Assembly: GCA_016196065.1 (NCBI GenBank)
Contig: JACPYL010000010.1
Location: 682,001-746,000, forward strand
Origin: Acidobacteriota bacterium
GTDB taxonomy: Bacteria > Acidobacteriota > Terriglobia > Terriglobales > Acidobacteriaceae
DNA length: 64,000 nucleotides
Direction: 5' to 3'
Below, one piece after another: positions 1-64,000 of the stretch. The translations under genes and the position numbers were made by a program. Each line of letters begins with the position of its first letter. The first letter of the stretch is position 1. The notes under the pieces are model-generated. The model was not told the DNA's origin, did no database searches, and saw only the letters and a program-made list of their open reading frames with translations.

Positions 1-1016
1 AGGTTCATCAACAATTCCGGCTCGCCCCACGAAGGATTGAGCGGATCGGTTGTAGCAGTCGCCTTGAGTTTCTTGGCAGACTCCAGACCCTTCAGGTAAG
101 TTTCCATCGCCTTCTCCTGGCTGCCGCCGTACTCCGGTGGTGCATACCAGAGGTTCGGACCAGTCACCCACGACAGTCGGGGATTCCCGGGATCTGCATT
201 CCCCGCTTCCCTGAGAAGTGTCTTCACCTGCGCAAGCAATTCCTGCACCTTGGCTGGATCGCTGCGGTGGAGAAACATGAGATTGCTCAAACACGAAGCA
301 GCCCCAATTTTTGCATCCGCAAAATTTGGATCTTTTTCGGCCGACTGCTGGAATTCTCGAACGGCCCGCTCCAGATCGTCTGCGAGATCTTTTGGATCCG
401 CAGATTCGTTGAACCCGTTGAAAGCTCTACGCCAGAGCGCAAACCCGCGCCAGTAGCGGACTCGAGAGGCCAGTTCTTGGGTCTCAACGAAGGGATCGAG
501 TTCGCTGTATAAACGGTGCAAGGCCGGGCGATCCCCTTCATAGTCGGCTCGTTGAATCGCGGTGACGAGTTTGACCACTTGCTCGCGCGGAGCGTCAGTC
601 GCGGAGATCGTCTGCAGGTCGACTTTCAACCCTACAGCCGCGTACCACGGATAGAAATCCACCACGAGCCGCTCGGACGCGATCGCGGGATCGTCTTTCA
701 CCAGCGCCTTGGCTTCCTCGACGGAACCGATGCCGAAAATAAAAATTCCCCGCAGGTTCGTGTCGTCGATCGGACCGGCTACGATCAGTTTTCCCATGCT
801 GGCCATCTTGCGGATGTTGGCCATGTGGCCGTCCTGGACAAGTTTTCGCTCCTCGGCTGTGCCCTCTCCCCAGTGGGGCCCTTTGCGAATGATCCCGAGG
901 ACGTAGGTCGTCATCTTGATTTGGGACTGGGGTGGCAGCGTGGTGGCGGGTTGTTGCGCGAATGCCATAACGCACGCCGCCATGAGCAGCATTGTTGTGA
1001 TGGTGAATCGTTTCAT
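1..1016 (-). CDS. YCII-domain plus TPR-like exported protein (3' end outside window)
   Basis: The reading frame starts at an ATG at 1016 and stays open to the left edge, so at least 338 residues are present and the C-terminus is missing. Residues 1-20 form a signal peptide ending MAFAQ. About residues 35-120 resemble a YCII domain (TYVLGIIRKGPHWGEGT, then a VAGPIDD-type strand and a DFYPW end), a small ferredoxin-like fold of mostly unknown function. From about residue 140 the protein becomes helical and TPR-like (DLERAVREFQQSAEKDPNFADAK, interrupted here for length). The family assignment of the first domain is good; the role is unknown. A secreted YCII-TPR fusion is unusual, since most YCII proteins are small and cytoplasmic. 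Confidence 0.8.
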   Translation of the reverse strand, partial: MKRFTITTMLLMAACVMAFAQQPATTLPPQSQIKMTTYVLGIIRKGPHWGEGTAEERKLVQDGHMANIRKMASMGKLIVAGPIDDTNLRGIFIFGIGSVEEAKALVKDDPAIASERLVVDFYPWYAAVGLKVDLQTISATDAPREQVVKLVTAIQRADYEGDRPALHRLYSELDPFVETQELASRVRYWRGFALWRRAFNGFNESADPKDLADDLERAVREFQQSAEKDPNFADAKIGAASCLSNLMFLHRSDPAKVQELLAQVKTLLREAGNADPGNPRLSWVTGPNLWYAPPEYGGSQEKAMETYLKGLESAKKLKATATTDPLNPSWGEPELLMN

Positions 1017-1125
1017 TGAATCACTCCTTGATCTTTTGTGCCTGCATTGGTCGCAGACAGGTACGCGATCGTGCTGCCACGAGCAATACTTCCCGCGAAC
1101 TTTTGGATGAGTTGCTCGAGTGTGC

Positions 1126-1476
1126 TCAGGCCTCTTGCGGTTTGGCCAGGCTTCCATACTTCTGCGTTGCGTAGCCAACAATCAGGCCAACCATGCCGCC
1201 CGGCAGCATGATCTGGAAGTAGTAGCCATGTTGTAGCTGAGCAATAATGAAGGCCAGCACCAGGCCGACGGCAAGGCCGAAGACAATTCCCAGAGCCAGG
1301 GAATGAACTTTGCGGGCAAAAACTCCGATCAGGATACCGGCCACGATTCCTTTAAATGTCGAGCCCATGACGATTCCCGCCAATTGTGCGCGCACAGCGG
1401 GCGTGAACCACGCCGTCATTCCATCGATAGCGCCAAGGACTGCTCCCAGGACGATCCCTAGTAAAACCTTATTCAT
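1126..1476 (-). CDS. Small glycine-rich integral membrane protein
   Basis: A 116-residue protein with three or four hydrophobic, glycine-rich helices (about residues 4-20, 32-52, 58-80 and 86-105) and short charged loops. The composition with many G-x3-G spacings suggests tightly packed membrane helices. It lies alone between the YCII-TPR gene and the kinase gene, all on the minus strand, with about 60 bp to the kinase stop. I do not recognise the family and assign no function. Confidence 0.7.
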   Translation of the reverse strand: MNKVLLGIVLGAVLGAIDGMTAWFTPAVRAQLAGIVMGSTFKGIVAGILIGVFARKVHSLALGIVFGLAVGLVLAFIIAQLQHGYYFQIMLPGGMVGLIVGYATQKYGSLAKPQEA

Positions 1477-1536
1477 AACTTAACCTCGCGTTGAATTCAG
1501 CTTCTACTGTGGTATTACCCGTTTTTCGCGATTCCT

Positions 1537-2529
1537 TTAACGCCGCGCCAATAAAATAAAAAGAAGTCGCATCAGGAGGTAGACGGCAACCAGGATTACC
1601 GCCGTACTATGCCGCGCGTAGGTCCTGCCTGCGCGTTCGAGCAGGCTCTCTGGGTAGGCGCTGACGGGCTCACCGCCTAAATAGTGCAGGACGTCAGCGG
1701 TCATTTCGCGGGCGGACTGGTAGCGCGTATTTGGATCCGCCGCCATAGCTTTTTCGCAGATGGCCTGCAGCCTCCGAGGGACGCTGCTTTCTTCCGGTAG
1801 TGAATTTGGCGGGCCCGGCTTCCTGGCGAGGAATTGTAAGACCGCTCCCAGCGAAAAAATATCCGTCCGATAGTCGACGGTGAGTTCACCGCGCGACTGT
1901 TCCGGTGACATGTAGCCGGGAGTTCCAAGGACGCTGCCCTCTCCGGTAACGTGGGAAGAGGCGCTCGACGATTCTTGCGTCACAGCAATTTCATTTCGCT
2001 GGTCTGGGTCAGCGGCGCCCACTCTAGCCAGTCCCCAGTCCATGACCAGCACTTCGCCAAACGCGCCAATCATGATGTTGTCAGGCTTCAGGTCGCGATG
2101 GATGAAGCCGCGCGCATGCGCAAAGTCGACCGGTTCCGCGATGCGTTCCAGCAGCCGCAGCCGGTCTGGCAGGCTCATTCCCACGACGTGCTGCGCCAAC
2201 GTCTCGCCAACCACGTACTTCATGCAATAAAACGCGCGTCCATCTGCCAGCGTGCCGGCATCATGCACGGGAACAATCCCCGGATGTTCCAGGCCGGCCA
2301 GGATGCGAGCTTCCTGCAGCAGTCGCACGGCGAGATCGTCAGCTGTCGCCACCGAGTCCAGCACCTTGAGCGCGACGTGACGATGCAGCAACTTGTCTTC
2401 GACCAGCCAGACGCTTCCCATCCCTCCGCGCGCCAGATAGCGGATGGCGTCATAGCGAGTCCCAGTCAGATCAGGAGCCAGCATGCCGGCCTGCAGCTTG
2501 GCGACGACTCTGTCAGAAAGTTGTGTCAC
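1537..2529 (-). CDS. Membrane-anchored Ser/Thr protein kinase
   Basis: A 330-residue Hanks-type kinase. Visible motifs are the glycine loop ARGGMGSV (about 33-40), the ATP-binding lysine in VALK (K55), the catalytic loop HRDLKPDN (144-151), DWG in place of DFG (164-166) and GTPGYMSPEQ in the activation segment. A single transmembrane helix lies at the extreme C-terminus (about 305-325) with almost nothing beyond it, so there is no extracytoplasmic sensor. The start overlaps the stop of the upstream sigma-factor gene by 4 bp, indicating translational coupling. In this phylum such pairs probably work as a kinase controlling an ECF-like sigma factor; that role is inference. Confidence 0.93.
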   Translation of the reverse strand: MTQLSDRVVAKLQAGMLAPDLTGTRYDAIRYLARGGMGSVWLVEDKLLHRHVALKVLDSVATADDLAVRLLQEARILAGLEHPGIVPVHDAGTLADGRAFYCMKYVVGETLAQHVVGMSLPDRLRLLERIAEPVDFAHARGFIHRDLKPDNIMIGAFGEVLVMDWGLARVGAADPDQRNEIAVTQESSSASSHVTGEGSVLGTPGYMSPEQSRGELTVDYRTDIFSLGAVLQFLARKPGPPNSLPEESSVPRRLQAICEKAMAADPNTRYQSAREMTADVLHYLGGEPVSAYPESLLERAGRTYARHSTAVILVAVYLLMRLLFILLARR

Positions 2530-3257
2530 TTGATTTCTACTCCCAGCAGCGCCTGCGCTTCGCGGCGAAATTCTTCTTCGGTGGCGGTCATTTCCCGCAA
2601 TTGATCGAGCACGCAGCGCCGAAATTCGCGCCGGGCAAATGCCAGGTAGTTCGTGACATCCGTGGTGGCGAGGCCGAATTCCTCAGCTAGTTGACCGTAC
2701 GACGGCTTGGGGTCCGACTCATCGAGGTCGTAACGCTCGAACAACTGGAATTGGATCGTCTTGCCTGCGTTCTCGCAGTGGCCTCTCAGCCTTTGCAGGC
2801 CGAGTGAAAACAGGCTCCGTACCCACTCCTTGTCAAAGTAATCCTCGGGAGATTCAGTGTGCGCGACGGTCGCAAGCTCCCGCTCGGCCTCATCGAAATC
2901 GAGCGCGCAATGCTCACTTCCCGCGCCCCGCTTCTGCCGGTTGGAATCACGCAGATGATTCATGAACTGCCGGTCCGCGCAGGTTCGTAGGAAGGTACGC
3001 AGGCGTCCTTTGCTGCTGTCGTACGAATCAAGGAATTCTTTTTCCAGCAGGCGGGTAAAGAAATCTTGCGTGAAATCCGCGGCATCTTCGGCGGCGAGCG
3101 TCCACTTCATGCGCGCGTATTTGTAGACCGGTTTCCAGTAGGCGGCCGTGATGACGTCGATCGCCCGCGAGCGTTCGGCAGGATCATCGCTCCGCGCAGC
3201 GAGAAGCACGGAATGACGCGTCAGTGGGAAGCTTTCGCCTTGTGGGTTCACGGACAA
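2526..3257 (-). CDS. ECF-like RNA polymerase sigma factor, kinase-linked type
   Basis: Region 2 is visible around AAEDAADFTQDFFTRLLEK and region 4 around PSYGQLAEEFGLATTDVTNYL followed by an arginine-rich recognition helix. I place the start at the TTG at 3257 (GTG at 3251 is the alternative), because the conserved sequence begins at PLTRHSVL; a longer frame reaches 3497 but its extra 80 residues look non-coding. No anti-sigma gene follows; instead the 4-bp overlapping gene encodes a Ser/Thr kinase. Kinase-linked ECF groups are known from Acidobacteria and Planctomycetes, and activation by phosphorylation is the expected but unproven mechanism. Confidence 0.88.
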   Translation of the reverse strand: MSVNPQGESFPLTRHSVLLAARSDDPAERSRAIDVITAAYWKPVYKYARMKWTLAAEDAADFTQDFFTRLLEKEFLDSYDSSKGRLRTFLRTCADRQFMNHLRDSNRQKRGAGSEHCALDFDEAERELATVAHTESPEDYFDKEWVRSLFSLGLQRLRGHCENAGKTIQFQLFERYDLDESDPKPSYGQLAEEFGLATTDVTNYLAFARREFRRCVLDQLREMTATEEEFRREAQALLGVEIK

Positions 3258-3612
3258 GTAAGCGCCTGTTGCGGAAGGAAGTGTAGTGCGAAGCGAGCCG
3301 GCAGGACAAGTTAGGCGGCGAACGCGATGGGCGGGTGGGTTTTGCGCGGCATGTTGCAAACAGATCACTGCATGTTCGGGGTTCAGTTGTGCCCCGAAAA
3401 AACGAGACTCAGGCAGGGCGTGGCTCAGGCCCGGTGTAGCGAAATTGAGACGGGCGAGGTACAAAACTCTGAACAGGACGGCAAAAGCTCTGGACACCCA
3501 GGCCTACGATCGCATCACAACCATGTATGATCTGCGTCATACGGCGCCTGCAGTGACATTCGTAAAGTGAAAATGGTGTGGTGTGCCAAATTCTTAGTCT
3601 CTCTGAGGAGCT
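3258..3612. other. Divergent intergenic region between sigma-factor and histidine-kinase genes
   Basis: About 355 bp between a minus-strand sigma-factor start and a plus-strand histidine-kinase start. It must hold promoters for both directions, but I see no convincing consensus box, palindrome or hairpin. Part of it is an in-frame but unconserved upstream extension of the sigma-factor frame. Confidence 0.5.
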
Positions 3613-4932
3613 GTGCTCAAGAAATTCTATCCCTCTCCGTCGTTACTCGCCTCGGACCTGGGTTCATTCCAGCGTCAGGAAACAATCTTCGTCGTTATTA
3701 ACCTCATTCTGCTGTTGGTCCTGGTGTTTCTGCATCACTTGTTCGCCTCGTTCTGGGGACCACCATCACGATCGTTGCTGATCGCGATCGGGTTTGTTTT
3801 CAGCTTGGGAGTGTTGGAGCTTTTCTGGCTCCAGCGGCTCTCGAAGCCGCTCCCGACGAGCTTTCTGTCGGTGCTGACGTGGTCGTCAATCGTCGTAAAT
3901 CTGGCTCTCGCGATCCTTCTTTCTGGACTAACCAATCATGAAGACAGCCCATACTTTGTCCTGATGGTGGTCCCAATTCTCGAAGCTGCTTTCCGTTTCG
4001 AGCTGGCGACCGCACTGGTGGTCTCGACCATCGCCGACCTCTCGCTTTTCTTTTGGGTCTGGCTCTACTTTGAACGGAATCCGCCTCTCGAAGTAGGAGA
4101 GTACTTCGAAGCTGGAACAACGTCCGTGATGTTCATCATGGTGGCGGTCGTGGTTTCACTGTTGGTCCGCGGCCTGCGCGAGCGGGAGACGAGTCTGGCC
4201 ACCAACTTGCTTGAATTGCAGCGAACCCGGGAACGGCTGCTGCAACAGGAAAGGCTGGCGGCGGTAGGCCGCTTATCGAGTGCGATCGCGCACGAGATTC
4301 GCAATCCGGTGGCCATGATTTCCAGTTCCATTGCAACTGCAAAACAGCTTTCTGGAACCGAACGGGAAGAGATGTTCGACATTGCGTCGGAGGAGGCGTC
4401 CAGGCTCGTGCGATTAACTACAGACTTTCTCAGCTACGCGCGACCCCGTCCACCACAACCGACAACCACTTCGGTGGCCGACACTCTGTCGTACGTGGTC
4501 GCTGCCTGTCGGGCTCATACCAGCCAGAGGGGTGCGCAGATCCAGGCCAACGCTCCGCCGGATTTGGCGATAGAAGTCGATGCTGGGCAAGTACAACAGG
4601 CGCTCATCAATCTGATTATGAATGCAGTTGACGACGCGACGCCGGGCAGCACCATCCTGCTGAACGCACATCGCCACAATCAGGAAATCTGCATCGATGT
4701 GGAGAATTCCGGTGAGCCGATTCGCGAAGAAGCATTAGCTCGTATTTTTGAACCGTTCTTTACCACCAAGCGCCACGGCACCGGGCTGGGACTTGCAATT
4801 GCGCGTGGTATTGCGCTCGCCCATGGCGGAGATCTTGCTCTCACGGCCAATGGCCCGCAACGAATTTGTTTCTCTTTGATCTTGCCTGTGTCCGAACAGG
4901 CGGCCGCAAAATTGGAGACCATACATGGGTAG
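3613..4932 (+). CDS. Membrane sensor histidine kinase (PilS/NtrB-like)
   Basis: A 439-residue kinase starting at GTG. The N-terminal 190 residues hold about six membrane helices with no large periplasmic domain, followed by a linker coiled coil. The H-box is AIAHEIRNPVAMI with phosphoacceptor H227; N-box NLIMNAVDDA and G-box GTGLGLAIARGI are present, so phosphotransfer should be functional. The gene overlaps the downstream regulator by 8 bp, and the arrangement (membrane kinase then NtrC-type regulator) resembles PilS-PilR or ZraS-ZraR. The signal it senses, probably something in or at the membrane, cannot be read from the sequence. Confidence 0.93.
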   Translation: MLKKFYPSPSLLASDLGSFQRQETIFVVINLILLLVLVFLHHLFASFWGPPSRSLLIAIGFVFSLGVLELFWLQRLSKPLPTSFLSVLTWSSIVVNLALAILLSGLTNHEDSPYFVLMVVPILEAAFRFELATALVVSTIADLSLFFWVWLYFERNPPLEVGEYFEAGTTSVMFIMVAVVVSLLVRGLRERETSLATNLLELQRTRERLLQQERLAAVGRLSSAIAHEIRNPVAMISSSIATAKQLSGTEREEMFDIASEEASRLVRLTTDFLSYARPRPPQPTTTSVADTLSYVVAACRAHTSQRGAQIQANAPPDLAIEVDAGQVQQALINLIMNAVDDATPGSTILLNAHRHNQEICIDVENSGEPIREEALARIFEPFFTTKRHGTGLGLAIARGIALAHGGDLALTANGPQRICFSLILPVSEQAAAKLETIHG

Positions 4933-6325
4933 GATCCTTCTGGTGGATGACGAACCGAGCATGCGCCGCATTCTCGCGTCGAACCTCCGCCAGGACCAGC
5001 ACGAAATCCTGGAAGCTGAAGGAGTGCAGGACGCGCAGCGGTGTCTCGCGGTCAATGATTTTGATGTAGTCATCACCGACCAGCGCATGCCAGACGGAGA
5101 AGGCCTGACTGTCCTCGCGTCCGCGCACGAAACCGATAGGACGATCTCCGTGATTCTTCTCACGGCTGTTGCCACGATCGAAATGGCAGTTGAAAGCATG
5201 CGCCAGGGAGCGTTCGACTTTCTTACCAAACCGTTTCAGCCTGAAGTTGTTCGTGCAACCGTGCGGCGAGCCTGCGAACGAACTTGCCTGCTGCGTGAAA
5301 ACGTCCTCCTGAAAGATACTGTCGTTCGCCTGGAAGGCGCGTCCGAGATCTACGGCGAGAGCGAGCAGATGCAGAATGTGCGGGAACGAATCGCACGCGT
5401 CGCCCCCACGACCGCAACGGTTCTCATTACCGGGGAAACTGGTACCGGCAAGGAGCTGGTCGCTCTCGCAATTCACCGTAATAGCCCGCGATCGAAGAAG
5501 CCTTTTGTCGCAGTGAACTGCGCGGCCTTTACTGAGACGCTTCTGGAGAGTGAACTCTTCGGACACGAGAAAGGAGCCTTCACCGGGGCCGATCAGGCTC
5601 GCCAGGGGCTCTTTGAAGCGGCTCACGAAGGCACGCTGTTTCTCGATGAAGCGGGAGAAATGTCGTCCGCCGCGCAAGCGAAATTGCTGCGTATCCTGAC
5701 AGATGGGCAATTGCTTCGCGTGGGCTCGACGCGGCCGCGCAAAGTGGACGTCCGCGTACTGGTCGCCACCCATCGGAATCTCGAACAGCGAGTGCGCGAA
5801 GGATTGTTCCGCGAAGACCTGTTTTATCGGTTGGCGGTGGTGCCGATTCACCTTCCCCCGCTGCGGGAACGGCAGGGAGACATTGGCGGACTCGTGGACA
5901 TTTTCTGCCGTCAGCTTTCCGTGGAATTGAAGATGCCGCGCCGACGACTCACTCCTGACGCCCTGCAGCGCCTGCAACAATATCGGTTTCCGGGAAATCT
6001 TCGCGAGCTCAAGAACCTCCTAGAGCGCGCTTACATCTTGAATAACAGACTTGAGATTGGAGTCGAAGACCTGCCGGTAGCGCAGTCCACGGAAGTTGCA
6101 CTTGCCGGTGGCGATGGAGCCAAGACCTTCGTGCCGGTGCTCGCAACCTCACTGCCGCAGTCCTTCGACCTGACGGCGCTGCTCGAGCAATCCGAGAAAG
6201 AACTGATCCTGCAAACGCTCTCTGGCGCGAACGGAGTGCAAGCCGAGGCTGCGCGCCGCATGGGGCTCTCGCGCAGCGCGCTCGCCTACAAACTCACCAA
6301 GTACGGAATCCGCGCGACCGAGTAA
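4925..6325 (+). CDS. Sigma-54-dependent NtrC-family response regulator
   Basis: A 466-residue regulator with three domains. The receiver has acidic residues D8/D9, phosphoacceptor D52 in TDQRMPDG and K102 in TKPF. The AAA+ domain has Walker A GETGTGKE (170-177), the sigma-54 contact loop GAFTGAD (from 217) and Walker B TLFLDEAGEM. The C-terminus carries a Fis-type HTH (EAARRMGLSRSALAYKL). It is the partner of the overlapping histidine kinase and should activate sigma-54 promoters. Its targets are unknown; no clear -24/-12 element was found by eye next to the following gene. Confidence 0.95.
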   Translation: MGRILLVDDEPSMRRILASNLRQDQHEILEAEGVQDAQRCLAVNDFDVVITDQRMPDGEGLTVLASAHETDRTISVILLTAVATIEMAVESMRQGAFDFLTKPFQPEVVRATVRRACERTCLLRENVLLKDTVVRLEGASEIYGESEQMQNVRERIARVAPTTATVLITGETGTGKELVALAIHRNSPRSKKPFVAVNCAAFTETLLESELFGHEKGAFTGADQARQGLFEAAHEGTLFLDEAGEMSSAAQAKLLRILTDGQLLRVGSTRPRKVDVRVLVATHRNLEQRVREGLFREDLFYRLAVVPIHLPPLRERQGDIGGLVDIFCRQLSVELKMPRRRLTPDALQRLQQYRFPGNLRELKNLLERAYILNNRLEIGVEDLPVAQSTEVALAGGDGAKTFVPVLATSLPQSFDLTALLEQSEKELILQTLSGANGVQAEAARRMGLSRSALAYKLTKYGIRATE

Positions 6326-6595
6326 AGCAGTTCCGAAGGAGCCTGCTCCCATGGATGCAATGGAGAACGGGCGCCACTCATTTCCTGTTTGTCCATGATG
6401 CAAGGCGACGCACGTTACTCGCCTTGCCAGTCCACGTGCCCAATCATCGGGACAAATCACACACTGCAGAATCGTCTTCCGCGGCAATGCGTTTCGCATG
6501 CGTATAATGGGCGGCGCACAGATGTTATCCACGAGCCGCGGTTTGCAGTGGAAGATCAGCCATTTGAACAGACGTTAGCCAGAGGAGGACACCAG

Positions 6596-7972
6596 GTGCC
6601 CACGGATAGGGAATCGAAAGATATTTCGCGACGAAGTTTCATTTCACGTACCGCGGTCGGGGGCGCGGGACTCCTCATTGCAAAGGACATTCTGAGCCCG
6701 GAATTCGCTTCCGGCGGAACGAAAAGCACGAACGCGACGATGATGGGCGTCCCGTTCGAGGGAAGAGAACGGGTGCGCCTGGGAATTATCGGCGTCGGCG
6801 GACGAGGTACCAGCCTGCTGCAGGATTTGCTGGCCATTGAAAAAGTAGAGGTCAAGGCGATCTGCGATCTGGTGCCGGCAAAAGTTGCGCGAGCGCAGAA
6901 AGCAGTTACGGACGCAGGCCAGGCACAGCCTGTAGGGTTCTCCAAGGGCGAAAAGGATTTTGAAAATCTAACGAAGCTCGACCTCGATATCGTCTATATC
7001 GCGACCCCGTGGGACTGGCACGTTCCGATGGCGGTCAGCGCCATGAAGAACGGCCATCACGCTGCGGTCGAGGTACCTGCCTGTCAAACCTTGCAGGAAT
7101 GCTGGGAACTCGTCGACACCTCCGAGGCCACGCGCAAGCATTGCGTCATTCTGGAAAACTGCTGCTATGGCGATACCGAGATGATGGTCCTCGGCATGAT
7201 ACGCGATGGAGTTTTCGGCGAAATCCTGCATGGAGAAGCGGCTTATCTCCACGATTTGCGCGGCATTCTAACCTCGCCGGAAGGAGAGGGAATGTGGCGC
7301 CGGTTTCCGCATATGAATCGGAATGGCAACCTGTATCCGACGCACGGATTGGGTCCGGTAGCCCATTACATGGACATTCACCGTGGCGACCGGTTCGACT
7401 ACATGGTTTCGGTGAGTTCGGCGGAGGCCGCGCTGAGCGCATATGTCAAAGCGAACTTTGCTGACGGGGACCCGAAGCGGACCGAAAAGTACATCTGCGG
7501 TGACATGAACACCAGTATTATCAAAACCCTGAAAGGCCGCACGATCCTTCTGCAGCATGACGTGGTGAGCCCCCGGCCCTACAGCCGGCTCAATGCAGTC
7601 TCGGGCACAAAGGGCGCGTTCGCCGATTACCCGCCGCGGGTCTTTGTCGATGGAACGAAAGAAGAGGAATGGCACAACATCGATGGGTTTAAGGAGAAGT
7701 ACGAGCACCCGCTCTGGAAAGCAAGCGGAGAACTGGCCCGCAAAATGGGTGGTCACGGGGGAATGGACTACATCATGAATTACAGGCTGATGGATTGCCT
7801 GAAAAGAGGTCTGGTGCCGGACATCAATGTTTACGATGCCGCGGCATGGAGTGCGCCGATCGCGTTAAGCGAGACGTCGGTGCACCAAAATGGTGCGCCC
7901 CAGAAATTTCCGGACTTCACACGCGGTAAGTGGAGTGCGTCGAACCCCTTGGGGTTTGCGGTTCAAGTTTGA
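6596..7972 (+). CDS. Tat-exported Gfo/Idh/MocA-family oxidoreductase
   Basis: I start this gene at GTG 6596 because a strong Shine-Dalgarno AGAGGAGG lies 6-7 nt upstream and because the protein then opens with a twin-arginine leader (SRRSFISRTAVGG). The 458-residue protein has the dinucleotide-binding fold IIGVGGRGTSLLQ and the following CDL strand typical of Gfo/Idh/MocA NAD(P)-dependent sugar dehydrogenases, then the family's C-terminal domain. Tat-exported members of this family are abundant in Acidobacteria and Planctomycetes and are thought to act on sugars in the periplasm after folding with their cofactor. The actual substrate is unknown. Confidence 0.9.
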   Translation: MPTDRESKDISRRSFISRTAVGGAGLLIAKDILSPEFASGGTKSTNATMMGVPFEGRERVRLGIIGVGGRGTSLLQDLLAIEKVEVKAICDLVPAKVARAQKAVTDAGQAQPVGFSKGEKDFENLTKLDLDIVYIATPWDWHVPMAVSAMKNGHHAAVEVPACQTLQECWELVDTSEATRKHCVILENCCYGDTEMMVLGMIRDGVFGEILHGEAAYLHDLRGILTSPEGEGMWRRFPHMNRNGNLYPTHGLGPVAHYMDIHRGDRFDYMVSVSSAEAALSAYVKANFADGDPKRTEKYICGDMNTSIIKTLKGRTILLQHDVVSPRPYSRLNAVSGTKGAFADYPPRVFVDGTKEEEWHNIDGFKEKYEHPLWKASGELARKMGGHGGMDYIMNYRLMDCLKRGLVPDINVYDAAAWSAPIALSETSVHQNGAPQKFPDFTRGKWSASNPLGFAVQV

Positions 7973-8019
7973 ATGCCAGCGAGTTGCGACTCGGGGTCAG
8001 TGGGTAACAGGATAACTTC

Positions 8020-9261
8020 ATGATCGAAACCTCACGGATCGAAGGTCCGGCAGCAGAACTGCATATTGCCGAACCCAAGCAAGGAACTGAAAGCGCGGCC
8101 CGGTTGGTCTCGCTCGATGCATTCCGCGGTCTGGTCATGACCCTTATGCTCGCGGAACTCATGCGCCTGCCAGAGGTGGCGCTCTCATTTCCGCACAGCA
8201 CACTGTGGGCCATAATCGGCTTCAATACTCAGCACGTGGAGTGGCAGGGTTGCTCGCTGCATGATTTGATCCAACCTGCGTTTTCCTTCCTAGTGGGTGC
8301 GGCGCTGCCGTTTTCCATCGCGAGCCGGAAGATGAAGGGACACACCTTCGGACAGATGTTTGGGCACGTGGTCCGGCGGGCTCTGATCCTGATTTTTCTG
8401 GGCATCTTCCTTCGTTCTCTGAGGTCAAGCCAGACCTACTTTACATTTGAGGACACGCTGACACAGATTGGGTTGGGTTACGTGTTCCTGTTTCTGCTGG
8501 GATTCACCCGCGTGCGAACGCAAGTAGTGGCGCTGGTGCTGATCTTGATTTGTTTTTGGGCTATGTTCGCGCTTTACCCGGCGCCTGGTCCTCAGTTTGA
8601 CTACGCACGGGTTGGAGTTCCGCAGAACTGGTCGCACAATTACACCGGATTTCTCTCTCATTGGAACAAGAATTCGAATCTCTCTTGGGCGTTCGATGTT
8701 TGGTTCTTGAACCTGTTTCCGCGGGAACATCCCTTTGTCTTCAACGAAGGCGGTTGGTCCACATTGAGTTTCATTCCGACGCTAGGAACCATGATCCTCG
8801 GGCTACTGGCGGGAGAATGGCTCAAGGGCAAAGGATCGAAGGAACGGAAATTCCGCGGACTCGTAATCGCAGGAGCAGGCTTGGTGCTGCTGGGACTGGT
8901 GTGTCAATGGGTTGGCATTTGTCCAATCGTCAAAAGGGTCTGGACATCCTCTTACACGCTCTATAGCGGAGGATTAGTGGTGTTGATCCTGGCCGGGTTT
9001 TACGCGCTGATGGACTTGAAGGGATGGCGACGATGGGCTTTTCCGCTGGTGGTGGTCGGCATGAACTCGATCGCCGTGTATGTGATGAGTTGGACCATGT
9101 CGAGTTTCTTTAGCGCCGCCCTGGACCGCCACGTTGGGAAGGCGATAGCGGTGATTGCAGGACCAACCTTGCAGCCCGTGCTTCACGGTTTCGCAATCCT
9201 GCTGATCTTCTGGCTCATCCTGTTTTGGATGTACCGCCGGAAGATCTTCTTGAGGATCTGA
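8020..9261 (+). CDS. HGSNAT/DUF5009-like membrane acyltransferase
   Basis: A 413-residue protein with about ten membrane helices. The N-terminal signature SLDAFRGLVMTLMLAE, followed by a conserved HxxW-like stretch (WQGCSLHDLIQPAFSFLVG), matches the heparan-alpha-glucosaminide N-acetyltransferase / DUF5009 group, which moves acetyl groups across the membrane to amino sugars. It follows the Tat-exported oxidoreductase by 47 bp and may be cotranscribed, suggesting joint work on an extracytoplasmic sugar. Family assignment is confident, substrate is not. Confidence 0.88.
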   Translation: MIETSRIEGPAAELHIAEPKQGTESAARLVSLDAFRGLVMTLMLAELMRLPEVALSFPHSTLWAIIGFNTQHVEWQGCSLHDLIQPAFSFLVGAALPFSIASRKMKGHTFGQMFGHVVRRALILIFLGIFLRSLRSSQTYFTFEDTLTQIGLGYVFLFLLGFTRVRTQVVALVLILICFWAMFALYPAPGPQFDYARVGVPQNWSHNYTGFLSHWNKNSNLSWAFDVWFLNLFPREHPFVFNEGGWSTLSFIPTLGTMILGLLAGEWLKGKGSKERKFRGLVIAGAGLVLLGLVCQWVGICPIVKRVWTSSYTLYSGGLVVLILAGFYALMDLKGWRRWAFPLVVVGMNSIAVYVMSWTMSSFFSAALDRHVGKAIAVIAGPTLQPVLHGFAILLIFWLILFWMYRRKIFLRI

Positions 9262-9314
9262 CCGATTGGAAGAGCTGAGCCTTCGCGAGACTCCGGTATA
9301 GTCGCGCTTATTTT

Positions 9315-9378
9315 GAGACGTCAGTCTCAGTATGAGATCGGTTTCCGCGCAACCGCGGGAAACCTGAAGCTAAAGGTT
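9315..9378 (+). promoter_or_regulatory. Structured 5' leader with mutually exclusive hairpins
   Basis: Three consecutive hairpins can be drawn upstream of the PilZ-like gene: GAGAC-GTCA-GTCTC at 9315-9328; a 10-bp stem GGTTTCCGCG/CGC-GGGAAACC (one bulged G) at 9340-9364; and AACCT/AGGTT at 9361-9378. The last two share 9361-9364, so they cannot form together. A further stem CTCTTCC/GGAAGAG lies at 9500-9519. This looks like a regulated leader RNA, but it fits no riboswitch class I know, and the remaining bases of the 300-bp gap show nothing else. Confidence 0.35.
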
Positions 9379-9561
9379 GCTGCCTAGTTCTGCAACTCAT
9401 TCTCCTGCCATCACTTGCTCATCAGTCCATGACCTTCGCGTTTTTGGCGTGACCCGTGCACCCTTACTGGCCGATAGAGCAGGACGGGTCTCCCCGCAGC
9501 TCTTCCTAACCGGGAAGAGAGGAGGCCTGGCTGCTTCAATGCTCGGGTTAGAGGTTTTTCC

Positions 9562-9918
9562 GTGCCCAACCAGGCCACCGCTACTGCGTACGCTCTACAA
9601 CCGGAACTTGTCGGAAGGTTAGCGAAATTCTTTCCGCAAGCGACACCTGTCCGAATTCCTGTCAAGCTGAGCCGCTCCGAAGGTACTGAGGCCGAGAGGT
9701 CGCTTTCCAGCGATACGGTGATTGAATTCGGAACCAGCTGCGAAGTCCTGTTTGCCACCGAACGTCCACTGGAGTTTGCCGACCGTGTTCTGCTGGAAAG
9801 CAAGGACGGCTCACTACGCGTGGAAGCATCCGTCGTTGCCGTGCAGTATCACCCCAACCGAACCGTGGTGGCCGCGCGGTTCCTAAAAAATGTACCCAAC
9901 TGGATCGTGAAATCATGA
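9562..9918 (+). CDS. PilZ-like small protein
   Basis: A 118-residue protein starting at GTG with GAGG 7 nt upstream. The predicted all-beta core (IPVKLSR, TVIEFGTSCEVLFAT, LEFADRVLLES, VEASVVAVQYHPNRTVVAARFL) resembles a PilZ barrel, but the c-di-GMP-binding RxxxR and (D/N)xSxxG motifs are not evident, so it may not bind the nucleotide. It overlaps the next gene by 4 bp (ATGA) and is the first gene of a three-gene operon. A PilZ-like adaptor role is inference. Confidence 0.7.
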   Translation: MPNQATATAYALQPELVGRLAKFFPQATPVRIPVKLSRSEGTEAERSLSSDTVIEFGTSCEVLFATERPLEFADRVLLESKDGSLRVEASVVAVQYHPNRTVVAARFLKNVPNWIVKS

Positions 9919-10862
9919 CCCCAACTCCATCTACCGCTCGATCGCTGGGCGAACAGTGGCCGCAGTTGTGTGCACTGCAGCCGATTTATTCCGCGCTGGT
10001 TAAGGAATTTGTCATCGATGTGCCTGCCAGCCCACTGATTGACGACGCCCAATCGCCGTCGCAAGAAGCCGTGGAGCAGGCGACCGCATGGCTGCAGCAG
10101 GTCGATGTGCAGATTCAGGTGCATCAACTGCGCCAATTTCTTCAGACCACGCCTTTGGCCAACGAAGCGTCGCTGCGCGATCTGTTGACGCATCATCTCC
10201 ATAAAGAGGTGAAGGCCTCGAGCGATCGCGACAAGATTGATTTTCTACTGGTGCAGTACTTCTCGCTGTGTGCTCCTTCGGGCCTGGAAGACTCCGATCT
10301 CGATCTCGAGTATGTCGCGCAAGTACTGGAGCCGGCGCTTGGTCCGCAGGAACCAAAATTGCCGATCTGGTTGACCACGCTCGAAACCCTGATGCAGTCT
10401 GCTGCCAAGTGCCGCCGGCTCAGCGAACTGCTGCACAGCGGAGTTCTGGAACAAGGCCGCAAGCTCAAGATGCAGAGCGCCGACCGCTACTACGATCCGT
10501 CCGCGATGGTTGCCTTTGCGCGTTTCAGCTTCCTGATGCGCCGCATCTTCTTCCGCCTCATGCATGAGGATCTGAACGCGATCCTCGATGGCTTGCGTGA
10601 ACTGGAAAAACGCGGGGTCAACAGCCTCGATTGCCGGCGCGCGCAATTCTCCGCCGACGAACCGACGACGCGCCTGCGAATGATCTGCCAATCCTGGAAA
10701 GTTATGTTCCATGCGGAATATTCTTCCGGACAGCCGTTGCGCATGCTGGTCGATCTGCGGGCTGCGGTAGATGAAGCGCTGCAAGGTGCCGGTGCAAAGA
10801 AACCGGCCGCCCGTGCGGCGGCAGCCTCTCCGAAGAGTCCGAGTGGGGGAAAGCGCAGCTAA
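9915..10862 (+). CDS. Uncharacterised helical protein in PilZ-like operon
   Basis: A 315-residue, predominantly alpha-helical soluble protein without signal peptide or membrane segments. The C-terminal 25 residues are an alanine-, proline- and lysine-rich disordered tail (KKPAARAAAASPKSPSGGKR). It is translationally coupled to the PilZ-like gene upstream (4-bp overlap) and lies 18 bp before the receiver-like gene. I do not recognise any family. Its context suggests a signalling or motility accessory. Confidence 0.75.
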   Translation: MTPTPSTARSLGEQWPQLCALQPIYSALVKEFVIDVPASPLIDDAQSPSQEAVEQATAWLQQVDVQIQVHQLRQFLQTTPLANEASLRDLLTHHLHKEVKASSDRDKIDFLLVQYFSLCAPSGLEDSDLDLEYVAQVLEPALGPQEPKLPIWLTTLETLMQSAAKCRRLSELLHSGVLEQGRKLKMQSADRYYDPSAMVAFARFSFLMRRIFFRLMHEDLNAILDGLRELEKRGVNSLDCRRAQFSADEPTTRLRMICQSWKVMFHAEYSSGQPLRMLVDLRAAVDEALQGAGAKKPAARAAAASPKSPSGGKRS

Positions 10863-10880
10863 CAGCTGCCCCGAGCCGCT

Positions 10881-11558
10881 ATGAGCAAGCGCCCGATCGT
10901 TCTGATTCTTTCGAGCAACCCTGCTTTCTCTCGAGCATTGACCGAGAGTTGGCCCGGAGGAGGCGATTCTCCGGAATTTGTGCTGCTCGAAGAGAACTTG
11001 TGCAGCGAGCTGCAACGCGATACTTACGATCTCGCGATTGCGGATGCGGCGACTTCAGAAAAACATGCGACTCTCAAGGCAGCGTTAGCCGCCGCTGGGA
11101 AGCCGGCGATCGTGCTGCACTCCGAAGGCGCTCTTGACGATTACAAAGTGCAAGGCTCAATTGTCGAATTGAAGCGCGTTTCCCAGTCATGGCCTGTGAT
11201 TACTGCCGCGCTGGGCAGGGAAATCCTGCGACGACTGCAGTCCGATTCGCGCGCATCGGAATCAGACCGGCTGAACACCGTCGCGCAATCCGAAGCGACT
11301 CTTGGGCGCTACATGGTCGAGATGCACTCGGCCGTAAACAATGCCCTGACGTCGGTGATGGGAAATGCCGAACTGCTGATGCTGGAGCCTGGGCTACCGG
11401 CCTCCGTCCTCGCACAGGCTGACACGATTCGCAACATGGCTCTGCGACTGCACGAAGTCTTTCAACGGTTTTCTTCGCTTGAGAAGGAACTCAGCCTGGT
11501 CGCTCGCGAGACTGGAAAGAAAACCAGTCAGGCTCGCACAGCAGTTGCCCGGGGCTGA
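10881..11558 (+). CDS. Receiver-like protein with orphan histidine-kinase dimerisation domain
   Basis: A 225-residue protein. Residues 5-115 have the alternating pattern of a receiver fold (VLILSSN, YDLAIADA, PAIVLHSEG) but lack the usual acidic pair and lysine, so phosphorylation is unlikely to be canonical, although an Asp remains in the IADA strand. About residues 145-200 (EMHSAVNNALTSVMGNAELL) look like a HisKA/DHp helix pair of the NN-type, with the histidine displaced by one position, and no ATPase domain follows. It ends the PilZ-like operon and may be a phosphotransfer or scaffold protein. Confidence 0.7.
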   Translation: MSKRPIVLILSSNPAFSRALTESWPGGGDSPEFVLLEENLCSELQRDTYDLAIADAATSEKHATLKAALAAAGKPAIVLHSEGALDDYKVQGSIVELKRVSQSWPVITAALGREILRRLQSDSRASESDRLNTVAQSEATLGRYMVEMHSAVNNALTSVMGNAELLMLEPGLPASVLAQADTIRNMALRLHEVFQRFSSLEKELSLVARETGKKTSQARTAVARG

Positions 11559-11591
11559 ATTCGACCGCAGCGTCAACGTTTCATCCAGGCC

Positions 11592-14471
11592 TCAGAGCAT
11601 TTCCTGATAGTCCTTCCAACTCATCCGCTCCATGCCTGCTGGAGTTGGATCGGCCGCTGACGCTAATTCCACGCCCAGAGACTCTTGTCCAATATTCTGG
11701 CGTGCCAGATTAGCCCAATCGTGTTCGAAAATCTCCGCAAAATACTTGGCGAGTTTCTCATCATCGAACAACAGGCTCGCGTCGCGGTTATTGGACACGC
11801 CCAGGTTCGACCAGTTCTGGCTGCCCAACAATACTTTTTTCTTGTCGACCACGACACCCTTGGTGTGGCAATTGGTTTGGACCTTGATGCTGTCCGGGCT
11901 GAATCCAAAATCGACGAGGTTGGTGATATTGGCACGTGCATCGGGCGCATACAGAACGCGGAAGATGATGCGTACATCAACGCCTGCTCTTTGTTTGGCC
12001 AGCACCGCATCCACGAGTTCTTTCAGTTGGTCGGTGTTGTCCGTCGGGGAGTTGAAGGTCTGGTTTTCAATCAACAACTGTTCTTCCGCACTTTCAATTA
12101 ATGCCAGCACGACGTCGTGAAAGTTGTCCGGTGTGAGCAAGGGTTGCACCGTGAAATTACGATCTTCGTCAAACGGCTTGAAGTATTTGAACGGCTTGGC
12201 TGCTTCTTCAGGCGCAGGAACAAACAGGGCACCGGGGAGCAATAGGTCCGGAATTTCCATTGCCTCATCGGGGTTGAACGCCCGATTCTGCTGGAAGTCG
12301 TTCAGGATATACGCTTGGAACGTCAGGGCGAGTTTTTCGTGTTCCACCACCGCGTGCCATTCCCGGTTGTATTTCGTCAGGTAGGTACGTTTCTGCGGAA
12401 CTTCGTTTAACGGATCGGCATCGGGTTGGTTGGAAGACTGCCAATTTCCGCTCGAAAGCCAGAAGGCGCTTTCATCGCGCACCGCGACCTTGATGTGATA
12501 TGAGGCGGCGACCCAGCCGTTGACCGAGCCGATCTGCACCCAGGCGCTCTCAAACTTTGCGCCCAGTGCAAGCTTCAGTTTATCGATCATCTCTTCGTCG
12601 GTAAGATCGTTGGCCTTCGTGCCAGAACCAGTGTCCTCACCATGTTGAATCGCCATCGTGAATTTCTGGAAGGCCGCTTTGTGGCTAGTCGTGGTCGTAA
12701 TGGCTTTGAGAATGTGCTGCGCGCCAAAATCGTACATGCCCACCACCAGGCGCTTCTTGATCCCGATTAGAAAGTCCTGCAAAACTGGAAACCCATGGTC
12801 GGGACTGACATGTGCGATCACGTGCATGCGTTCGTTGACGAATTGTTTCAGGGGCGGCGCACCAACCGGCGGGAAATACTTGATCTCGTCGCGAAGGATG
12901 GACTGATCCGCAACCAGCGCGGCTTCCGTTGTGGCCGGCTTTTGCGTGGCCATGATCAGTTCGCGGATGGTCGGGTTCGTAACCTCCACCGGCAATCCCT
13001 GAAACGTCAGCGGCAAGGGATCGATGCTGGCTTCCTTCAAAGCTGCAGGAGTATGCCTTCTTCGGACTGTGACCACTATCGCTCGATCTTTCGTGATCCA
13101 GCCGTCTTTGAAAACGTATCCCATGCGCACTGCGAGTACGTCGGCACGCTTGCCAAGTTCCTTCTGCGCGGCTGCAAGAATTGAATTGGGAGTGTTGGAA
13201 GGTGGCGGTGCAGGGGGCGCGGGCGGTTGCGCGGGGATCACCGGCGAAGCCGGAGGAGTAGCCACCGAAGCGGATGGCCCATCGCCACCCACGCGAATCG
13301 AAATCGTCAGCGGAATGCTCCAGGTTGCGGTACCGTCTGGCCCGCACTTTACCGAGGCGCCACTGGAGGCGGCCTCGCGCGACTGAGACCCTGAGGTTTT
13401 TCCGGTTTCCTCGGTTGCGTCGCGAGGCGGCGTCTTGCCCATGGCCATCATTTCGTCGAACAGCCTGCGCTGCGCGTCCGACATCGGCTGCGCTCTCAGG
13501 CTGGCTACGATCTTGCTGACACGGGCGCCTTCGTTTGCGATCCAGTCGATCTTGTCTTCGCCCATCGCGGAGGTCCAGACTGTACCGTCGCGAGCGAGGA
13601 TTTGCCCCGCCGCGTTCTGTTTCCAGACACCGGAATGATGGAGCGCGACCACTTCCCAACGGTCGTTATAGACGGGCGACCCGGAGGATCCAGGGGCGGT
13701 ATCTGTTTTGTATTGCAGGAAATCATCCAGGACATCGATGATCTGGTTTTCCCGCAAGGCAAGCTGCTTCAGACCTCCATCTGGATGTTGAATGATGTTC
13801 ACAAACTGGGCCGCAATCGCTTTGCCTTCTTCTTCAATGATTGGATTGAAGCCAAAATCGGTGAGGCTGCGACCGCTATTGAAAGCATTTCCCTGCAGCG
13901 CGACCACCGCGTAGTCGAGATGCTGATCGGCGAAATGAAACGTATCCGGATCGACGGCGAAACTGAAAGTGGGAGTGAGACGTCCGTCGGCATCCACCTG
14001 GTACTCGAATTCCACAATCGAAGTGCGCGCCAGCGCGCGGTCACCCAAGACATGGTGATTCGTCATCAGCAGCCGGGGAGAAATCAGAAACCCCGTGCCA
14101 TAGCCCATGGGGCGGCCCGCATTCACGCCGATCCAGACCCGGCCTACGGTATTTGCGGCCTTCAACCCCATTTCCAGGAAAGCAACGCCCATCAGATCGT
14201 TGGTGCCCAACACGCGCTCAAGGGCGTTGGGTTCTTCCTGGCCCGTGGTTTCCACCGCGCTGGTGGTGGCGATACTGGCCGAACCCGTGATCAACTGCGT
14301 GCATTCGGCAGGTGAGAACCCGCGGCGCGCCAGGAATTTCTGCACGCGTTCGGGAGAATCTACCGCCAGATAGTCCTTCTTGAGGATGAGCCGCTTATTC
14401 CGGTCGCGCTGCGTTTGGCGGGCGGCGTATCGTTCACGCGTAGCCTTGATCTGATAGTCATCGATTTTCAT
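11592..14471 (-). CDS. Trypsin-like serine protease fused to phospholipase D domain
   Basis: A 959-residue protein read from ATG 14471 (GGAG 6 nt upstream; an in-frame ATG further upstream adds a non-conserved tail). Residues about 100-330 form a V8/trypsin-like protease with H140 (MTNHHV), D186 (HLDYAVV) and S263 (APGSSGSPV). A Pro-rich linker (410-430) and a middle domain follow. The C-terminal half is PLD-like with two HKD-type motifs, HIKVAVRD (669-676) and HTKGVVVD (869-876), each followed by SxNW. There is no signal peptide, so it should be cytoplasmic. Both active sites look complete. Possible roles are processing, nucleic-acid or lipid hydrolysis, or defence; none is shown. Confidence 0.9.
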   Translation of the reverse strand: MKIDDYQIKATRERYAARQTQRDRNKRLILKKDYLAVDSPERVQKFLARRGFSPAECTQLITGSASIATTSAVETTGQEEPNALERVLGTNDLMGVAFLEMGLKAANTVGRVWIGVNAGRPMGYGTGFLISPRLLMTNHHVLGDRALARTSIVEFEYQVDADGRLTPTFSFAVDPDTFHFADQHLDYAVVALQGNAFNSGRSLTDFGFNPIIEEEGKAIAAQFVNIIQHPDGGLKQLALRENQIIDVLDDFLQYKTDTAPGSSGSPVYNDRWEVVALHHSGVWKQNAAGQILARDGTVWTSAMGEDKIDWIANEGARVSKIVASLRAQPMSDAQRRLFDEMMAMGKTPPRDATEETGKTSGSQSREAASSGASVKCGPDGTATWSIPLTISIRVGGDGPSASVATPPASPVIPAQPPAPPAPPPSNTPNSILAAAQKELGKRADVLAVRMGYVFKDGWITKDRAIVVTVRRRHTPAALKEASIDPLPLTFQGLPVEVTNPTIRELIMATQKPATTEAALVADQSILRDEIKYFPPVGAPPLKQFVNERMHVIAHVSPDHGFPVLQDFLIGIKKRLVVGMYDFGAQHILKAITTTTSHKAAFQKFTMAIQHGEDTGSGTKANDLTDEEMIDKLKLALGAKFESAWVQIGSVNGWVAASYHIKVAVRDESAFWLSSGNWQSSNQPDADPLNEVPQKRTYLTKYNREWHAVVEHEKLALTFQAYILNDFQQNRAFNPDEAMEIPDLLLPGALFVPAPEEAAKPFKYFKPFDEDRNFTVQPLLTPDNFHDVVLALIESAEEQLLIENQTFNSPTDNTDQLKELVDAVLAKQRAGVDVRIIFRVLYAPDARANITNLVDFGFSPDSIKVQTNCHTKGVVVDKKKVLLGSQNWSNLGVSNNRDASLLFDDEKLAKYFAEIFEHDWANLARQNIGQESLGVELASAADPTPAGMERMSWKDYQEML

Positions 14472-14685
14472 GTGGAGCTCCGCCTGGGGGGTAAGTGGCG
14501 ACAAGGTTGCTTCGCGCCGGGAGCACTCTGGAAAAGCTGGGCTCTCCACTAAAGTCCTGGAGCCCTGATACTCCCATGCATGGACCGTGATCGAGTTCCG
14601 ATTGAGATAGTCGGGGAATGACTATCGGGATGGTGAAATCAATATAATGCCCCTGCAACTCCGGTTGTCAAGTGAAAGGTTCAAT

Positions 14686-15708
14686 ATGACCCAGTTGTCT
14701 CCACTCCAATCGCGGGATCGGCGAAACCTTCTGGCGACAATTCCCAAACTCGGGTTAGGATTGCTGGCCATGCAATGGGTTCCGATGTTCGCCGCCGAGT
14801 TCACGGATGACGCTCTCGCCACGCTGTTGCCCAGCTTGCAAAGCCAATCGCGCGAGCAGTTGGCGCACATGCTCAAGGCGCCCGGCTTCAGCGGGCATTT
14901 TCCGGCGCAGGATGTTGTCACACTAGCGGATCGCGAGCATAAGAGCGTCGATGCCTTGATGCTTGACCTGTTGCCCCTTGCCCGCACCTATGCGCGGCCG
15001 CCGATTTCGCACTATCTGGTTGGCGCCGTGGCGCGCGGAGTGAGTGGAAATTTGTATCTGGGCGCGAACATTGAAATCCTAGGGCACTCGCTTGGGTTCT
15101 CAGTTCACGGGGAACAATTTGCTCTCTCCAACGCCTACATGCACGCGGAGAAGGGAATCGCTGCGATTGCGGTAACCGCCGCTCCCTGCGGACACTGTCG
15201 TCAATTTATGACCGAGATTGCGCCCAGCCGGGACATTCAAGTGCTGATCGCGGGCCAAATGCCTGTACGGCTGGATGTCCTGTTGCCGATGGCTTTCACG
15301 CCGAATGATCTGGGCTTCAAAGAAGGTGCGCTTCCGGTAAGAGAAACAAATCTGGCGCGGCCTGAAGGGATCACCGACGACCTGATCCTCTCCGCATTGG
15401 ACGCTGCAAGAAAATCGTATGCTCCTTACAGCAAGTCACATTCGGGAATAGCGATTGCGGCTCAGGCCGGGCGTATTTACAAAGGTGCATACATTGAGAA
15501 CGCGGCTTTTAACCCGAGCCTGTCTCCACTGCAAACAGCCCTCGCGGCGCTGATCGTGGCCGGCGAAGATTACAAGTCGATTGCGAGGGTCGCACTGGTC
15601 GAGATGGAAGGCGCAGCGATCAGTCAGAAGAGCGTTACCGAATCGGTATTGAGCGCGGTCGCGCCCAATGCACGGCTCCAGGTCGTGACCACCCGAGGAT
15701 CCAGCTAG
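14686..15708 (+). CDS. cdd: Cytidine deaminase, two-domain E. coli type, with N-terminal leader
   Basis: A 340-residue protein hydrolysing cytidine and deoxycytidine to uridines. Zinc and catalytic residues are H141 and E143 in HGEQ and C168/C171 in PCGHC, followed by a second catalytically inactive domain (YAPYSKSHSGIAI, ENAAFNPSLSPLQ), as in the E. coli dimeric enzyme. I chose ATG 14686 because of an AAAGG 8 nt upstream. Compared with the E. coli protein there are about 39 extra N-terminal residues containing an RDRRNLL motif and a hydrophobic stretch, resembling a Tat or Sec leader. If real, the enzyme is exported, which is unusual. Confidence 0.9.
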   Translation: MTQLSPLQSRDRRNLLATIPKLGLGLLAMQWVPMFAAEFTDDALATLLPSLQSQSREQLAHMLKAPGFSGHFPAQDVVTLADREHKSVDALMLDLLPLARTYARPPISHYLVGAVARGVSGNLYLGANIEILGHSLGFSVHGEQFALSNAYMHAEKGIAAIAVTAAPCGHCRQFMTEIAPSRDIQVLIAGQMPVRLDVLLPMAFTPNDLGFKEGALPVRETNLARPEGITDDLILSALDAARKSYAPYSKSHSGIAIAAQAGRIYKGAYIENAAFNPSLSPLQTALAALIVAGEDYKSIARVALVEMEGAAISQKSVTESVLSAVAPNARLQVVTTRGSS

Positions 15709-15732
15709 CTTGTTTTGCGGGGAAAAACAAAT

Positions 15733-15762
15733 CAGCCAGCCGCGATCGCTCGCAGCTGGCTG
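15733..15762 (-). terminator. Rho-independent terminator
   Basis: Stem CAGCCAGC/GCTGGCTG of 8 bp with a 14-nt loop, followed on the minus strand by ATTTGTTTTT. It sits 27 bp past the end of the minus-strand secreted-repeat gene and between two convergent genes. Confidence 0.75.
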
Positions 15763-15788
15763 AAGAAGTTTCTACGCAGTGTTGCTTG

Positions 15789-17000
15789 CTACTTTCCAAC
15801 ACCCGATAGCGTAACAACCTGCGGGCTGCTCCCGGCATTGTCGAAAATCTTCAAAGTGCCGGTACGAGTCCCAACCTGCGTGGGCGTGAAGGTGACCGAG
15901 ATATTGCACGATCCCCCCGCCAGCACGCCTTTCGTGCAGCCGTTTTTCTTGATCGCGAAGTCGCCGCTGATGGTGAGGTTGGTAACGACTACCTGTACCA
16001 CGCCGATATTGGTCAGCACCGCTTTTTTCGCATTGCTGATCGTGCCAATCGCCCGCATTGGGAACGTCAGGGACGGAGTTGCGATTGCCGCCGATCCCAT
16101 GCCGTCGCCATTCACTCCGATGCTCGTCGAGTAATAGCGGCCGTTCGGCAGGGGCTGCAGGGCAAAGCTCCCGAGCGGATCACCGGTCTTGAGGTTGGTG
16201 CGATAGACGTCGGCATTGCCCATCTGGTGTTGGCGATCGAACCATGTATTGATCGTCCAGAAGCTCAGGCCATCGGGATCAAGCGCGAAGCTGTCGGCAT
16301 TGGCGGGAATCTGATAGGTCATTTTTTCTTTGTAGATGCAACCCACACAGGTCGGAATCCAATGCTGAATTGCGCCCTGAGTGTCGAGCATGATGCTGGC
16401 ATCCGGTAAAACGCGGACCTGTCGAGCCATGGCATCGGGCACGATGTCCGCTCCTTGCGTCTGGGTGATGATGTCGAAACTCTTCACATCGCCATTGGTT
16501 GCGGCGTAGAACATGGTGCGCTGGTCCGGAGCCAGATCAATCGAGGTTGCTCCACCGGCCACTGCATAAGTAGATACTGGATGACCTGTGCGATCGAGCC
16601 GGACGATGTTGCCCTGCGCCAAATACAAGTTGCCCTGCAGGTCATGGGTAACTCCGGTCGGAGCGTTGAACGGTCCGGCGCTGGACAGCAGGGTCCCCGA
16701 GTTATCGAATTCAAGCACGTTCCATGACAGCGTTCCAAATCGTGCGCCGATCACATGCAGATGATCGCCGACGTCGAAGGCCATCGCCGTCAGGCAGGCG
16801 TTCTGGCTCGGGCCATGAAACGTGGTCAGGAAAGTCCCGGTAGCGTCGTAAATGCTGAGGGCATCCTGCTGGGTATTCAAGAGAGCGTTATCGCAGGTGC
16901 CGACGTACAGATTGCCTACCTGGGCCGTCTGAGCACTGACAAAAGTCGCGATCGCTAGAACCATTACCACGGCAAATGCCGTTTTCAATTCGAATTTCAC
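15789..17000 (-). CDS. Secreted propeller-like protein with C-terminal Hydin/SPD-2-type Ig domain
   Basis: A 403-residue protein starting at GTG 17000, which has GGAGG 5 nt upstream and opens directly with a signal peptide ending in VSAQ. The middle has repeated blades with LYVG/NLYLA strands like an NHL or YncE-type beta-propeller. The last 100 residues (GTISNAKKAVLTNIGV, then FTPTQVGTRTGTLKIFDN) are an ASPM/SPD-2/Hydin-type immunoglobulin-like choice-of-anchor domain, common in Acidobacteria surface proteins. Its ligand is unknown. A terminator follows. Confidence 0.85.
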   Translation of the reverse strand: MKFELKTAFAVVMVLAIATFVSAQTAQVGNLYVGTCDNALLNTQQDALSIYDATGTFLTTFHGPSQNACLTAMAFDVGDHLHVIGARFGTLSWNVLEFDNSGTLLSSAGPFNAPTGVTHDLQGNLYLAQGNIVRLDRTGHPVSTYAVAGGATSIDLAPDQRTMFYAATNGDVKSFDIITQTQGADIVPDAMARQVRVLPDASIMLDTQGAIQHWIPTCVGCIYKEKMTYQIPANADSFALDPDGLSFWTINTWFDRQHQMGNADVYRTNLKTGDPLGSFALQPLPNGRYYSTSIGVNGDGMGSAAIATPSLTFPMRAIGTISNAKKAVLTNIGVVQVVVTNLTISGDFAIKKNGCTKGVLAGGSCNISVTFTPTQVGTRTGTLKIFDNAGSSPQVVTLSGVGK

Positions 17001-17474
17001 AGAAACCTCCAAATGGGAAAACTTCAACCCGCGAGCCAAGGAGGAGAACATGCGACGGGCGCTCATTGAATCTGCCGCTTTAAGTGACAGTGTCGCTGTC
17101 CCCTGGTTACTAACACTTGCGGTAACCCGTTACCCTGTTTGCACTCGTACCCCTCAAGATATGCATGCCCGATACCAAGCGCTCTGGAGGCACGCAAACG
17201 GGCCCGTTGATCGTTCCAGGATGGGAAGTGCACCTCGATCAGCGACTTAGAGTCCGGTGGCCATCCAGGGGTTGGATCGCCTGTGCGGCTCGAGAATGGG
17301 TGCAGGTTTCGAGTGTGACTAAGTTTTCACATTGTTACGGGCAAGTTAACTTCTCTTCGCCGCGGAGAGCCGGTTCCGGCTAAATCAAGAAAAGCTGCCC
17401 GGTCTGGGAACTTTTTAGCGCCTTGCGACATTACAGGGTATGAAAGAGACTTCAGAAGTCGTCCCGGAAGGGAA
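17001..17474. promoter_or_regulatory. Divergent regulatory region; possible autoregulated ECF promoter
   Basis: This 474-bp gap separates the divergent secreted-repeat gene and the sigma-factor gene. A GGAAC followed by T-rich sequence at 17407-17416, with CGACA 14 nt after it (17426-17430), resembles an ECF-type -35/-10 arrangement and would direct the sigma-factor operon, as expected for an autoregulated ECF. Spacing is slightly short and the -10 is imperfect. Nothing else is seen. Confidence 0.3.
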
Positions 17475-18074
17475 ATGGCGCCGACTATGATCAGCGACGA
17501 AGCTCTGATGCTGGAATTTCAGAGTGGATCACGCGAGGCATTTGAGCAGTTATTTACGCGCTATCGCGGGCCGCTCTACGGATATTTCCGGCGGCGGCTT
17601 AACGGTGACCAGCGCGCGGAGGACCTCACGCAGGAGACTTTCCTCGCCGTGATCAAGGGAATCGTCCGCTACCAACCGCGCGCTTTGGTCCGCACCTACC
17701 TGTATGGCATTGCCATCAACTTGCTGGCCGCCGAGCGGCGGAGCCGGCTGAGAGATTCGCCCGCCGGTAAGCAAGCGGCGGAGCCGACCACACAAGATGC
17801 TCCAGACGCTGCCATGTGGGTACGCCAGGCCCTCGAACAACTCGACGAATCCGAGCGCGAGATCCTGATGCTCCGCGAGTACGAACAACTCAGCTATGCC
17901 GAAATTGCCGGTTTACTCGAAACGCCGGTCAATACCGTCCGGTCTCGACTGTTCCGTGCGCGGATGGCCATCAAGGACCATCTGGAGCCAAAGGCCAGAC
18001 TTAACGAGACAGAGAACACGAGTGACACGCCACATCGAGTGAACATGACGCAGGCGGAAGGCGAGGTCCTATGA
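17475..18074 (+). CDS. ECF RNA polymerase sigma factor
   Basis: A 199-residue sigma factor (RpoE-like). Region 2 includes RAEDLTQETFLAVIKGI and region 4 includes ESEREILMLREYEQLSYAEI followed by TPVNTVRSRLFRARM. There is a GGAAGGG just before the ATG; ATG 17487 is an alternative. It overlaps the next gene by 4 bp (ATGA), which encodes its likely zinc-finger anti-sigma factor, so the two should form a membrane-signalled regulatory pair. Confidence 0.93.
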   Translation: MAPTMISDEALMLEFQSGSREAFEQLFTRYRGPLYGYFRRRLNGDQRAEDLTQETFLAVIKGIVRYQPRALVRTYLYGIAINLLAAERRSRLRDSPAGKQAAEPTTQDAPDAAMWVRQALEQLDESEREILMLREYEQLSYAEIAGLLETPVNTVRSRLFRARMAIKDHLEPKARLNETENTSDTPHRVNMTQAEGEVL

Positions 18075-19360
18075 ACAAGGTTATTCATCCCATGGAACCC
18101 GAAGAACTGATGGCCTACTTGGACGGGGAACTTCCCAGTGACCGAACGGAAATTGCTGCGTTACACCTGCGCGAGTGTCCGGAGTGCCGCGAAGTTGTTG
18201 CCGGACTGCGGCGTGTGTCGCAAGGGTTGGTGGTCTGGGAGGCCGGATCGACGGATGTTCGCGTTCCGGCCGCGCTCGCCTCTGCGTTGGATGAGAACGT
18301 AGAGAGGATGGGAAAGACTTTCGTCGTCCGGCCGACATGGCGAGGAGTTCTTCGGCGGAACTGGAAGCAGGCTGCGTGGGTGGGAGCGTTCGCGGTGATT
18401 GCGATGGCCGTGTATGTTGTGCCAGGAGAGTTCCGAGTTCGAGATTTCAAACGTCTGGAAATCGATGATGACAGCCGTCCGGCCGAACGACTACGGAGTC
18501 AGGCCCCAGGGGATTACATGCACGCCCCGACTGCACCTGCGTCTCTGGCGGCAGGGAGTTCGCAAGAGGCGAACCAGTACGACCATCTTCAGCAATCGGC
18601 AAAACTTTTGAAAGCACCACCCTCGAAGTTAGGGACTTCCTCGTCGACGGATTCAAGTACGGAGCGTTCGAACGGTCCGATGATCATCCGCACCGCCCAA
18701 CTCGCGTTGATCACGAAAGACTTCGACAATACGCGGTCCACAATAGAAGCAATTCTCAAGCGCCATCGCGGCTACCTTGGCGAATTGAAAGTTGGAGGCT
18801 CGACTGGCAGTGGACGTACGCTCAACGCCACCTTGCGAGTTCCCGCCGACCAACTTGATGCCAGCCTGACGGAATTGAAAGGGTTTGGGCGCGTTGAATC
18901 CGAATCGCAAACTGGACAGGATGTGACGTCACAATATGTTGATCTTCAGGCGCGACTCGCGAATTCGCGCAACACCGAGCAACGGCTCACCGATTTACTG
19001 CGCAACCGCACGGGCAAACTGTCTGATGTGCTCGAGGTCGAACAGGAAGTGGATCGTGTTCGGGGCGAAATCGAACAGATGGAAGCGGAACGAAAGAGCA
19101 TGTCGAATCAGGTCGGTTTCGCGACGCTGAATGTGACGATCAAGGAAGACTACCAGGCACAGTTGCAAGTTGTGCCCCCATCGACCTGGACACGGCTTAT
19201 CAACGCGGCCATCAGTGGTTACAAGGACATGGTGGAAGGCGTCATGAGCCTAGCGCTCTTCCTGCTCGAGGTTGGGCCCACGTTACTGTTTTGGATCGCA
19301 GTGCTGTTTCTACCAGCTCGACTCGTGTGGAAAAAAGTGAGGCGCAGCTTTGCGAGCTAA
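18071..19360 (+). CDS. Zinc-finger anti-sigma factor fused to DUF4349
   Basis: A 429-residue membrane protein. The N-terminus carries a ZAS anti-sigma motif with H32, C36 and C39 (HLRECPEC). A first membrane helix lies at about 102-120. The extracytoplasmic part is DUF4349: two beta-rich halves around a long coiled coil (about 295-350), then a second membrane helix near the end (LFLLEVGPTLLFWIAVLFLP) and a basic tail. It is translationally coupled to the sigma factor and presumably sequesters it at the membrane. DUF4349 as the sensory part of an anti-sigma factor is typical for this phylum, its ligand unknown. Confidence 0.88.
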   Translation: MNKVIHPMEPEELMAYLDGELPSDRTEIAALHLRECPECREVVAGLRRVSQGLVVWEAGSTDVRVPAALASALDENVERMGKTFVVRPTWRGVLRRNWKQAAWVGAFAVIAMAVYVVPGEFRVRDFKRLEIDDDSRPAERLRSQAPGDYMHAPTAPASLAAGSSQEANQYDHLQQSAKLLKAPPSKLGTSSSTDSSTERSNGPMIIRTAQLALITKDFDNTRSTIEAILKRHRGYLGELKVGGSTGSGRTLNATLRVPADQLDASLTELKGFGRVESESQTGQDVTSQYVDLQARLANSRNTEQRLTDLLRNRTGKLSDVLEVEQEVDRVRGEIEQMEAERKSMSNQVGFATLNVTIKEDYQAQLQVVPPSTWTRLINAAISGYKDMVEGVMSLALFLLEVGPTLLFWIAVLFLPARLVWKKVRRSFAS

Positions 19361-19361
19361 T

Positions 19362-20117
19362 CTATTGGAGCGGCTCCCCCGAACTCAGGCAATCATCGGC
19401 GGATCCGCTTACATCGACTCGGACGATCTGAGTTTCGTCCGAGCAAAAGGCCCTGGTTCCCGTATTGCGCGCGTTCACCGGATAGGCTACGACCTGATAC
19501 TTTCCTTCGGTTTCAGAATTAACGCAGTTCCGCAGTTCGAACCGGTATCCGTGTTTCAGGCCGGACGCGAGATTGTCCTCGATCAACTGCGCGTGATCAG
19601 CCGCCGGTGTCGATGTGCCGATGCCACCCAAGTCCGACAAAGAGCATGTAAATCCTGTCTGCGGGTACGTGGAGTGATAGGTAATCTCAGCAGAGTTGAT
19701 CGTCCTCACTCCCTCCACTGCGGCCGTTTCGTTGGCGACCATCCTCGCACGGAGCAAATTTGGAATCGCAATCGCCGCGATGATCAGGATGAACGGGATG
19801 ATCGCGAACGCTCCATATCCCATCACCAGGCCAGCGGTGGCCATGCCGTCGCCCTTGAGACGGCCATTGCTCTTACGGATTTCTGAACGGGACATGTGTC
19901 CGAGGACGATGGCCGCGATTCCGATCGGAAATAGCAGCAGGCCAAAGATTCCCGTCACCATGCTGGCCAGCGCCTTGCCACTGGTTTCTCCGCCTCCAGC
20001 CTGCGGCTGCACTGGCGGAGGAATCGGTTGCTGCGGCGATGCTGCAAACGCCTGCCCGCATTGATCGCAGAACTTACTACCTTCCCGAACGGCAGTACCG
20101 CATTTGTCGCAGAACAT
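19362..20117 (-). CDS. Zinc-ribbon, DUF4190 and pseudopilin-like membrane protein
   Basis: A 251-residue protein. Residues 1-25 are a zinc ribbon (CDKCG and CDQCG). A Pro/Gln-rich linker is followed by a two-helix DUF4190-type membrane segment (TGIFGLLLFPIGIAAIVLGH). About residues 110-130 contain IPNLLRARMVANETAAV, which resembles the N-terminal helix of type IV pilins and pseudopilins, and the remaining part looks like a small globular pilin head with cysteines. A prepilin cleavage site is not obvious because the helix is internal. Stops 2 bp from the convergent anti-sigma gene. Function unknown. Confidence 0.8.
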   Translation of the reverse strand: MFCDKCGTAVREGSKFCDQCGQAFAASPQQPIPPPVQPQAGGGETSGKALASMVTGIFGLLLFPIGIAAIVLGHMSRSEIRKSNGRLKGDGMATAGLVMGYGAFAIIPFILIIAAIAIPNLLRARMVANETAAVEGVRTINSAEITYHSTYPQTGFTCSLSDLGGIGTSTPAADHAQLIEDNLASGLKHGYRFELRNCVNSETEGKYQVVAYPVNARNTGTRAFCSDETQIVRVDVSGSADDCLSSGEPLQ

Positions 20118-20239
20118 GGCTTAGCCTTTTTGTAGACACTTTGAAAATCAGGGCCAAGTTACTCTCGGAGAATGGTTGCGTCAAGTTACTCGCCTGCCGC
20201 CCCGGAAAGAGCGACGGCACCGCTGGCTTGCGCCGATAT

Positions 20240-22231
20240 CTACGCGAACAAGAATTCCTTCGTGCGTAGATCTTTAATCGTATCCCGCAACTTTGCCGCC
20301 TTTTCAAACTCGAATCGCTTGGCGGCTTCACGCATGTCGCTCTCCAACTTTGCGATGTACGCTTCCAGGTCCTCTTGCGATTTGAATTCCGGCATGCCAT
20401 CGGCTTCGGGACCGGTGAGATCGGTGTAGTCGGCGCCGATGATCGCGACCAGCGACATATCCAGCGGTCGCACGATCGACTCGGGAGTGATCCCATGTTC
20501 TTCGTTGTAGGCCTGCTGGATCGCCCGCCGGCGGTTGGTTTCGTCGAGCGCCTTTTTCATGGAGTCGGTCATACGATCGGCGTAGAGAATCGCTCGTCCA
20601 TTCAGGTTGCGCGCACAGCGGCCGATGGTTTGAATCAGAGATCCGGCCGAGCGCAGGAAACCCTCTTTGTCCGCGTCGAGAATGGCGACCAGGGAAACTT
20701 CCGGCAGATCGAGGCCCTCGCGCAATAAGTTGATGCCGATAAGCACGTCGAATTCGCCCTTGCGCAAGTCGCGCAGAATTTTGACGCGCTCCAGCGTCTC
20801 GATCTCGGAGTGCATGTAGCGGCATTTCACTCCGACTTCGCCGTAATATTCCGTCAAGTCTTCGGACATGCGTTTCGTCAGCGTGGTGACCAGTACGCGT
20901 TCGTTAATTTCCGCGCGCCGCCGGATCTCGTGCAGCAAGTCGTCGATCTGACCTTTGACAGGACGTATTTCCACCGGCGGATCGATCAAGCCAGTAGGAC
21001 GAATGATCTGCTCCACCACGACTCCTGCCGACTTCGTGAGTTCATAGGGACCGGGTGTCGCCGACACATAGACGAGCTGGTTGGTGCGATGTTCGAACTC
21101 TTCGAACGTCAGCGGTCGATTGTCGAGTGCCGAGGGCATTCGAAATCCATACTCGACCAACGTTTGTTTGCGTGACCGGTCGCCGTGATACATGCCATGC
21201 AGTTGCGGCACCGTCTGATGCGATTCGTCGATGAAGAGCAGGAAGTCGCGCGGGAAATAATCCAGAAGCGTGGGTGGCGGCTCTCCGGGCAGGCGTCCGG
21301 TGAAATGCCGCGAGTAGTTCTCGATCCCGTGGCAATAACCCATCGCCTTGATCATTTCCAGGTCATACATCACGCGCTGGTGAATCCGTTGTGCTTCGAC
21401 CGCGCGTCCCTGCTTTTCCAGTTCCACTTCCCACCATGCCAGCTCAGCTTTAATCGAAGTAACGGCGGACTCGCGCGTCTCTTCTTTCATCACGTAGTGA
21501 GTCTTCGGATAAATCGGCAGCCGCATGTAGCGGTGCTTGACGGTGCCGAATAGAGGGTCGATCTGCGACAGCGACTCCACTTCGTCGCCGAACATTTCGA
21601 CCCGGTATGCCATGTCGTCGTAGGTAGGGAAGACTTCGATCACGTCGCCGCGAACGCGGAACGTTCCGCGCCGGAAGTCGCCTTCCGTGCGCTCGTACAG
21701 TATGTCGACCAGCTTTCTAGTGATGTCGCCGCGTTTGATCTTCTGTCCTTTTTCAAGGAAGAGCATCATGCCGTAGTAGGCTTCGGGCGATCCCAATCCA
21801 TAAATGCAGCTCACGGACGAGACGATCAGGACATCGCGCCGTTCGAACAGCGACCGGGTCGCCGAGAGGCGCAGCTTGTCGAGTTCATCATTGATGGTCG
21901 ACTCCTTTTCGATATAAAGGTCGGCGGCCGGGACGTAAGCTTCGGGCTGGTAGTAGTCGTAATAGGAAACGAAATATTCCACCGCATTGTGCGGAAAAAA
22001 ACTCTTGAACTCGTGATAGAGCTGTGCTGCCAGGGTCTTGTTGTGCGCCATCACGATGGCTGGGCGATTGGCCGCCTCAATCACTTTGGCCATGGTGTAG
22101 GTTTTGCCCGACCCGGTCACGCCCAGGAGAACCTGATGCTGTTCACGGTCAAAAATGCCGCGGGTCAAGCTCTGGATGGCGGTGCCCTGGTCACCCTGCG
22201 GCGTGTAGTCGGAGGTTAATTTGAAGTCCAT
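20240..22231 (-). CDS. uvrB: UvrABC excision nuclease subunit B
   Basis: A full-length 663-residue UvrB, which verifies DNA damage loaded by UvrA and recruits UvrC in nucleotide excision repair. It has Walker [15 protein letters not shown], the beta-hairpin region with [12 protein letters not shown], Walker B as DESHQT, helicase motifs V/VI ([14 protein letters not shown] and QTIGRCARN) and the C-terminal UVR domain ([17 protein letters not shown]). It stands alone without uvrA or uvrC. No LexA-like operator is obvious upstream. Confidence 0.98.
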
Positions 22232-22615
22232 GGAGTAGGTGTGATTTTAGATGAAGCGGTCGAGGAATCGGCGCAGCAATCGCGGGAAGATCGTCTCAAC
22301 GCCCGGTAAGAATGCAAATCCTCCGTGTAATCATTTCGCCGTGAATCCGGCAGAACTGGCACTTTTGTCCTAAGGTATTTGTCTTAGAGCCTGAGCAAAA
22401 CTTCCAAGCATATCCAGCATTATCCCGATTGAAGCAGTGTTTTCGCTGTAAACATGCGCTCTACACAATTTCACATAAAGTTAACGGATTCGCATAGATT
22501 TGGCCGCGAGGATGCAAGAGTAAGGGCACAGAACAGAATTTCAGGTGCGCACGGGACCCTGAGTGCTGCCCAGCGCACGGGCAGTATCCGTTGCGGCACC
22601 CGCGAGGTGCAGTGC
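22232..22615. other. Divergent intergenic region between uvrB and HTH pair
   Basis: A 384-bp stretch upstream of uvrB (minus) and the HTH mini-gene (plus). It contains no convincing gene; a frame open from 22454 continues into the HTH gene but its added residues look non-conserved. I see no clear promoter or LexA-type palindrome. Confidence 0.45.
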
Positions 22616-22969
22616 ATGGACCAACCGATCAGTCGAGTCGGACGCCGAGAGCAGCAGATCATAGACCTGCTTCTCCAGGGGTGCGACAACTCAGAAATTG
22701 CGCAGGACCTGAACATCGCCGAGCGCACCGTAAAAGCGCACTTCAACCGTTTGTTCCAGCGTTTCGGTATCCAGGGTGGTATCAAGCGCGTGAAGCTAGC
22801 GACAATGCTCTATAGGAGGCAATTATGGTCGGAGAAACAGTCAATCCCCGTGGCCCAAATCCCCGAGAACATGCCATCATCCAGCTCGTCGCTGAAGGCT
22901 GTAAGAACCGGGAAATTGCGGATTCCCTCGGGACTACCGAACACGTTATCAAGAACTACCTCCGCGTAA
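22616..22969 (+). CDS. Solo LuxR-type HTH protein, first of overlapping pair
   Basis: A 117-residue protein that is little more than a GerE/LuxR HTH: GRREQQIIDLLLQGCDNSEI, then NIAERTVKAHFNRLFQRFGI and KRVKLATMLYR. There is no receiver or ligand domain. After the HTH the frame continues about 40 residues of low-complexity sequence that overlap the next gene by 145 bp in another frame, and that tail has no counterpart in the second copy of the pair at 36662. It is coupled to the next gene, whose start codon lies inside it. Confidence 0.8.
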   Translation: MDQPISRVGRREQQIIDLLLQGCDNSEIAQDLNIAERTVKAHFNRLFQRFGIQGGIKRVKLATMLYRRQLWSEKQSIPVAQIPENMPSSSSSLKAVRTGKLRIPSGLPNTLSRTTSA

Positions 22970-23055
22970 TTTACGACAAGCTGGGCCTCTGGAATCGAGT
23001 GGAACTCGCGCTCTGGTATGAAGCCCGGCAGTATGAGCAGGCTTACCAGGCATAA
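22825..23055 (+). CDS. Solo LuxR-type HTH protein, second of overlapping pair
   Basis: A 76-residue protein with a clear AGGAGG 5 nt before its ATG. It consists of one LuxR-type HTH (NPREHAIIQLVAEGCKNREI, then TTEHVIKNYLRVIYDKLGL and WNRVELALWY). Its recognition-helix subtype (VIKNYLR, DKLGxxxRxELALxY) differs from the first gene of the pair and matches the gene at 36883 and the C-terminal domain of the regulator at 61973. It begins within the first HTH gene and is followed by a strong terminator, so the pair is a closed bicistronic unit. Confidence 0.85.
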   Translation: MVGETVNPRGPNPREHAIIQLVAEGCKNREIADSLGTTEHVIKNYLRVIYDKLGLWNRVELALWYEARQYEQAYQA

Positions 23056-23099
23056 GAACAGACAGCCCTCCCCACGAAGTTCTAGTGCGAGCCGCTGCA

Positions 23100-23125
23100 G
23101 GCACCCGAAAGGGTGCCTTTTTTTT
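23100..23125 (+). terminator. Strong Rho-independent terminator
   Basis: Perfect 7-bp stem GGCACCC/GGGTGCC with a GAAA tetraloop followed by eight T. It lies 45 bp after the HTH pair. Confidence 0.95.
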
Positions 23126-23458
23126 GTCCGGTCCAAATTCTGACGATCCATCCACGCTAACGATCAGCTGCCGCCATCTCGGCGTGCCCCTCTTAGGCCC
23201 AATCGAGCAAATCCTAAAGTATTAATTTTCAATGGCATAGCTCGGGGAGCGAAAAGTTACCACTTGGGGATAGCCGCTCCATTGTTTCCGTGCGGCACCT
23301 AATGCACATTGCGTCCAGCGAATCGATTGTGCGGACTTGAACTCTCGTGTTTGGGTTCGGGTCCCTCGAAAGATTCGCGCTAATGGATGACTTGCATTAC
23401 GCCACCGCTTGCAGCAGCGCTGCAAAATTTCACCGGCGGCGACCAAGGATGATTTTCC
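23126..23458. other. Intergenic region upstream of duplicated secreted protein genes
   Basis: About 330 bp without a supported gene. Its last 39 bp (from 23420) begin CTGCAAAATTTCACCGGC and resemble the leader of the second paralogue (from 24121, CTGCAAAATTCAACGGCTGC), showing that the duplication included the ribosome-binding region. No promoter was identified. Confidence 0.5.
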
Positions 23459-24082
23459 ATGAAAACTACTCTCAGACTCGCTACCTACCTTCTCTTGACC
23501 TTCGCTATCGCCAGGCCCGGTTTCTCCATTGCTCCGCAGAATCTGGTTGCCGGAGTGGGGCCGATCACCAACATTGCCAACTGGTCCGGATACTCCGCGA
23601 TGAGCGCGATTTCCGGTCCCGCAGTATTTCCTGTCACCAGTTCGACGACCGTGTTGTACATGGCGTTCACGCAAGGCAGCCAGGCCGATATCGGCAACAT
23701 GGTCCTCTATCAGACGTCTGCCAGAGACCCCCAGATTGCCGCTGTGATCGCGGTCACCCTTAACGGTGTATCGAATCCGAGTATCAATCTCACCGATCCT
23801 GCGGTTTGCCCGGTGCAGCCTGTATCGGCCGCCAGCCCGTGCATCGTGAGACTCGATCCGATCGCGCTGCAACTGTCGGCAGCTTCCGACTACTACTTTG
23901 TGTCCTATTTTTCCGCAGACAGCAATAACCAGCAACTCGGTTTGTCCCAGCCCCATTTTTTGACTAGCAGTCTTACCGGCGGGTTCATTGGAATCGACAC
24001 AACGCACCTGACGGTTGGCCAGTCCGTGTCGCCCGGCAACAGTGGGACCCCTTACGGGCTGATCGCGGTGATGAGCAATTAA
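23459..24082 (+). CDS. Secreted protein of unknown family, paralogue 1
   Basis: A 207-residue protein with a signal peptide (residues 1-23) and a mature part beginning APQNLVAG. Its motifs TTVLYMAFTQGSQADIGNMV, CPVQPVSAASPCIVRLD and LSAASDYYFVSYF recur in the next gene. Two conserved cysteines in the CPVQPVS..PC segment could form a disulfide. The fold looks all-beta. I do not recognise the family; an extracellular or periplasmic structural or binding role is a guess. Confidence 0.8.
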   Translation: MKTTLRLATYLLLTFAIARPGFSIAPQNLVAGVGPITNIANWSGYSAMSAISGPAVFPVTSSTTVLYMAFTQGSQADIGNMVLYQTSARDPQIAAVIAVTLNGVSNPSINLTDPAVCPVQPVSAASPCIVRLDPIALQLSAASDYYFVSYFSADSNNQQLGLSQPHFLTSSLTGGFIGIDTTHLTVGQSVSPGNSGTPYGLIAVMSN

Positions 24083-24158
24083 CCCATACGGAATTTCGAT
24101 CGGTTGCCGTTTGCAGGTCTCTGCAAAATTCAACGGCTGCCGGGAAGGGACAACATCC

Positions 24159-24785
24159 ATGAAGAACCGATTCAACTTCGCCTTGCCCGCTCTGCTCCTG
24201 TTGGCGATTGCAACGCAGGGTTGGGGACAGACCTCGCAGAACCTTGTTGCCGGCACAGGCGTAATCAACAGCGCAGCAACCTGGCAGGGATCATCTGCAC
24301 TGAACTTGATCTCAGGGACCACCCTGCTTCCAATCACCAGCAAGACGACAGCACTTTACATCGCCTTCACCGCCGGCTCCGTTGTAGATATTGGCAAGAT
24401 GGTGATGTACAGAACAACCGGGCGGAATAGCCTGACGATTGCAGGAGTGACGACGGTGAAGTACGGTGGCATCACCAATCCAACCATAAACCTTTCTGAC
24501 CGGGCGATCTGCCCGGTGCAGCCCGTGTCACTCGCGCATCCTTGCTTCGTAAGGCTGGATACGGTGAAACTCAAACTCTCGCCGCTGCTGGATTACTATT
24601 TCGTCGCGTATTTTCCAAATAGCTCCAACAATGCGGCAGTCAATAGTGCCACGTCCCAGTTTTCTACGAGCACGCTCACGGGGGGCTTCGATCCGAAGGA
24701 TGACACGAAGCTCAAAAAGGGCAATGCCGTGCCAGACGTCAACGACGGTCACTCATACTTCTTGGTGGGGGTGATGAATAACTAA
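24159..24785 (+). CDS. Secreted protein of unknown family, paralogue 2
   Basis: A 208-residue paralogue of the preceding gene, read from ATG 24159 after GGGAAGGGA. It has a signal peptide ending in WGQ, then TSQNLVAGTG, TTALYIAFTAGSVVDIGKM, CPVQPVSLAHPCFVRLD and DYYFVAYF, collinear with paralogue 1. The copies have diverged considerably, mainly near the C-terminus, so the duplication is not recent. The gap between them is 76 bp, suggesting one transcript. Function unknown. Confidence 0.8.
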   Translation: MKNRFNFALPALLLLAIATQGWGQTSQNLVAGTGVINSAATWQGSSALNLISGTTLLPITSKTTALYIAFTAGSVVDIGKMVMYRTTGRNSLTIAGVTTVKYGGITNPTINLSDRAICPVQPVSLAHPCFVRLDTVKLKLSPLLDYYFVAYFPNSSNNAAVNSATSQFSTSTLTGGFDPKDDTKLKKGNAVPDVNDGHSYFLVGVMNN

Positions 24786-24888
24786 GGAGAAACGGCGGCG
24801 AAAAAACGGCAATAATATACTTTCCGAATCAGGTTCTCGGGGGGATGATGGGGATGGGGGGGTGCGTTTGATAACCCCCCTAAAACTT

Positions 24889-25623
24889 ATGTTCCTTACT
24901 TACCTTGACGATTCTGGGTCTGATAGAAAGTCTCCCGTTGTTCTCGTAGGGGCCGTTCTGATAAAGGACTCCATAATTCTAGAAATGGAAACCATAGGAG
25001 GACTCGTCATAGAACGATTTATCCCAGACGACAAAAAAGATGATTTTGTCGAGTTCCACGCTGGGGAATTATTCCATGGGAAAGGGATATTTGAAGGTAT
25101 CGACGAACCCTCTCGCCATGGGGCCATCGCTGCCCTGCTACAACAGGTCGCAAGGTTCAAAATTCCTTGTATTTATTCAGCCGTTAAAAAGAGCGTTTTT
25201 GTAAATGGTGTTCTCGGGTCCGCCAGTCCGTTTGATGTCGCATTCAGGATGTGCAGTCTTGGCGTACAGCGCTATCTCACTACCAATAATGAGCACGAAA
25301 CGGCACTATTTCTTTTTGACGATACTACTGACGGGGTGCTTAAGCGGCAACTTCAAAGTAGCTTCAGAGAATTGAGGCCTCGCATTAAACCGCCATACTG
25401 GGAAGGTCCGCATCGACTGTTCAACATACATGACGCAATGTATTTTGGTTCTTCCCGTGATTCCATAGGAATCCAAATTGCAGACTTGTGTAATTATTTT
25501 ATTTTGAGACATCTAAAAGGTGAAAAAGATGAACTGTATGACATATTCAAGGAGTATGTAGTCTGCTCTAGTATCGAACCGGATTGGACAACATATAGAC
25601 ACCTGTTTGTGGAGCACCGATAG
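24889..25623 (+). CDS. DUF3800-domain protein
   Basis: A 244-residue protein read from ATG 24889 (GTG 24862 is possible). DUF3800 is recognised from the N-terminal YLDDSGSD strand, the long middle part with acidic residues and the C-terminal IGIQIADLCNYFILRHL helix. The fold is RNase H-like and the acidic residues could form a metal site. Members are common in phages, plasmids and defence islands. The gene is visibly A+T-richer than its neighbours and uses codons such as ATA and AGA often, which argues for transfer. The next small gene starts right at its stop. Confidence 0.88.
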   Translation: MFLTYLDDSGSDRKSPVVLVGAVLIKDSIILEMETIGGLVIERFIPDDKKDDFVEFHAGELFHGKGIFEGIDEPSRHGAIAALLQQVARFKIPCIYSAVKKSVFVNGVLGSASPFDVAFRMCSLGVQRYLTTNNEHETALFLFDDTTDGVLKRQLQSSFRELRPRIKPPYWEGPHRLFNIHDAMYFGSSRDSIGIQIADLCNYFILRHLKGEKDELYDIFKEYVVCSSIEPDWTTYRHLFVEHR

Positions 25624-25857
25624 ATGAAGCCAGGTAATGAATTCGAGAAATTCGATTCGACAATGCGAAAATTGATCAAGGTTTCGCATAGCGAGATCAA
25701 AGCCAAGCTGGACAAGGAAAGGTCGCTCAAGAAACGAATTCGTCATGCGAGTTCGTTCCACTACTTTCGAGTGGCAACGCTGTTCATCTTGGGGAAGGAG
25801 AAGCGGGCTGCTGGTCGAGCGTCGAGTAGTGGCATTCCAGCATCCATTGAACCGTGA
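25624..25857 (+). CDS. Small charged protein downstream of DUF3800
   Basis: A 77-residue protein starting immediately after the DUF3800 stop (TAG-ATG). Residues 5-42 (FEKFDSTMRKLIKVSHSEIK, then a Lys/Arg-rich run) look like the short DUF3800-linked or prophage-type accessory proteins often ending in a basic tail. Beyond residue 42 the frame continues in sequence of different character and overlaps the 3' end of a convergent gene by 74 bp, so the original stop may have been lost when the islet was inserted or trimmed. Its role is unknown. Confidence 0.6.
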   Translation: MKPGNEFEKFDSTMRKLIKVSHSEIKAKLDKERSLKKRIRHASSFHYFRVATLFILGKEKRAAGRASSSGIPASIEP

Positions 25858-26317
25858 ACATGAGCACCAAGGTCGTTCCGCCTAGCCAGCGAGTCTGACT
25901 CAACCGGGCTGGCACTACGCCGTAGAGAACGCCTGCAATTTCCACGATCGGACGCAGCGCCGTCATCGGACCAAGGATCATGACGCTGGTCGCGGCCCGA
26001 ATATCTGTGGAGGGAATCAGACGCAAGGTGAGGGTTCCCAGCACCAACACGGCGTATGGCACATACACGGTTAGCATTCGATTGCTCGCATGAATCAAAT
26101 CATCGACGAGGACTTGCTTCTCTGCCGTCGCCAGCAACATCACCAGCAGAATCGCTCCGGAGATTGCGCATCCCGCCTGCGCGAAAATGATTCCTCGCTG
26201 TACCGCGCTGCGGTAGTAACTGGCTTTCTCGATCAGGGCACACCGGCCGGCAGCAACGCGGTACGCGCACAGTGCGCAGTCGGTGGTCGCGAGCAGGTAC
26301 AGGACGAACAGCGTCAT
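25784..26317 (-). CDS. Integral membrane protein coupled to methyltransferase
   Basis: A 177-residue protein with four membrane helices (about 1-16, 40-66, 80-105 and 140-160). It starts within the last 4 bp of the methyltransferase gene, so both are translationally coupled. Short charged loops and lack of known motifs prevent a family call. The neighbour suggests involvement in secondary metabolism or lipid or pigment modification. Confidence 0.75.
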   Translation of the reverse strand: MTLFVLYLLATTDCALCAYRVAAGRCALIEKASYYRSAVQRGIIFAQAGCAISGAILLVMLLATAEKQVLVDDLIHASNRMLTVYVPYAVLVLGTLTLRLIPSTDIRAATSVMILGPMTALRPIVEIAGVLYGVVPARLSQTRWLGGTTLVLMFTVQWMLECHYSTLDQQPASPSPR

Positions 26318-27234
26318 GCGGGTTCTCTCAGCCTCGCGGCCCTCCGCCCCAACTGGTTTCGCAAGGTGTCGAACATCGCGCTCTGCACTCCCACAATGGA
26401 GTGAAAGACTCGCGGCAAGGGCGTGTTCCAGATGTGCTCACCGTACATGGCAAGTCGAAACGATGGAGCGCCAATTTTCGCCGCTTCGAGGAGCGTGGTT
26501 GCCGAGTGTGCCCGCAAGGCGGAGAGTACGCCATCGTGTCTGGCCAGCGCGGTTCTCATCCTCACGTAGTGAAAGAACCACGAGCCCGGACGCGCCAAAG
26601 GCGAAGGCTTGAAGTCGAAATGCACAAATGCGGCAACGCCCGATCGTTCATGATTGCGAAAGAAATCCGTCAGCGCCTCGCCGCGAAAATGGTGCACGAC
26701 TCCTGTCGTGAAGAACACGTGTCCGCCAACATCTTTGCTGAAGGCGCTCGCCCTCATGAACCGGCATTTCAGGTTTTCCAGTGCGGCCAGCCGCTGTGCC
26801 TCTGCTATTAGAGCGTCATTGAAGTCGACGCCAACCAACTCAACGTCATCGCCGAGATTCCCCAGAGCCGCCAGCCAGCGAATGGCGAACCCGGTGCCGC
26901 AACCAATATCGACCAGCCGCACAGGCGGCCGGACACCATGTTGACGCAGCGTGCGCAACAAGGGAAGCAGGAGTTCGCGCACACGGCTGCCATGATGAAA
27001 CTCCTCGGCCATGCGCTGCATTTCGCAATGCGTCTTGATCAGAAGGTGATCGACGGCGTGAGGATCGAGGAAACCGTGTTGCGCCGGAAGGCCCGCCACT
27101 ACCCGCGCCGCTTGCCTGTTTTTCGATTGCAGGAAGCGGGAGACTACCTCGGACTTTCGCACCGGCAGCCGCGCCAGTGAGGCAGTATCGAATTGCGTGA
27201 TCAGGTCGGAAACTTCGGGATCAGTGGCACGCAT
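26314..27234 (-). CDS. Class I SAM-dependent methyltransferase
   Basis: A 306-residue enzyme with motif I VDIGCGTGFAIRW (about 107-119), the acidic residue of motif II in ELVGVDFND, and a VFFTTGVVHHF strand in the place of motif IV. Residues 1-100 and 220-306 are extra domains typical of small-molecule or lipid methylases such as those working on quinones or polyketide-like molecules. The substrate cannot be assigned. It shares a 4-bp overlap with a membrane-protein gene. Confidence 0.88.
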   Translation of the reverse strand: MRATDPEVSDLITQFDTASLARLPVRKSEVVSRFLQSKNRQAARVVAGLPAQHGFLDPHAVDHLLIKTHCEMQRMAEEFHHGSRVRELLLPLLRTLRQHGVRPPVRLVDIGCGTGFAIRWLAALGNLGDDVELVGVDFNDALIAEAQRLAALENLKCRFMRASAFSKDVGGHVFFTTGVVHHFRGEALTDFFRNHERSGVAAFVHFDFKPSPLARPGSWFFHYVRMRTALARHDGVLSALRAHSATTLLEAAKIGAPSFRLAMYGEHIWNTPLPRVFHSIVGVQSAMFDTLRNQLGRRAARLREPA

Positions 27235-27409
27235 TTTCAGCGCAGCCTATCACGAAACCTGCACCGTGGGACTGGTCAAAGTCGATACCTGCTCTGCTTC
27301 TTCGACATTTGTCGGGTGGCGCACTTCTCCAGCGCCGCCCACCGCGAACCGCTAACCCGAGCGAGTTATACTTCCGGCGAGATGTGGTCCGTCCGCCGGA
27401 GTTCGTTCT

Positions 27410-27820
27410 ATGCCAGACAAAATCAACTATTCGCTCACGCCGATCGGCTTCGTTCAGTCCCCGCTCAAGAGTCGTCACAACGCACCCAGGCAGGGAAGTG
27501 AAGGAGCACCCGACGCATGGATCGAGATCGTATCGAAGGTGGCGCGAGGCGCCCGAGAAATTGAGTTAGGCGACGAAGTGATTCTCATCACTTGGTTTCA
27601 CAAGGCGAAGAGAAGTGTTTTGAAAGTGCATCCGAGGGGAGACAAAAACACGCCTCTCACGGGAGTCTTCTCCACACGGTCACCTGATCGTCCCAACCCG
27701 TTGGGCTTGCATCGCGTAAAAGTTCTGGAGATCGACGGCAGCCGGTTGCGAGTCGGCCCACTCGAAGCGATCGATGGGACGCCGGTGGTCGATATCAAGC
27801 CGGTGCTTCGCGGTGACTGA
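27410..27820 (+). CDS. trmO: tRNA (adenine37-N6)-methyltransferase TrmO/TsaA
   Basis: A 136-residue single-domain TrmO (YaeB/TsaA family), which methylates t6A37 in tRNA-Thr to m6t6A using SAM. The family motif GVFSTRSPDRPNPLGLHRV is intact, as are YSLTPIGFVQSP at the start and LEAIDGTPVVDIKPV at the end. It lacks the E. coli C-terminal extension, as do many short homologues. It stands alone; tsaC, for the preceding t6A step, is at 46524. Confidence 0.92.
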   Translation: MPDKINYSLTPIGFVQSPLKSRHNAPRQGSEGAPDAWIEIVSKVARGAREIELGDEVILITWFHKAKRSVLKVHPRGDKNTPLTGVFSTRSPDRPNPLGLHRVKVLEIDGSRLRVGPLEAIDGTPVVDIKPVLRGD

Positions 27821-27842
27821 TAGCGGCGTTCGATTTTCGCCG

Positions 27843-28706
27843 TTACGGGCGCGGGTGCGAACTTACATTCCCTTCCGTCATGCCGAGCACCCACTTGATG
27901 GCTTCGAAGTACATCTTGCGAATTTCGGGATCGGTCCAGGCTTCCTGCGTGTGTCCGAGGCTGGAATAGAAGACGCGGCCTTTGCCGTACATTTTGTCCC
28001 AGGCAACGGCGAAATCGTGGTCGGTTCGATGGACACGCGGGTTGTCAAAATTCAATTTCTTCGGATCGAGACTGAGCAGAACGTTGACTTTGTCGCGCGA
28101 CCACTGCTTGGCCTGATAAATTTCGTCATACTTCACAAACATTTTTGGAAAATGCCGGACCGCAGGGAAGCTCGGGTCTTCATTGATGATGGGCGCCATG
28201 AACGTAGACCACGGATGCTGGTCGAACCATCCGCCAATCATCTCGGAGTATTCCGGCCATTTGTAGCTCGTGTCGAGCGCGGCGTGGATGCCGACAAAAC
28301 CTTTTCCGTCTTCTTTGATAAACGACAGGATGTCTTTCTTCTGGCTATCGTCGAGGTCGAGTTCACCGGTGGTGCTCACAAAAATCAGGGCATCGAAGTA
28401 ATCCAGGTTCTTCGCGTTTCTGTCGCCCAGGTTTTTCTTGGTGAGGAGTTCAGTGTCGGTGCGCAGCGTAGCGTCCCACAGACCGCTGTCGTGGCCCATG
28501 TTGTAAATCGCGGCCATCGCATCCGGAATCGAATCGTGCTCCCATCCCTTCGTCTGACTGATGACGAGCAGGTGCTTGAGGTGGATTTCATGAGCATGCG
28601 GCGGAGGTGGCATGGACGGATCCACGGCCGCGTCCTGGGCGAAGGCGAAGGTTCGCAGGATTAGAAGAGAGAGAGCGAGGTATTGAGCGATTCGAACTCG
28701 GCGCAT
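27843..28706 (-). CDS. Secreted ThuA-domain protein
   Basis: A 287-residue protein read from ATG 28706, which places a signal peptide (to AFAQ) at the N-terminus; a longer frame upstream has no such feature. The mature domain is ThuA, a glutamine-amidotransferase-like fold named from trehalose utilisation (LLVISQTKGWEHDSI, VGIHAALDTSY, GRVFYSSLGHTQEAW). In Acidobacteria and Bacteroidetes such secreted ThuA proteins accompany sugar dehydrogenases. The substrate is unknown. Confidence 0.9.
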   Translation of the reverse strand: MRRVRIAQYLALSLLILRTFAFAQDAAVDPSMPPPPHAHEIHLKHLLVISQTKGWEHDSIPDAMAAIYNMGHDSGLWDATLRTDTELLTKKNLGDRNAKNLDYFDALIFVSTTGELDLDDSQKKDILSFIKEDGKGFVGIHAALDTSYKWPEYSEMIGGWFDQHPWSTFMAPIINEDPSFPAVRHFPKMFVKYDEIYQAKQWSRDKVNVLLSLDPKKLNFDNPRVHRTDHDFAVAWDKMYGKGRVFYSSLGHTQEAWTDPEIRKMYFEAIKWVLGMTEGNVSSHPRP

Positions 28707-28955
28707 CGGATGTGGGCTACCTTTCGGGGGGAAGTATAACCCGGGGCCGGTTCCTACCCAGCAGCCACGTGCCACTTTCCCATCTCGCCGCTTGCGGGCA
28801 CATTGCAGCAGATCTTTGCATGCCCGGGTATCTACTACCGCAATCCGTTGCAACTTGCAGGATTAAAGCGACTTAATTTCCGTTTTCGATTGAAACTGAC
28901 TGGCTGACCGTGGTCAACTTGCGAGATCGTCCTCCCCGGGCGGTCGTGAACTCGT

Positions 28956-30143
28956 ATGAGAATCCAAGGGCCTTCAGTATCGACATCCACATCCTTGTCC
29001 TCGTCTATCCGTTGGATTGAGATCATCCTGTGCCTTTGGATTGCGGTCGCTGTTGCCGGTCGAGCAAATGCCCAGGACTATCTCGTGACCAACGACGACG
29101 CCTACGGTATTTCCCTTTACTCGATCGGAGCGCGGGGCGTTTTGAGTTTTGCCGAACGAATTCCCGGGCCGGGCGTCGGGATCCAAGGCGGATATTTCGG
29201 GATGAACCGCCTCGCCATTCTGAATAACGGATCCCAGCAATGCATCTTCGCGTCGGAAGCCTTGACCGGTGACATCGCGTGGATGGAATTCGGCAGCGGA
29301 ATGTTCCAGGGAGTTGCGACGGGGTCACCGACTGATGGAGGCACATCGAACGGCATCGGACTTGCCGCGAATTCCAATTACCTGTATGCCAGCTTTAGCG
29401 ACTCGAGCACCATCGGTACGTTTCAGATCCAAGCGGGTTGCGCGTTGCGTCTGGTCAATGATGTGTCCGTGGGCGGGCTGCGGGGTGGAGTCATCGACGG
29501 CATGGCGGTCCACGGCAACATGCTGATTGTCACGTACGCGGATGGCACCATCGAGTCCTTCAATACTGCGGCCGGTTCCCTCGTACCGAACGGAGACAAG
29601 CAGACATCAACCGCTTCGGCGAATGGCACGACTTATCCGAACGGGATTGACATCACGCAAGACGGACACTTTGCGCTCTTCGGAGACACGTCGACGGCCA
29701 CGGTTGTGGAAGTGTCCGACATCTCGCTAGGCCGGCTGATGCCTACGAAGGTTTACCGGACGCATGCGGGCATCAGCTCCAGTAACTTGATTCTCAGTCC
29801 TGATGAGACGATCCTCTACATCATCAGTACGCAGGGGGACGTCGTCGTCGCTGCATTCTTCGATAAGGCCACGGGCCAGCTGTCGCGCGGATGTACATCG
29901 GGAAGCCTCAGACACTATGGAAGGGCGTTTTCGTATCTGGGCGGCGCCGCGTTGCAACAGACAACCGGCAATGGAGGCGGAGTCTTTGTTACAGAGTTTG
30001 GCGCCCCGTCGAGCATCGCCTCCGTCAATCTGACGGTGAGCGGAGGCAGGTGTCATCTGGCAGAGGCGCAAGGATCTCCCGTCCCCGACTTCTACAGCGG
30101 AGGGCTGCTTTCAATCGGGAGATTTCCTCCGCGGTCTTTTTAG
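28956..30143 (+). CDS. Secreted beta-propeller (lactonase-like) protein
   Basis: A 395-residue protein with a signal peptide ending in ANAQ (about 40). The rest shows repeated blades with YLYASFS, MLIVTYADG and NLILSPDETILYIIST strands, as in YncE or 6-phosphogluconolactonase-type seven-bladed propellers. Enzymatic activity is not evident. It precedes the multicopper oxidase gene by 42 bp on the same strand, so both may be cotranscribed. Confidence 0.8.
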   Translation: MRIQGPSVSTSTSLSSSIRWIEIILCLWIAVAVAGRANAQDYLVTNDDAYGISLYSIGARGVLSFAERIPGPGVGIQGGYFGMNRLAILNNGSQQCIFASEALTGDIAWMEFGSGMFQGVATGSPTDGGTSNGIGLAANSNYLYASFSDSSTIGTFQIQAGCALRLVNDVSVGGLRGGVIDGMAVHGNMLIVTYADGTIESFNTAAGSLVPNGDKQTSTASANGTTYPNGIDITQDGHFALFGDTSTATVVEVSDISLGRLMPTKVYRTHAGISSSNLILSPDETILYIISTQGDVVVAAFFDKATGQLSRGCTSGSLRHYGRAFSYLGGAALQQTTGNGGGVFVTEFGAPSSIASVNLTVSGGRCHLAEAQGSPVPDFYSGGLLSIGRFPPRSF

Positions 30144-30185
30144 CTTCGAGCGGAAACGTTTTCATCACACTGATCGAGGAAGAGC

Positions 30186-31790
30186 ATGTTCACTGCAGGC
30201 CGGTGGTGGTTGGCAGTATTTGTCGGGGGACTCTCCTTCACGCAACTTTGGGCGCAATGTCCTGATCGGCCCGCACAGGGCACCGTCGTACAGGATCCCT
30301 ACACGATCCAGTCATCGAATGGAGTGCTGCAGGCCACGCTCTCACTCGGATATTCCGTTGACCAGGCTGGATTCTCGCACTACTGCTACCAGTACCAGAC
30401 GCCCAGCGGAATCGTGGAAGCGCCGACTCTACGGCTCAAACCAGGCGATCAGCTGCAACTGAGTGTTGCCAACGTAATCAAGAACAACGATGCCTCGCTG
30501 ATGAAGATGGATCATTCCAGCGATGGAAATAAATGTGGAGATGGCGGCGCGGCGACGATTAATTCCACGAACGTCCATTTTCATGGCATGCCTATCCCCC
30601 CAACCTGCCATCAGGACGACGTGATCAACACGCTGATCCAGCCGGGATCGCCTGCATTTGATTTCAACATTCAGATTCCCAAGGACAACCCTCCCGGCCT
30701 GTATTGGTATCACCCGCATGTGCACGGGTTCACCGAATTTCAAGTGAACGGAGGCGCAGCGGGGGCACTCATTGTCGATGGAATGGAGCAGGTTCGCCCG
30801 GAGGTAAAGGGGCTAACCGAGCGAGTGTTCGTAATCCGCCAGCAATACCTCGTTCCGTGGATTCCCGGCCCCTACGATCTCACCGTCAACTATCAGCTGA
30901 CGCAGTTTCCAGAGCACCTCCCACCGGTCGTCAAAATGAAGCCGCGCGAGAAACAATTCTGGAGAGTCGCGAATACCACCTTGCAAAACTTCATGCCTCT
31001 GCAGGTCACGTTCCATGATCGGCCGCAAACGCTCCTGCTCATCGCGCTCGACGGTTATCCGCTGAAGACCCCGCGCGAAGTGAAGACGATTCTTCTTCCA
31101 CCGGCAGGCCGCGCGGAATTCATCATCGAAGGGCCACCTGCAGGAGGCACTGGTTTATTCCTGACGGGAGGCTATGACACGGGGCTGACCGGTAATCCTG
31201 ATGTTTCGCTGTTGCTGGCCTCCATTCAAACCGACAGCGGGGGACAGCCTCAAGCCAAGGCGCAAGAGCCTTCCGCAAAAAAGCCCCCTGAAGCAAGTGC
31301 CATTTCGTCCGAAGCGGCGACCCCTGCTCCCGTTATCAAATGGGCTGACCTCGCATCCAAAACCGCGACCGTACAACGCAAGGTATATTTTTCCGAACAG
31401 TTCGGCGGCACGAATGGTCCGATTCAGTTCTATATCACCGTAGACGGACAGAAACAGAAAGTATTCGAGGCGGATGAGAAGCCGGTTATTACAACCCATG
31501 TGGGAGCCATTGAAGAGTGGACGATCGAGAATCGGGCGCTGGAAACGCACGCCTTTCATATTCATCAGATCCACTTCAAACTTCTCGAAGTCGACGGCAA
31601 GCCGGTCCCCGAAGGAGACATGCTGGACACCGTCACGGTTCCTTTTTGGAACGGCAAGGGTCCTTATCACAGCGTAAAAGTCCGGATGAATTTCAGCGAT
31701 CCGACTACTGCCGGCACGTTTCTATTCCACTGCCACATCCTCCTGCATGAGGATCTCGGGATGATGCACAAGATCCGCGTCGATCCTTGA
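30186..31790 (+). CDS. Periplasmic multicopper oxidase
   Basis: A 534-residue laccase/CueO-like oxidase, which couples one-electron substrate oxidation to reduction of O2 to water. A signal peptide ends in WAQ. Copper ligands are in HFHGMP and WYHPHVHG (N-terminal domain) and in HAFHIHQIHF and FHCHILLHEDLGMM (C-terminal domain), so T1 and the trinuclear cluster look complete. A Pro/Ala/Lys-rich insertion (about residues 350-380) separates domains 2 and 3. The CueO-type Met-rich insertion is absent, and metal resistance is not implied by neighbours. Confidence 0.94.
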   Translation: MFTAGRWWLAVFVGGLSFTQLWAQCPDRPAQGTVVQDPYTIQSSNGVLQATLSLGYSVDQAGFSHYCYQYQTPSGIVEAPTLRLKPGDQLQLSVANVIKNNDASLMKMDHSSDGNKCGDGGAATINSTNVHFHGMPIPPTCHQDDVINTLIQPGSPAFDFNIQIPKDNPPGLYWYHPHVHGFTEFQVNGGAAGALIVDGMEQVRPEVKGLTERVFVIRQQYLVPWIPGPYDLTVNYQLTQFPEHLPPVVKMKPREKQFWRVANTTLQNFMPLQVTFHDRPQTLLLIALDGYPLKTPREVKTILLPPAGRAEFIIEGPPAGGTGLFLTGGYDTGLTGNPDVSLLLASIQTDSGGQPQAKAQEPSAKKPPEASAISSEAATPAPVIKWADLASKTATVQRKVYFSEQFGGTNGPIQFYITVDGQKQKVFEADEKPVITTHVGAIEEWTIENRALETHAFHIHQIHFKLLEVDGKPVPEGDMLDTVTVPFWNGKGPYHSVKVRMNFSDPTTAGTFLFHCHILLHEDLGMMHKIRVDP

Positions 31791-31896
31791 TTGTCACCCG
31801 CCGTAACGTTTCGAGCGCTTGTTTCACCATCGTAGTGTGCATCGGAGATTGCGATTGTAGGTAACTTTCGCGACGAAGATTCTACGAGGTGAGAAC

Positions 31897-32355
31897 ATGC
31901 TCAAGGCAGCGCTGGTAGCTCTTTTCCTGATCTTCCTGACCGGATGCGACGTTCCAAAGGTCCGCTTGACGGTGGAGACCCGCGATCCACAGGGCAGCGT
32001 CATCGACAGGGCAGACATAACCAACGGAGACACAAACGGCCGCGATTTTCGCGTGAACGGGAATGGCTCGATTGCGTTGACAGCCTCCGCGGACGACAGC
32101 GGCGGACTGAGCGCTCTCGACATCGAGGGCGGATTCTCCTGCAACAAGACCACTGGAGGCATTGGGAGCGTGCAGCAGGGTACCTTCAATGCCAACGATC
32201 CAGCGCTGCCGGGGCAACATCCGACGAGTTCGAGCTTTCAAAATGTGTCTCCGGTGCAATGCTCTGGTGGAACCTATACCGGCTCTGCGCACGCCTGCGC
32301 AACTACGGCAGACGGCAAGAGTCGCAGTTGCACGAAAGACGCAACCTTCAAGTAA
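31897..32355 (+). CDS. Small lipoprotein
   Basis: A 152-residue protein with a lipobox LTGC (cysteine at about 17), then a beta-rich mature part with four or more further cysteines (FSCNKTT, VQCSGGTYTG, HACATT, RSCTKD) probably in disulfides. It follows the oxidase by about 100 bp. No family recognised. Membrane-anchored periplasmic location is well supported by the lipobox. Confidence 0.78.
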   Translation: MLKAALVALFLIFLTGCDVPKVRLTVETRDPQGSVIDRADITNGDTNGRDFRVNGNGSIALTASADDSGGLSALDIEGGFSCNKTTGGIGSVQQGTFNANDPALPGQHPTSSSFQNVSPVQCSGGTYTGSAHACATTADGKSRSCTKDATFK

Positions 32356-32416
32356 GGGCGAACGATTTTGGGGTGGGGCGAGTCCGGAGACAGACAGTGG
32401 ATCTCGCGAGCCGCAG

Positions 32417-33463
32417 TCACTCGCAGGGAGCGCGGCCGGCAGGCTCGAATTGATCTAACTGCGCATCGCGCTGCGTCGCGACGTGGCCGCCGGGCGCTTT
32501 GCCGTAAAGTTCTTCGCCGGCGCAGTAGTACAAGGCAGTTTTGGGATCGACCCACACCGAAACGCTGGGATTACCGCGTCTAGGCGGCGCTTCCGGCGCT
32601 TCGGCGAGTCCGAGACTGACCATGGCTCGCTCCCACGGACGCAGGCGCGGCTTCTGATGCGCTCCTGGCGCGGGCGTCGCCGAGAGTACCCACACCATTG
32701 CGAAAGTCGATACCGCGATCGCGACGACCAGGTAAAAATCCGCGCGATGAAAACGCAGTTTCAGATTCAGATCTCGCAGGCTCCATGGTTTCATCACCGG
32801 CGATTCCTCGGCGATTTCTTCCGGAGCCAGTTCACCTTCTGCAGCTAACTCGGTTACGTCGGGCAATATCCTAAGTTGCGAGAGTCCAGAGTTAAATGAC
32901 CTATCGTTGGCCAGTAACTCAAGCGGAGCGTGGTCTATCTCGGCATCTGGGTGGGCGAAAGCTTCATGCCGACGAAGCTCTACAAGGTCGGGTGTAGGAG
33001 CTTCGCTCTCCTTGTCGGTCGGCAGGTCGACAAGTCCTGATTCGATGCGTGGCGTTTCGAAGTGACGCGGTGGAAAGGCCGGCAATTCGATCTGTGAAAC
33101 GATGTTCGGTGATGCAGGGGCCGGTGATCCGAGGTTACGTGGCTCGACGTTTGGTAACCGTCCGTCCGGTGATTCGTCTGCGGGATCGCCAGCGGATTTC
33201 TGAAACAAGCCTTGCTCCTGGCTCATCAACCACAGGGATGCCCATTTTCGTTGTAATTCTTCTCCTTGACGAGGTTCACTCGCACAGCGCTCACACAAGG
33301 GAGAGTCGTCCAGTGCGGGAGCGCCACACTGGCTGCAAACACGGGCCGGAGGGCGCGCATTCTTCTTGCGCTGGGCATTGTGTTCCTGAATGGTGAAGGC
33401 TGCCGCCAGCATGTCCTGAAAGGACTGCTCGTCAAGCATCAGCTTGGGCCGGCTATAGGACAT
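32417..33463 (-). CDS. Zinc-ribbon single-pass membrane protein
   Basis: A 348-residue protein. Residues about 43-60 form a zinc ribbon (CSQCG and CERC). A long Pro/Glu-rich, probably disordered region (80-230) leads to one membrane helix (FYLVVAIAVSTFAMVWVLSA). The last 50 residues contain WVDPKTALYYCAGEELYGK and a final cysteine, resembling the YHCPGxxxYGxTKxG motif seen in nuclease- and Ada-like tails of soil bacteria. Cytoplasmic zinc ribbon plus extracytoplasmic tail suggests a membrane sensor or scaffold. No known family. Confidence 0.72.
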   Translation of the reverse strand: MSYSRPKLMLDEQSFQDMLAAAFTIQEHNAQRKKNARPPARVCSQCGAPALDDSPLCERCASEPRQGEELQRKWASLWLMSQEQGLFQKSAGDPADESPDGRLPNVEPRNLGSPAPASPNIVSQIELPAFPPRHFETPRIESGLVDLPTDKESEAPTPDLVELRRHEAFAHPDAEIDHAPLELLANDRSFNSGLSQLRILPDVTELAAEGELAPEEIAEESPVMKPWSLRDLNLKLRFHRADFYLVVAIAVSTFAMVWVLSATPAPGAHQKPRLRPWERAMVSLGLAEAPEAPPRRGNPSVSVWVDPKTALYYCAGEELYGKAPGGHVATQRDAQLDQFEPAGRAPCE

Positions 33464-33535
33464 GGGAGTCAGAAGGGGAGCAGCCCGAACTGCCTATATT
33501 GTAGTGCAGTTTTCATGGTTGAAGCGCAGGAAAAA

Positions 33536-33745
33536 GGTCGCAGGTGTTAGGTCTTAGGTCTCAGGAAACCATACCTAGGTTCGGGGATAGGCGGCATCGG
33601 CCTACTTAGCGGGAGTCTTCCACTACCTACCTGGAACCATGATTTCCAGAAACCAGAAACCAGAAACCAGAAACCAGAAACCAGAGACCTGCCACCTGAC
33701 ACCTGCCACCTGACACCTGCCACCTGACACCTGACACCTAAGGCC
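33536..33745. repeat. Heptad-repeat locus A (inverted 7-nt periodic repeats)
   Basis: Left arm 33536-33570 reads as five consecutive 7-mers beginning GG (GGTCGCA, GGTGTTA, GGTCTTA, GGTCTCA, GGAAACC). Right arm 33641-33745 is fifteen consecutive 7-mers ending CC in the inverted sense: five copies of AGAAACC, one AGAGACC, then TGCCACC/TGACACC alternating. The arms can pair. No spacers of CRISPR type exist. The remaining intergenic bases to 33907 show no gene. Confidence 0.85.
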
Positions 33746-33915
33746 TGCCCTTCAAGGACGTACCCCTTTGGTTCCCGATTCCGGATTCCACAATGGGAAT
33801 CGCCTCATGAGGGAACTCTGATCAAGTGGCAGGCAATTTTCTCGATCAAGATCTAAGTTGTTGGATCGATGGTGGTTTCGATGACAGCGAAGAGTTGGCG
33901 AATAGCGTGCATCCA

Positions 33916-33940
33916 GGTAATTATCCCTTGACAGTAGGTA
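33916..33940 (+). repeat. Left terminal inverted repeat
   Basis: 25 bp, identical to the reverse complement of 36571-36595. It contains TTGACA (33928-33933) pointing into the element. Confidence 0.95.
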
Positions 33941-33956
33941 CATGTCATGCTAACCT
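33928..33956 (+). promoter_or_regulatory. Transposase promoter built on left inverted repeat
   Basis: TTGACA at 33928-33933 within the repeat, 17-nt spacer, then TAACCT at 33951-33956, 27 bp before the transposase ATG. The -35 is perfect, the -10 partial. The same TTGACA is present in the right repeat pointing toward the protease gene. Confidence 0.55.
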
Positions 33957-33983
33957 CTTTGCTATCAAGGTAGGTAAAGCGCT

Positions 33984-34934
33984 ATGAGCAACCGCAAACC
34001 GCCGATGAAACCCTTCACTCTCAAGCACTTCCAAGCACAGTTCCCGGATGACGCTACCTGCCTTGAGTGGCTTCGCAATTATCTCTACCCGGATGGCATC
34101 CACTGCAATACCTGCCAGCGAGTGACAAAGCATCACCGCGTTGCGAGTCGCCCGTCCTACTCCTGCGACTACTGCGGCCATCACGTTCATCCGACTGCTG
34201 GGACGATCTTCCACAAGTCGCCCACTCCGCTGACTACTTGGTTCTATGCGATCTACTTGATGGCTCAGACGCGTTGCGGAATCTCCGCAAAGCAGATCCA
34301 GCGCGAGACTGGCGTCACTTACAAAACAGCGTGGCGCATGTTCAAGCAGATTCGCACGATGCTCCAAGACGACAGTCCTATTGGCGGGGGCGGCAAGGGC
34401 GTTGAGATGGACGAAGCCGTGTTCGGCGGCTATCGGAAGGCGGGGGCTGGCCGGAAACTGCGGAACGACCGGATGGCCAACAAGACTATTGCGATCGGTA
34501 TGGTCGAGCGCAAGGGAAGCATCCGCGCATTCACCGCTGCGGACATTAAGAGCGGCACACTGTTGGAGATCGCACGCGAATACATCCTTCCCAAGAGCGT
34601 TGTCTTTACGGATGAACTCAACTCCTATCAGGGACTCCCGCACATCACGAATCGCGGATATGAGCATCGCAGAGTGAATCACAGCGCTCGCGTCTACGTC
34701 TCCGGAACGACTCACACGAATACCATCGAAGGATTCTGGAGCCTGATTAAGAGAGGTATTTCCGGGGTTTACCATCAAGTTGGAAGTCACTATCTGCAGT
34801 CTTACTTAAACGAGTACAGCTTCCGATACAATCGGCGGTTTGACGTTCAGCCGATGTTCCTCAGTTTCTTGCAGCAAGTAGAAAAGAGGGATACTGTTGT
34901 GCGCCAATTGCCTGCTGCGGTTGAACCATTCTGA
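33984..34934 (+). CDS. IS1595-family transposase (ISXO2-like)
   Basis: A 316-residue transposase. The N-terminus holds a zinc ribbon (CNTCQ at about 41-45, CDYCG at about 62-66) and the catalytic ISXO2-like DDE domain follows, with EMDEAVFGGY, VVFTDELNSY and THTNTIEGFWSLIKRG. All three motifs and the length are as expected for an active enzyme. It begins 44 bp after the left repeat and is followed after 22 bp by the ClpP-like passenger gene. Confidence 0.95.
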   Translation: MSNRKPPMKPFTLKHFQAQFPDDATCLEWLRNYLYPDGIHCNTCQRVTKHHRVASRPSYSCDYCGHHVHPTAGTIFHKSPTPLTTWFYAIYLMAQTRCGISAKQIQRETGVTYKTAWRMFKQIRTMLQDDSPIGGGGKGVEMDEAVFGGYRKAGAGRKLRNDRMANKTIAIGMVERKGSIRAFTAADIKSGTLLEIAREYILPKSVVFTDELNSYQGLPHITNRGYEHRRVNHSARVYVSGTTHTNTIEGFWSLIKRGISGVYHQVGSHYLQSYLNEYSFRYNRRFDVQPMFLSFLQQVEKRDTVVRQLPAAVEPF

Positions 34935-34956
34935 ATGAGTGATGAAAGGACTAGAA

Positions 34957-35526
34957 ATGGGAACTCCTTCAAATCCGCCATTTCCCGAACATGTTTTCGG
35001 AATATTCTGTGGAGACATCAACGCACCCAATACTCAAAAGTTTGTTCAGAATTTGACACTTGCATCTAATGCTGGTGTCAAGAACGTCCACATTCTTTTC
35101 CAATCATGGGGCGGGTTTATAGGCGATGGAATTTTCCTATACAACATGCTGCGAACATTTCCCGTTGATGTAACGCTCTACAATGGCGGTCAAGTCGCCT
35201 CGGCAGGAGTGCTCGCCTTCCTTGGAGCCAAGCATCGCAAGACCGCAAAAAACGCACTCTTCATGATTCACAAAAGCAGCCATACTGGCACTCAACCCGC
35301 TACCTTTGAGAAGCTTAAGGTGATCCAAAAAGGAATGATCCTTGAGGATTCTAGAGTAGACGCCATTTTCCATGACAACTTGAGCTTGCCCGAGGAAGTG
35401 TTGGTTGAACTTATTCATAGTGACGTTAACCTGTCCGCAGATGATGCCATTAAATATGGTATTGCTCAAGAACTCGGAGACTTCTCCCCATTGATAGACT
35501 CGAAAGTCTTTAATGTTTTGGGGTAA
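34957..35526 (+). CDS. ClpP-like serine protease (transposon passenger)
   Basis: A 189-residue SDH/ClpP-fold protein read from ATG 34957, preceded by AAAGGA; earlier in-frame starts at 34939-34942 are possible. The nucleophile is S82 in GGQVASAGVLAFLGA, the histidine H105 in LFMIHKSS, and the oxyanion loop is SWGGFIGDG, with an Asp in SDVNLSADDAIKYGI near the ClpP Asp position, so a full triad is likely. It is not the housekeeping ClpP and no Clp ATPase is nearby. It ends 17 bp inside the convergent trypsin-like gene. Role unknown. Confidence 0.88.
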   Translation: MGTPSNPPFPEHVFGIFCGDINAPNTQKFVQNLTLASNAGVKNVHILFQSWGGFIGDGIFLYNMLRTFPVDVTLYNGGQVASAGVLAFLGAKHRKTAKNALFMIHKSSHTGTQPATFEKLKVIQKGMILEDSRVDAIFHDNLSLPEEVLVELIHSDVNLSADDAIKYGIAQELGDFSPLIDSKVFNVLG

Positions 35527-36535
35527 TGTCAGTTTTTCGGCTCGCTTTTTTTAGAGCAGACTCAAATTCCTCTTTGGTGAATTGCGGCCGCTCTTCCTCC
35601 GCTTTCTTCGCGGAATCCATTCCTGGAACATTCTTCTTCATTAAAATATTGTCTTTTTCGTTCCGCATTTTTTCTAGCTCCGGCCTGTTGAGCGTCTCGA
35701 TAATTTTAATCGCTGGTACGACGATGCCGATTCCCAAGTTTACTCCGCGCTGTTCGACATGAGTTATCTGGGGATTGTTGATCTCCGATTCCTCTATTTC
35801 CCAGTGACCGTGCATTAGTCCAAGTAGTTTGAAGGAAGCGGAGCCCCCGAGCATTTCAACGTCTTTGCCATATTCGTTCTCCCGAACGTGCGTCCTAATT
35901 GTCGGGCGAACAAACGCTGGCGATCCACTGAGGCCTCCAATGGAGCGAGACTCGATCAGGTAAACATCTGCGTACCCCAAATTCGTTTGGATCTGATCAT
36001 TCGGAATCATCGCTAAATTGCCGTTCCGAACGAGCGGCATGTTTTTCTTCGCTCCCGGAGACGGGGTGAATAAACCCGTGACGAACACTTCATCTCCAAC
36101 CCACACGTCGCCTGTTCGTGTCGTCTCCGGAGTCACGAAATCGCGGACATTGATTGACATGAAGTCCGCTTCCGAATCCATATTCACTGGAGTAACGGCA
36201 AGATCAGCCGTGCTATCGGTAGGATGCAACCACCATCGATCACCGATGCCGGAAAGCACTTTCGTGCCGCGAATGACATGGTTAACCAAGAAGTACACCG
36301 GAACGTTCTTCAGTTCCTCGGCAATGTGTTTTGCGGTAACGAAGTAGACATGAATGAATCGGTCGTCGCGCGAGGCAACCGACACGAAAAACCCGGTGCC
36401 GTGCAAGTCGCCATAAACCTTCGATGCATCGCGGTGTCCTTCCTCCCCGACGAATCCCACACATTTGAGGACATAATCAGGCACACGCATAGGGTCATAG
36501 TATCGCCGTTCAATCCGGAATCTCCCCGGATACAT
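35510..36535 (-). CDS. Trypsin-like serine protease (transposon passenger)
   Basis: A 341-residue protein read from ATG 36535, with GGAG 8 nt upstream; GTG 36562 is an alternative. It has a trypsin-fold triad: H in VTAKHI, D in STADLAVT and S in GGLSGSPAF. There is no signal peptide, so it should be cytoplasmic, and the C-terminal 70 residues are a charged helical tail (EKMRNEKDNILMKKN). Together with the ClpP-like protein it forms a convergent pair of cytoplasmic proteases on the same transposon. Substrates are unknown. Confidence 0.88.
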   Translation of the reverse strand: MYPGRFRIERRYYDPMRVPDYVLKCVGFVGEEGHRDASKVYGDLHGTGFFVSVASRDDRFIHVYFVTAKHIAEELKNVPVYFLVNHVIRGTKVLSGIGDRWWLHPTDSTADLAVTPVNMDSEADFMSINVRDFVTPETTRTGDVWVGDEVFVTGLFTPSPGAKKNMPLVRNGNLAMIPNDQIQTNLGYADVYLIESRSIGGLSGSPAFVRPTIRTHVRENEYGKDVEMLGGSASFKLLGLMHGHWEIEESEINNPQITHVEQRGVNLGIGIVVPAIKIIETLNRPELEKMRNEKDNILMKKNVPGMDSAKKAEEERPQFTKEEFESALKKASRKTDITPKH

Positions 36536-36570
36536 GGCGACCGCTCCACCCCGATATGACACCTAGACGA

Positions 36571-36595
36571 TACCTACTGTCAAGGGATAATTACC
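36571..36595 (-). repeat. Right terminal inverted repeat
   Basis: 25 bp, reverse complement of the left end, ending ATAATTACC at 36595 and followed at once by the target duplication TGCATCCA. Contains inward TTGACA (minus strand, 36578-36583). Confidence 0.95.
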
Positions 36596-36661
36596 TGCAT
36601 CCAAATCCGGCGGGTCGCGACCCCAAGAACCTAATTTGCTAAGGAGCGGACGAAGAATTCC

Positions 36662-36904
36662 ATGATCAACCTCAACGAAATCAAGATCACACCTCGTGAC
36701 CAGCAAGTACTGCGGCTGCTGGTGCAGGGCTGCAGCAACAAGGAAATAGCCGGCCAGCTGAGCATCAGCCCACGGACCGTGAAGCAGCATCTGCGCACGT
36801 TGTTTCTGCGGGCTGGTATTAAGGACGGCCGGAAACGGGTCAAACTCGCCACAGCCATGTTCATCAAGGAGCAGGTGCAACCATGCAACCGCGCGATCGG
36901 CTAA
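36662..36904 (+). CDS. Solo LuxR-type HTH protein, first of second overlapping pair
   Basis: An 80-residue protein consisting of one LuxR-type HTH (TPRDQQVLRLLVQGCSNKEI, ISPRTVKQHLRTLFLRAGI, KRVKLATAMF). It belongs to the same subtype as the gene at 22616 and, like it, is followed by an HTH gene of another subtype starting inside its 3' end (22-bp overlap). Its leader was interrupted by the transposon, so its original promoter may be displaced or replaced. Confidence 0.82.
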   Translation: MINLNEIKITPRDQQVLRLLVQGCSNKEIAGQLSISPRTVKQHLRTLFLRAGIKDGRKRVKLATAMFIKEQVQPCNRAIG

Positions 36905-37209
36905 CTCCGAAGGAAATCCAAGTCGCGACCCTGGTTTGGCAGGGTCTAACCAACCGGGATATTGCCGGCGCACTTACCACCAGCGAACAGGTGGTAAAAA
37001 ACTACTTGCGGACCGCGTTCGACAAGTTGGGCGTGTGGACCCGGCTCGAGCTTGCCCTCTATGTCGCCAGTCATGGTGGTGCTGGCTGGCATCTGGAGTT
37101 GGGGCTGGCACCGCTTCCGGCACACAGCGATTGGCAGCTTCGGAACCATGACGAAGCGGGAAGAACAGGATCGGCTGTGGGTAAAGCCGCCGGCGCGGGC
37201 GGAGACTAG
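36883..37209 (+). CDS. Solo LuxR-type HTH protein, second of second overlapping pair
   Basis: A 108-residue protein. Residues 5-65 are a LuxR-type HTH (LTPKEIQVATLVWQGLTNRD, TSEQVVKNYLRTAFDKLGV, TRLELALYV), same subtype as the gene at 22825. The last 40 residues are Gly/Ala-rich and not conserved between the pairs. Without receiver or ligand domain it must work as a simple DNA-binding protein or a partner of the first gene. Confidence 0.82.
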   Translation: MQPRDRLTPKEIQVATLVWQGLTNRDIAGALTTSEQVVKNYLRTAFDKLGVWTRLELALYVASHGGAGWHLELGLAPLPAHSDWQLRNHDEAGRTGSAVGKAAGAGGD

Positions 37210-37639
37210 TTTTCGATGAGGATACCCATGACGAAGTCCCTTGGTGACGCGGCGCCCTTTACGCTGGCAAATTCCTTGTCCGGTAGTGAAGATAGCGCCG
37301 CGCATCACCGTCTTTCGTGGATGTCTGGTCGTCGATCGCCCTGATCTCTACTGTGCTTTCGACGGAGTCTAGACTCCTAGCGCAACCACTCCAATTTCCC
37401 CTATTGGAAACCTATTTCACACTGTCCTGATCGTGAGGTCGGACGCATGAGCCCTGCTTGGGCGTAGCCGCGGAGTTCTCTAAGGCTAGTATCGTCAATA
37501 GATTACCTGCGGAAAGTGTGCCTTCTCATGACCTGGAGCGGGACTCGTCAGCGTCATAGGTATCGGCAATGAAATTGCTCTATCTAGAAGTCGGACCCGT
37601 TTGACCCTTGTACATCGTCCCAAAGGAACTGAGGTAGGT
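37210..37639. other. Intergenic region without supported gene
   Basis: A 430-bp gap after the second HTH pair. No frame looks coding, and I see no terminator as good as that behind the first pair. A weak A+T-rich stretch before 37640 could hold a promoter. Confidence 0.4.
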
Positions 37640-38047
37640 ATGGGATTCAAAGAGACTTTCTGGATGGCGTGCGACTCGACCGAGCAGTTGCGTGCCGAAT
37701 ACGGCCCGTTCCACACCCGCGCCGAGGCCGAAACGGAAGCCCGGAAACTCGGCTTCGGATACCTGCTTCGTTACGAGCACATCCTGGGACCGAACGAAGA
37801 AATTGAAGAGGTACGCTGCGTCTTTATTGAACTCTCTGACGCGGCCTCCTCGCCCAAATCGGGTGTGACGTTCCATACTCGCTGCGCCAGTTGTGGCGAG
37901 TCGGCGGTCCACGAGTTCTCGTGGCAAGCCGAAGTGTGGGCGGATATCCATGAATTCGAGCACTCTCGCCACAAGGTCAGGCTCTTCGAACATGCCGTCG
38001 GCGAAGGACTGCGAGAAATCGGCGACTGGCGAGGGCACGCCGCATAG
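37640..38047 (+). CDS. Hypothetical small soluble protein
   Basis: A 135-residue protein starting at ATG 37640 behind GAGGTAGGT. The first half (YGPFHTRAEAETEARKLGF) resembles a short alpha/beta fold used in many uncharacterised proteins with an EA-rich helix. A single CASC motif in the second half could bind metal with nearby histidines (HEFEHSRHKVRLFEH). It lies 71 bp before the TonB receptor gene. Function unknown. Confidence 0.7.
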   Translation: MGFKETFWMACDSTEQLRAEYGPFHTRAEAETEARKLGFGYLLRYEHILGPNEEIEEVRCVFIELSDAASSPKSGVTFHTRCASCGESAVHEFSWQAEVWADIHEFEHSRHKVRLFEHAVGEGLREIGDWRGHAA

Positions 38048-38118
38048 TAGTCTGTTGCCATGGGCGTTCCACGATCTCGAGCGCGATTTCGACCAGGCAC
38101 AGGGCGACTCAAGAAATC

Positions 38119-40416
38119 ATGAGTCGAGTAAGTCACGTTTTCCTGGCTCTATGTTTCGTATCGCTGGCTTTTTCCCACCTGCTTTCCCAGACTACCCTCC
38201 ACGTAGACGGAATTGTTCGTGACCCCAGTAGCGCCGTGATCGCCAATGCCACCGTCACTCTTGTCAGCGGTTCATTTCGCGTAACCACCAGCACCGATGA
38301 TCGCGGGCGATTCTCCTTTGAGAATGTGCCCATGCTTTCCGGCACCCTCGAAGTCAAGGCGCCAGGATTCACTCCAGTCCGGCAGTCTTGGACACGATCA
38401 TCAAATGATGGTGTTCACTTCGACATCGTTCTACAGCCTGAGGTTGGAACCGAACAGGTCACGGTATCCGCCACGCGCACTTCGGTTCGGCTATCGGAAA
38501 CACCGGGCAGTACGGTCATGCTTTCAACAACCGACCTCGCGGCCACCCCGGCTCTGCGCGTGGACGATGCACTTCGTCAGGTGCCGGGATTCTCTCTCTT
38601 CCGGCGTTCTGGCAGCCGGACTGCGAACGCCTCGAATCAGGGTGTCTCGTTACGCGGATTAGGAGGAACCGCTGCGAGTCGCGCTGTCGTCTTATGGGAT
38701 GGCATTTCGATGGTGGATGGTTTCGGCGGTTGGGTTTACTGGGACCGCATTCCTCGAGCGTCGCTTTCCAGCGTCGAAGTATTTCGTGGCGGGGCATCGA
38801 ATCTCTACGGCAGCGACGCGCTCGGCGGAGTCGTGCAGTTCATCACCCGCCAACCGGAAAAGACGCCGGCTTTCAACTTCGAATTTTCCGGCGGAAACGA
38901 GAACACTCCCGACCTTTCCTTTTGGATGGGATCGCGCATCGGCAAGTGGGATGTCTCTCTCGCGAGCGAAATGTTTCGCACCGATGGGTTCATTCTGGTC
39001 CCAGGTTCCCAGCGCGGTGCTGTCGACACGCCCGCAAATTCCGAGAACGCCACCGTCGACCTGAACATCGGCCACCAACTCGGCGCGAACGGCAGGATTT
39101 TCGGACGCGGCAACTTCTTCACCGAATCTCGACACAACGGTACGCAGATTCAGACCAATGACACACGGCTTGGAGAGGGAGCGCTCGGCCTCGACAAATC
39201 ATTTGGCGAGCGTGACTCATTGTCTGCCCGTTCTTACGGATTGGTTCTCGGATACAACCAGCGATTCTCGTCTATTCTTCCCGATCGCAGTGCCGAATCG
39301 TTGACCAACATCCAGCATGTCCCGGAGCAGGTCATGGGCGGCGGAGCGCAGTGGACACATGTCCTCGGAAAGAACCAGACCTTGATTGGCGGGGCTGATC
39401 TGATGGAAGTGATGGGTGAGAGCGACGAACAGCTCTTGTCCGGGCCCAACAAGAATCGCAACTCCGGAGGCAGGCAGCGCACGCTAGGATTTTTCGGCGA
39501 AGATATTGTCCGCATTCAGAAATGGACCGTGATTCTTGCCGGCCGCGTGGACTACTGGAACAACTTTCATGCCAGCCAGACCACGATTCCTACCGCTGGT
39601 GCACCCTTGATCACCCAATATGCCGACCGCAGCGCGACCGCGTTCAGTCCTCGGCTTTCGCTATTGCGCTCGTTGAACAGTCACGTCTCCGTGACGAGTT
39701 CGATTTATCGCGCGTTTCGCGCGCCCACGTTAAACGAACTTTACCGGACGTTTCGCGTGGGCAACGTGGTGACTTCCAACAATCCCTTGCTCAACGCAGA
39801 ACGGTTGACCGGGGCGGAGGCGGGAATGAAAGTCACCGCGATCGAGAGCAAGCTTGATCTGCGCGGGACATTTTTCTGGAGCGACATCGTTAACCCGATC
39901 GCGAACGTGACGATTGACCCAAACTCCTCGCCCATCCAACGGCAAAAACAGAATTTGGGCCGAACGCGATCGCGAGGTGTGGAATTTGATGGAGTGCTGC
40001 GACCGGCTCGGGACTTCCAATTCTCTGCGGGGTACGCCTATACCAGCGCAACCATCGTGAGTTACCCAGTGCCCGCAGGCGCTGTGAATCTGGTTGGACT
40101 CGACGTTCCCCAGGTTCCACGCCACGCGTTGACATGGGAAGCTCGCTACTGGAATCCATCGCGCCTCATGCTCAGCCTCCAGGGACGATTCGCCGGCCAG
40201 CAATTTGACGATGATCAGAATCAATTTTCTCTCGACCGTTTCTTCTCGATGGATCTACAAGTAGGTCGCGCCCTCACCCGCAAGCTCGAAGTCTTTGGCG
40301 CCGTCGAAAACCTTCTGAACCAGCGCTACCAGGTCGCGCGTACACCGGTTGTCAGCCTGGGACCGCCGATCCTGGTCCGCGTCGGACTGCGCTTGAACTT
40401 TCCGGCCAGGATGTAG
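38119..40416 (+). CDS. TonB-dependent outer-membrane receptor with carboxypeptidase-like domain
   Basis: A 765-residue receptor. After a signal peptide (to about 24) comes a carboxypeptidase-regulatory-like domain (GIVRDPSSAVIANATVTLV), then a plug (VSLRGLGG, SSVEVFRGGASNLYGSDALGG) and a 22-strand type barrel ending in an aromatic/hydrophobic C-terminus. The compact size and plug resemble BtuB- or siderophore-type receptors more than the giant Acidobacteria TonB proteins. Which ligand is imported cannot be determined; no transporter lies nearby except an amino-acid permease downstream. Confidence 0.93.
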   Translation: MSRVSHVFLALCFVSLAFSHLLSQTTLHVDGIVRDPSSAVIANATVTLVSGSFRVTTSTDDRGRFSFENVPMLSGTLEVKAPGFTPVRQSWTRSSNDGVHFDIVLQPEVGTEQVTVSATRTSVRLSETPGSTVMLSTTDLAATPALRVDDALRQVPGFSLFRRSGSRTANASNQGVSLRGLGGTAASRAVVLWDGISMVDGFGGWVYWDRIPRASLSSVEVFRGGASNLYGSDALGGVVQFITRQPEKTPAFNFEFSGGNENTPDLSFWMGSRIGKWDVSLASEMFRTDGFILVPGSQRGAVDTPANSENATVDLNIGHQLGANGRIFGRGNFFTESRHNGTQIQTNDTRLGEGALGLDKSFGERDSLSARSYGLVLGYNQRFSSILPDRSAESLTNIQHVPEQVMGGGAQWTHVLGKNQTLIGGADLMEVMGESDEQLLSGPNKNRNSGGRQRTLGFFGEDIVRIQKWTVILAGRVDYWNNFHASQTTIPTAGAPLITQYADRSATAFSPRLSLLRSLNSHVSVTSSIYRAFRAPTLNELYRTFRVGNVVTSNNPLLNAERLTGAEAGMKVTAIESKLDLRGTFFWSDIVNPIANVTIDPNSSPIQRQKQNLGRTRSRGVEFDGVLRPARDFQFSAGYAYTSATIVSYPVPAGAVNLVGLDVPQVPRHALTWEARYWNPSRLMLSLQGRFAGQQFDDDQNQFSLDRFFSMDLQVGRALTRKLEVFGAVENLLNQRYQVARTPVVSLGPPILVRVGLRLNFPARM

Positions 40417-40641
40417 GGTGGACGCTCTTGTCCGTCGCTCCTGGTTTTGAGAGTGTTTCTTGGTTCTCTGTCTCTAGCAGTTTTGTATTATTGCGCCGCC
40501 GTGTTCCCCGCGTCTAAGTTGTCGCATCTCTAATTGTGTCCCCTCGTGGGTGGGGATACCCGACCTCGCGTCATGATCTAGCTGGCACGGTCGCAAGTCG
40601 AACGCTTCTCGCAATTGCTACAAACAAGAAATTCCGAATCT

Positions 40642-42045
40642 ATGGCAGACCCTACAACAACGGACACCGTTTCGGGCGCAGGTTTGCGGCGGGAACTTGG
40701 GTTGGCGTCGACTACTGCGGCCGTCATTGGCGGGATTATCGCGGTGGGCATCTTTCTCACTCCTGCTGGCATGGCCAAGGCGCTGGGATCTCCGTTCTGG
40801 CTGTTGTTGGTGTGGCTGGCGGTTGGGGCGATGACCTTGAGCGGCGGGCTCTGTTACGGGGAACTCGCGGGACGTTTCCCGAGTGCGGGTGGCGGCTATA
40901 TCTACCTGCGAGAATGCTTCGGGCCGCGTCTCGCGTTTCTCTTTGGTTGGATGTGCCTGCTGGTGATGGACCCGGCCGTCACAGCCTCTCTCGCAACCGG
41001 ACTTGCTGGATACTTCAACTACATTGTCCCCTTGCATCCGCTGTTTTCGAAGCTAGTCGGGGTGGGAGTGATCTGGGGACTCTGCCTGCTGAACATTCTG
41101 AGCATCCGAGGCATGGCTGGATTCATTCGTTGGAGCACCTGGTTGAAACTGGGTCTGCTCGGATTCCTGACCATCTGGGCCTTTGCCTTCCGGTTAGGTT
41201 CGTGGTCGAACTTCGTTCCGATCGTGGCGCAACATCCCGGCTCGTTGCCGCTCGCGCCGGCGCTGGGCGTGGGCGTGGTTGGCGCCTTCTTTTCTTTCGG
41301 GGGCTGGTGGGATGTAGGAAAAATTGCCGGTGAAGTCCGCGACCCAGGCCGCACTCTGCCTCGCGCCTTACTATTGGGTATGCTCGCGGTCACAGCCGTT
41401 TACATCATTGTCAGCGCGGTTTTTCTGTACCTCGTGCCGCTCGACAAAGTGACATCGGACCAGACGTTTGTCGCACAGGCCGGGGCAGTTTTATTCGGCC
41501 CGACCGGGGGAGTCGTCTTTGCGGGAATCGTTATCATCTGCCTGGTAGGAAGCCTGGCCGCGCTCATCATGTCCGCGCCGCGAGTCTACTACGCGATGGC
41601 GAACGATGAATTGTTCTTCCCCGCGGTAGCGAGGACTCATCCGCGCTTCGGCACGCCCGCGAATGCGATTGTCATCCAGGGATCGATTGCGTCGTTGCTG
41701 GTGTTGGTTGGTAGTTTCGAACAGATTATTTCCTACGCGCTATTCATCGTCGTTCTGTTTCTAGGAATCACAGTGTCGGGCCTGTTCATCCTTCGGTCGC
41801 GCCAACAAGTGGGCGACTCGGTAGCCTTGACTCCAGGCTATCCTGTAACACCGCTGGCATTTCTGGTTCTGGTTGCGCTTATGCTATTTCTGGTCGGGGC
41901 GCATAGCCCGAGAGGGGCAATGATGGGCGTGCTGGTTGTGTCCGCGGGATTGCCAGTCTACGAGATCTTTCGACGTCGAAAGACACACGCAATCACCCAG
42001 CAACCCATCGTTGGAGAAACTCTGGCTCTTTCTGAAGAGGCTTAG
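40642..42045 (+). CDS. APC-family amino-acid permease
   Basis: A 467-residue permease with twelve membrane helices of the APC (LAT-like) group. The first helix carries the substrate-binding GIF-type sequence GGIIAVGIFLTPAG, and helix 2 continues with SGGLCYGELAGRFPSAGGGY. It imports or exchanges amino acids. I start at ATG 40642; TTG 40615 would add nine residues. The stop is 3 bp before the selenoprotein-like gene, so the pair is very likely cotranscribed. Confidence 0.92.
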   Translation: MADPTTTDTVSGAGLRRELGLASTTAAVIGGIIAVGIFLTPAGMAKALGSPFWLLLVWLAVGAMTLSGGLCYGELAGRFPSAGGGYIYLRECFGPRLAFLFGWMCLLVMDPAVTASLATGLAGYFNYIVPLHPLFSKLVGVGVIWGLCLLNILSIRGMAGFIRWSTWLKLGLLGFLTIWAFAFRLGSWSNFVPIVAQHPGSLPLAPALGVGVVGAFFSFGGWWDVGKIAGEVRDPGRTLPRALLLGMLAVTAVYIIVSAVFLYLVPLDKVTSDQTFVAQAGAVLFGPTGGVVFAGIVIICLVGSLAALIMSAPRVYYAMANDELFFPAVARTHPRFGTPANAIVIQGSIASLLVLVGSFEQIISYALFIVVLFLGITVSGLFILRSRQQVGDSVALTPGYPVTPLAFLVLVALMLFLVGAHSPRGAMMGVLVVSAGLPVYEIFRRRKTHAITQQPIVGETLALSEEA

Positions 42046-42048
42046 TCC

Positions 42049-42684
42049 ATGGCTGCAAACGAAGAAGATCACAATCACGGCCCGCTAGGTGCTGGCGCTC
42101 CAGACGCAACACCTGCGACTAAGATCAGGATTATCGAAGATGCCGAAGCCGTGGGAGAAACGGCGGCTGCCTACGATTACTGGCGTGCCGGATCAGGCCG
42201 ACAGAAGGTCCCCGGGATCATCAAGTGTTTTGGGGCCAGGCCGGATTTCCTGCGGCAGGTCGTGGACTTTTCCAATACCGTACATTTTTCCGAAGGCCAT
42301 CTTTCGCGACGGCACAAGGAGATGATTGCCAGTTACGTCTCGTATCTGAATCGGTGTCCGTATTGACTGGACAGCCACGCTTACTTCCTGCGTGTTCAGG
42401 GAGCCAATGATCAATGTGTAGCCGCGGTCCTCGAAGGCAATTTGGAAGAAGCCGGCATGACGGAACCAGAACGCGTTCTGATGGACTACGTGAAACTGAT
42501 TACCGAGGCGGCGTATCGTTCCACGTTTGAGGATGTTGAGAAACTGCGCGCCTCTGGCTGGAAAGAAGAGCAGATTGCAGAGGCGGTCTATATCACGGCA
42601 ATGTTCGCATTCTTCAACCGGGTTGCGGATGCGTTCGGCGTTCCTCCGCAGAATTATCTGCAGTCGGGGAAAATGACACCGTGA
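42049..42684 (+). CDS. AhpD-like peroxidase-related selenoprotein (in-frame UGA = Sec106)
   Basis: A 211-codon gene in which codon 106 is TGA (42364-42366). The frame continues without a break for another 105 residues homologous to the family. Around it the sequence reads SYLNRCPY-U-LDSHAYFLR, exactly the CxxC-x3-H motif of AhpD/carboxymuconolactone-decarboxylase peroxidases with the resolving cysteine replaced by UGA, so CxxU. A SECIS-like hairpin follows directly. AhpD-like selenoproteins are known. Likely role: thiol- or selenol-dependent peroxide reduction. Alternatives are a pseudogene or a sequencing error in a Cys codon; codon conservation beyond UGA makes them less likely. Confidence 0.85.
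42384..42403 (+). promoter_or_regulatory. Bacterial SECIS-like element
   Basis: Seven-bp stem CTTCCTG/CAGGGAG (one G-U pair) with the loop CGTGTT. It begins 17 nt after the UGA codon and its loop starts 24 nt after it, within the spacing known for bacterial SECIS elements, with a G at loop position 2 as expected for SelB contact. It lies inside the coding region, as required in bacteria. Confidence 0.75.
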
Positions 42685-42726
42685 TGCGGGACGGACTTTG
42701 CTGTTTGTGAGGGCGGAAGACGCGTC

Positions 42727-44010
42727 TTAGTTTTCCGGGCGCGTGCCAATCAGGATCGCGGTCGCGTCGTCGCGTAAGCCGCTGCCATTCACGAATTTCC
42801 TCACGTCCATCAACAGGCCTTCGAGACAAATATCCGGGGATTGCATTTGGGCGAGCAACCGGTCGGCTCCGTACTCTTCGCCGGAGGCGAGAGCGGCCTC
42901 CGTGATGCCGTCGGAATAAATGGCGAGGCGCGCCTGCGGGCCGAGAGTGATTTCAGTCTCAGAATATTCGCTGGCGGCGATGCCGAGTGGAAGACCAAGC
43001 CTGGTCGCGATCCATCGATGACCACTCGGTTCGACCAATAGCGGCGGCAGATGGCCGGCATTGGCGATCCGCAACTTGCGTGTCGACGGATCGAACTCCG
43101 CGTACACCATCGTGACGAAACGTCCACTCGGAAAATCTTCCACCATCAATTTATTGAGGCGGCTGAGCACTTCGCCCGGTCCGGAGCCAGTCTGCGCGAG
43201 CGAGCGCAACATGCCACGAGTGGCGGACATCAGTAGAGCAGCGGCAGTTCCTTTGCCTGACACGTCGGCGAGAACCAGTCCCCAACAGCCATTTGCCAAA
43301 GGGATGAAGTCGAACCAGTCGCCACCGATGGCGCCCGCGGGAATCGACAGTCCAGATACGCTGAAGCCGGGGATCAAAGGGGAACTGCGGGGGAGGAGTG
43401 CCTGCTGAATCGAGCGCGCCTCGGCGGCTTCGCGGCTCATGCTTTCGCGCTGCTCTCGTTCGTTGTGGAAACGATGTGCATTCTGGACGGCCACGGCCAC
43501 GTGCGAGCAAAACCCTTGCAACAGGCGCAAGTGGGCTTCGGAGAATGCGTCCAGATCGCAGTGCGAGGCGGTGAACACGCCGATCAAATCATTCTCGACG
43601 TGCAGCGGAATCGCCACTTCCGAGCGGATGTCCGGCTCACATGGGTGGTAATAAGGATCGAGTGCAACGTCGGGCGCGTACCGCATCTTGCGGGTGGCGG
43701 CCACATGTCCCACCATTCCCTGGGTGCCGATCTTGAGCCGATGTCCCTTGCCGTGCACGGAACAGCCACGCATTCCAGTGAGGACCAGTTCCGATGTAGC
43801 GGCCTCGTGCAGGTAAATGTTGATTTCGACGCAGCCGAGCGACGCGGCAACCTCGTCGGCGACGCGCTGTACGATTTCATCCAGGTCGAGGCTGGAGTTG
43901 ATTCTCTGGGCAAACTTCTGGAGGCGCACCAGTTCGGCAACCTTGACGCCAGTGGCCTCTGATGTGTGCAGCCCGGTCGGGTTGAAATCGGTGATCGGAG
44001 TTGTCGCCAC
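42727..44010 (-). CDS. GAF-PP2C (RsbU-like) serine phosphatase
   Basis: A 427-residue protein. Residues about 25-185 form a GAF domain that could bind a small ligand; about 230-425 are a PP2C/SpoIIE phosphatase with metal-binding motifs GGDWFDF, LVLADVSGKG, AIYSDGITEA and LRDDATAI. This type dephosphorylates anti-anti-sigma factors in stress-signalling partner switches. No RsbV/RsbW gene is in the window. Confidence 0.92.
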   Translation of the reverse strand: MATTPITDFNPTGLHTSEATGVKVAELVRLQKFAQRINSSLDLDEIVQRVADEVAASLGCVEINIYLHEAATSELVLTGMRGCSVHGKGHRLKIGTQGMVGHVAATRKMRYAPDVALDPYYHPCEPDIRSEVAIPLHVENDLIGVFTASHCDLDAFSEAHLRLLQGFCSHVAVAVQNAHRFHNEREQRESMSREAAEARSIQQALLPRSSPLIPGFSVSGLSIPAGAIGGDWFDFIPLANGCWGLVLADVSGKGTAAALLMSATRGMLRSLAQTGSGPGEVLSRLNKLMVEDFPSGRFVTMVYAEFDPSTRKLRIANAGHLPPLLVEPSGHRWIATRLGLPLGIAASEYSETEITLGPQARLAIYSDGITEAALASGEEYGADRLLAQMQSPDICLEGLLMDVRKFVNGSGLRDDATAILIGTRPEN

Positions 44011-44062
44011 GTGGAATCTCCCGATCTTGCTATCTGGACTATCTCATAAAGAGATTCACGAA

Positions 44063-45436
44063 TCAGCTTTCCGATTCTCTTTTTGTTCGGGTGGATTTCG
44101 ACTGGCGCAGCTTCTTGATTTCCTCCAGCCGTTCTCGAATGCGTTTTTCGACGCCTTCGTTGGTGGGCAGATAGTACTTGCGATCGCGAAGGCTGTCGGG
44201 CAGGGACTGCATGTCGGCGACTTTGCCCTCTGCATCGTGCGCGTACTGGTAGTCCTTACCGTAGCCGAGGTTCTTCATGAGTCCAGTGGGGGCGTTGCGG
44301 AGATGGAGTGGAACGGGTTCGGCAGCCGTGTGTTCCACATCGTCGCGAACCGCGCCATAAGCGGTGTAGAGCGCGTTGGATTTCGGCGCAACGCTCAAAT
44401 AGACAACGGCTTGTGCGAGCGCAAGGTTGCCTTCCGGCATCCCGATGAAATCGACGGCGTCACGGGCGGCCATGCAGAGTGCGAGCGCTCCCGGTTCGGC
44501 GAGGCCGATGTCTTCCACTGCCATGCGTACCACGCGACGGGCAATGTAAAGCGGATCCTCTCCGGCTTCAAGCATGCGAGCGAGCCAGTAGAGAGCGGCA
44601 TCGGGATCGCTGTTGCGAACGGACTTGTGCAGCGCCGAGATAAGGTTGTAGTGCTCTTCGCCCGACTTGTCGTAACGCAAGATGCGCTTCTGAACGGCTT
44701 CCTGGACGATGTCGTCGGTGATGGTTGCGGTGGCTAGGGGAGACGCGCCTGCGGATTGCGCCAGCGAAGCCGCGACTTCGAGAACGTTGTAGGCACTGCG
44801 GGCGTCGCCGCTGGAATAGGCGGCGATCTTTCTGAGCGCTTCGTCGGATGCTTCGAGATGCAATGCTCCGAGGCCACGCTCGGGATCGGTGAGCGCGCGC
44901 CGCAACAGAGCCACGAGTTGGTCTTCTGTCAGTTGGTTGAGTACGTACACGCGGGAACGGGACAGGAGAGCTGAAATGATCTCGAACGACGGATTTTCTG
45001 TCGTTGCTCCAATCAGCCGGATGCTTCCTTTTTCCACATAGGGCAGAAACGCGTCCTGTTGCGCTTTGTTGAAGCGATGGATTTCGTCGACGAACACGAT
45101 CGTGCGCGTGCCGTACTGGCGGGCTCGATCGGCGTCGAGCATGACCTGCTTGATTTCCTTGATACCGGCCAGGACCGCGGAAAATTCTATGAACTCGGCC
45201 TTGGTGACGCTCGCAATGATGTTGGCTAGCGTTGTTTTGCCGGTGCCCGGCGGTCCCCAGAAAATCATCGAACCGGGATCGTCACGTTCAATCTGCACAC
45301 GCAGTGGTTTGCCGGGTCCGACGAGATGTTCCTGGCCGACAAACTCGTCGAGCGTACGCGGCCGCATGCGATCCGCGAGCGGACGGGCGCCTGGCGTTGA
45401 GGAGTCCTGGTTCGGGATGGGCTGGAATAGGCTCAT
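44063..45436 (-). CDS. rarA: Replication-associated recombination ATPase RarA/MgsA
   Basis: A 457-residue AAA+ protein acting at stalled replication forks. It shows Walker [15 protein letters not shown], Walker [12 protein letters not shown], sensor [11 protein letters not shown], and the C-terminal MgsA tetramerisation domain ([33 protein letters not shown]). Length and domain order are standard. It is 49 bp from the RNA methyltransferase gene upstream. Confidence 0.96.
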
Positions 45437-45485
45437 GTCAAAACGTTCTCACCGCCGGGACGCAGAGAAACTCTTCCTAAAATTC

Positions 45486-46319
45486 CTACCGTTTCTTCCG
45501 CGCGCACTCATACAGGACAATACTGGCCGCTACGCCTGCGTTGAGTGATTCGACCTGTGCGGATTGGGGTATTACCAGCGTCTCATCCATTTGAAGCAGA
45601 AGTTCGCGCGACAAACCTGCTCCCTCGTTGCCGATGAAGATCGCGAGTGGAAGAGTCCATGTGGCTTCAGGAATCAACGTTCCTTTGTGCGACGAGGTTG
45701 CAAACATTCGCACCCCGCGTTGGCGTAGCAACGGGACGAGTTCTGAGGATGCAATCTGCACGACAGGCAGGCGAAAAATTGATCCAGCCGATCCCCGCGT
45801 CACTTTGGAGTTATAGGGACTGACCGTGCCTTCGGTGAAAAACACTCCGGCTGCTCCGAAAGCCTCTGCCGAGCGAAGAAGCGTGCCCAGATTTCCGGGA
45901 TCCTGCAGTCCCGCTGCGACAACGATTGGTCCCGAGCCCGCGCGGTCGAGTAACTGGCTTGCTTGAACGGTATGAAATTTCGCCAACGCTGCTACGCCCT
46001 GCGGGGCATCGCTGGGGACGATCGACTTGAACACGGAGTCCGGCAGCAAGAGCACTTCGACCCGGGCACCAATCTGAGGCAGAAACTTTTCGGCGAGCGG
46101 GCGAGCCGATTCGCTGAAGAACAATCCGCCCAGACGCTGGCCGGAACGAATTGCCTCTTCGACGAGTTTGACTCCTTCGATGGCGCATTCGCCCGCAGGC
46201 GTGAGTTCTCCACGGCGGAAAGCTTGCCGCAATTCCTTGAGGCGCGCGTTGTGCCGGCCGGAAACACGCTGCAAGCGAAAGTTGCCGGAGCGGTCAGAAG
46301 ATTTCGAGTCCTGCTTCAT
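45486..46319 (-). CDS. TrmH-family (SpoU) RNA 2'-O-methyltransferase
   Basis: A 277-residue enzyme with an N-terminal substrate-binding domain and a SPOUT knot: motif 1 LQDPGNLGTLLRSAEAFGA, motif 2 IFIGNEGAGL and motif 3 VIPQSAQVESLNAGVAASI. Such proteins methylate 23S rRNA or tRNA; assignment to RlmB, RlmH-like or TrmH cannot be made from motifs alone. The divergent upstream region contains heptad repeat locus B. Confidence 0.93.
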   Translation of the reverse strand: MKQDSKSSDRSGNFRLQRVSGRHNARLKELRQAFRRGELTPAGECAIEGVKLVEEAIRSGQRLGGLFFSESARPLAEKFLPQIGARVEVLLLPDSVFKSIVPSDAPQGVAALAKFHTVQASQLLDRAGSGPIVVAAGLQDPGNLGTLLRSAEAFGAAGVFFTEGTVSPYNSKVTRGSAGSIFRLPVVQIASSELVPLLRQRGVRMFATSSHKGTLIPEATWTLPLAIFIGNEGAGLSRELLLQMDETLVIPQSAQVESLNAGVAASIVLYECARKKR

Positions 46320-46369
46320 CGGTTCGACAATCGTTCAATCCAAGAACTGGATGATACGCGATTCGAAGA

Positions 46370-46463
46370 CAGTTCTCAGTTCCTGGTTCTCAGTTCTCGC
46401 AACTTCACGGCAATTTTGGCCAAGAACCGGGATCAGGACCTGAGAACCGAGGATTGCGAACTT
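46370..46463. repeat. Heptad-repeat locus B (inverted)
   Basis: Left arm 46370-46404 reads CAGTTCT, CAGTTCC, TGGTTCT, CAGTTCT, CGCAACT as five consecutive 7-mers. The right arm, 46423-46463, is the inverted and degenerate version (GAACC, GGATCAG, GACCTGA, GAACCGA spaced by 7). It lies between divergent genes, upstream of both. Confidence 0.75.
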
Positions 46464-46523
46464 CATTTATGGTACATTTCACTGTTCACCACAATCTTGT
46501 CTGGACCTCCGGAAGGGAACTGA

Positions 46524-47162
46524 GTGCGCGCGGAAATCCTGAAAATTGATGCCGAGAGCCCTGAAGCCTCGCTCATTAAATATGCTGCCGAGCAGATCCA
46601 GGCGGGCAAAGTCCTGGGCATGCCAACCGATACATTTTATGGACTGGCGGCCGATCCTTTTAACCTGCGTGCGGTAGAACGGGTGTATGAGATCAAGTCG
46701 CGTTCGCGGCACAAGCCGCTGTCGCTGCTGATTGAGCATGTTGATCAGGCGGAAGATTTTGCGCGTCCGCTGCCGGATGATTTCCAGTTATTGGCGCGAA
46801 GATTCTGGCCGGGGCCGTTGACCATGATTGTGCCGGCCGCTTCGCAGTTGCCATTGAAGGTCACGGCGAACACCGGCAATGTCGCGCTGCGCGTACCTTC
46901 TGCTGAAATTCCGCTGGCAGTGGTACGGGCGGCGAAGATTCCGATCACGGCGACTTCGGCGAACCTCAGCGGCGCAGCGGAATGTTCCACGGCCGAGCAG
47001 GTGAGCGAACAGTTGCAGGATCGCATCTCGCTGATTGTCGACGGAGGCGCGTCACCACGGACAGCATTGTCGACGATCGTGCAATTCAGCCTGGATGGTT
47101 CCTGGGAAATTCTGCGGGAAGGCGCAATCCCTGCGAAAGAAATCATCGAAGCTCTTTCTTGA
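46524..47162 (+). CDS. tsaC: L-threonylcarbamoyladenylate synthase (TsaC/Sua5/YrdC)
   Basis: A 212-residue enzyme starting at GTG that makes the threonylcarbamoyl-AMP needed for the t6A37 tRNA modification. The YrdC core is complete: GMPTDTFYGLAADP, IKSRSRHKPLS and ITATSANLSGAAE. It lacks the extra Sua5 domain, so is the short TsaC type. The product of the pathway is the substrate of TrmO, encoded at 27410. It is 3 bp from the next gene. Confidence 0.94.
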   Translation: MRAEILKIDAESPEASLIKYAAEQIQAGKVLGMPTDTFYGLAADPFNLRAVERVYEIKSRSRHKPLSLLIEHVDQAEDFARPLPDDFQLLARRFWPGPLTMIVPAASQLPLKVTANTGNVALRVPSAEIPLAVVRAAKIPITATSANLSGAAECSTAEQVSEQLQDRISLIVDGGASPRTALSTIVQFSLDGSWEILREGAIPAKEIIEALS

Positions 47163-47165
47163 GCG

Positions 47166-47795
47166 ATGGCGGAAGCGCACACACCACCTGACGAAATAAG
47201 ATTTTCCCGAAGGCGTAGGTGGTTGCTGGTGTTGCTGGCCGCCGTGGGAGCCTTTCTTCTATTTCTGGGTATCACCGGTCTTCGCATTGCCCATGCCGCG
47301 GGAGAAGCGCCCACCCACAAGGCCGATGCGATCGTTGTATTCGGCGCCGCCGAGTATGCGGGACGCCCGTCCCCGGTTTTCCGCGCACGGCTCGATCACG
47401 GTTTCGATCTCTTCAGCCATGGCCTCGCGCCGGTAGTCATCACAACGGGTGGAGCGGCGCAGGATCCGGACTTCAGCGAAGGGGGCGTGGGACGCGACTA
47501 CCTGTCGCGGCGCGGAATTCCGGAACAGAGCCTGATTGCAGAGACGCAAGGTTCCGATACGGCACGCTCGGCCGAACGGGTCGCGAACATCATGCGCGCG
47601 AACGGGATGCACACCTGTATCGCAGCGAGCGACGCCTATCACGTGTTCCGGATTCGAGCCCTGCTCGAACATGAAGGCATGCAGGTGGAAGTGGCTCCGC
47701 GTCCGGAATCACGGCCAAAGTCAGTGTGGCAGCGCTTCGAAGCGGTGATGCGCGAGGCGATGAGTTATTTTGCGTGGGAAGTGGGAATGACGTAG
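47166..47795 (+). CDS. YdcF/DUF218-family membrane protein
   Basis: A 209-residue protein with one N-terminal membrane helix (about 19-42) and a DUF218 domain beginning DAIVVFGAAEY, with VVITTGGAAQDP and TARSAERVANIM. The family includes SanA and ElyC, implicated in envelope or peptidoglycan maintenance. It is cotranscribed with tsaC (3-bp gap). Exact role unknown. Confidence 0.9.
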   Translation: MAEAHTPPDEIRFSRRRRWLLVLLAAVGAFLLFLGITGLRIAHAAGEAPTHKADAIVVFGAAEYAGRPSPVFRARLDHGFDLFSHGLAPVVITTGGAAQDPDFSEGGVGRDYLSRRGIPEQSLIAETQGSDTARSAERVANIMRANGMHTCIAASDAYHVFRIRALLEHEGMQVEVAPRPESRPKSVWQRFEAVMREAMSYFAWEVGMT

Positions 47796-48007
47796 AAACG
47801 GTTGCGTACGTCGAGCCACGAGCTTTGATCTACCTTTGAAACCTGCGTCTGCGCACCCACTCCCTTGCGTGTCTTGCATAGTCCCTCTTAGCCGCATGAG
47901 GCGTGGCAAGCCTCTTCTTTCACTGTGAATTCAGTCTCCCGGGCGAATTCACAAACCTATTTCAGGTTTTTCTGTAAGAAAGCTCCTCTTCCGGCGACTA
48001 CCTTAGT

Positions 48008-48559
48008 GTGAGCGAGATTGCGACCATGCCGGATCTCAGGCCGACGCCGGACGGACTCTACGAGGATGTTGCAAGTCAGTATGGGGCTGCCTTGGAACGT
48101 CTGGCGCGCGCGTATGAAGCGGACCCTGAACTGCGGCGCGACCTTCTCCAGGAAATTCACATCGCGCTGTGGCGAAGTTTTCACGGCTTTGATGGCCGGT
48201 GTTCATTGCGGACGTGGGCATACCGTGTGGCGCACAATGCTGCCACATCACACGTTATTCGGCAGCGCCGCACGCGATCAAAAGCCCTGTTGGGACTCGA
48301 CGAACTGGAGAACTTACCCGATCCGAATGCCGGCGAGCAATCCGTGGATCGCGGCCAGGCTCTTGGCCATTTGCTCAATCTGATCCAACGCCTGAAACCG
48401 CTCGACCGGCAAGTGATTCTGTCGTACCTCGAAGGCCTGGACAGTGCTTCGATTGGAGAAATAACCGGATTATCCGCGGGAAACGTAGCGACCAAGATCC
48501 ACCGGATCAAAGGCATCCTTGCTCGGCGCTTTCACGAGGGAGGAAACGATCATGAATGA
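48008..48559 (+). CDS. ECF-type RNA polymerase sigma factor
   Basis: A 183-residue sigma factor from GTG 48008 (ATG 48026 alternative). Region 2 is LRRDLLQEIHIALWRSFHGF followed by LRTWAYRVAHNAATSHV, region 4 LDRQVILSYLEGLDSASIGE followed by SAGNVATKIHRIK. It overlaps the next gene by 8 bp; that gene encodes a membrane protein which is the most likely regulator, although it lacks a zinc-finger anti-sigma motif. Confidence 0.9.
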   Translation: MSEIATMPDLRPTPDGLYEDVASQYGAALERLARAYEADPELRRDLLQEIHIALWRSFHGFDGRCSLRTWAYRVAHNAATSHVIRQRRTRSKALLGLDELENLPDPNAGEQSVDRGQALGHLLNLIQRLKPLDRQVILSYLEGLDSASIGEITGLSAGNVATKIHRIKGILARRFHEGGNDHE

Positions 48560-49136
48560 ATCAGGCAACGTTGGGATGAAGAAAATCTGGCAGGGTCAAC
48601 CAGTGGAGGGTATTCCAATGTCAGTGCAGCAAATTCGTAAGCAAGCAGGGAAGTTCGAGAAACAAATTGTTTGGAGAAACGTTCGTGAATACGCTGGAGC
48701 GCTGATTGCTGCAATCTTGTTTGGTTTCTCGTTCGCAACGAGTCACGACCCGTTGTTCCGGAGCGCTTTCGGTCTGCTGATCGCGGGGCTGGTGTACGTC
48801 GCCTACCAACTCCATCGCAAAGGCTCGCCGAAAAGCCTGCCGGCTCAAATGGGAGCAGTGAGCTGCCTCCAGTTCCATCGCAGCGAACTGGAGCGGCAAC
48901 GCGATCTGGTTGGCAACGTGTGGTCCTGGTACCTGGGACCACTCATTCCCGGGTTGGCGCTCCTAACGGTCGCGATGGCGATTGCTGATCCACGACCGGG
49001 CAACATTGGTGGCCTGATATTGATGGCCGCCATTGTGGCCGCCTTTTTCGTCTTTGTGGGAAAGCTGAACACGCGAGCAGCGCGTTCGCTGCAACGCCTC
49101 ATCGACGAACTTTCCACGGCAGAAGGCGCGCGCTAG
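48552..49136 (+). CDS. Membrane protein coupled to sigma factor
   Basis: A 194-residue protein read from ATG 48552, overlapping the sigma gene by 8 bp. Residues 1-50 are cytoplasmic and charged, helical, then two helices (about 47-80) and two more (about 125-165), leaving a cytoplasmic helical tail. There are no HxxxCxxC residues. By context it may be an anti-sigma factor of an unrecognised type; that is inference only. Confidence 0.8.
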   Translation: MNESGNVGMKKIWQGQPVEGIPMSVQQIRKQAGKFEKQIVWRNVREYAGALIAAILFGFSFATSHDPLFRSAFGLLIAGLVYVAYQLHRKGSPKSLPAQMGAVSCLQFHRSELERQRDLVGNVWSWYLGPLIPGLALLTVAMAIADPRPGNIGGLILMAAIVAAFFVFVGKLNTRAARSLQRLIDELSTAEGAR

Positions 49137-49190
49137 CCAATCCCATGGAACTGAAATGGACCCGGATCTGCTGTCCGGGGATTGGGGCGC

Positions 49191-49715
49191 TTACCAGCCC
49201 ATCTTTTCGCGTAGCTTCGTGACATGCGCGGTGTGATGGCGTCCGTGCCACGCATAGAGGGCGAGAGTCTTCTCCAGCGACATTAATCCCATCTCCGGAT
49301 GGCGGAAATTTCGTTTCCATTCCGTGTCAGAAATGTTTTTCAGGACATTCGTCCAGCGCTGGTGCAGGGAATCGAGGAGGGCGAGCGAGACTTCAATCGG
49401 GACCTGCTTCGAGTCGGGTAGTTCGGCCCAGCGATCTTCCATATAAGGACGGATCGTAGGTTCTTCCTCCGTAAGCGCAAGCTTGAATCGGATGTAGGCA
49501 TTCATGTGGCTGTCTGCCACGTGGTGCGTGACCTGGAGAACCGTCCAACCGCCTTCGCGGTAGGGAGTATTAATCTGCTGGGCAGAGAGTCCTTGGACGG
49601 CGGCACGTAGGCGGGCCGGAGTCTGCTCGATGTCGTTGAGATATTGTTTCTTCTGATCTGGCGTGAGGGTTCCGTCGAAGGAAAATTTGCCAAGCGGGTA
49701 GCGCGGATCACTCAT
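49191..49715 (-). CDS. DinB/YfiT-like putative metal-dependent hydrolase or transferase
   Basis: A 174-residue DinB-fold protein read from ATG 49715 behind GGAGG. Metal-binding histidines are visible in LQVTHHVADSHMN and LYAWHGRHHTAHV, the three-His pattern of YfiT/BstA-type enzymes, which transfer low-molecular thiols or hydrolyse metal-bound substrates. No bacillithiol genes lie nearby. Function beyond the family is unknown. Confidence 0.9.
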   Translation of the reverse strand: MSDPRYPLGKFSFDGTLTPDQKKQYLNDIEQTPARLRAAVQGLSAQQINTPYREGGWTVLQVTHHVADSHMNAYIRFKLALTEEEPTIRPYMEDRWAELPDSKQVPIEVSLALLDSLHQRWTNVLKNISDTEWKRNFRHPEMGLMSLEKTLALYAWHGRHHTAHVTKLREKMGW

Positions 49716-49796
49716 GAATTGCCTCCGGTGAGATAGATGCATGCGTACTGCAGCCTGCCTCAAAATATGTACGAAACTGTAGACATTACATTCAAC

Positions 49797-49832
49797 AAAA
49801 AAAGAGGGCAGCCGATTTAGCCGCCCTCTTTG
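49797..49832 (-). terminator. Rho-independent terminator
   Basis: Nine-bp stem AAAGAGGGC/GCCCTCTTT around a 13-nt loop, followed on the minus strand by a run of T. It ends the transcript of the exported sialidase-like gene (stop at 49851). Confidence 0.9.
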
Positions 49833-49850
49833 GATGATCGAAGTGAATGC

Positions 49851-51416
49851 TTACGGCAGCGGGACTGCTGCAAAATCCACGTTCTGGACTTGCGTGGTTC
49901 CAACCTTAACGCGTCCATCCGTCCACGTCACGTAGGCGTTGCCGTTGAAGGCTGTGGCATAGTCGTAGTCGCCTGCGTAGCACGCTTGAACTCCAGGATC
50001 GTTCTGCGCTGGCTGCTGGATGATCGCTGAGCTGATGGTGATCGCCGGCTGGAAGGTCGCGCCGTTGTCGGCGGATTGAATCCCTACTCGTTCATACGAG
50101 CAGCCCGGATCCGAGGCGACGTTGCAGGCAGTCGTAGCAGCCCGCCGGTCGTACCAGGAAACCGTTACCTTGCCATTCAAGTCAGAGGAAACCGAGGGCA
50201 TCCACTGGGTTCTGAATTTTGTTCCCTTGTCGGGGTTGAGTTTGATGGGTGTCGACCAGGTCTTTCCGTTGTCAACGGAGCGGACGTAGAAGATATCGCC
50301 TGGGTCGGTTTTCTTTCCCAGGCCGGCATAAGCGTAGTGGACGACTCCGTTAGGACCAACGGCCGGCTCTCCCCAGCCCATATGGCGCCAGATCGGATTG
50401 ACTTTCACAAAATATGGATTGTCGCAGGAACCCTGGCCGACTGGCTTGAAGGCCGGACCCATCGTCGAACTGGTCCAGGTCACGCCGCCATCGAGGGACT
50501 TGTACATGATGTTCTGCCGGTTGGCGAACCCGCCGCCGCCCTCATCCATCGCTGCCACAAACACGGTGCTGTTGGTGCCTTCGAAGCGAGCTGCGCCGCG
50601 TGGTGAACCTGTGACTTGTACGTCACGAATGAAGTTAGGATTCAAGATCGCGGGAGCAGACCAGGCAGTGCCGTTGTCCGAGTGTGTTACGGACAGAGCG
50701 CCATTGTTGTTGAAGTCATTCCATGAAATGTACATACGGCCGTAAGTGCCGCTGGTGGGATCGTTATCCACCCACATCGATTCACGATCGTCTCCGGCGC
50801 CGTTATGGGCGCAGGCGCCGACCTTCCAGGTAAGGCCGAGTTTCGAACTCCATATAGCGATGCCTTGACCGCCGCAGCCGTCGGCGAGATCGCCGGCGAA
50901 CCACTTATTCAACTTGGAGTTGAAAACTACGATCGGATCGCCAAAGTTGTCGCCATGGCCTGTTGAGAAAGGTGGTGGGATGAGCTGCTTGAAGGTGACG
51001 CCGCCGTCTTTGGAGACGGAAGTGCCAGTGTAGTTCAGGCTGCCGCCGGGGTTGTGATCGTTGTAGTTGACCACGATGGTTTTCCCATTGTCCTTGGTGC
51101 TGGCCCAGACAGCGCTTTCGCTCTTGGTGCAGCTGGCGCCGTCGACGCAGGCGCGATCGCTGACCTGGATATTCGGTGGAGAAAGAGGCGCCTCGATGCT
51201 ATCGGCAGGCTGGCCTGCGCGGACGACGCCGCACTCGATCAGAACCCGGCCGGCACGCATGTTGTCCTGCATCATAATTCCCTTGGCAGCGATCTGTGAG
51301 CAATCGACGCCCACAGACGTCATTTGAGCGTCAGCTTTCACCGGCTGAAGCACGCACGCTACCCCGAGTACCATGGGCAGCGCAAAAGACAAAAGTGTTT
51401 TCTTATCGTTGTACAT
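49851..51416 (-). CDS. Exported sialidase/BNR-repeat-like protein
   Basis: A 521-residue protein read from ATG 51416 (behind AAGGTGG). A signal peptide runs to about ADAQ. The mature part has repeated Asp-box or BNR elements (SKDGGVTFKQL, SLDGGVTWTSS, SVDNGKTWSTPI, SADNGATFQPA), giving a sialidase-like propeller. Sialidase catalytic residues are not identified, so it may be a binding rather than enzymatic protein. It starts inside the 3' end of the PPIase gene (14-bp overlap), so both are coupled. Confidence 0.88.
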   Translation of the reverse strand: MYNDKKTLLSFALPMVLGVACVLQPVKADAQMTSVGVDCSQIAAKGIMMQDNMRAGRVLIECGVVRAGQPADSIEAPLSPPNIQVSDRACVDGASCTKSESAVWASTKDNGKTIVVNYNDHNPGGSLNYTGTSVSKDGGVTFKQLIPPPFSTGHGDNFGDPIVVFNSKLNKWFAGDLADGCGGQGIAIWSSKLGLTWKVGACAHNGAGDDRESMWVDNDPTSGTYGRMYISWNDFNNNGALSVTHSDNGTAWSAPAILNPNFIRDVQVTGSPRGAARFEGTNSTVFVAAMDEGGGGFANRQNIMYKSLDGGVTWTSSTMGPAFKPVGQGSCDNPYFVKVNPIWRHMGWGEPAVGPNGVVHYAYAGLGKKTDPGDIFYVRSVDNGKTWSTPIKLNPDKGTKFRTQWMPSVSSDLNGKVTVSWYDRRAATTACNVASDPGCSYERVGIQSADNGATFQPAITISSAIIQQPAQNDPGVQACYAGDYDYATAFNGNAYVTWTDGRVKVGTTQVQNVDFAAVPLP

Positions 51417-52389
51417 TTCCACCTTCCGTACCACCTGGAGAGTCTTTCAATTTCGAGGGCGTGCTGGATACTGCGCCAGATTTCTGATTGCTTGCTCCAG
51501 CGGCAGTCCCGAAGTATTTTTCATCCATCCAAATACCCGAATTCTTTTTCAATGCATCCAATTTCGACAGCATGGTTTCACTTTGAAGCCGTTTTTCTAT
51601 TAAAGACGCTACTTGCTCGAGTGGTTGGCGGTCGCGCTTTAACAAATGCACGAGGATGATCGACTCCGCCGTGTCTTGCACCTGAGACCATTTGCCCTCG
51701 GCGCTTGCGAATGCGGCTTTTTCCATCGCTGGAGGCATTTCTCCGCGCGGAAACGTCAGCGGTTCGGAGTCCAGCATGCCTTCATCGGAAATCTTGAAGG
51801 CTTCTGCCAGTTTCGTCGCGTCGCCGCCTGCTGACGAAGTTTTGAGGATTGCATCCGCCCGGGACTTCGCGGCATCCGGCGCCAATCCTTTGCGATTGGC
51901 GGTGTTGGGGCCGGTCTTCCAGATAAAAAGCCGCCGAACTTGCACTTCGTCATAGTCGTGCAGGTGCGTGTTGTAATACTGGCTCACTTCGTCCGGCGTC
52001 GGCTTGGCTTGATCCATCAGGCTGGCGAATTGAGCATCCGACAGAATCTGGATTCGCCCGATTTCCAGCTTTCTGGCGACTTCGGGCGTCGTGTCGAGGT
52101 GGTTCTTCACTGCCTGCTGCGAAAGCATTAAGACAGACGCGTAGTCGTCGCCGAGGCGGCGGCGTTCTTTTTGGGACGCGGTCTCGTTGTCACCATCTCC
52201 GCTGCTTTCGATATCGCTGATTCGGGATTCGAACTCGGCTTCGGTGACCTGCGTGTTGCCGACTTTCAGGACGACACGATTACTGGAAGCAGACGATTTC
52301 TTCTCTGCGGAGGTCGCGGATTCCTGGGCGTATGCAACCGCGGTCAGAAGGAGTGCCGACACAACGAGGCCATGAATTCTCAGACGCAT
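51403..52389 (-). CDS. Exported SurA-like peptidyl-prolyl isomerase
   Basis: A 328-residue protein with a signal peptide (to about AYAQ), a SurA N-terminal-like chaperone region (about 45-130, VTEAEFESRI) and a parvulin-type PpiC segment from about 130 (PTPDEVSQYYNTHLHDYDEV, VQVRRLFIW). The parvulin core is degenerate, so chaperone activity is more probable than isomerisation. It is coupled to the sialidase-like gene downstream, suggesting it helps fold that or similar exported proteins. Confidence 0.85.
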   Translation of the reverse strand: MRLRIHGLVVSALLLTAVAYAQESATSAEKKSSASSNRVVLKVGNTQVTEAEFESRISDIESSGDGDNETASQKERRRLGDDYASVLMLSQQAVKNHLDTTPEVARKLEIGRIQILSDAQFASLMDQAKPTPDEVSQYYNTHLHDYDEVQVRRLFIWKTGPNTANRKGLAPDAAKSRADAILKTSSAGGDATKLAEAFKISDEGMLDSEPLTFPRGEMPPAMEKAAFASAEGKWSQVQDTAESIILVHLLKRDRQPLEQVASLIEKRLQSETMLSKLDALKKNSGIWMDEKYFGTAAGASNQKSGAVSSTPSKLKDSPGGTEGGNVQR

Positions 52390-52623
52390 GAAATTATTAT
52401 TTTTTCCCCAACGGCTCGAGTAAGCGATTCAGCAAGCTTTACGGATTGCGGCTGATTGCTAAGGCTGCCAGTCTACTACCGGCGATCGTTGCATGGCTTG
52501 TTAATTTTGCGGGAGGGTTGCCGCGTTGCACAGCCTGCAAGACTTTTCATCTAATGCGCGAAGATTTGGTTGGAAATACGCAGGCCAGCCGCAGAGGTGT
52601 CAGGGCCATTCATGTCGGCGATA

Positions 52624-52658
52624 GAGAACCCACGACTTTGGGCAAGTCGCGGGCTCTC
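52624..52658 (-). terminator. Terminator-like hairpin after M56 gene
   Basis: Fifteen-position stem GAGAACCCACGACTT/AAGTCGCGGGCTCTC with two mismatches and a 5-nt loop, 22 bp beyond the M56-peptidase stop. No T-run follows, so it may also act as an RNA-stabilising or bidirectional hairpin. Confidence 0.5.
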
Positions 52659-52679
52659 ATCGATGAAGAGCGGATGAAA

Positions 52680-54521
52680 CTAGTTTTCTAGTTGTGCCGT
52701 GCCCTTTGTGACCGACTCCTCAAGGAGCTTCTTCATTTGGCGGGAAGCTTTTTCCGCTAGCTCGCCTTGCTGGCGGCCAAGTTCACCTTGCTGCTCGCCA
52801 AGTCTTCCTTGCTTCTCTCCCAACGCCCCCATCTGGTCACCCAGCTTGGATTGCCGGTCTCCAGCCTGTGATTGGACGTCGCCGATCTTCTCCTGCAATT
52901 CACCGATCTGGGATTGGATCTCGGCGATCTGGTCGGACGTAGCGCCCGAGTTAAGCTCCTTCAACTTGGCCTGGAGCTTTTCGAGATCGTTCGTCAGGTC
53001 TGGAACTTTTACTTGTACCTGTTCCATTTGCATGCCAAGTTCTTCCTGTTGTTTTCCAAGTTCTTCCTGCTGCTTGCCCAGTTCTTCCTGCTTCTTGCCG
53101 AGTTCCTCTTGCGGAGCCCAGAGTGCCCGGGCGCGATCGATGGTGCCCTGATCCCGAATGATGTAAGACTTTCCACTACCCCGGAACCAGATGAAGTCTC
53201 CGGAAATTGTCTTTCGGAGGTCTTCGATGTGCTCGCTATCCATGTGATTTCCCGACATCGTCAGCGTATCGGTCTTGCCCGAGACGATGACGTAGGGCAG
53301 AGCGTCGTCATCACTGTACGAATAGAAACTATGGCTCGAAGACTTCTTCGAGGCTCGCGCTCCGTGCGAAGCGGGCGGGATTGCAGGCGTCGCTTTGTTT
53401 TGCGCGAGTTCACCTGAGGTATTCAAAGTGCGATCGGGTGGCTGCGCCGCAGCTGTGAGAAACACAACCGGGATTGCCAGGAGTACGACCAGAATAACGA
53501 TTGATTTCTTGAGACTCATGACTACTGCTCCCTTTGATTCGAGAATTCGTTCCACTCTTTGTTCGGCGCGACCTGCGCTTGCCATCGAAACGCCCTGCCA
53601 CCAAACCCGCTGCGGTGCGCCTTGCAGGGCTTCGAAGAAATCAAGCAACGTTCTGGCGTAGGACTGGCAGTCCACGCCGCCCGCTAAAGCCGCTTCGTCG
53701 CTGGCTTGTTCGACCAGATCCGCGAGTTCGCGATGGAGCCACCACGCCATCGGACTAAACCAGAAAATCGTGCAGTGTAGAAATGACAGGCGCAGGGTGA
53801 GCGTGTCGCGGCGCGCGACGTGCGACAATTCGTGTGCAATCACGGCGTCGAGCTTCGCGGCGTCCCAATCGCGCCAGGTGCTGGGGAAGAAGACAACGGG
53901 ACGCACGACGCCCATCGTGACCGGTACAGAGATCAGTTCGGATTCGGCAGCCAGTGGCAGTGAGGACAGACGCGCGCCTCGAGCGCGGTCCGCGAACCGC
54001 ATGGCGAATCCCGCTTCGCGAATGATTCGCGATACGCGACGCAAGCGATAGCCGAGCGCCAGTCCGACGACAAGCCGGGCAAGAAGAAATAGAACCACCG
54101 ACAAATAGATCCCAACTGCTACGGCGTTCCACCGAATCGCAGGCCCGCTGCGCCGCGGCGAAGCCGGGGCCTTGGTTTCGACCAGAGTCGATTGCTGGTG
54201 GAGTACCGAATCGTGAGTTGCCGGAGGAAGGACAACGGGCTGCGAGATATTCCCTGTATCTGCGATTGCCTGCTCAGTTCGCGCCTGAAGAAGGGACGCA
54301 ATGGGAACCGGCAAGGGTGGCAGCATCCGCTGCAGGAACGGCATCGCCAATGCCACGTAGAGCATCGCTGTCCAGGTAAACAAACGCACCGATGTCGATC
54401 TGACTCGAAACGCCGCCAGCCCGATTCCCGCAATGCCTGCCAGTACGAGAACGCGCACGGCAGCGGTCGCGAGCGGCACCAGGACATTGGTCTGCAGTTC
54501 AACGGTAGTGATCGGCATCAT
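52680..54521 (-). CDS. BlaR1/MecR1-like M56 membrane metallopeptidase
   Basis: A 613-residue protein. The N-terminal part has several membrane helices and an M56 peptidase with zinc motif HELSH (about residue 230) followed by an acidic residue in DLVEQASDEAAL. A further membrane helix (LKKSIVILVVLLAIPVVFL) leads to an extracytoplasmic tail. Unlike BlaR1 it has no penicillin-binding domain; the last 150 residues are a Gln/Glu/Lys/Leu-rich coiled coil with tandem 7-residue units (KQQEELG). It overlaps the blaI gene by 4 bp and should cleave or release that repressor upon a signal. Confidence 0.9.
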   Translation of the reverse strand: MMPITTVELQTNVLVPLATAAVRVLVLAGIAGIGLAAFRVRSTSVRLFTWTAMLYVALAMPFLQRMLPPLPVPIASLLQARTEQAIADTGNISQPVVLPPATHDSVLHQQSTLVETKAPASPRRSGPAIRWNAVAVGIYLSVVLFLLARLVVGLALGYRLRRVSRIIREAGFAMRFADRARGARLSSLPLAAESELISVPVTMGVVRPVVFFPSTWRDWDAAKLDAVIAHELSHVARRDTLTLRLSFLHCTIFWFSPMAWWLHRELADLVEQASDEAALAGGVDCQSYARTLLDFFEALQGAPQRVWWQGVSMASAGRAEQRVERILESKGAVVMSLKKSIVILVVLLAIPVVFLTAAAQPPDRTLNTSGELAQNKATPAIPPASHGARASKKSSSHSFYSYSDDDALPYVIVSGKTDTLTMSGNHMDSEHIEDLRKTISGDFIWFRGSGKSYIIRDQGTIDRARALWAPQEELGKKQEELGKQQEELGKQQEELGMQMEQVQVKVPDLTNDLEKLQAKLKELNSGATSDQIAEIQSQIGELQEKIGDVQSQAGDRQSKLGDQMGALGEKQGRLGEQQGELGRQQGELAEKASRQMKKLLEESVTKGTAQLEN

Positions 54522-54931
54522 GACTTTCCTTCCTTCTTCTCCGCGCCTTGCATTTCGGCGACCTTGCGTGCAAGCCGTTCCAACTGTTTCCGGTTCAGGA
54601 CGGCGTTGTCGACCATGCCGAGGACCAGTTGTTCCGCCGAACCTCCACAGAAGCGGTCGATGATGTTTTTGACCGCGCGAACCGCGACGTTCTGACGCGC
54701 GTCGGATGCCCGGTAGAGAAAAGTTCGGCCTTCAATCTCGTGCTCGATATAGCCCTTTTCTTCGAGCCGGCGAAGGACGGTACGGATCGTGGAATCCTTC
54801 ATGGGTCGAGATGAGGCGAGTGCTTCACGGCACGCTTCTGAAGAAGTTGGGCCATGGGTCCAGACGTAGTCCATGACGAGCTGCTCCACTTCTCCTAGAT
54901 TCTTGGGGCGGGATGGGTGTGTGTTAGTCAT
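54518..54931 (-). CDS. blaI: BlaI/MecI/CopY-family transcriptional repressor
   Basis: A 137-residue winged-helix repressor (LGEVEQLVMDYVWTHG, SRPMKDSTIRTVLRRLEEKG, then YIEHEIEGRTFLYRA) with a C-terminal dimerisation helix pair. It is the partner of the following M56 peptidase (4-bp overlap), together forming a signal-transduction pair that in Staphylococcus senses beta-lactams. No beta-lactamase gene is nearby. An inverted repeat lies over the start codon. Confidence 0.93.
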   Translation of the reverse strand: MTNTHPSRPKNLGEVEQLVMDYVWTHGPTSSEACREALASSRPMKDSTIRTVLRRLEEKGYIEHEIEGRTFLYRASDARQNVAVRAVKNIIDRFCGGSAEQLVLGMVDNAVLNRKQLERLARKVAEMQGAEKKEGKS

Positions 54932-54957
54932 TGTAACGTTACAACATGTAACACATG
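54931..54957 (-). promoter_or_regulatory. Probable BlaI operator
   Basis: Perfect 14-bp palindrome TTGTAACGTTACAA (54931-54944) overlaps the first base of the blaI start codon, and a second dyad CATGT-AAC-ACATG (54945-54957) adjoins it. Both contain TGTAAC-like half-sites similar to BlaI/MecI operators (TACA/TGTA). Their position fits autoregulation. Confidence 0.65.
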
Positions 54958-55067
54958 AAGCGAAACGGTGTCAATGAGCTATTTTCACGATGGTGAGACG
55001 TGCGAGAAGAAGAGAGGGTAGCAGCGGGCTGGTGGTGAATGCCGCTCAAAGCGGTGACGGTGCAGGA

Positions 55068-55100
55068 CTACAGGTCCCTCGCTCCGCTCGGGATGACAGA
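55068..55100. repeat. Possible REP-like dispersed repeat
   Basis: CTACAGGTCCCTCGCTCCGC followed by TCGGGATGACA forms an imperfect hairpin (TCCC..GGGA arms). Similar TTCGCTxCGCTCxGGATGACA sequences are widespread between genes in Acidobacteria. Only one copy is seen here, so the assignment is tentative. Confidence 0.3.
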
Positions 55101-55136
55101 ACGTAAAAGGCAACGAATACGCCGACAGCCGCTGCC

Positions 55137-55790
55137 TTACTTCACCATGGCGAGAACGCGGACGGAAGCATCGAAAGGATTCTTGCTGTTATTTTTCGCG
55201 GGAGCAACGATGACGAGAGAGCCAGTCTCGGATAGTTCAGAAAAGCGCGCGGCACTGTCGACGACGTAGGCTCCGTGCAGTGCGAGTTGACGCGACAGAG
55301 TGCGGTCGGCTGCAAGGTCAGTCGATGTTTCCACTGCGAATCCGAGAACGTCGCGAGCGTCCATAAGAAACTGGGCAGCGTCAGCGGCAATCGGCAATGG
55401 ATCCGCATTGGTGTTGAGGGCGCCCACGCGGCGGATCGCGACTACCGATCCTTGCGTCACGATGCCGTGGCTCGCTTCCCACGCAGCGATTTCATCCAAC
55501 GTTATTTGTGAAGCGTGATCAGGCGAAGACTTCAGGTCCATCACAACCAGGGGCGCGACCAGGCGCTCTGCGGGAATCTGCGCAGCAGACCATGTGCCCG
55601 GGATCAGTTCGGCGGGAGCGATGATTCGAGTGGCCGAGTGCTGCGCTGATTTCTGATCCGTATTCGGGGTCAAGGTCAGATCGACGACATGGGAATAGCG
55701 GTTGCCGGGCGCCGGATTAGGGCGTCGGTCTGCGAACAAAATAATGGCGAGGACGAGAGCGTACGCGATGATGAAGGAACGAATCCGCAT
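55137..55790 (-). CDS. Exported cyclase-family (kynurenine formamidase-like) protein
   Basis: A 217-residue protein read from ATG 55790, which gives an N-terminal membrane anchor or uncleaved signal (FIIAYALVLAIILF). The rest matches the cyclase/KynB-like fold: HVVDLTLTPN, VAPLVVMDL, and EIAAWEASHGIV with GSVVAIRRVG. The HxGTHxD zinc motif of KynB is not evident, so catalysis is doubtful. Function unknown. Confidence 0.75.
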   Translation of the reverse strand: MRIRSFIIAYALVLAIILFADRRPNPAPGNRYSHVVDLTLTPNTDQKSAQHSATRIIAPAELIPGTWSAAQIPAERLVAPLVVMDLKSSPDHASQITLDEIAAWEASHGIVTQGSVVAIRRVGALNTNADPLPIAADAAQFLMDARDVLGFAVETSTDLAADRTLSRQLALHGAYVVDSAARFSELSETGSLVIVAPAKNNSKNPFDASVRVLAMVK

Positions 55791-56162
55791 AATTTTGGAA
55801 TGTCCGTCTCGAAGAAGCGGGTCCTGAAGAGGCATCCCAACTGCTGCGGCCGGGGGATCAAGAACTGTGGTCTTTCAACAACCTGCTGGAGCGCGTCAAC
55901 GATTGCCAGCTAAGTATGACGTCCAACTGAGCTTAATTGTTGCCCGAGGGAGCCAGAGTTGCAATCAACGTTCGGACATGGCCCGGTGGACGGGGATCGG
56001 CTGTCGAGTGTAAGTGCTTGCAGGCGTAAACTTTGGTTACATCTGCTGTCACTTGGGCGGGGCCGGGAAGCGGGTTACAATAAAGTTAATCCCCACGGGA
56101 ACAACTGGTTTGGCTGGCGCGGGTGGTGCTGCGTTTTGCCTGGGATCTGAGGATTAGGATCG
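55791..56162. other. Divergent intergenic region before mrdA
   Basis: A 372-bp gap between the cyclase gene (minus) and mrdA (plus). No supported gene, no repeat or hairpin of note. It should contain the mrdA promoter, since no shape genes lie upstream. Confidence 0.4.
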
Positions 56163-58124
56163 ATGTTCGGCCGCGACGAAAAAGTATCCTCCGTTCGATT
56201 TACCGCCGTGCAGTACCTGATCCTGGCGATCTTCCTCGTGCTCGCTTACGGACTGTGGCGTCTGCAGGTGATGCAGAGCGACAAGTATGCGCAGTTAGCG
56301 GAAATGAATCGCATCCGCAACGTTCCCATCCTCGCGCCGCGCGGCAAGATTCTGGATCGTGAAGGCCGCGTAATTGTTGACAACTACCCGTCATTCTCAG
56401 CGCTGCTGCTGCGCGATTCCTCGCGCGACCTGAACGCCGACGCGGACCTGATTGCGCAAGGCCTGCATATGAATGCGGAAGAAGTGCGGCAACGTGTGCG
56501 CCGCTTCACTTCGATGCCGCGCTACCAGCCGATTTTCCTGAAAGAAGACATAACTCCAGACGAGTTGGCTTTCATTGAATCGCACAAAAATGAATTGCCG
56601 GAACTCGACACCATCATGGCGCACCGGCGCCTGTATCCGCGCAGTGGATTCATGGCGCACCTGATCGGCTATGTCGGGGAAGTCACCGAGGACATGCTCA
56701 ATCAGCCGCAGTTTGAGCTGTACAACTCCGGCGACGTGGTCGGCGTGAGCGGCGTGGAGAAGCAGTACAACACGATGCTCATGGGCAAGAACGGATCGCG
56801 GCGCGCGATTGTCGATAGCCACGGGCGCGAAGTGGGGCGGCTGGATGAGACTCCGGCGGAACCGGGTAAGCAGCTGAAGTTGTCGGTCGATCTTGATTTG
56901 CAGATTGCCGCCGAGCAGGCGTTGGAAGGGAAGAACGGCGCAATCGTCGCCATGGATCCGCATACCGGGGAAATTCTGGCGATGGTGAGCCGCCCGACAT
57001 TTGATCCCAACAATTTTGCGGTGAAGATTTCGAAGGACGAATGGTCAAAGCTGGTCAACGATCCCGACAAGCCGCTGCTGAATAAAGCAATCCAGGCGCA
57101 ACTCGCGCCCGGTTCAACTTTCAAGATCATCATGTCGGTGGCCGGCTGGCAGGAAGGGATTGCGCAATCGCTGCACGTGAACTGCAACGGCGGCGCCACT
57201 TTCTATGGCCGCCGGTTTGGATGCTGGGTCAAGGGCGGCCACGGCGCGGTCGAACTGGAGAAGGCGATTTACCAATCCTGCGACGTCTTTTTCTACACGC
57301 TGGCGGAAAAGCTGGGAATTGACCGGATCGCGAAATATGCGACCATGCTCGGTTTGGGGCAGAAGACGGGCATTGATTTGCCGAATGAAGTCAGTGGCGT
57401 GATGCCGTCGGAAGAATGGAAGATTCGCAACTTCAAACAGAAGTGGTTTGCGGGAGAAACGATTTCGGTGGGCATCGGGCAAGGGGCGGTGGCGATCACG
57501 CCGGTGCAGTTGATGCGCGCAATCGCAGCGATCTCAACCGACGGACGAATGGTCGTGCCGCATGTCGTCAATCCCACGGGATTGCCGCCTGGCTATGTCG
57601 AGATTCAGCGTTACACCGACGTGAAGAGTGTTCCGATTGATGCGAACGGATGGAATCTGATTACGAACGCAATGGCGCGAGTCGTGTTGCCGGAAGGCAC
57701 GGCGCCGTCGGCGCACATTCCGGGAATCGACATCGCAGGCAAGACCGGATCAGCGCAGATCGTGTCGCTGGCGATGCGGGCGAAACATCAGAACAACGAT
57801 GACTTTGCGCAGAACGGATGGTTCGTGGGATTCACGCCGCGACGCAATCCCGACGTCATCGTCTGCGTACTGTTCGAAGGTGGCGAACACGGTAAGCTGG
57901 CTGCGCGCCTGGCGACGCAGGTCATCAAAGCCTACGTCGACAAACAACGCCGCGTGCCGACGAAGATTGCTGGTCCGGGGGCGAAGAAGGTTGAAATCGG
58001 CGGTATGTGGACTGATCCTGGCGATGCGGACCAGAATGGCGATCATTTGGACGGCGGCAAGTTCTTGATTGATGTATCGAGAAGGAAAGTCCCGCTGGCG
58101 GTCGCGGCGCCGGGGATGCGGTAA
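56163..58124 (+). CDS. mrdA: Penicillin-binding protein 2 (elongasome transpeptidase)
   Basis: A 653-residue class B PBP. One N-terminal membrane helix (about 14-36), the PBP dimerisation/pedestal domain (APRGKILDREGRVIVDN), and the transpeptidase domain with SxxK as S318-T-F-K321, SxN-type SCD (372-374) and KTG in GKTGSAQIV. It cross-links peptidoglycan during side-wall elongation. Usually mrdA is part of an mreBCD-mrdA-rodA cluster; none of these lie next to it here, so rodA and mreC are elsewhere. Confidence 0.95.
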   Translation: MFGRDEKVSSVRFTAVQYLILAIFLVLAYGLWRLQVMQSDKYAQLAEMNRIRNVPILAPRGKILDREGRVIVDNYPSFSALLLRDSSRDLNADADLIAQGLHMNAEEVRQRVRRFTSMPRYQPIFLKEDITPDELAFIESHKNELPELDTIMAHRRLYPRSGFMAHLIGYVGEVTEDMLNQPQFELYNSGDVVGVSGVEKQYNTMLMGKNGSRRAIVDSHGREVGRLDETPAEPGKQLKLSVDLDLQIAAEQALEGKNGAIVAMDPHTGEILAMVSRPTFDPNNFAVKISKDEWSKLVNDPDKPLLNKAIQAQLAPGSTFKIIMSVAGWQEGIAQSLHVNCNGGATFYGRRFGCWVKGGHGAVELEKAIYQSCDVFFYTLAEKLGIDRIAKYATMLGLGQKTGIDLPNEVSGVMPSEEWKIRNFKQKWFAGETISVGIGQGAVAITPVQLMRAIAAISTDGRMVVPHVVNPTGLPPGYVEIQRYTDVKSVPIDANGWNLITNAMARVVLPEGTAPSAHIPGIDIAGKTGSAQIVSLAMRAKHQNNDDFAQNGWFVGFTPRRNPDVIVCVLFEGGEHGKLAARLATQVIKAYVDKQRRVPTKIAGPGAKKVEIGGMWTDPGDADQNGDHLDGGKFLIDVSRRKVPLAVAAPGMR

Positions 58125-58299
58125 GAATTAGGTACGACTGCACTGTTTTCAGAGACGCTTTCGCGGCCCTGAAGGGCCACTCTCCCACGGTAGTCCACAC
58201 GTTTGCGACGTAATACACGCGACCGCAAAGTTTTTCCGCGAGACCAGAATGTTGCGCCACTGACAAATGCATTTCAGTTTGGCGAACCTTCTCCAAGGG

Positions 58300-61248
58300 T
58301 CATTGCAGCTTCGCGAACTCGGCTCTAGCTTGTTTCAGAATCGGGACATCGGGGTCGGCGTCTTTCCAGAGAGTGAAAAATTCTTTGTAAGTGGAGAGTG
58401 CGCGGACGCGGGCTGCGTCGGCGTCCGCGCCTTGTGTTGTTCTTGCTTGCAAGGTGTTGGCGCGCGCTAATCCAAGGTGCGCCAATGCTCCGGTCCAGCA
58501 GGTTGCGACGATGCCGTTGTGGTCCAGGATTTTTCGGAATTCGCCGGCTGCTGCTGCCCCCTGCCCGGCGGCGAGGTAGGCTTGACCGCGCGCATACACG
58601 GGGAACAGGCAGGATGTGTTATTGGTGAACGGAATCAGGCCTAACTCGGAGTCGGAAGGCGATTGCAGAATGTCCAGTGCGCGCGCCGGGTCTTTCTTCT
58701 GGAGCGCCAATTGCGCCCGGATGGCGCGCATCCAGAGGGATTGCATCTGGGTGCCAAGGGGGTAACGCCTGGCGAGGTTCTGCGCCATGGACTCGGAACG
58801 TGAGTTGTCGCCCGCATAGGCGTAGGCAAGCGCGGAAATGACGGTGACTCCAGGGCTGCCGGGGGCCAGCTTCAACGCTTCTTCCGCGGAGTGCCGGGCC
58901 TCGCGTGCACGGCCATAGGCGGCTTGTTGCAGCGCGGAATTGGCCAGATCGACGGCTCCGCTTTCTTTGTCGTCGGCACGCACGGCGGACGCTACTGCCA
59001 GTTGGATCAACTCCCTCGCTCGATTGACCCGACCGGCATACGCTTCCGTGTCCGCGTTGAGCGAGTAGGCCCAGTTCTCATAGTCGGGCTTGGCGGCGAG
59101 CCATTTTTGTTCCTCGGCCATGGTCGCGGAATCTCCGTTGACAAACGCGAGTTGGTAGATCGTTACGTGGAGTTCCGCCACGTCGATCTTCCGTGCTTGC
59201 GCCTGACGGATAATTTGGCGTGTTTCGTCGAAGCGTTGCAGAGCCAAGGTGTAAATGGTGAGATTGGAGTAATACGTTGCCACATCCGGGTCCAAGTCAA
59301 TCGCATGCCGGGTAATCTCCGCAGCCTTGTCGTAGTTTCCCATCTGGGCGGTTACGAGGCCTAAATTGTTGTATGCCGTCGAACTCCGCGGATAGCTGTC
59401 CATCTGCCGCTGATAAGTTTGGGCAGCCTTGTCCAATTCTCCGGTGACATTGCGATAGTAGGCAGCGTCGATCGAGAGTTTCTCGCGTTCGCTGGCGTGA
59501 TCGCGCAGCTCGAAGGCGCGAGTGTAGTACTGGATGGCGCGCCCGAGTTGGCCAAGAGCGTTGTACTCGCCGCCTAAAATCCGATAGCACAGGGCAAAAT
59601 TTGGGTCGAGTTCGATCGCGCGCTGATGGTAAGTCAGGCCGGCGGCAGCGCCCTTTTCATTGCTGGCCTTTTCTCCCAGGCTGAAGGCCTTCAGCGCTTC
59701 GAGCGACGCGGTTGTTGCTTCTTCAAGCGGCACATCAAACTTCTGCACCGTTGCGAGTGATTCGCCGAGTTGACCACGCAAGCGAGAAGCCGCCTGACCG
59801 AGGGCGTCCAGGACTTTCTCTTTCGAGGAGGCGGTGGTCTGCTCCTGGGCAAGGATGTCTCCGTTCTGGCAATTGATCGCTTTCAGTTCCAGCACGTACG
59901 TGCTGCCCAGAGCCTTGACGGATCCTGCCAGATAGGCCTTGCTGCCGACGCGCAGACAGAGTTCGCGGGCCACGTCGGGAGTGAGCTTTGTGTCGGGCGA
60001 ACGAGTCATCTGTTGCAGAGTCGTTTTGATGCTGCTGTCGGGCAGAACATTCAGGAAGGGCGACTGGCGCAAGGAAACGTTGAGGGCCGTTTTCAGCGTG
60101 TCGTCGAACACCGCGTCGCCGGTGCTGTTGGCGAAGTCGGCGAGCACGATCGTGTCTTTTTCGGTGAGAGTTCTGGTTTGGCGATGAGAACGATAGTAGA
60201 TGCCGCCAGCGATCAGAGAGCCAACGAGCAGCATGGGCAGCGCGATCTTCCAGAGCGGGGTATGCGTTGCTGCCGGTTGGCGCGTGGAGCCTTTTGTTTT
60301 GGTCGATGCGGCAGGGATTCCTCCCGAGATGACGGACGGCACTCGACCGCTGTCGGTGTCGCGCTTCAGCCGTTGCAGGTCAGCGCGCATTTCAGAAGCG
60401 TGCTGGTAGCGGAGACCGCGATCTTTTTCCAGCGCCTTGGCGACGATGGCGTCGAAGGCGGGTGGGAGTTGAGGGTTCCACTGACTGGGTGCTCCGGCAC
60501 CTTCGTGAAGAATGGCTCCGTAGGTCGCTCCCGAGGTTTCCCGATCGAAAGGCGTGCGGCCACTGGCCATTTCAAAGAGCGTGACGCCGAAGGAGAAAAG
60601 ATCCGTGCGTTCATCGAGCGGCTTGCCGGCCACCTGCTCGGGCGACATGTAGCTGACCGTGCCGAGAGCCACGTTTTTACTGGTGAGATCTTTGTCGTCG
60701 AGCGTGGGAGCATCGGATCCGGAACTGGACTCCCGCCGTGCGGTTGGATCCGTTCTCTTGGCGAGGCCAAAATCGAGAATCTTGGCGTGATCGCGTGGAG
60801 AGACGAAGATGTTGGCGGGCTTGATATCGCGATGAATAATACCCGCGGCATGGGCGGCGTCGAGCGCATCGGCGATTTCAATCCCAAGGGAGAGGAGAAG
60901 ATCGTTTTCCAGCGGGCGCCCGGCGATGCGGTATTTGAGAATCACGCCGTCCAGATGCTCCATGGCGATGAACGCTTTGCCATCCTGCTCGCCGATGTCG
61001 TAAATGGTGCAGATGTTGGGGTGGCTCAGCGCGGACGCAGCTTGGGCTTCGCGGCGAAAACGGGCGAGCGTTTGCGGGTCACGAGCGACGTCCTCAGGGA
61101 GAAATTTGAGGGCAACAAAACGATTGAGGCGGGAGTCTTCGGCTTTGTAAACCACGCCCATTCCGCCGCCGCCGAGTTTCTCGACGATGCGGTAGTGCGA
61201 GATGGTTTGGCCGATCAATCGAAAGAGTCGCCCAAGGGCGCGCCTCAT
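58300..61248 (-). CDS. Ser/Thr protein kinase with TPR sensor domain
   Basis: A 982-residue protein (TTG 61218, which would begin at [15 protein letters not shown], is a strong alternative start). The kinase has [26 protein letters not shown] and DFG. A membrane helix (about 340-360) separates it from a large region: a putative TolB-like beta domain ([19 protein letters not shown]) and then at least eight TPR repeats ([40 protein letters not shown]). This architecture is widespread in Acidobacteria. Substrates unknown. Confidence 0.93.
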
Positions 61249-61290
61249 CGTAAGCGGGCACGATGTGGGAGTCAATCATAGGTGTGCTCA

Positions 61291-61381
61291 CAGCTGTCAG
61301 CTCTCAGTTCTCACGAGTATCCAACCGAACCGATCCCTCTGCATTTCCTGAGGGCTGAGAGCTGACAGCTGAGAGCTACGG
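61291..61381. repeat. Heptad-repeat locus C (inverted)
   Basis: Left arm CAGCTGT, CAGCTCT, CAGTTCT (61291-61311) and right arm CTGAGGG, CTGAGAG, CTGACAG, CTGAGAG (61348-61375), consecutive 7-mers. Bases 61291-61307 pair perfectly over 17 bp with 61355-61371. It lies between divergent kinase and PilZ genes; the remainder of this 330-bp gap shows nothing else certain. Confidence 0.85.
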
Positions 61382-61578
61382 TGCAGAACCACAACCGGTC
61401 ACCGCACATCCATAGGTATTGCCCCTAAGTCGCTGTACCAATGGCACTTCGCCGCTATCGTTCCATGACTTCCGTAACTTTGCGAGTGTGGTGCGGGGGT
61501 GTAATCTCAGCCTGAAATGTACATATGGCCGGATTCCGGCGCATGCGTGCATGAAGGGGAAGGAAGGTTCTCTGAACC

Positions 61579-61935
61579 GTGTCTAACGCAGGCAAAGAAA
61601 CCGTGACGGATCTGAGCAGAGGCCGCAAAGGTTACACGGACGTGCAAGGCGCGGCGCGTTTTCCCATCAAGCTGCCGGTGGCATTGAAAGCTGGCGCGGG
61701 TGGCAAGGCGATCGAGACAGAAAACATTTCAGCAAACGGTGTTCTTTTTCGCATGGACGCCGATGTACCGGTGGGATCTTCGGTCGACTTTACGATCTCG
61801 TTGCCCGCCGACGTGGTGGGCGCCGAGTCCGATGTTCAAGTCGATTGCCGCGGGCGCGTCGTACGCAGTTTTGAAGACGGTGGCCGGCGCGGTGTCGGCG
61901 TCGTGATCGACGAGTACCGGTTCGAACGAAAGTAG
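61579..61935 (+). CDS. PilZ-domain protein
   Basis: A 118-residue protein starting at GTG. It contains RFPIKLPVALKA, then ENISANGVLFRMDADVPVGS with the PilZ (D/N)xSxxG motif (NISANG) and a final GVGVVIDEYRF strand. The upstream RxxxR motif is imperfect (a basic run RGRKGYTD precedes), so c-di-GMP binding is likely but not certain. Located 37 bp before the NarL-like regulator. Confidence 0.88.
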   Translation: MSNAGKETVTDLSRGRKGYTDVQGAARFPIKLPVALKAGAGGKAIETENISANGVLFRMDADVPVGSSVDFTISLPADVVGAESDVQVDCRGRVVRSFEDGGRRGVGVVIDEYRFERK

Positions 61936-61972
61936 AAGCGAGTTGAAGGCGAGTTGAGGATCAAGGGACCCG

Positions 61973-62764
61973 ATGGCGAGCACTCCCACAAGCGTGGAGC
62001 AAAACGAAGCCTTACAGCCGGATGACGGCAAAGGCACGATCCGCGTCATTGTGGCGGATAGCCAGGCAATCTTTCGCGCCGGGCTGCGCAAAATCTTCGC
62101 GCTTGAAGACGACATCCGCGTTGTTGGCCAGGCCGAAACTGTGGCCCAGACCATCACGGCCATCCAGAAATTTTCTGCCGACATTCTGATTTTTGAAGCC
62201 GCGCTGACCACCAGCCCGGCCGATGCCGTTTCCGATCTGCTGCGGCAGAACGTGAAATGCCGCGTAGTTGTGGTTCTACAGGAGCCCGACCAGGAAATGA
62301 CGCTCGAACTCTTCCGGCGTGGCGCACACGGTATTGTTTCGCGCGAAGTTGAGCCCGAGGTGCTGGTCGAGTGTCTTCGCAAAGTAGCGTCGGGCGAGCC
62401 ATGGCTTGAGCCGCGCGCAATTGCCTGGGTGCTGGACGCATTCCGCAATCAGAGTCTGCGCCCCACTGGGTCGCGTCCCAAGGTGCAGCTCACGCCGAAA
62501 GAATCGCTGATCGTGTCTTGCGTCACGCAGGGCATGAAGAACAAGGAAATTGCTTTGCGCGTCGGCACAACCGAACAGGTCGTGAAGAACTACTTGCGAA
62601 AGGTTTACGACAAACTCGGTGTTGCGGACCGCCTGGAACTGGCGCTGTATTGCCTGAACCACCGGGTTGTGCACAACGAAGTTCCAGCGAAGCCCGCTGA
62701 GCCGGCCAACGGTGCCGCTCCTGAAGCGGCCAACGCTGCAGCTGCTTCCGGATCACATTCCTAA
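61973..62764 (+). CDS. NarL/FixJ-like regulator with degenerate receiver
   Basis: A 263-residue protein. The receiver (about 22-145) retains D29 but has E75 in place of the phosphoacceptor aspartate (ADILIFEAAL) and no conserved lysine (GIVSREVEPE), so it is probably phosphorylation-independent or mimics the active state. The LuxR-type HTH (about 165-228: LTPKESLIVSCVTQGMKNKE, TTEQVVKNYLRKVYDKLGV, DRLELALYC) has the same subtype as the solo HTH genes at 22825 and 36883. The C-terminus is an Ala/Pro-rich tail. Confidence 0.9.
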   Translation: MASTPTSVEQNEALQPDDGKGTIRVIVADSQAIFRAGLRKIFALEDDIRVVGQAETVAQTITAIQKFSADILIFEAALTTSPADAVSDLLRQNVKCRVVVVLQEPDQEMTLELFRRGAHGIVSREVEPEVLVECLRKVASGEPWLEPRAIAWVLDAFRNQSLRPTGSRPKVQLTPKESLIVSCVTQGMKNKEIALRVGTTEQVVKNYLRKVYDKLGVADRLELALYCLNHRVVHNEVPAKPAEPANGAAPEAANAAAASGSHS

Positions 62765-62871
62765 GCGCTTTCTTCTAGTACAATTCTCTCGCCGCTGGTC
62801 CTGCAGTCCGCGTTTGCGGCTGCTGCCGATCGTGTTCCGCGCGGTAAATCTTCTACGTGAGAGGCCATCCT

Positions 62872-63348
62872 GTGAAAGGCGATGCCAGCGTCATTGCGAT
62901 CTTGAATGAGGTATTGAAAGCCGAGCTTACTGCCATCAATCAGTATTTCCTGCATTCCGAAATGTGCGAGAACTGGGGCTATATGAAGATGGCAAAATTG
63001 ATGCGCAAGGAATCGATTGAAGAAATGCAGCACGCTGAGAAGTGCATGGAGCGCATCCTGCTGCTGGATGGCGCGCCGAATATGACGGACTATTTCAAGA
63101 TCAACATCGGCCAGACGCTGAAACAGCAACTGGAAAACGATCTGCAACTCGAGTACACCGCCGTCAAGCGCCTGAACGATGGCATCAAGACCTGCGTCGC
63201 AGTCGGCGACAACGGCTCCCGCGAGTTGATGGAAAAGATCCTGCTCGATGAAGAACATCACATCGACTATCTCGAAGCGCAGCTGCACGCGATCCAGGAA
63301 ATGACCTACGAGAACTACCTGGCGCAACAGTTGGGCGAAGACGACTAG
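62872..63348 (+). CDS. bfr: Bacterioferritin
   Basis: A 158-residue protein read from GTG 62872, giving the canonical start (M)KGDASVIAILNEVL, with GAGAGG 7 nt upstream. Ferroxidase ligands are in LKAELTAINQYFLHSE, ESIEEMQHAEK and LLDEEHHIDYLE, and the haem-ligand methionine is in IEEMQHAEK. It stores iron in a 24-mer shell. No bacterioferritin-associated ferredoxin gene is adjacent. Confidence 0.96.
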   Translation: MKGDASVIAILNEVLKAELTAINQYFLHSEMCENWGYMKMAKLMRKESIEEMQHAEKCMERILLLDGAPNMTDYFKINIGQTLKQQLENDLQLEYTAVKRLNDGIKTCVAVGDNGSRELMEKILLDEEHHIDYLEAQLHAIQEMTYENYLAQQLGEDD

Positions 63349-63351
63349 AGG

Positions 63352-63500
63352 CAGTTCTCAGTTCCAGGTTCTCAGTTCTCAGTAGCGTCGTTGGTCGTTC
63401 GCTGTTCGTCATTCGCGCTTTGCAATGCAGGCGGGTAGTTCTGCTCTTCGGCGAAGGACGAAAAGCGAACGACCGACGACCACCGACGAACGACCAACTG
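63352..63500. repeat. Heptad-repeat locus D (inverted)
   Basis: Left arm 63352-63414: CAGTTCT, CAGTTCC, AGGTTCT, CAGTTCT, then GTCGTTG, GTCGTTC, GCTGTTC, GTCATTC, consecutive 7-mers with one shift of register. Right arm 63465-63499: GCGAACG, ACCGACG, ACCACCG, ACGAACG, ACCAACT. GTTGGTCGTTCG at 63390-63401 pairs with 63487-63498. It lies between bfr and tRNA-Ser. Confidence 0.8.
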
Positions 63501-63548
63501 CAAATCCACAAACTGTTAGAATCTAACGAGTCCGCATCACAGGGCGCC

Positions 63549-63638
63549 GGAGAGATGGCCGAGTGGCTGAAGGCGCACGCTTGGAAAGCGTGTTTAGGGG
63601 AAACTCTAACGTGGGTTCGAATCCCACTCTCTCCGCCA
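63549..63638 (+). tRNA. tRNA-Ser (anticodon GGA)
   Basis: A 90-nt class II tRNA. Acceptor GGAGAGA pairs with TCTCTCC, discriminator G, and CCA is encoded. Anticodon stem CACGC/GCGTG with loop TTGGAAA gives anticodon GGA at 63583-63585. The long variable arm and T-loop GTTCGAATC are present. It reads UCC and UCU codons. Its 3' end is followed by an integrase gene. Confidence 0.97.
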
Positions 63639-63709
63639 GTTTTATTGTTATCTTTCACTTGCAAGGCGGTGATACCTATACTGATACCAGAATCAGGAAG
63701 GATCCCCCG

Positions 63710-64000
63710 ATGGCCAACCGCGAAGTCAATCTCACCAAAAGGGTCCAAACACCGCATGGCTGGCGGTATTGCCGCGTTGTGCTGTCCGCTAATGGCCGCG
63801 TCAAGCCTGACTTGGTTATCGTCAATGGCAATCCGGAAACCCACAAGGAAGGCGCGTACTACCTTGAGTGGCGCGAAGGAGCGAAGCGCGTGCGAATCTC
63901 GGTCGGCAAGAACCCAGCCGACGCCGCTGCCCGACGATTACGCAAGGAAGCGGAGTTCAACGCAGCGAACAACGGCGTCTCCGTCTTGCCTGACGGCCAG
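63710..64000 (+). CDS. Tyrosine recombinase/integrase (partial, 3' end outside window)
   Basis: Starts at ATG 63710 behind AGGAAGG and is open to the right edge (97 codons). The translated N-terminus (NLTKRVQTPHGWRYCRVV, SANGRVKPDLVIVNG, YYLEWREGAKRVRISVG) is the arm/SAM-like N-terminal region of tyrosine-type site-specific recombinases of soil bacteria. Its position 71 bp after a tRNA gene matches an element integrated at the tRNA-Ser 3' end. Catalytic residues are beyond the window. Confidence 0.8.
   Translation, partial: MANREVNLTKRVQTPHGWRYCRVVLSANGRVKPDLVIVNGNPETHKEGAYYLEWREGAKRVRISVGKNPADAAARRLRKEAEFNAANNGVSVLPDGQ

Follow-up and report, generated by a model that had tools for sequence, protein, structure and literature searches.

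A predicted AhpD-like selenoprotein gene with a conserved hairpin downstream of its in-frame UGA in Acidobacteriaceae

RESULTS

The ahpD(Sec) locus

The 64,000-nucleotide stretch of DNA analyzed here, which we call the window, spans positions 682,001 to 746,000 of contig JACPYL010000010.1 in an Acidobacteriaceae assembly (GCA_016196065.1; 5.5 Mb, 29 contigs). It carries a gene for a predicted AhpD-like selenoprotein, ahpD(Sec), flanked by an amino acid permease gene and a phosphatase gene (Table 1). The frame runs from its ATG to a TGA at 42682 to 42684 with the TGA of codon 106 as sole internal stop, and the original prediction of a frame interrupted at that codon alone was reproduced in its exact coordinates and with the motif CPYU. 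As the standard-code list of open reading frames shows just a 105-amino-acid ORF at 42049 to 42366, ordinary annotation would truncate the gene, as had been anticipated.

Table 1. Features of the ahpD(Sec) locus (window coordinates)
Feature	Position	Strand	Remarks
APC-type amino acid permease (AA_permease_2)	40615..42045	+	Predicted start; stop 3 nt before ahpD ATG
GAAGAGG, possible ribosome-binding site, 8 nt 5' of ATG	42034..42040	+	By inspection only
AhpD-like (CMD fold, TIGR01926) selenoprotein gene, 211 residues	42049..42684	+	TGA codon 106 predicted to be read as Sec
TGT codon of Cys103, with which CPYU starts; proposed resolving residue	42355..42357	+	Invariant in 25 aligned sequences
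In-frame TGA, codon 106, predicted to be read as Sec; second position of CxxC-type motif	42364..42366	+	
CAC, His110, four residues past Sec	42376..42378	+	Invariant in alignment
Proposed SECIS hairpin, CTTCCTG-CGTGTT-CAGGGAG	42384..42403	+	Stem starts 17 nt, loop 24 nt, past UGA
GAF-SpoIIE phosphatase, convergent neighbor, outside ahpD unit	42727..44010	-	

Family membership and fold

Pfam, NCBIfam, and the predicted fold all agree on an AhpD/CMD protein, the identity that had been proposed from the sequence. The product scores 99.9 bits against TIGR01926, over the curated cutoff of 81.8, and the match covers residues 43 to 201 and spans the TGA, bearing out the claim that homology continues beyond it. 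Scores fall below the cutoff for NF041238, the AhpD-related (seleno)protein CFYUT (66.1 bits versus 175), for NF053654, the YciW-related (seleno)protein (22.7 versus 310), and for classical AhpD, TIGR00777 (21.3 versus 191.95). The predicted structure (pLDDT 88.9) has AhpD/CMD-fold chains as its top structural matches. Compared with the alkyl hydroperoxide reductase AhpD of D. radiodurans (PDB 6k40; 28% identity), the protein has Sec in place of Cys; the debrominase Bmp8 (PDB 6ohi/6ohj) has the fold in common with it at 17% identity, with a weak, marginal profile match (E 0.088). AhpD(Sec) is probably cytosolic.

Conservation of the in-frame TGA

Peptide patterns of the window's AhpD recovered 40 loci from genome contigs, a search that returns close relatives; 39 of them cover codon 106, the 40th being a fragment without that codon. 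Codon 106 is TGA in 38 of the 39 and TGC in one (L062, Planctomycetota), at identities from 83% to 49%, and the same TGA is present in assemblies of related species. More distant relatives include Cys forms, and in all 12 of those read the position is Cys. In the alignment, residues are conserved and synonymous sites vary freely both before and after the TGA. The tree comprises 70 rows, of which 57 are Sec forms, 12 Cys forms, and 1 a Gly form. Most acidobacterial Sec genes of the window's branch fall into two of its groups, one of 17 rows that includes the window (support 99/99) and a sister group of 20 rows (support 93/96); a small third group consists of L052, L058, and L082. One locus holds a second ahpD copy on the opposite strand, in which the Sec codon is replaced by GGC for Gly (L054:469-1005, minus strand).

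A conserved hairpin 3' of the UGA

Bacterial SECIS elements are conserved stem-loops shortly 3' of the UGA, with a G in the apical loop. The hairpin that had been predicted, 7 bp with the loop CGTGTT and 17 nt past the UGA, was found exactly, and its features agree with this description: 38 of 39 acidobacterial Sec genes have a 7-bp stem and 6-nt loop at this offset, 37 share identical stem letters, and all 39 have the apical-loop G. In the planctomycete Sec genes a shifted 6-bp stem with an AGTT loop is found (6/6). At codons 112 to 119, the 39 acidobacterial Sec sequences show 0.28 of the expected synonymous variation, versus 0.86 gene-wide; this is the lowest 8-codon window, and none of 100,000 random column sets was equally low. 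Three codons are the same in all 39: the TAT that precedes the TGA, CTG at position 114, and CAG at position 117.

By folding energy, the window's hairpin does not exceed chance (z = 0.36, with an equally good fold in 128 of 200 shuffles), and against a synonymous-recoding null it gives a p of 0.14. Within the ahpD branch none of the 39 acidobacterial and 6 planctomycete Sec genes reaches p < 0.05 under this null, and in the second AhpD family, described below, 11 of 12 Sec genes do. Hairpin energy was set aside as evidence on the z and p values of the window's hairpin, and the proposed SECIS element, as a sequence-based assignment, rests on conservation. The predicted SECIS element is thus upheld by conservation and synonymous constraint and not by single-sequence folding energy. 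Fossil SECIS elements were also considered for the Cys forms, five of which show visible stems (L062, L087, L088, L089, and L091); because 0 of 12 exceed the synonymous null, we make no such claim.

Selenocysteine machinery

The original prediction had named the absence of selA, selB, or selC as grounds for its rejection, and all are present. The window's genome has a tRNA-Sec gene (67 bits; called SeC with anticodon tca by ARAGORN) and matches over the cutoff to selA (548.8 bits versus 267.9), selB (380.4 versus 242.25), and selD (364.2 versus 125). By eye, the tRNA-Sec gene (L001:1497-1593, minus strand) adjoins an apparent integrase frame of phage type and may mark an integration site.

We then compared AhpD forms with selA (called at E <= 1e-60) in 200 genomes drawn from the order. 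An AhpD match occurs in 55 genomes, and 29 carry the TGA form, of the window's type in 19 and of the second branch in the remainder. selA is found in 28 of these 29, versus 89 of the 200 overall, and in 4 of the 26 genomes whose AhpD matches lack an internal TGA, a "Cys" class of which 11 genomes (L085 to L095) had this codon read directly. The sole TGA-form genome without a selA match, G074, has a selB match that starts at query residue 83, directly 5' of ahpD(Sec); ARAGORN gave no tRNA-Sec in its three best candidate loci, and the fetched stretch has no N runs. At this locus (L096), ahpD(Sec) and dio(Sec) are retained beside an apparently N-terminally shortened selB. It is possible that G074 is a genome losing the Sec trait or that it reflects an assembly artifact.

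Other selenoprotein genes of the genome

At least three selenoprotein genes are predicted in the window's genome. Besides ahpD(Sec), an unlinked deiodinase-like gene lies on contig C25 (L127:1471-2253, minus strand), its 260-residue product having U122 and an N-terminal hydrophobic segment. This protein scores 105.6 bits against Pfam T4_deiodinase and 195.2 against NF038285, below the cutoff of 250, and the solved structures closest to it in sequence are those of iodothyronine deiodinase types II and III. The third, on contig C12, is a second gene of AhpD type, whose motif is CVYU (L010:1498-2064, minus strand; TIGR01926, 110.7 bits), and past its TGA is a 7-bp hairpin, ACGCAGA-GTT-TCTGCGT, the same in all 12 family members seen. 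The test for synonymous constraint is positive in the deiodinase-like family (38 sequences) and in the second AhpD family (12 sequences) as well, with 0 of 20,000 samples in either case. By eye, the second-family ahpD of G116 looks frame-disrupted upstream of its Sec codon (L097:1550-1830).

Two genomic settings of ahpD(Sec)

Adjacency to an amino acid permease had been singled out in the original prediction; it is real in the window and limited among relatives. Among the 17 rows of the window's group, 9 have an APC permease gene directly upstream of ahpD(Sec) and two others, L030 and L035, have flanks too short to show one; outside this group, L052 has it as well. No permease was found at L031, L055, L111, and L112, where the flank is long enough, and in the sister group it is not directly upstream. 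The link does recur elsewhere, with related APC permeases beside a second-family AhpD(Sec) gene (L102:2051-3352, plus strand) and beside two AhpD-like frames (L113:1967-3289, minus strand). In the window, permease and ahpD(Sec) are probably co-transcribed; a promoter and terminator scan gave chance-level results.

The sister group has a different arrangement. There, selB is directly upstream of ahpD(Sec) in 15 of 20 rows, the full order selD-selA-selB is visible in 11 of 20, with some others ending at a contig edge, and a deiodinase-like gene with its own in-frame TGA (FGSYTUPPFRREV) is directly downstream in 19 of 20, the exception being L051. In Planctomycetota, a Cys deiodinase-family gene is directly upstream of ahpD at two of seven loci; at L059 it is fused to EF-hands (NF038285, 485.4 bits) and the AhpD is a Sec form, and at L062 it stands beside a Cys AhpD. 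Of the 19 genomes of the order that have AhpD(Sec), all except G063 and G182 also have Dio (17 of 19), as do 18 of the 181 without it; among selA-positive genomes the counts are 16 of 18 versus 18 of 71, although Fisher values for this overlap overstate independence because the genomes are related by descent. Genome G095 has both ahpD(Sec) and dio(Sec). Among 396 genomes of the phylum, 2 have AhpD(Sec) (E <= 1e-40), 18 have a deiodinase-like gene, which carries an internal TGA in 17 of them, and 1 has both. An obligate pairing of AhpD(Sec) with Dio(Sec) was rejected on this single-genome overlap and on the order genomes that have either one without the other.

DISCUSSION

Our analysis indicates that ahpD(Sec) very probably encodes an AhpD-like selenoprotein in which Sec is inserted at the UGA at 42364 under the guidance of SelB and the hairpin, with a likely function as a selenol-thiol peroxidase. 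Sec recoding of codon 106 is strongly supported by the sequence comparisons. In the proposed mechanism, SelB, guided by the hairpin 17 to 37 nt downstream, would deliver Sec-tRNA to the UGA and so generate the CPYU active site. Sec106 stands where AhpD has its second Cys, the peroxidatic one. We infer peroxidase activity with a hydroperoxide as the substrate: Sec106 would attack the hydroperoxide, Cys103 would resolve it as a selenenylsulfide, and a dithiol reductant would recycle the enzyme. The upstream permease is probably co-expressed.

Were the TGA instead a true stop, as in a pseudogene, a truncated protein, or a sequencing error, the 105-amino-acid ORF of the standard code would be accounted for, and the Gly copy beside the Sec copy at L054 demonstrates that odd copies exist. 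Such a reading is extremely improbable in a genome with Sec machinery, and the kept TGA, together with protein conservation and free synonymous sites on both sides of it, led us to reject it. Insertion of a residue other than Sec, by a suppressor or leaky read-through, would require only some read-through for a full-length product. We find it very improbable nonetheless, as the position is Cys in the Cys forms read, the genome has tRNA-Sec with SelA, SelB, and SelD, TGA forms track selA, and RNA-level constraint lies just 3' of the UGA, as SelB-dependent recoding needs.

Other alternatives accept a Sec protein and concern what it does. Deiodinases act through selenol attack on the halogen of their organohalide substrate, and Bmp8 is reportedly a reductive debrominase of the AhpD fold with a comparable attack. 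By analogy with Bmp8 and with the deiodinase-like neighbor, AhpD(Sec) might act as a reductive dehalogenase, the two selenoproteins working in a single pathway. We consider this unlikely, since the two proteins are probably in different compartments and their genes rarely coincide outside the family (1 of the 396 phylum genomes). The probable compartment difference, judged by inspection, also disfavors direct electron transfer from AhpD to the deiodinase-like protein. A broader proposal, and one we hold to be similarly doubtful, is that the two would form a two-selenoenzyme module of Acidobacteriaceae that dehalogenates aromatics or reduces their peroxides and for which the Sec trait is largely kept; in one lineage they are encoded together with selD-selA-selB. 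Permease and AhpD could also constitute a transport-linked redox unit, in which an imported amino acid containing a thiol or selenium either supplies the AhpD-like enzyme or is processed by it. The 3-nt spacing in the window, the permease in about half of the window's group, and the related permeases at L102 and L113 speak for such a unit, and its absence from four loci and from the position directly upstream in the sister group speaks against it. This reading, which is compatible with a selenoprotein peroxidase, seems to us unlikely.

That AhpD-family selenoproteins are already known, as the original prediction stated, is confirmed by the passages available to us: a CxxU family was reported in 2005 (PMC1088965), and a 2026 review lists AhpD-like selenoproteins with TIGR01926 (PMC13188914). 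The acidobacterial ahpD(Sec), with CPYU and a UGA kept in nearly all close relatives, is a further member of this family (COG2128/TIGR01926), sharing its model and motif. The members in those passages come from marine metagenomes and other bacteria, and the acidobacterial group is not described there; nor did the parts of the family accounts within the literature searched describe a permease link for CxxU members. For Occallatibacter riparius, a 2025 paper (PMC12013277) counts three known selenoprotein genes in a passage that does not name them, and ahpD(Sec) may be among the three. Deiodinase-like proteins fused to EF-hands have been reported as well, in the excerpt at hand (PMC9402790).

We did not find the selD-selA-selB-ahpD(Sec)-dio(Sec) cluster described in the search results and passages covered, which is no proof of its absence from print. 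Partial parallels exist. According to the portion of PMC4807772 consulted, fdhA lies beside the Sec-insertion operon in Proteobacteria and was proposed to help maintain the Sec trait; there, as in the acidobacterial cluster, a selenoprotein gene sits with Sec-insertion genes, but the selenoproteins and the phylum differ. In a reported single read, as excerpted in the source, an AhpD-like selenoprotein gene likewise adjoins a gene for a thioredoxin-fold selenoprotein, but the partner is Prx-like, whereas in the acidobacteria it is deiodinase-like and the arrangement occurs with sel genes at many loci.

A standard-code reading would truncate all three selenoprotein genes of the window's genome, in whose families selection at the RNA level is visible. 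Our data place a family known largely from marine metagenomes in Acidobacteriota, and the selD-selA-selB-ahpD(Sec)-dio(Sec) cluster provides a genomic context for the AhpD-like and deiodinase-like families. Like fdhA beside the sel genes (PMC4807772, in the portion consulted), it offers a testable idea of why these bacteria keep the Sec machinery.
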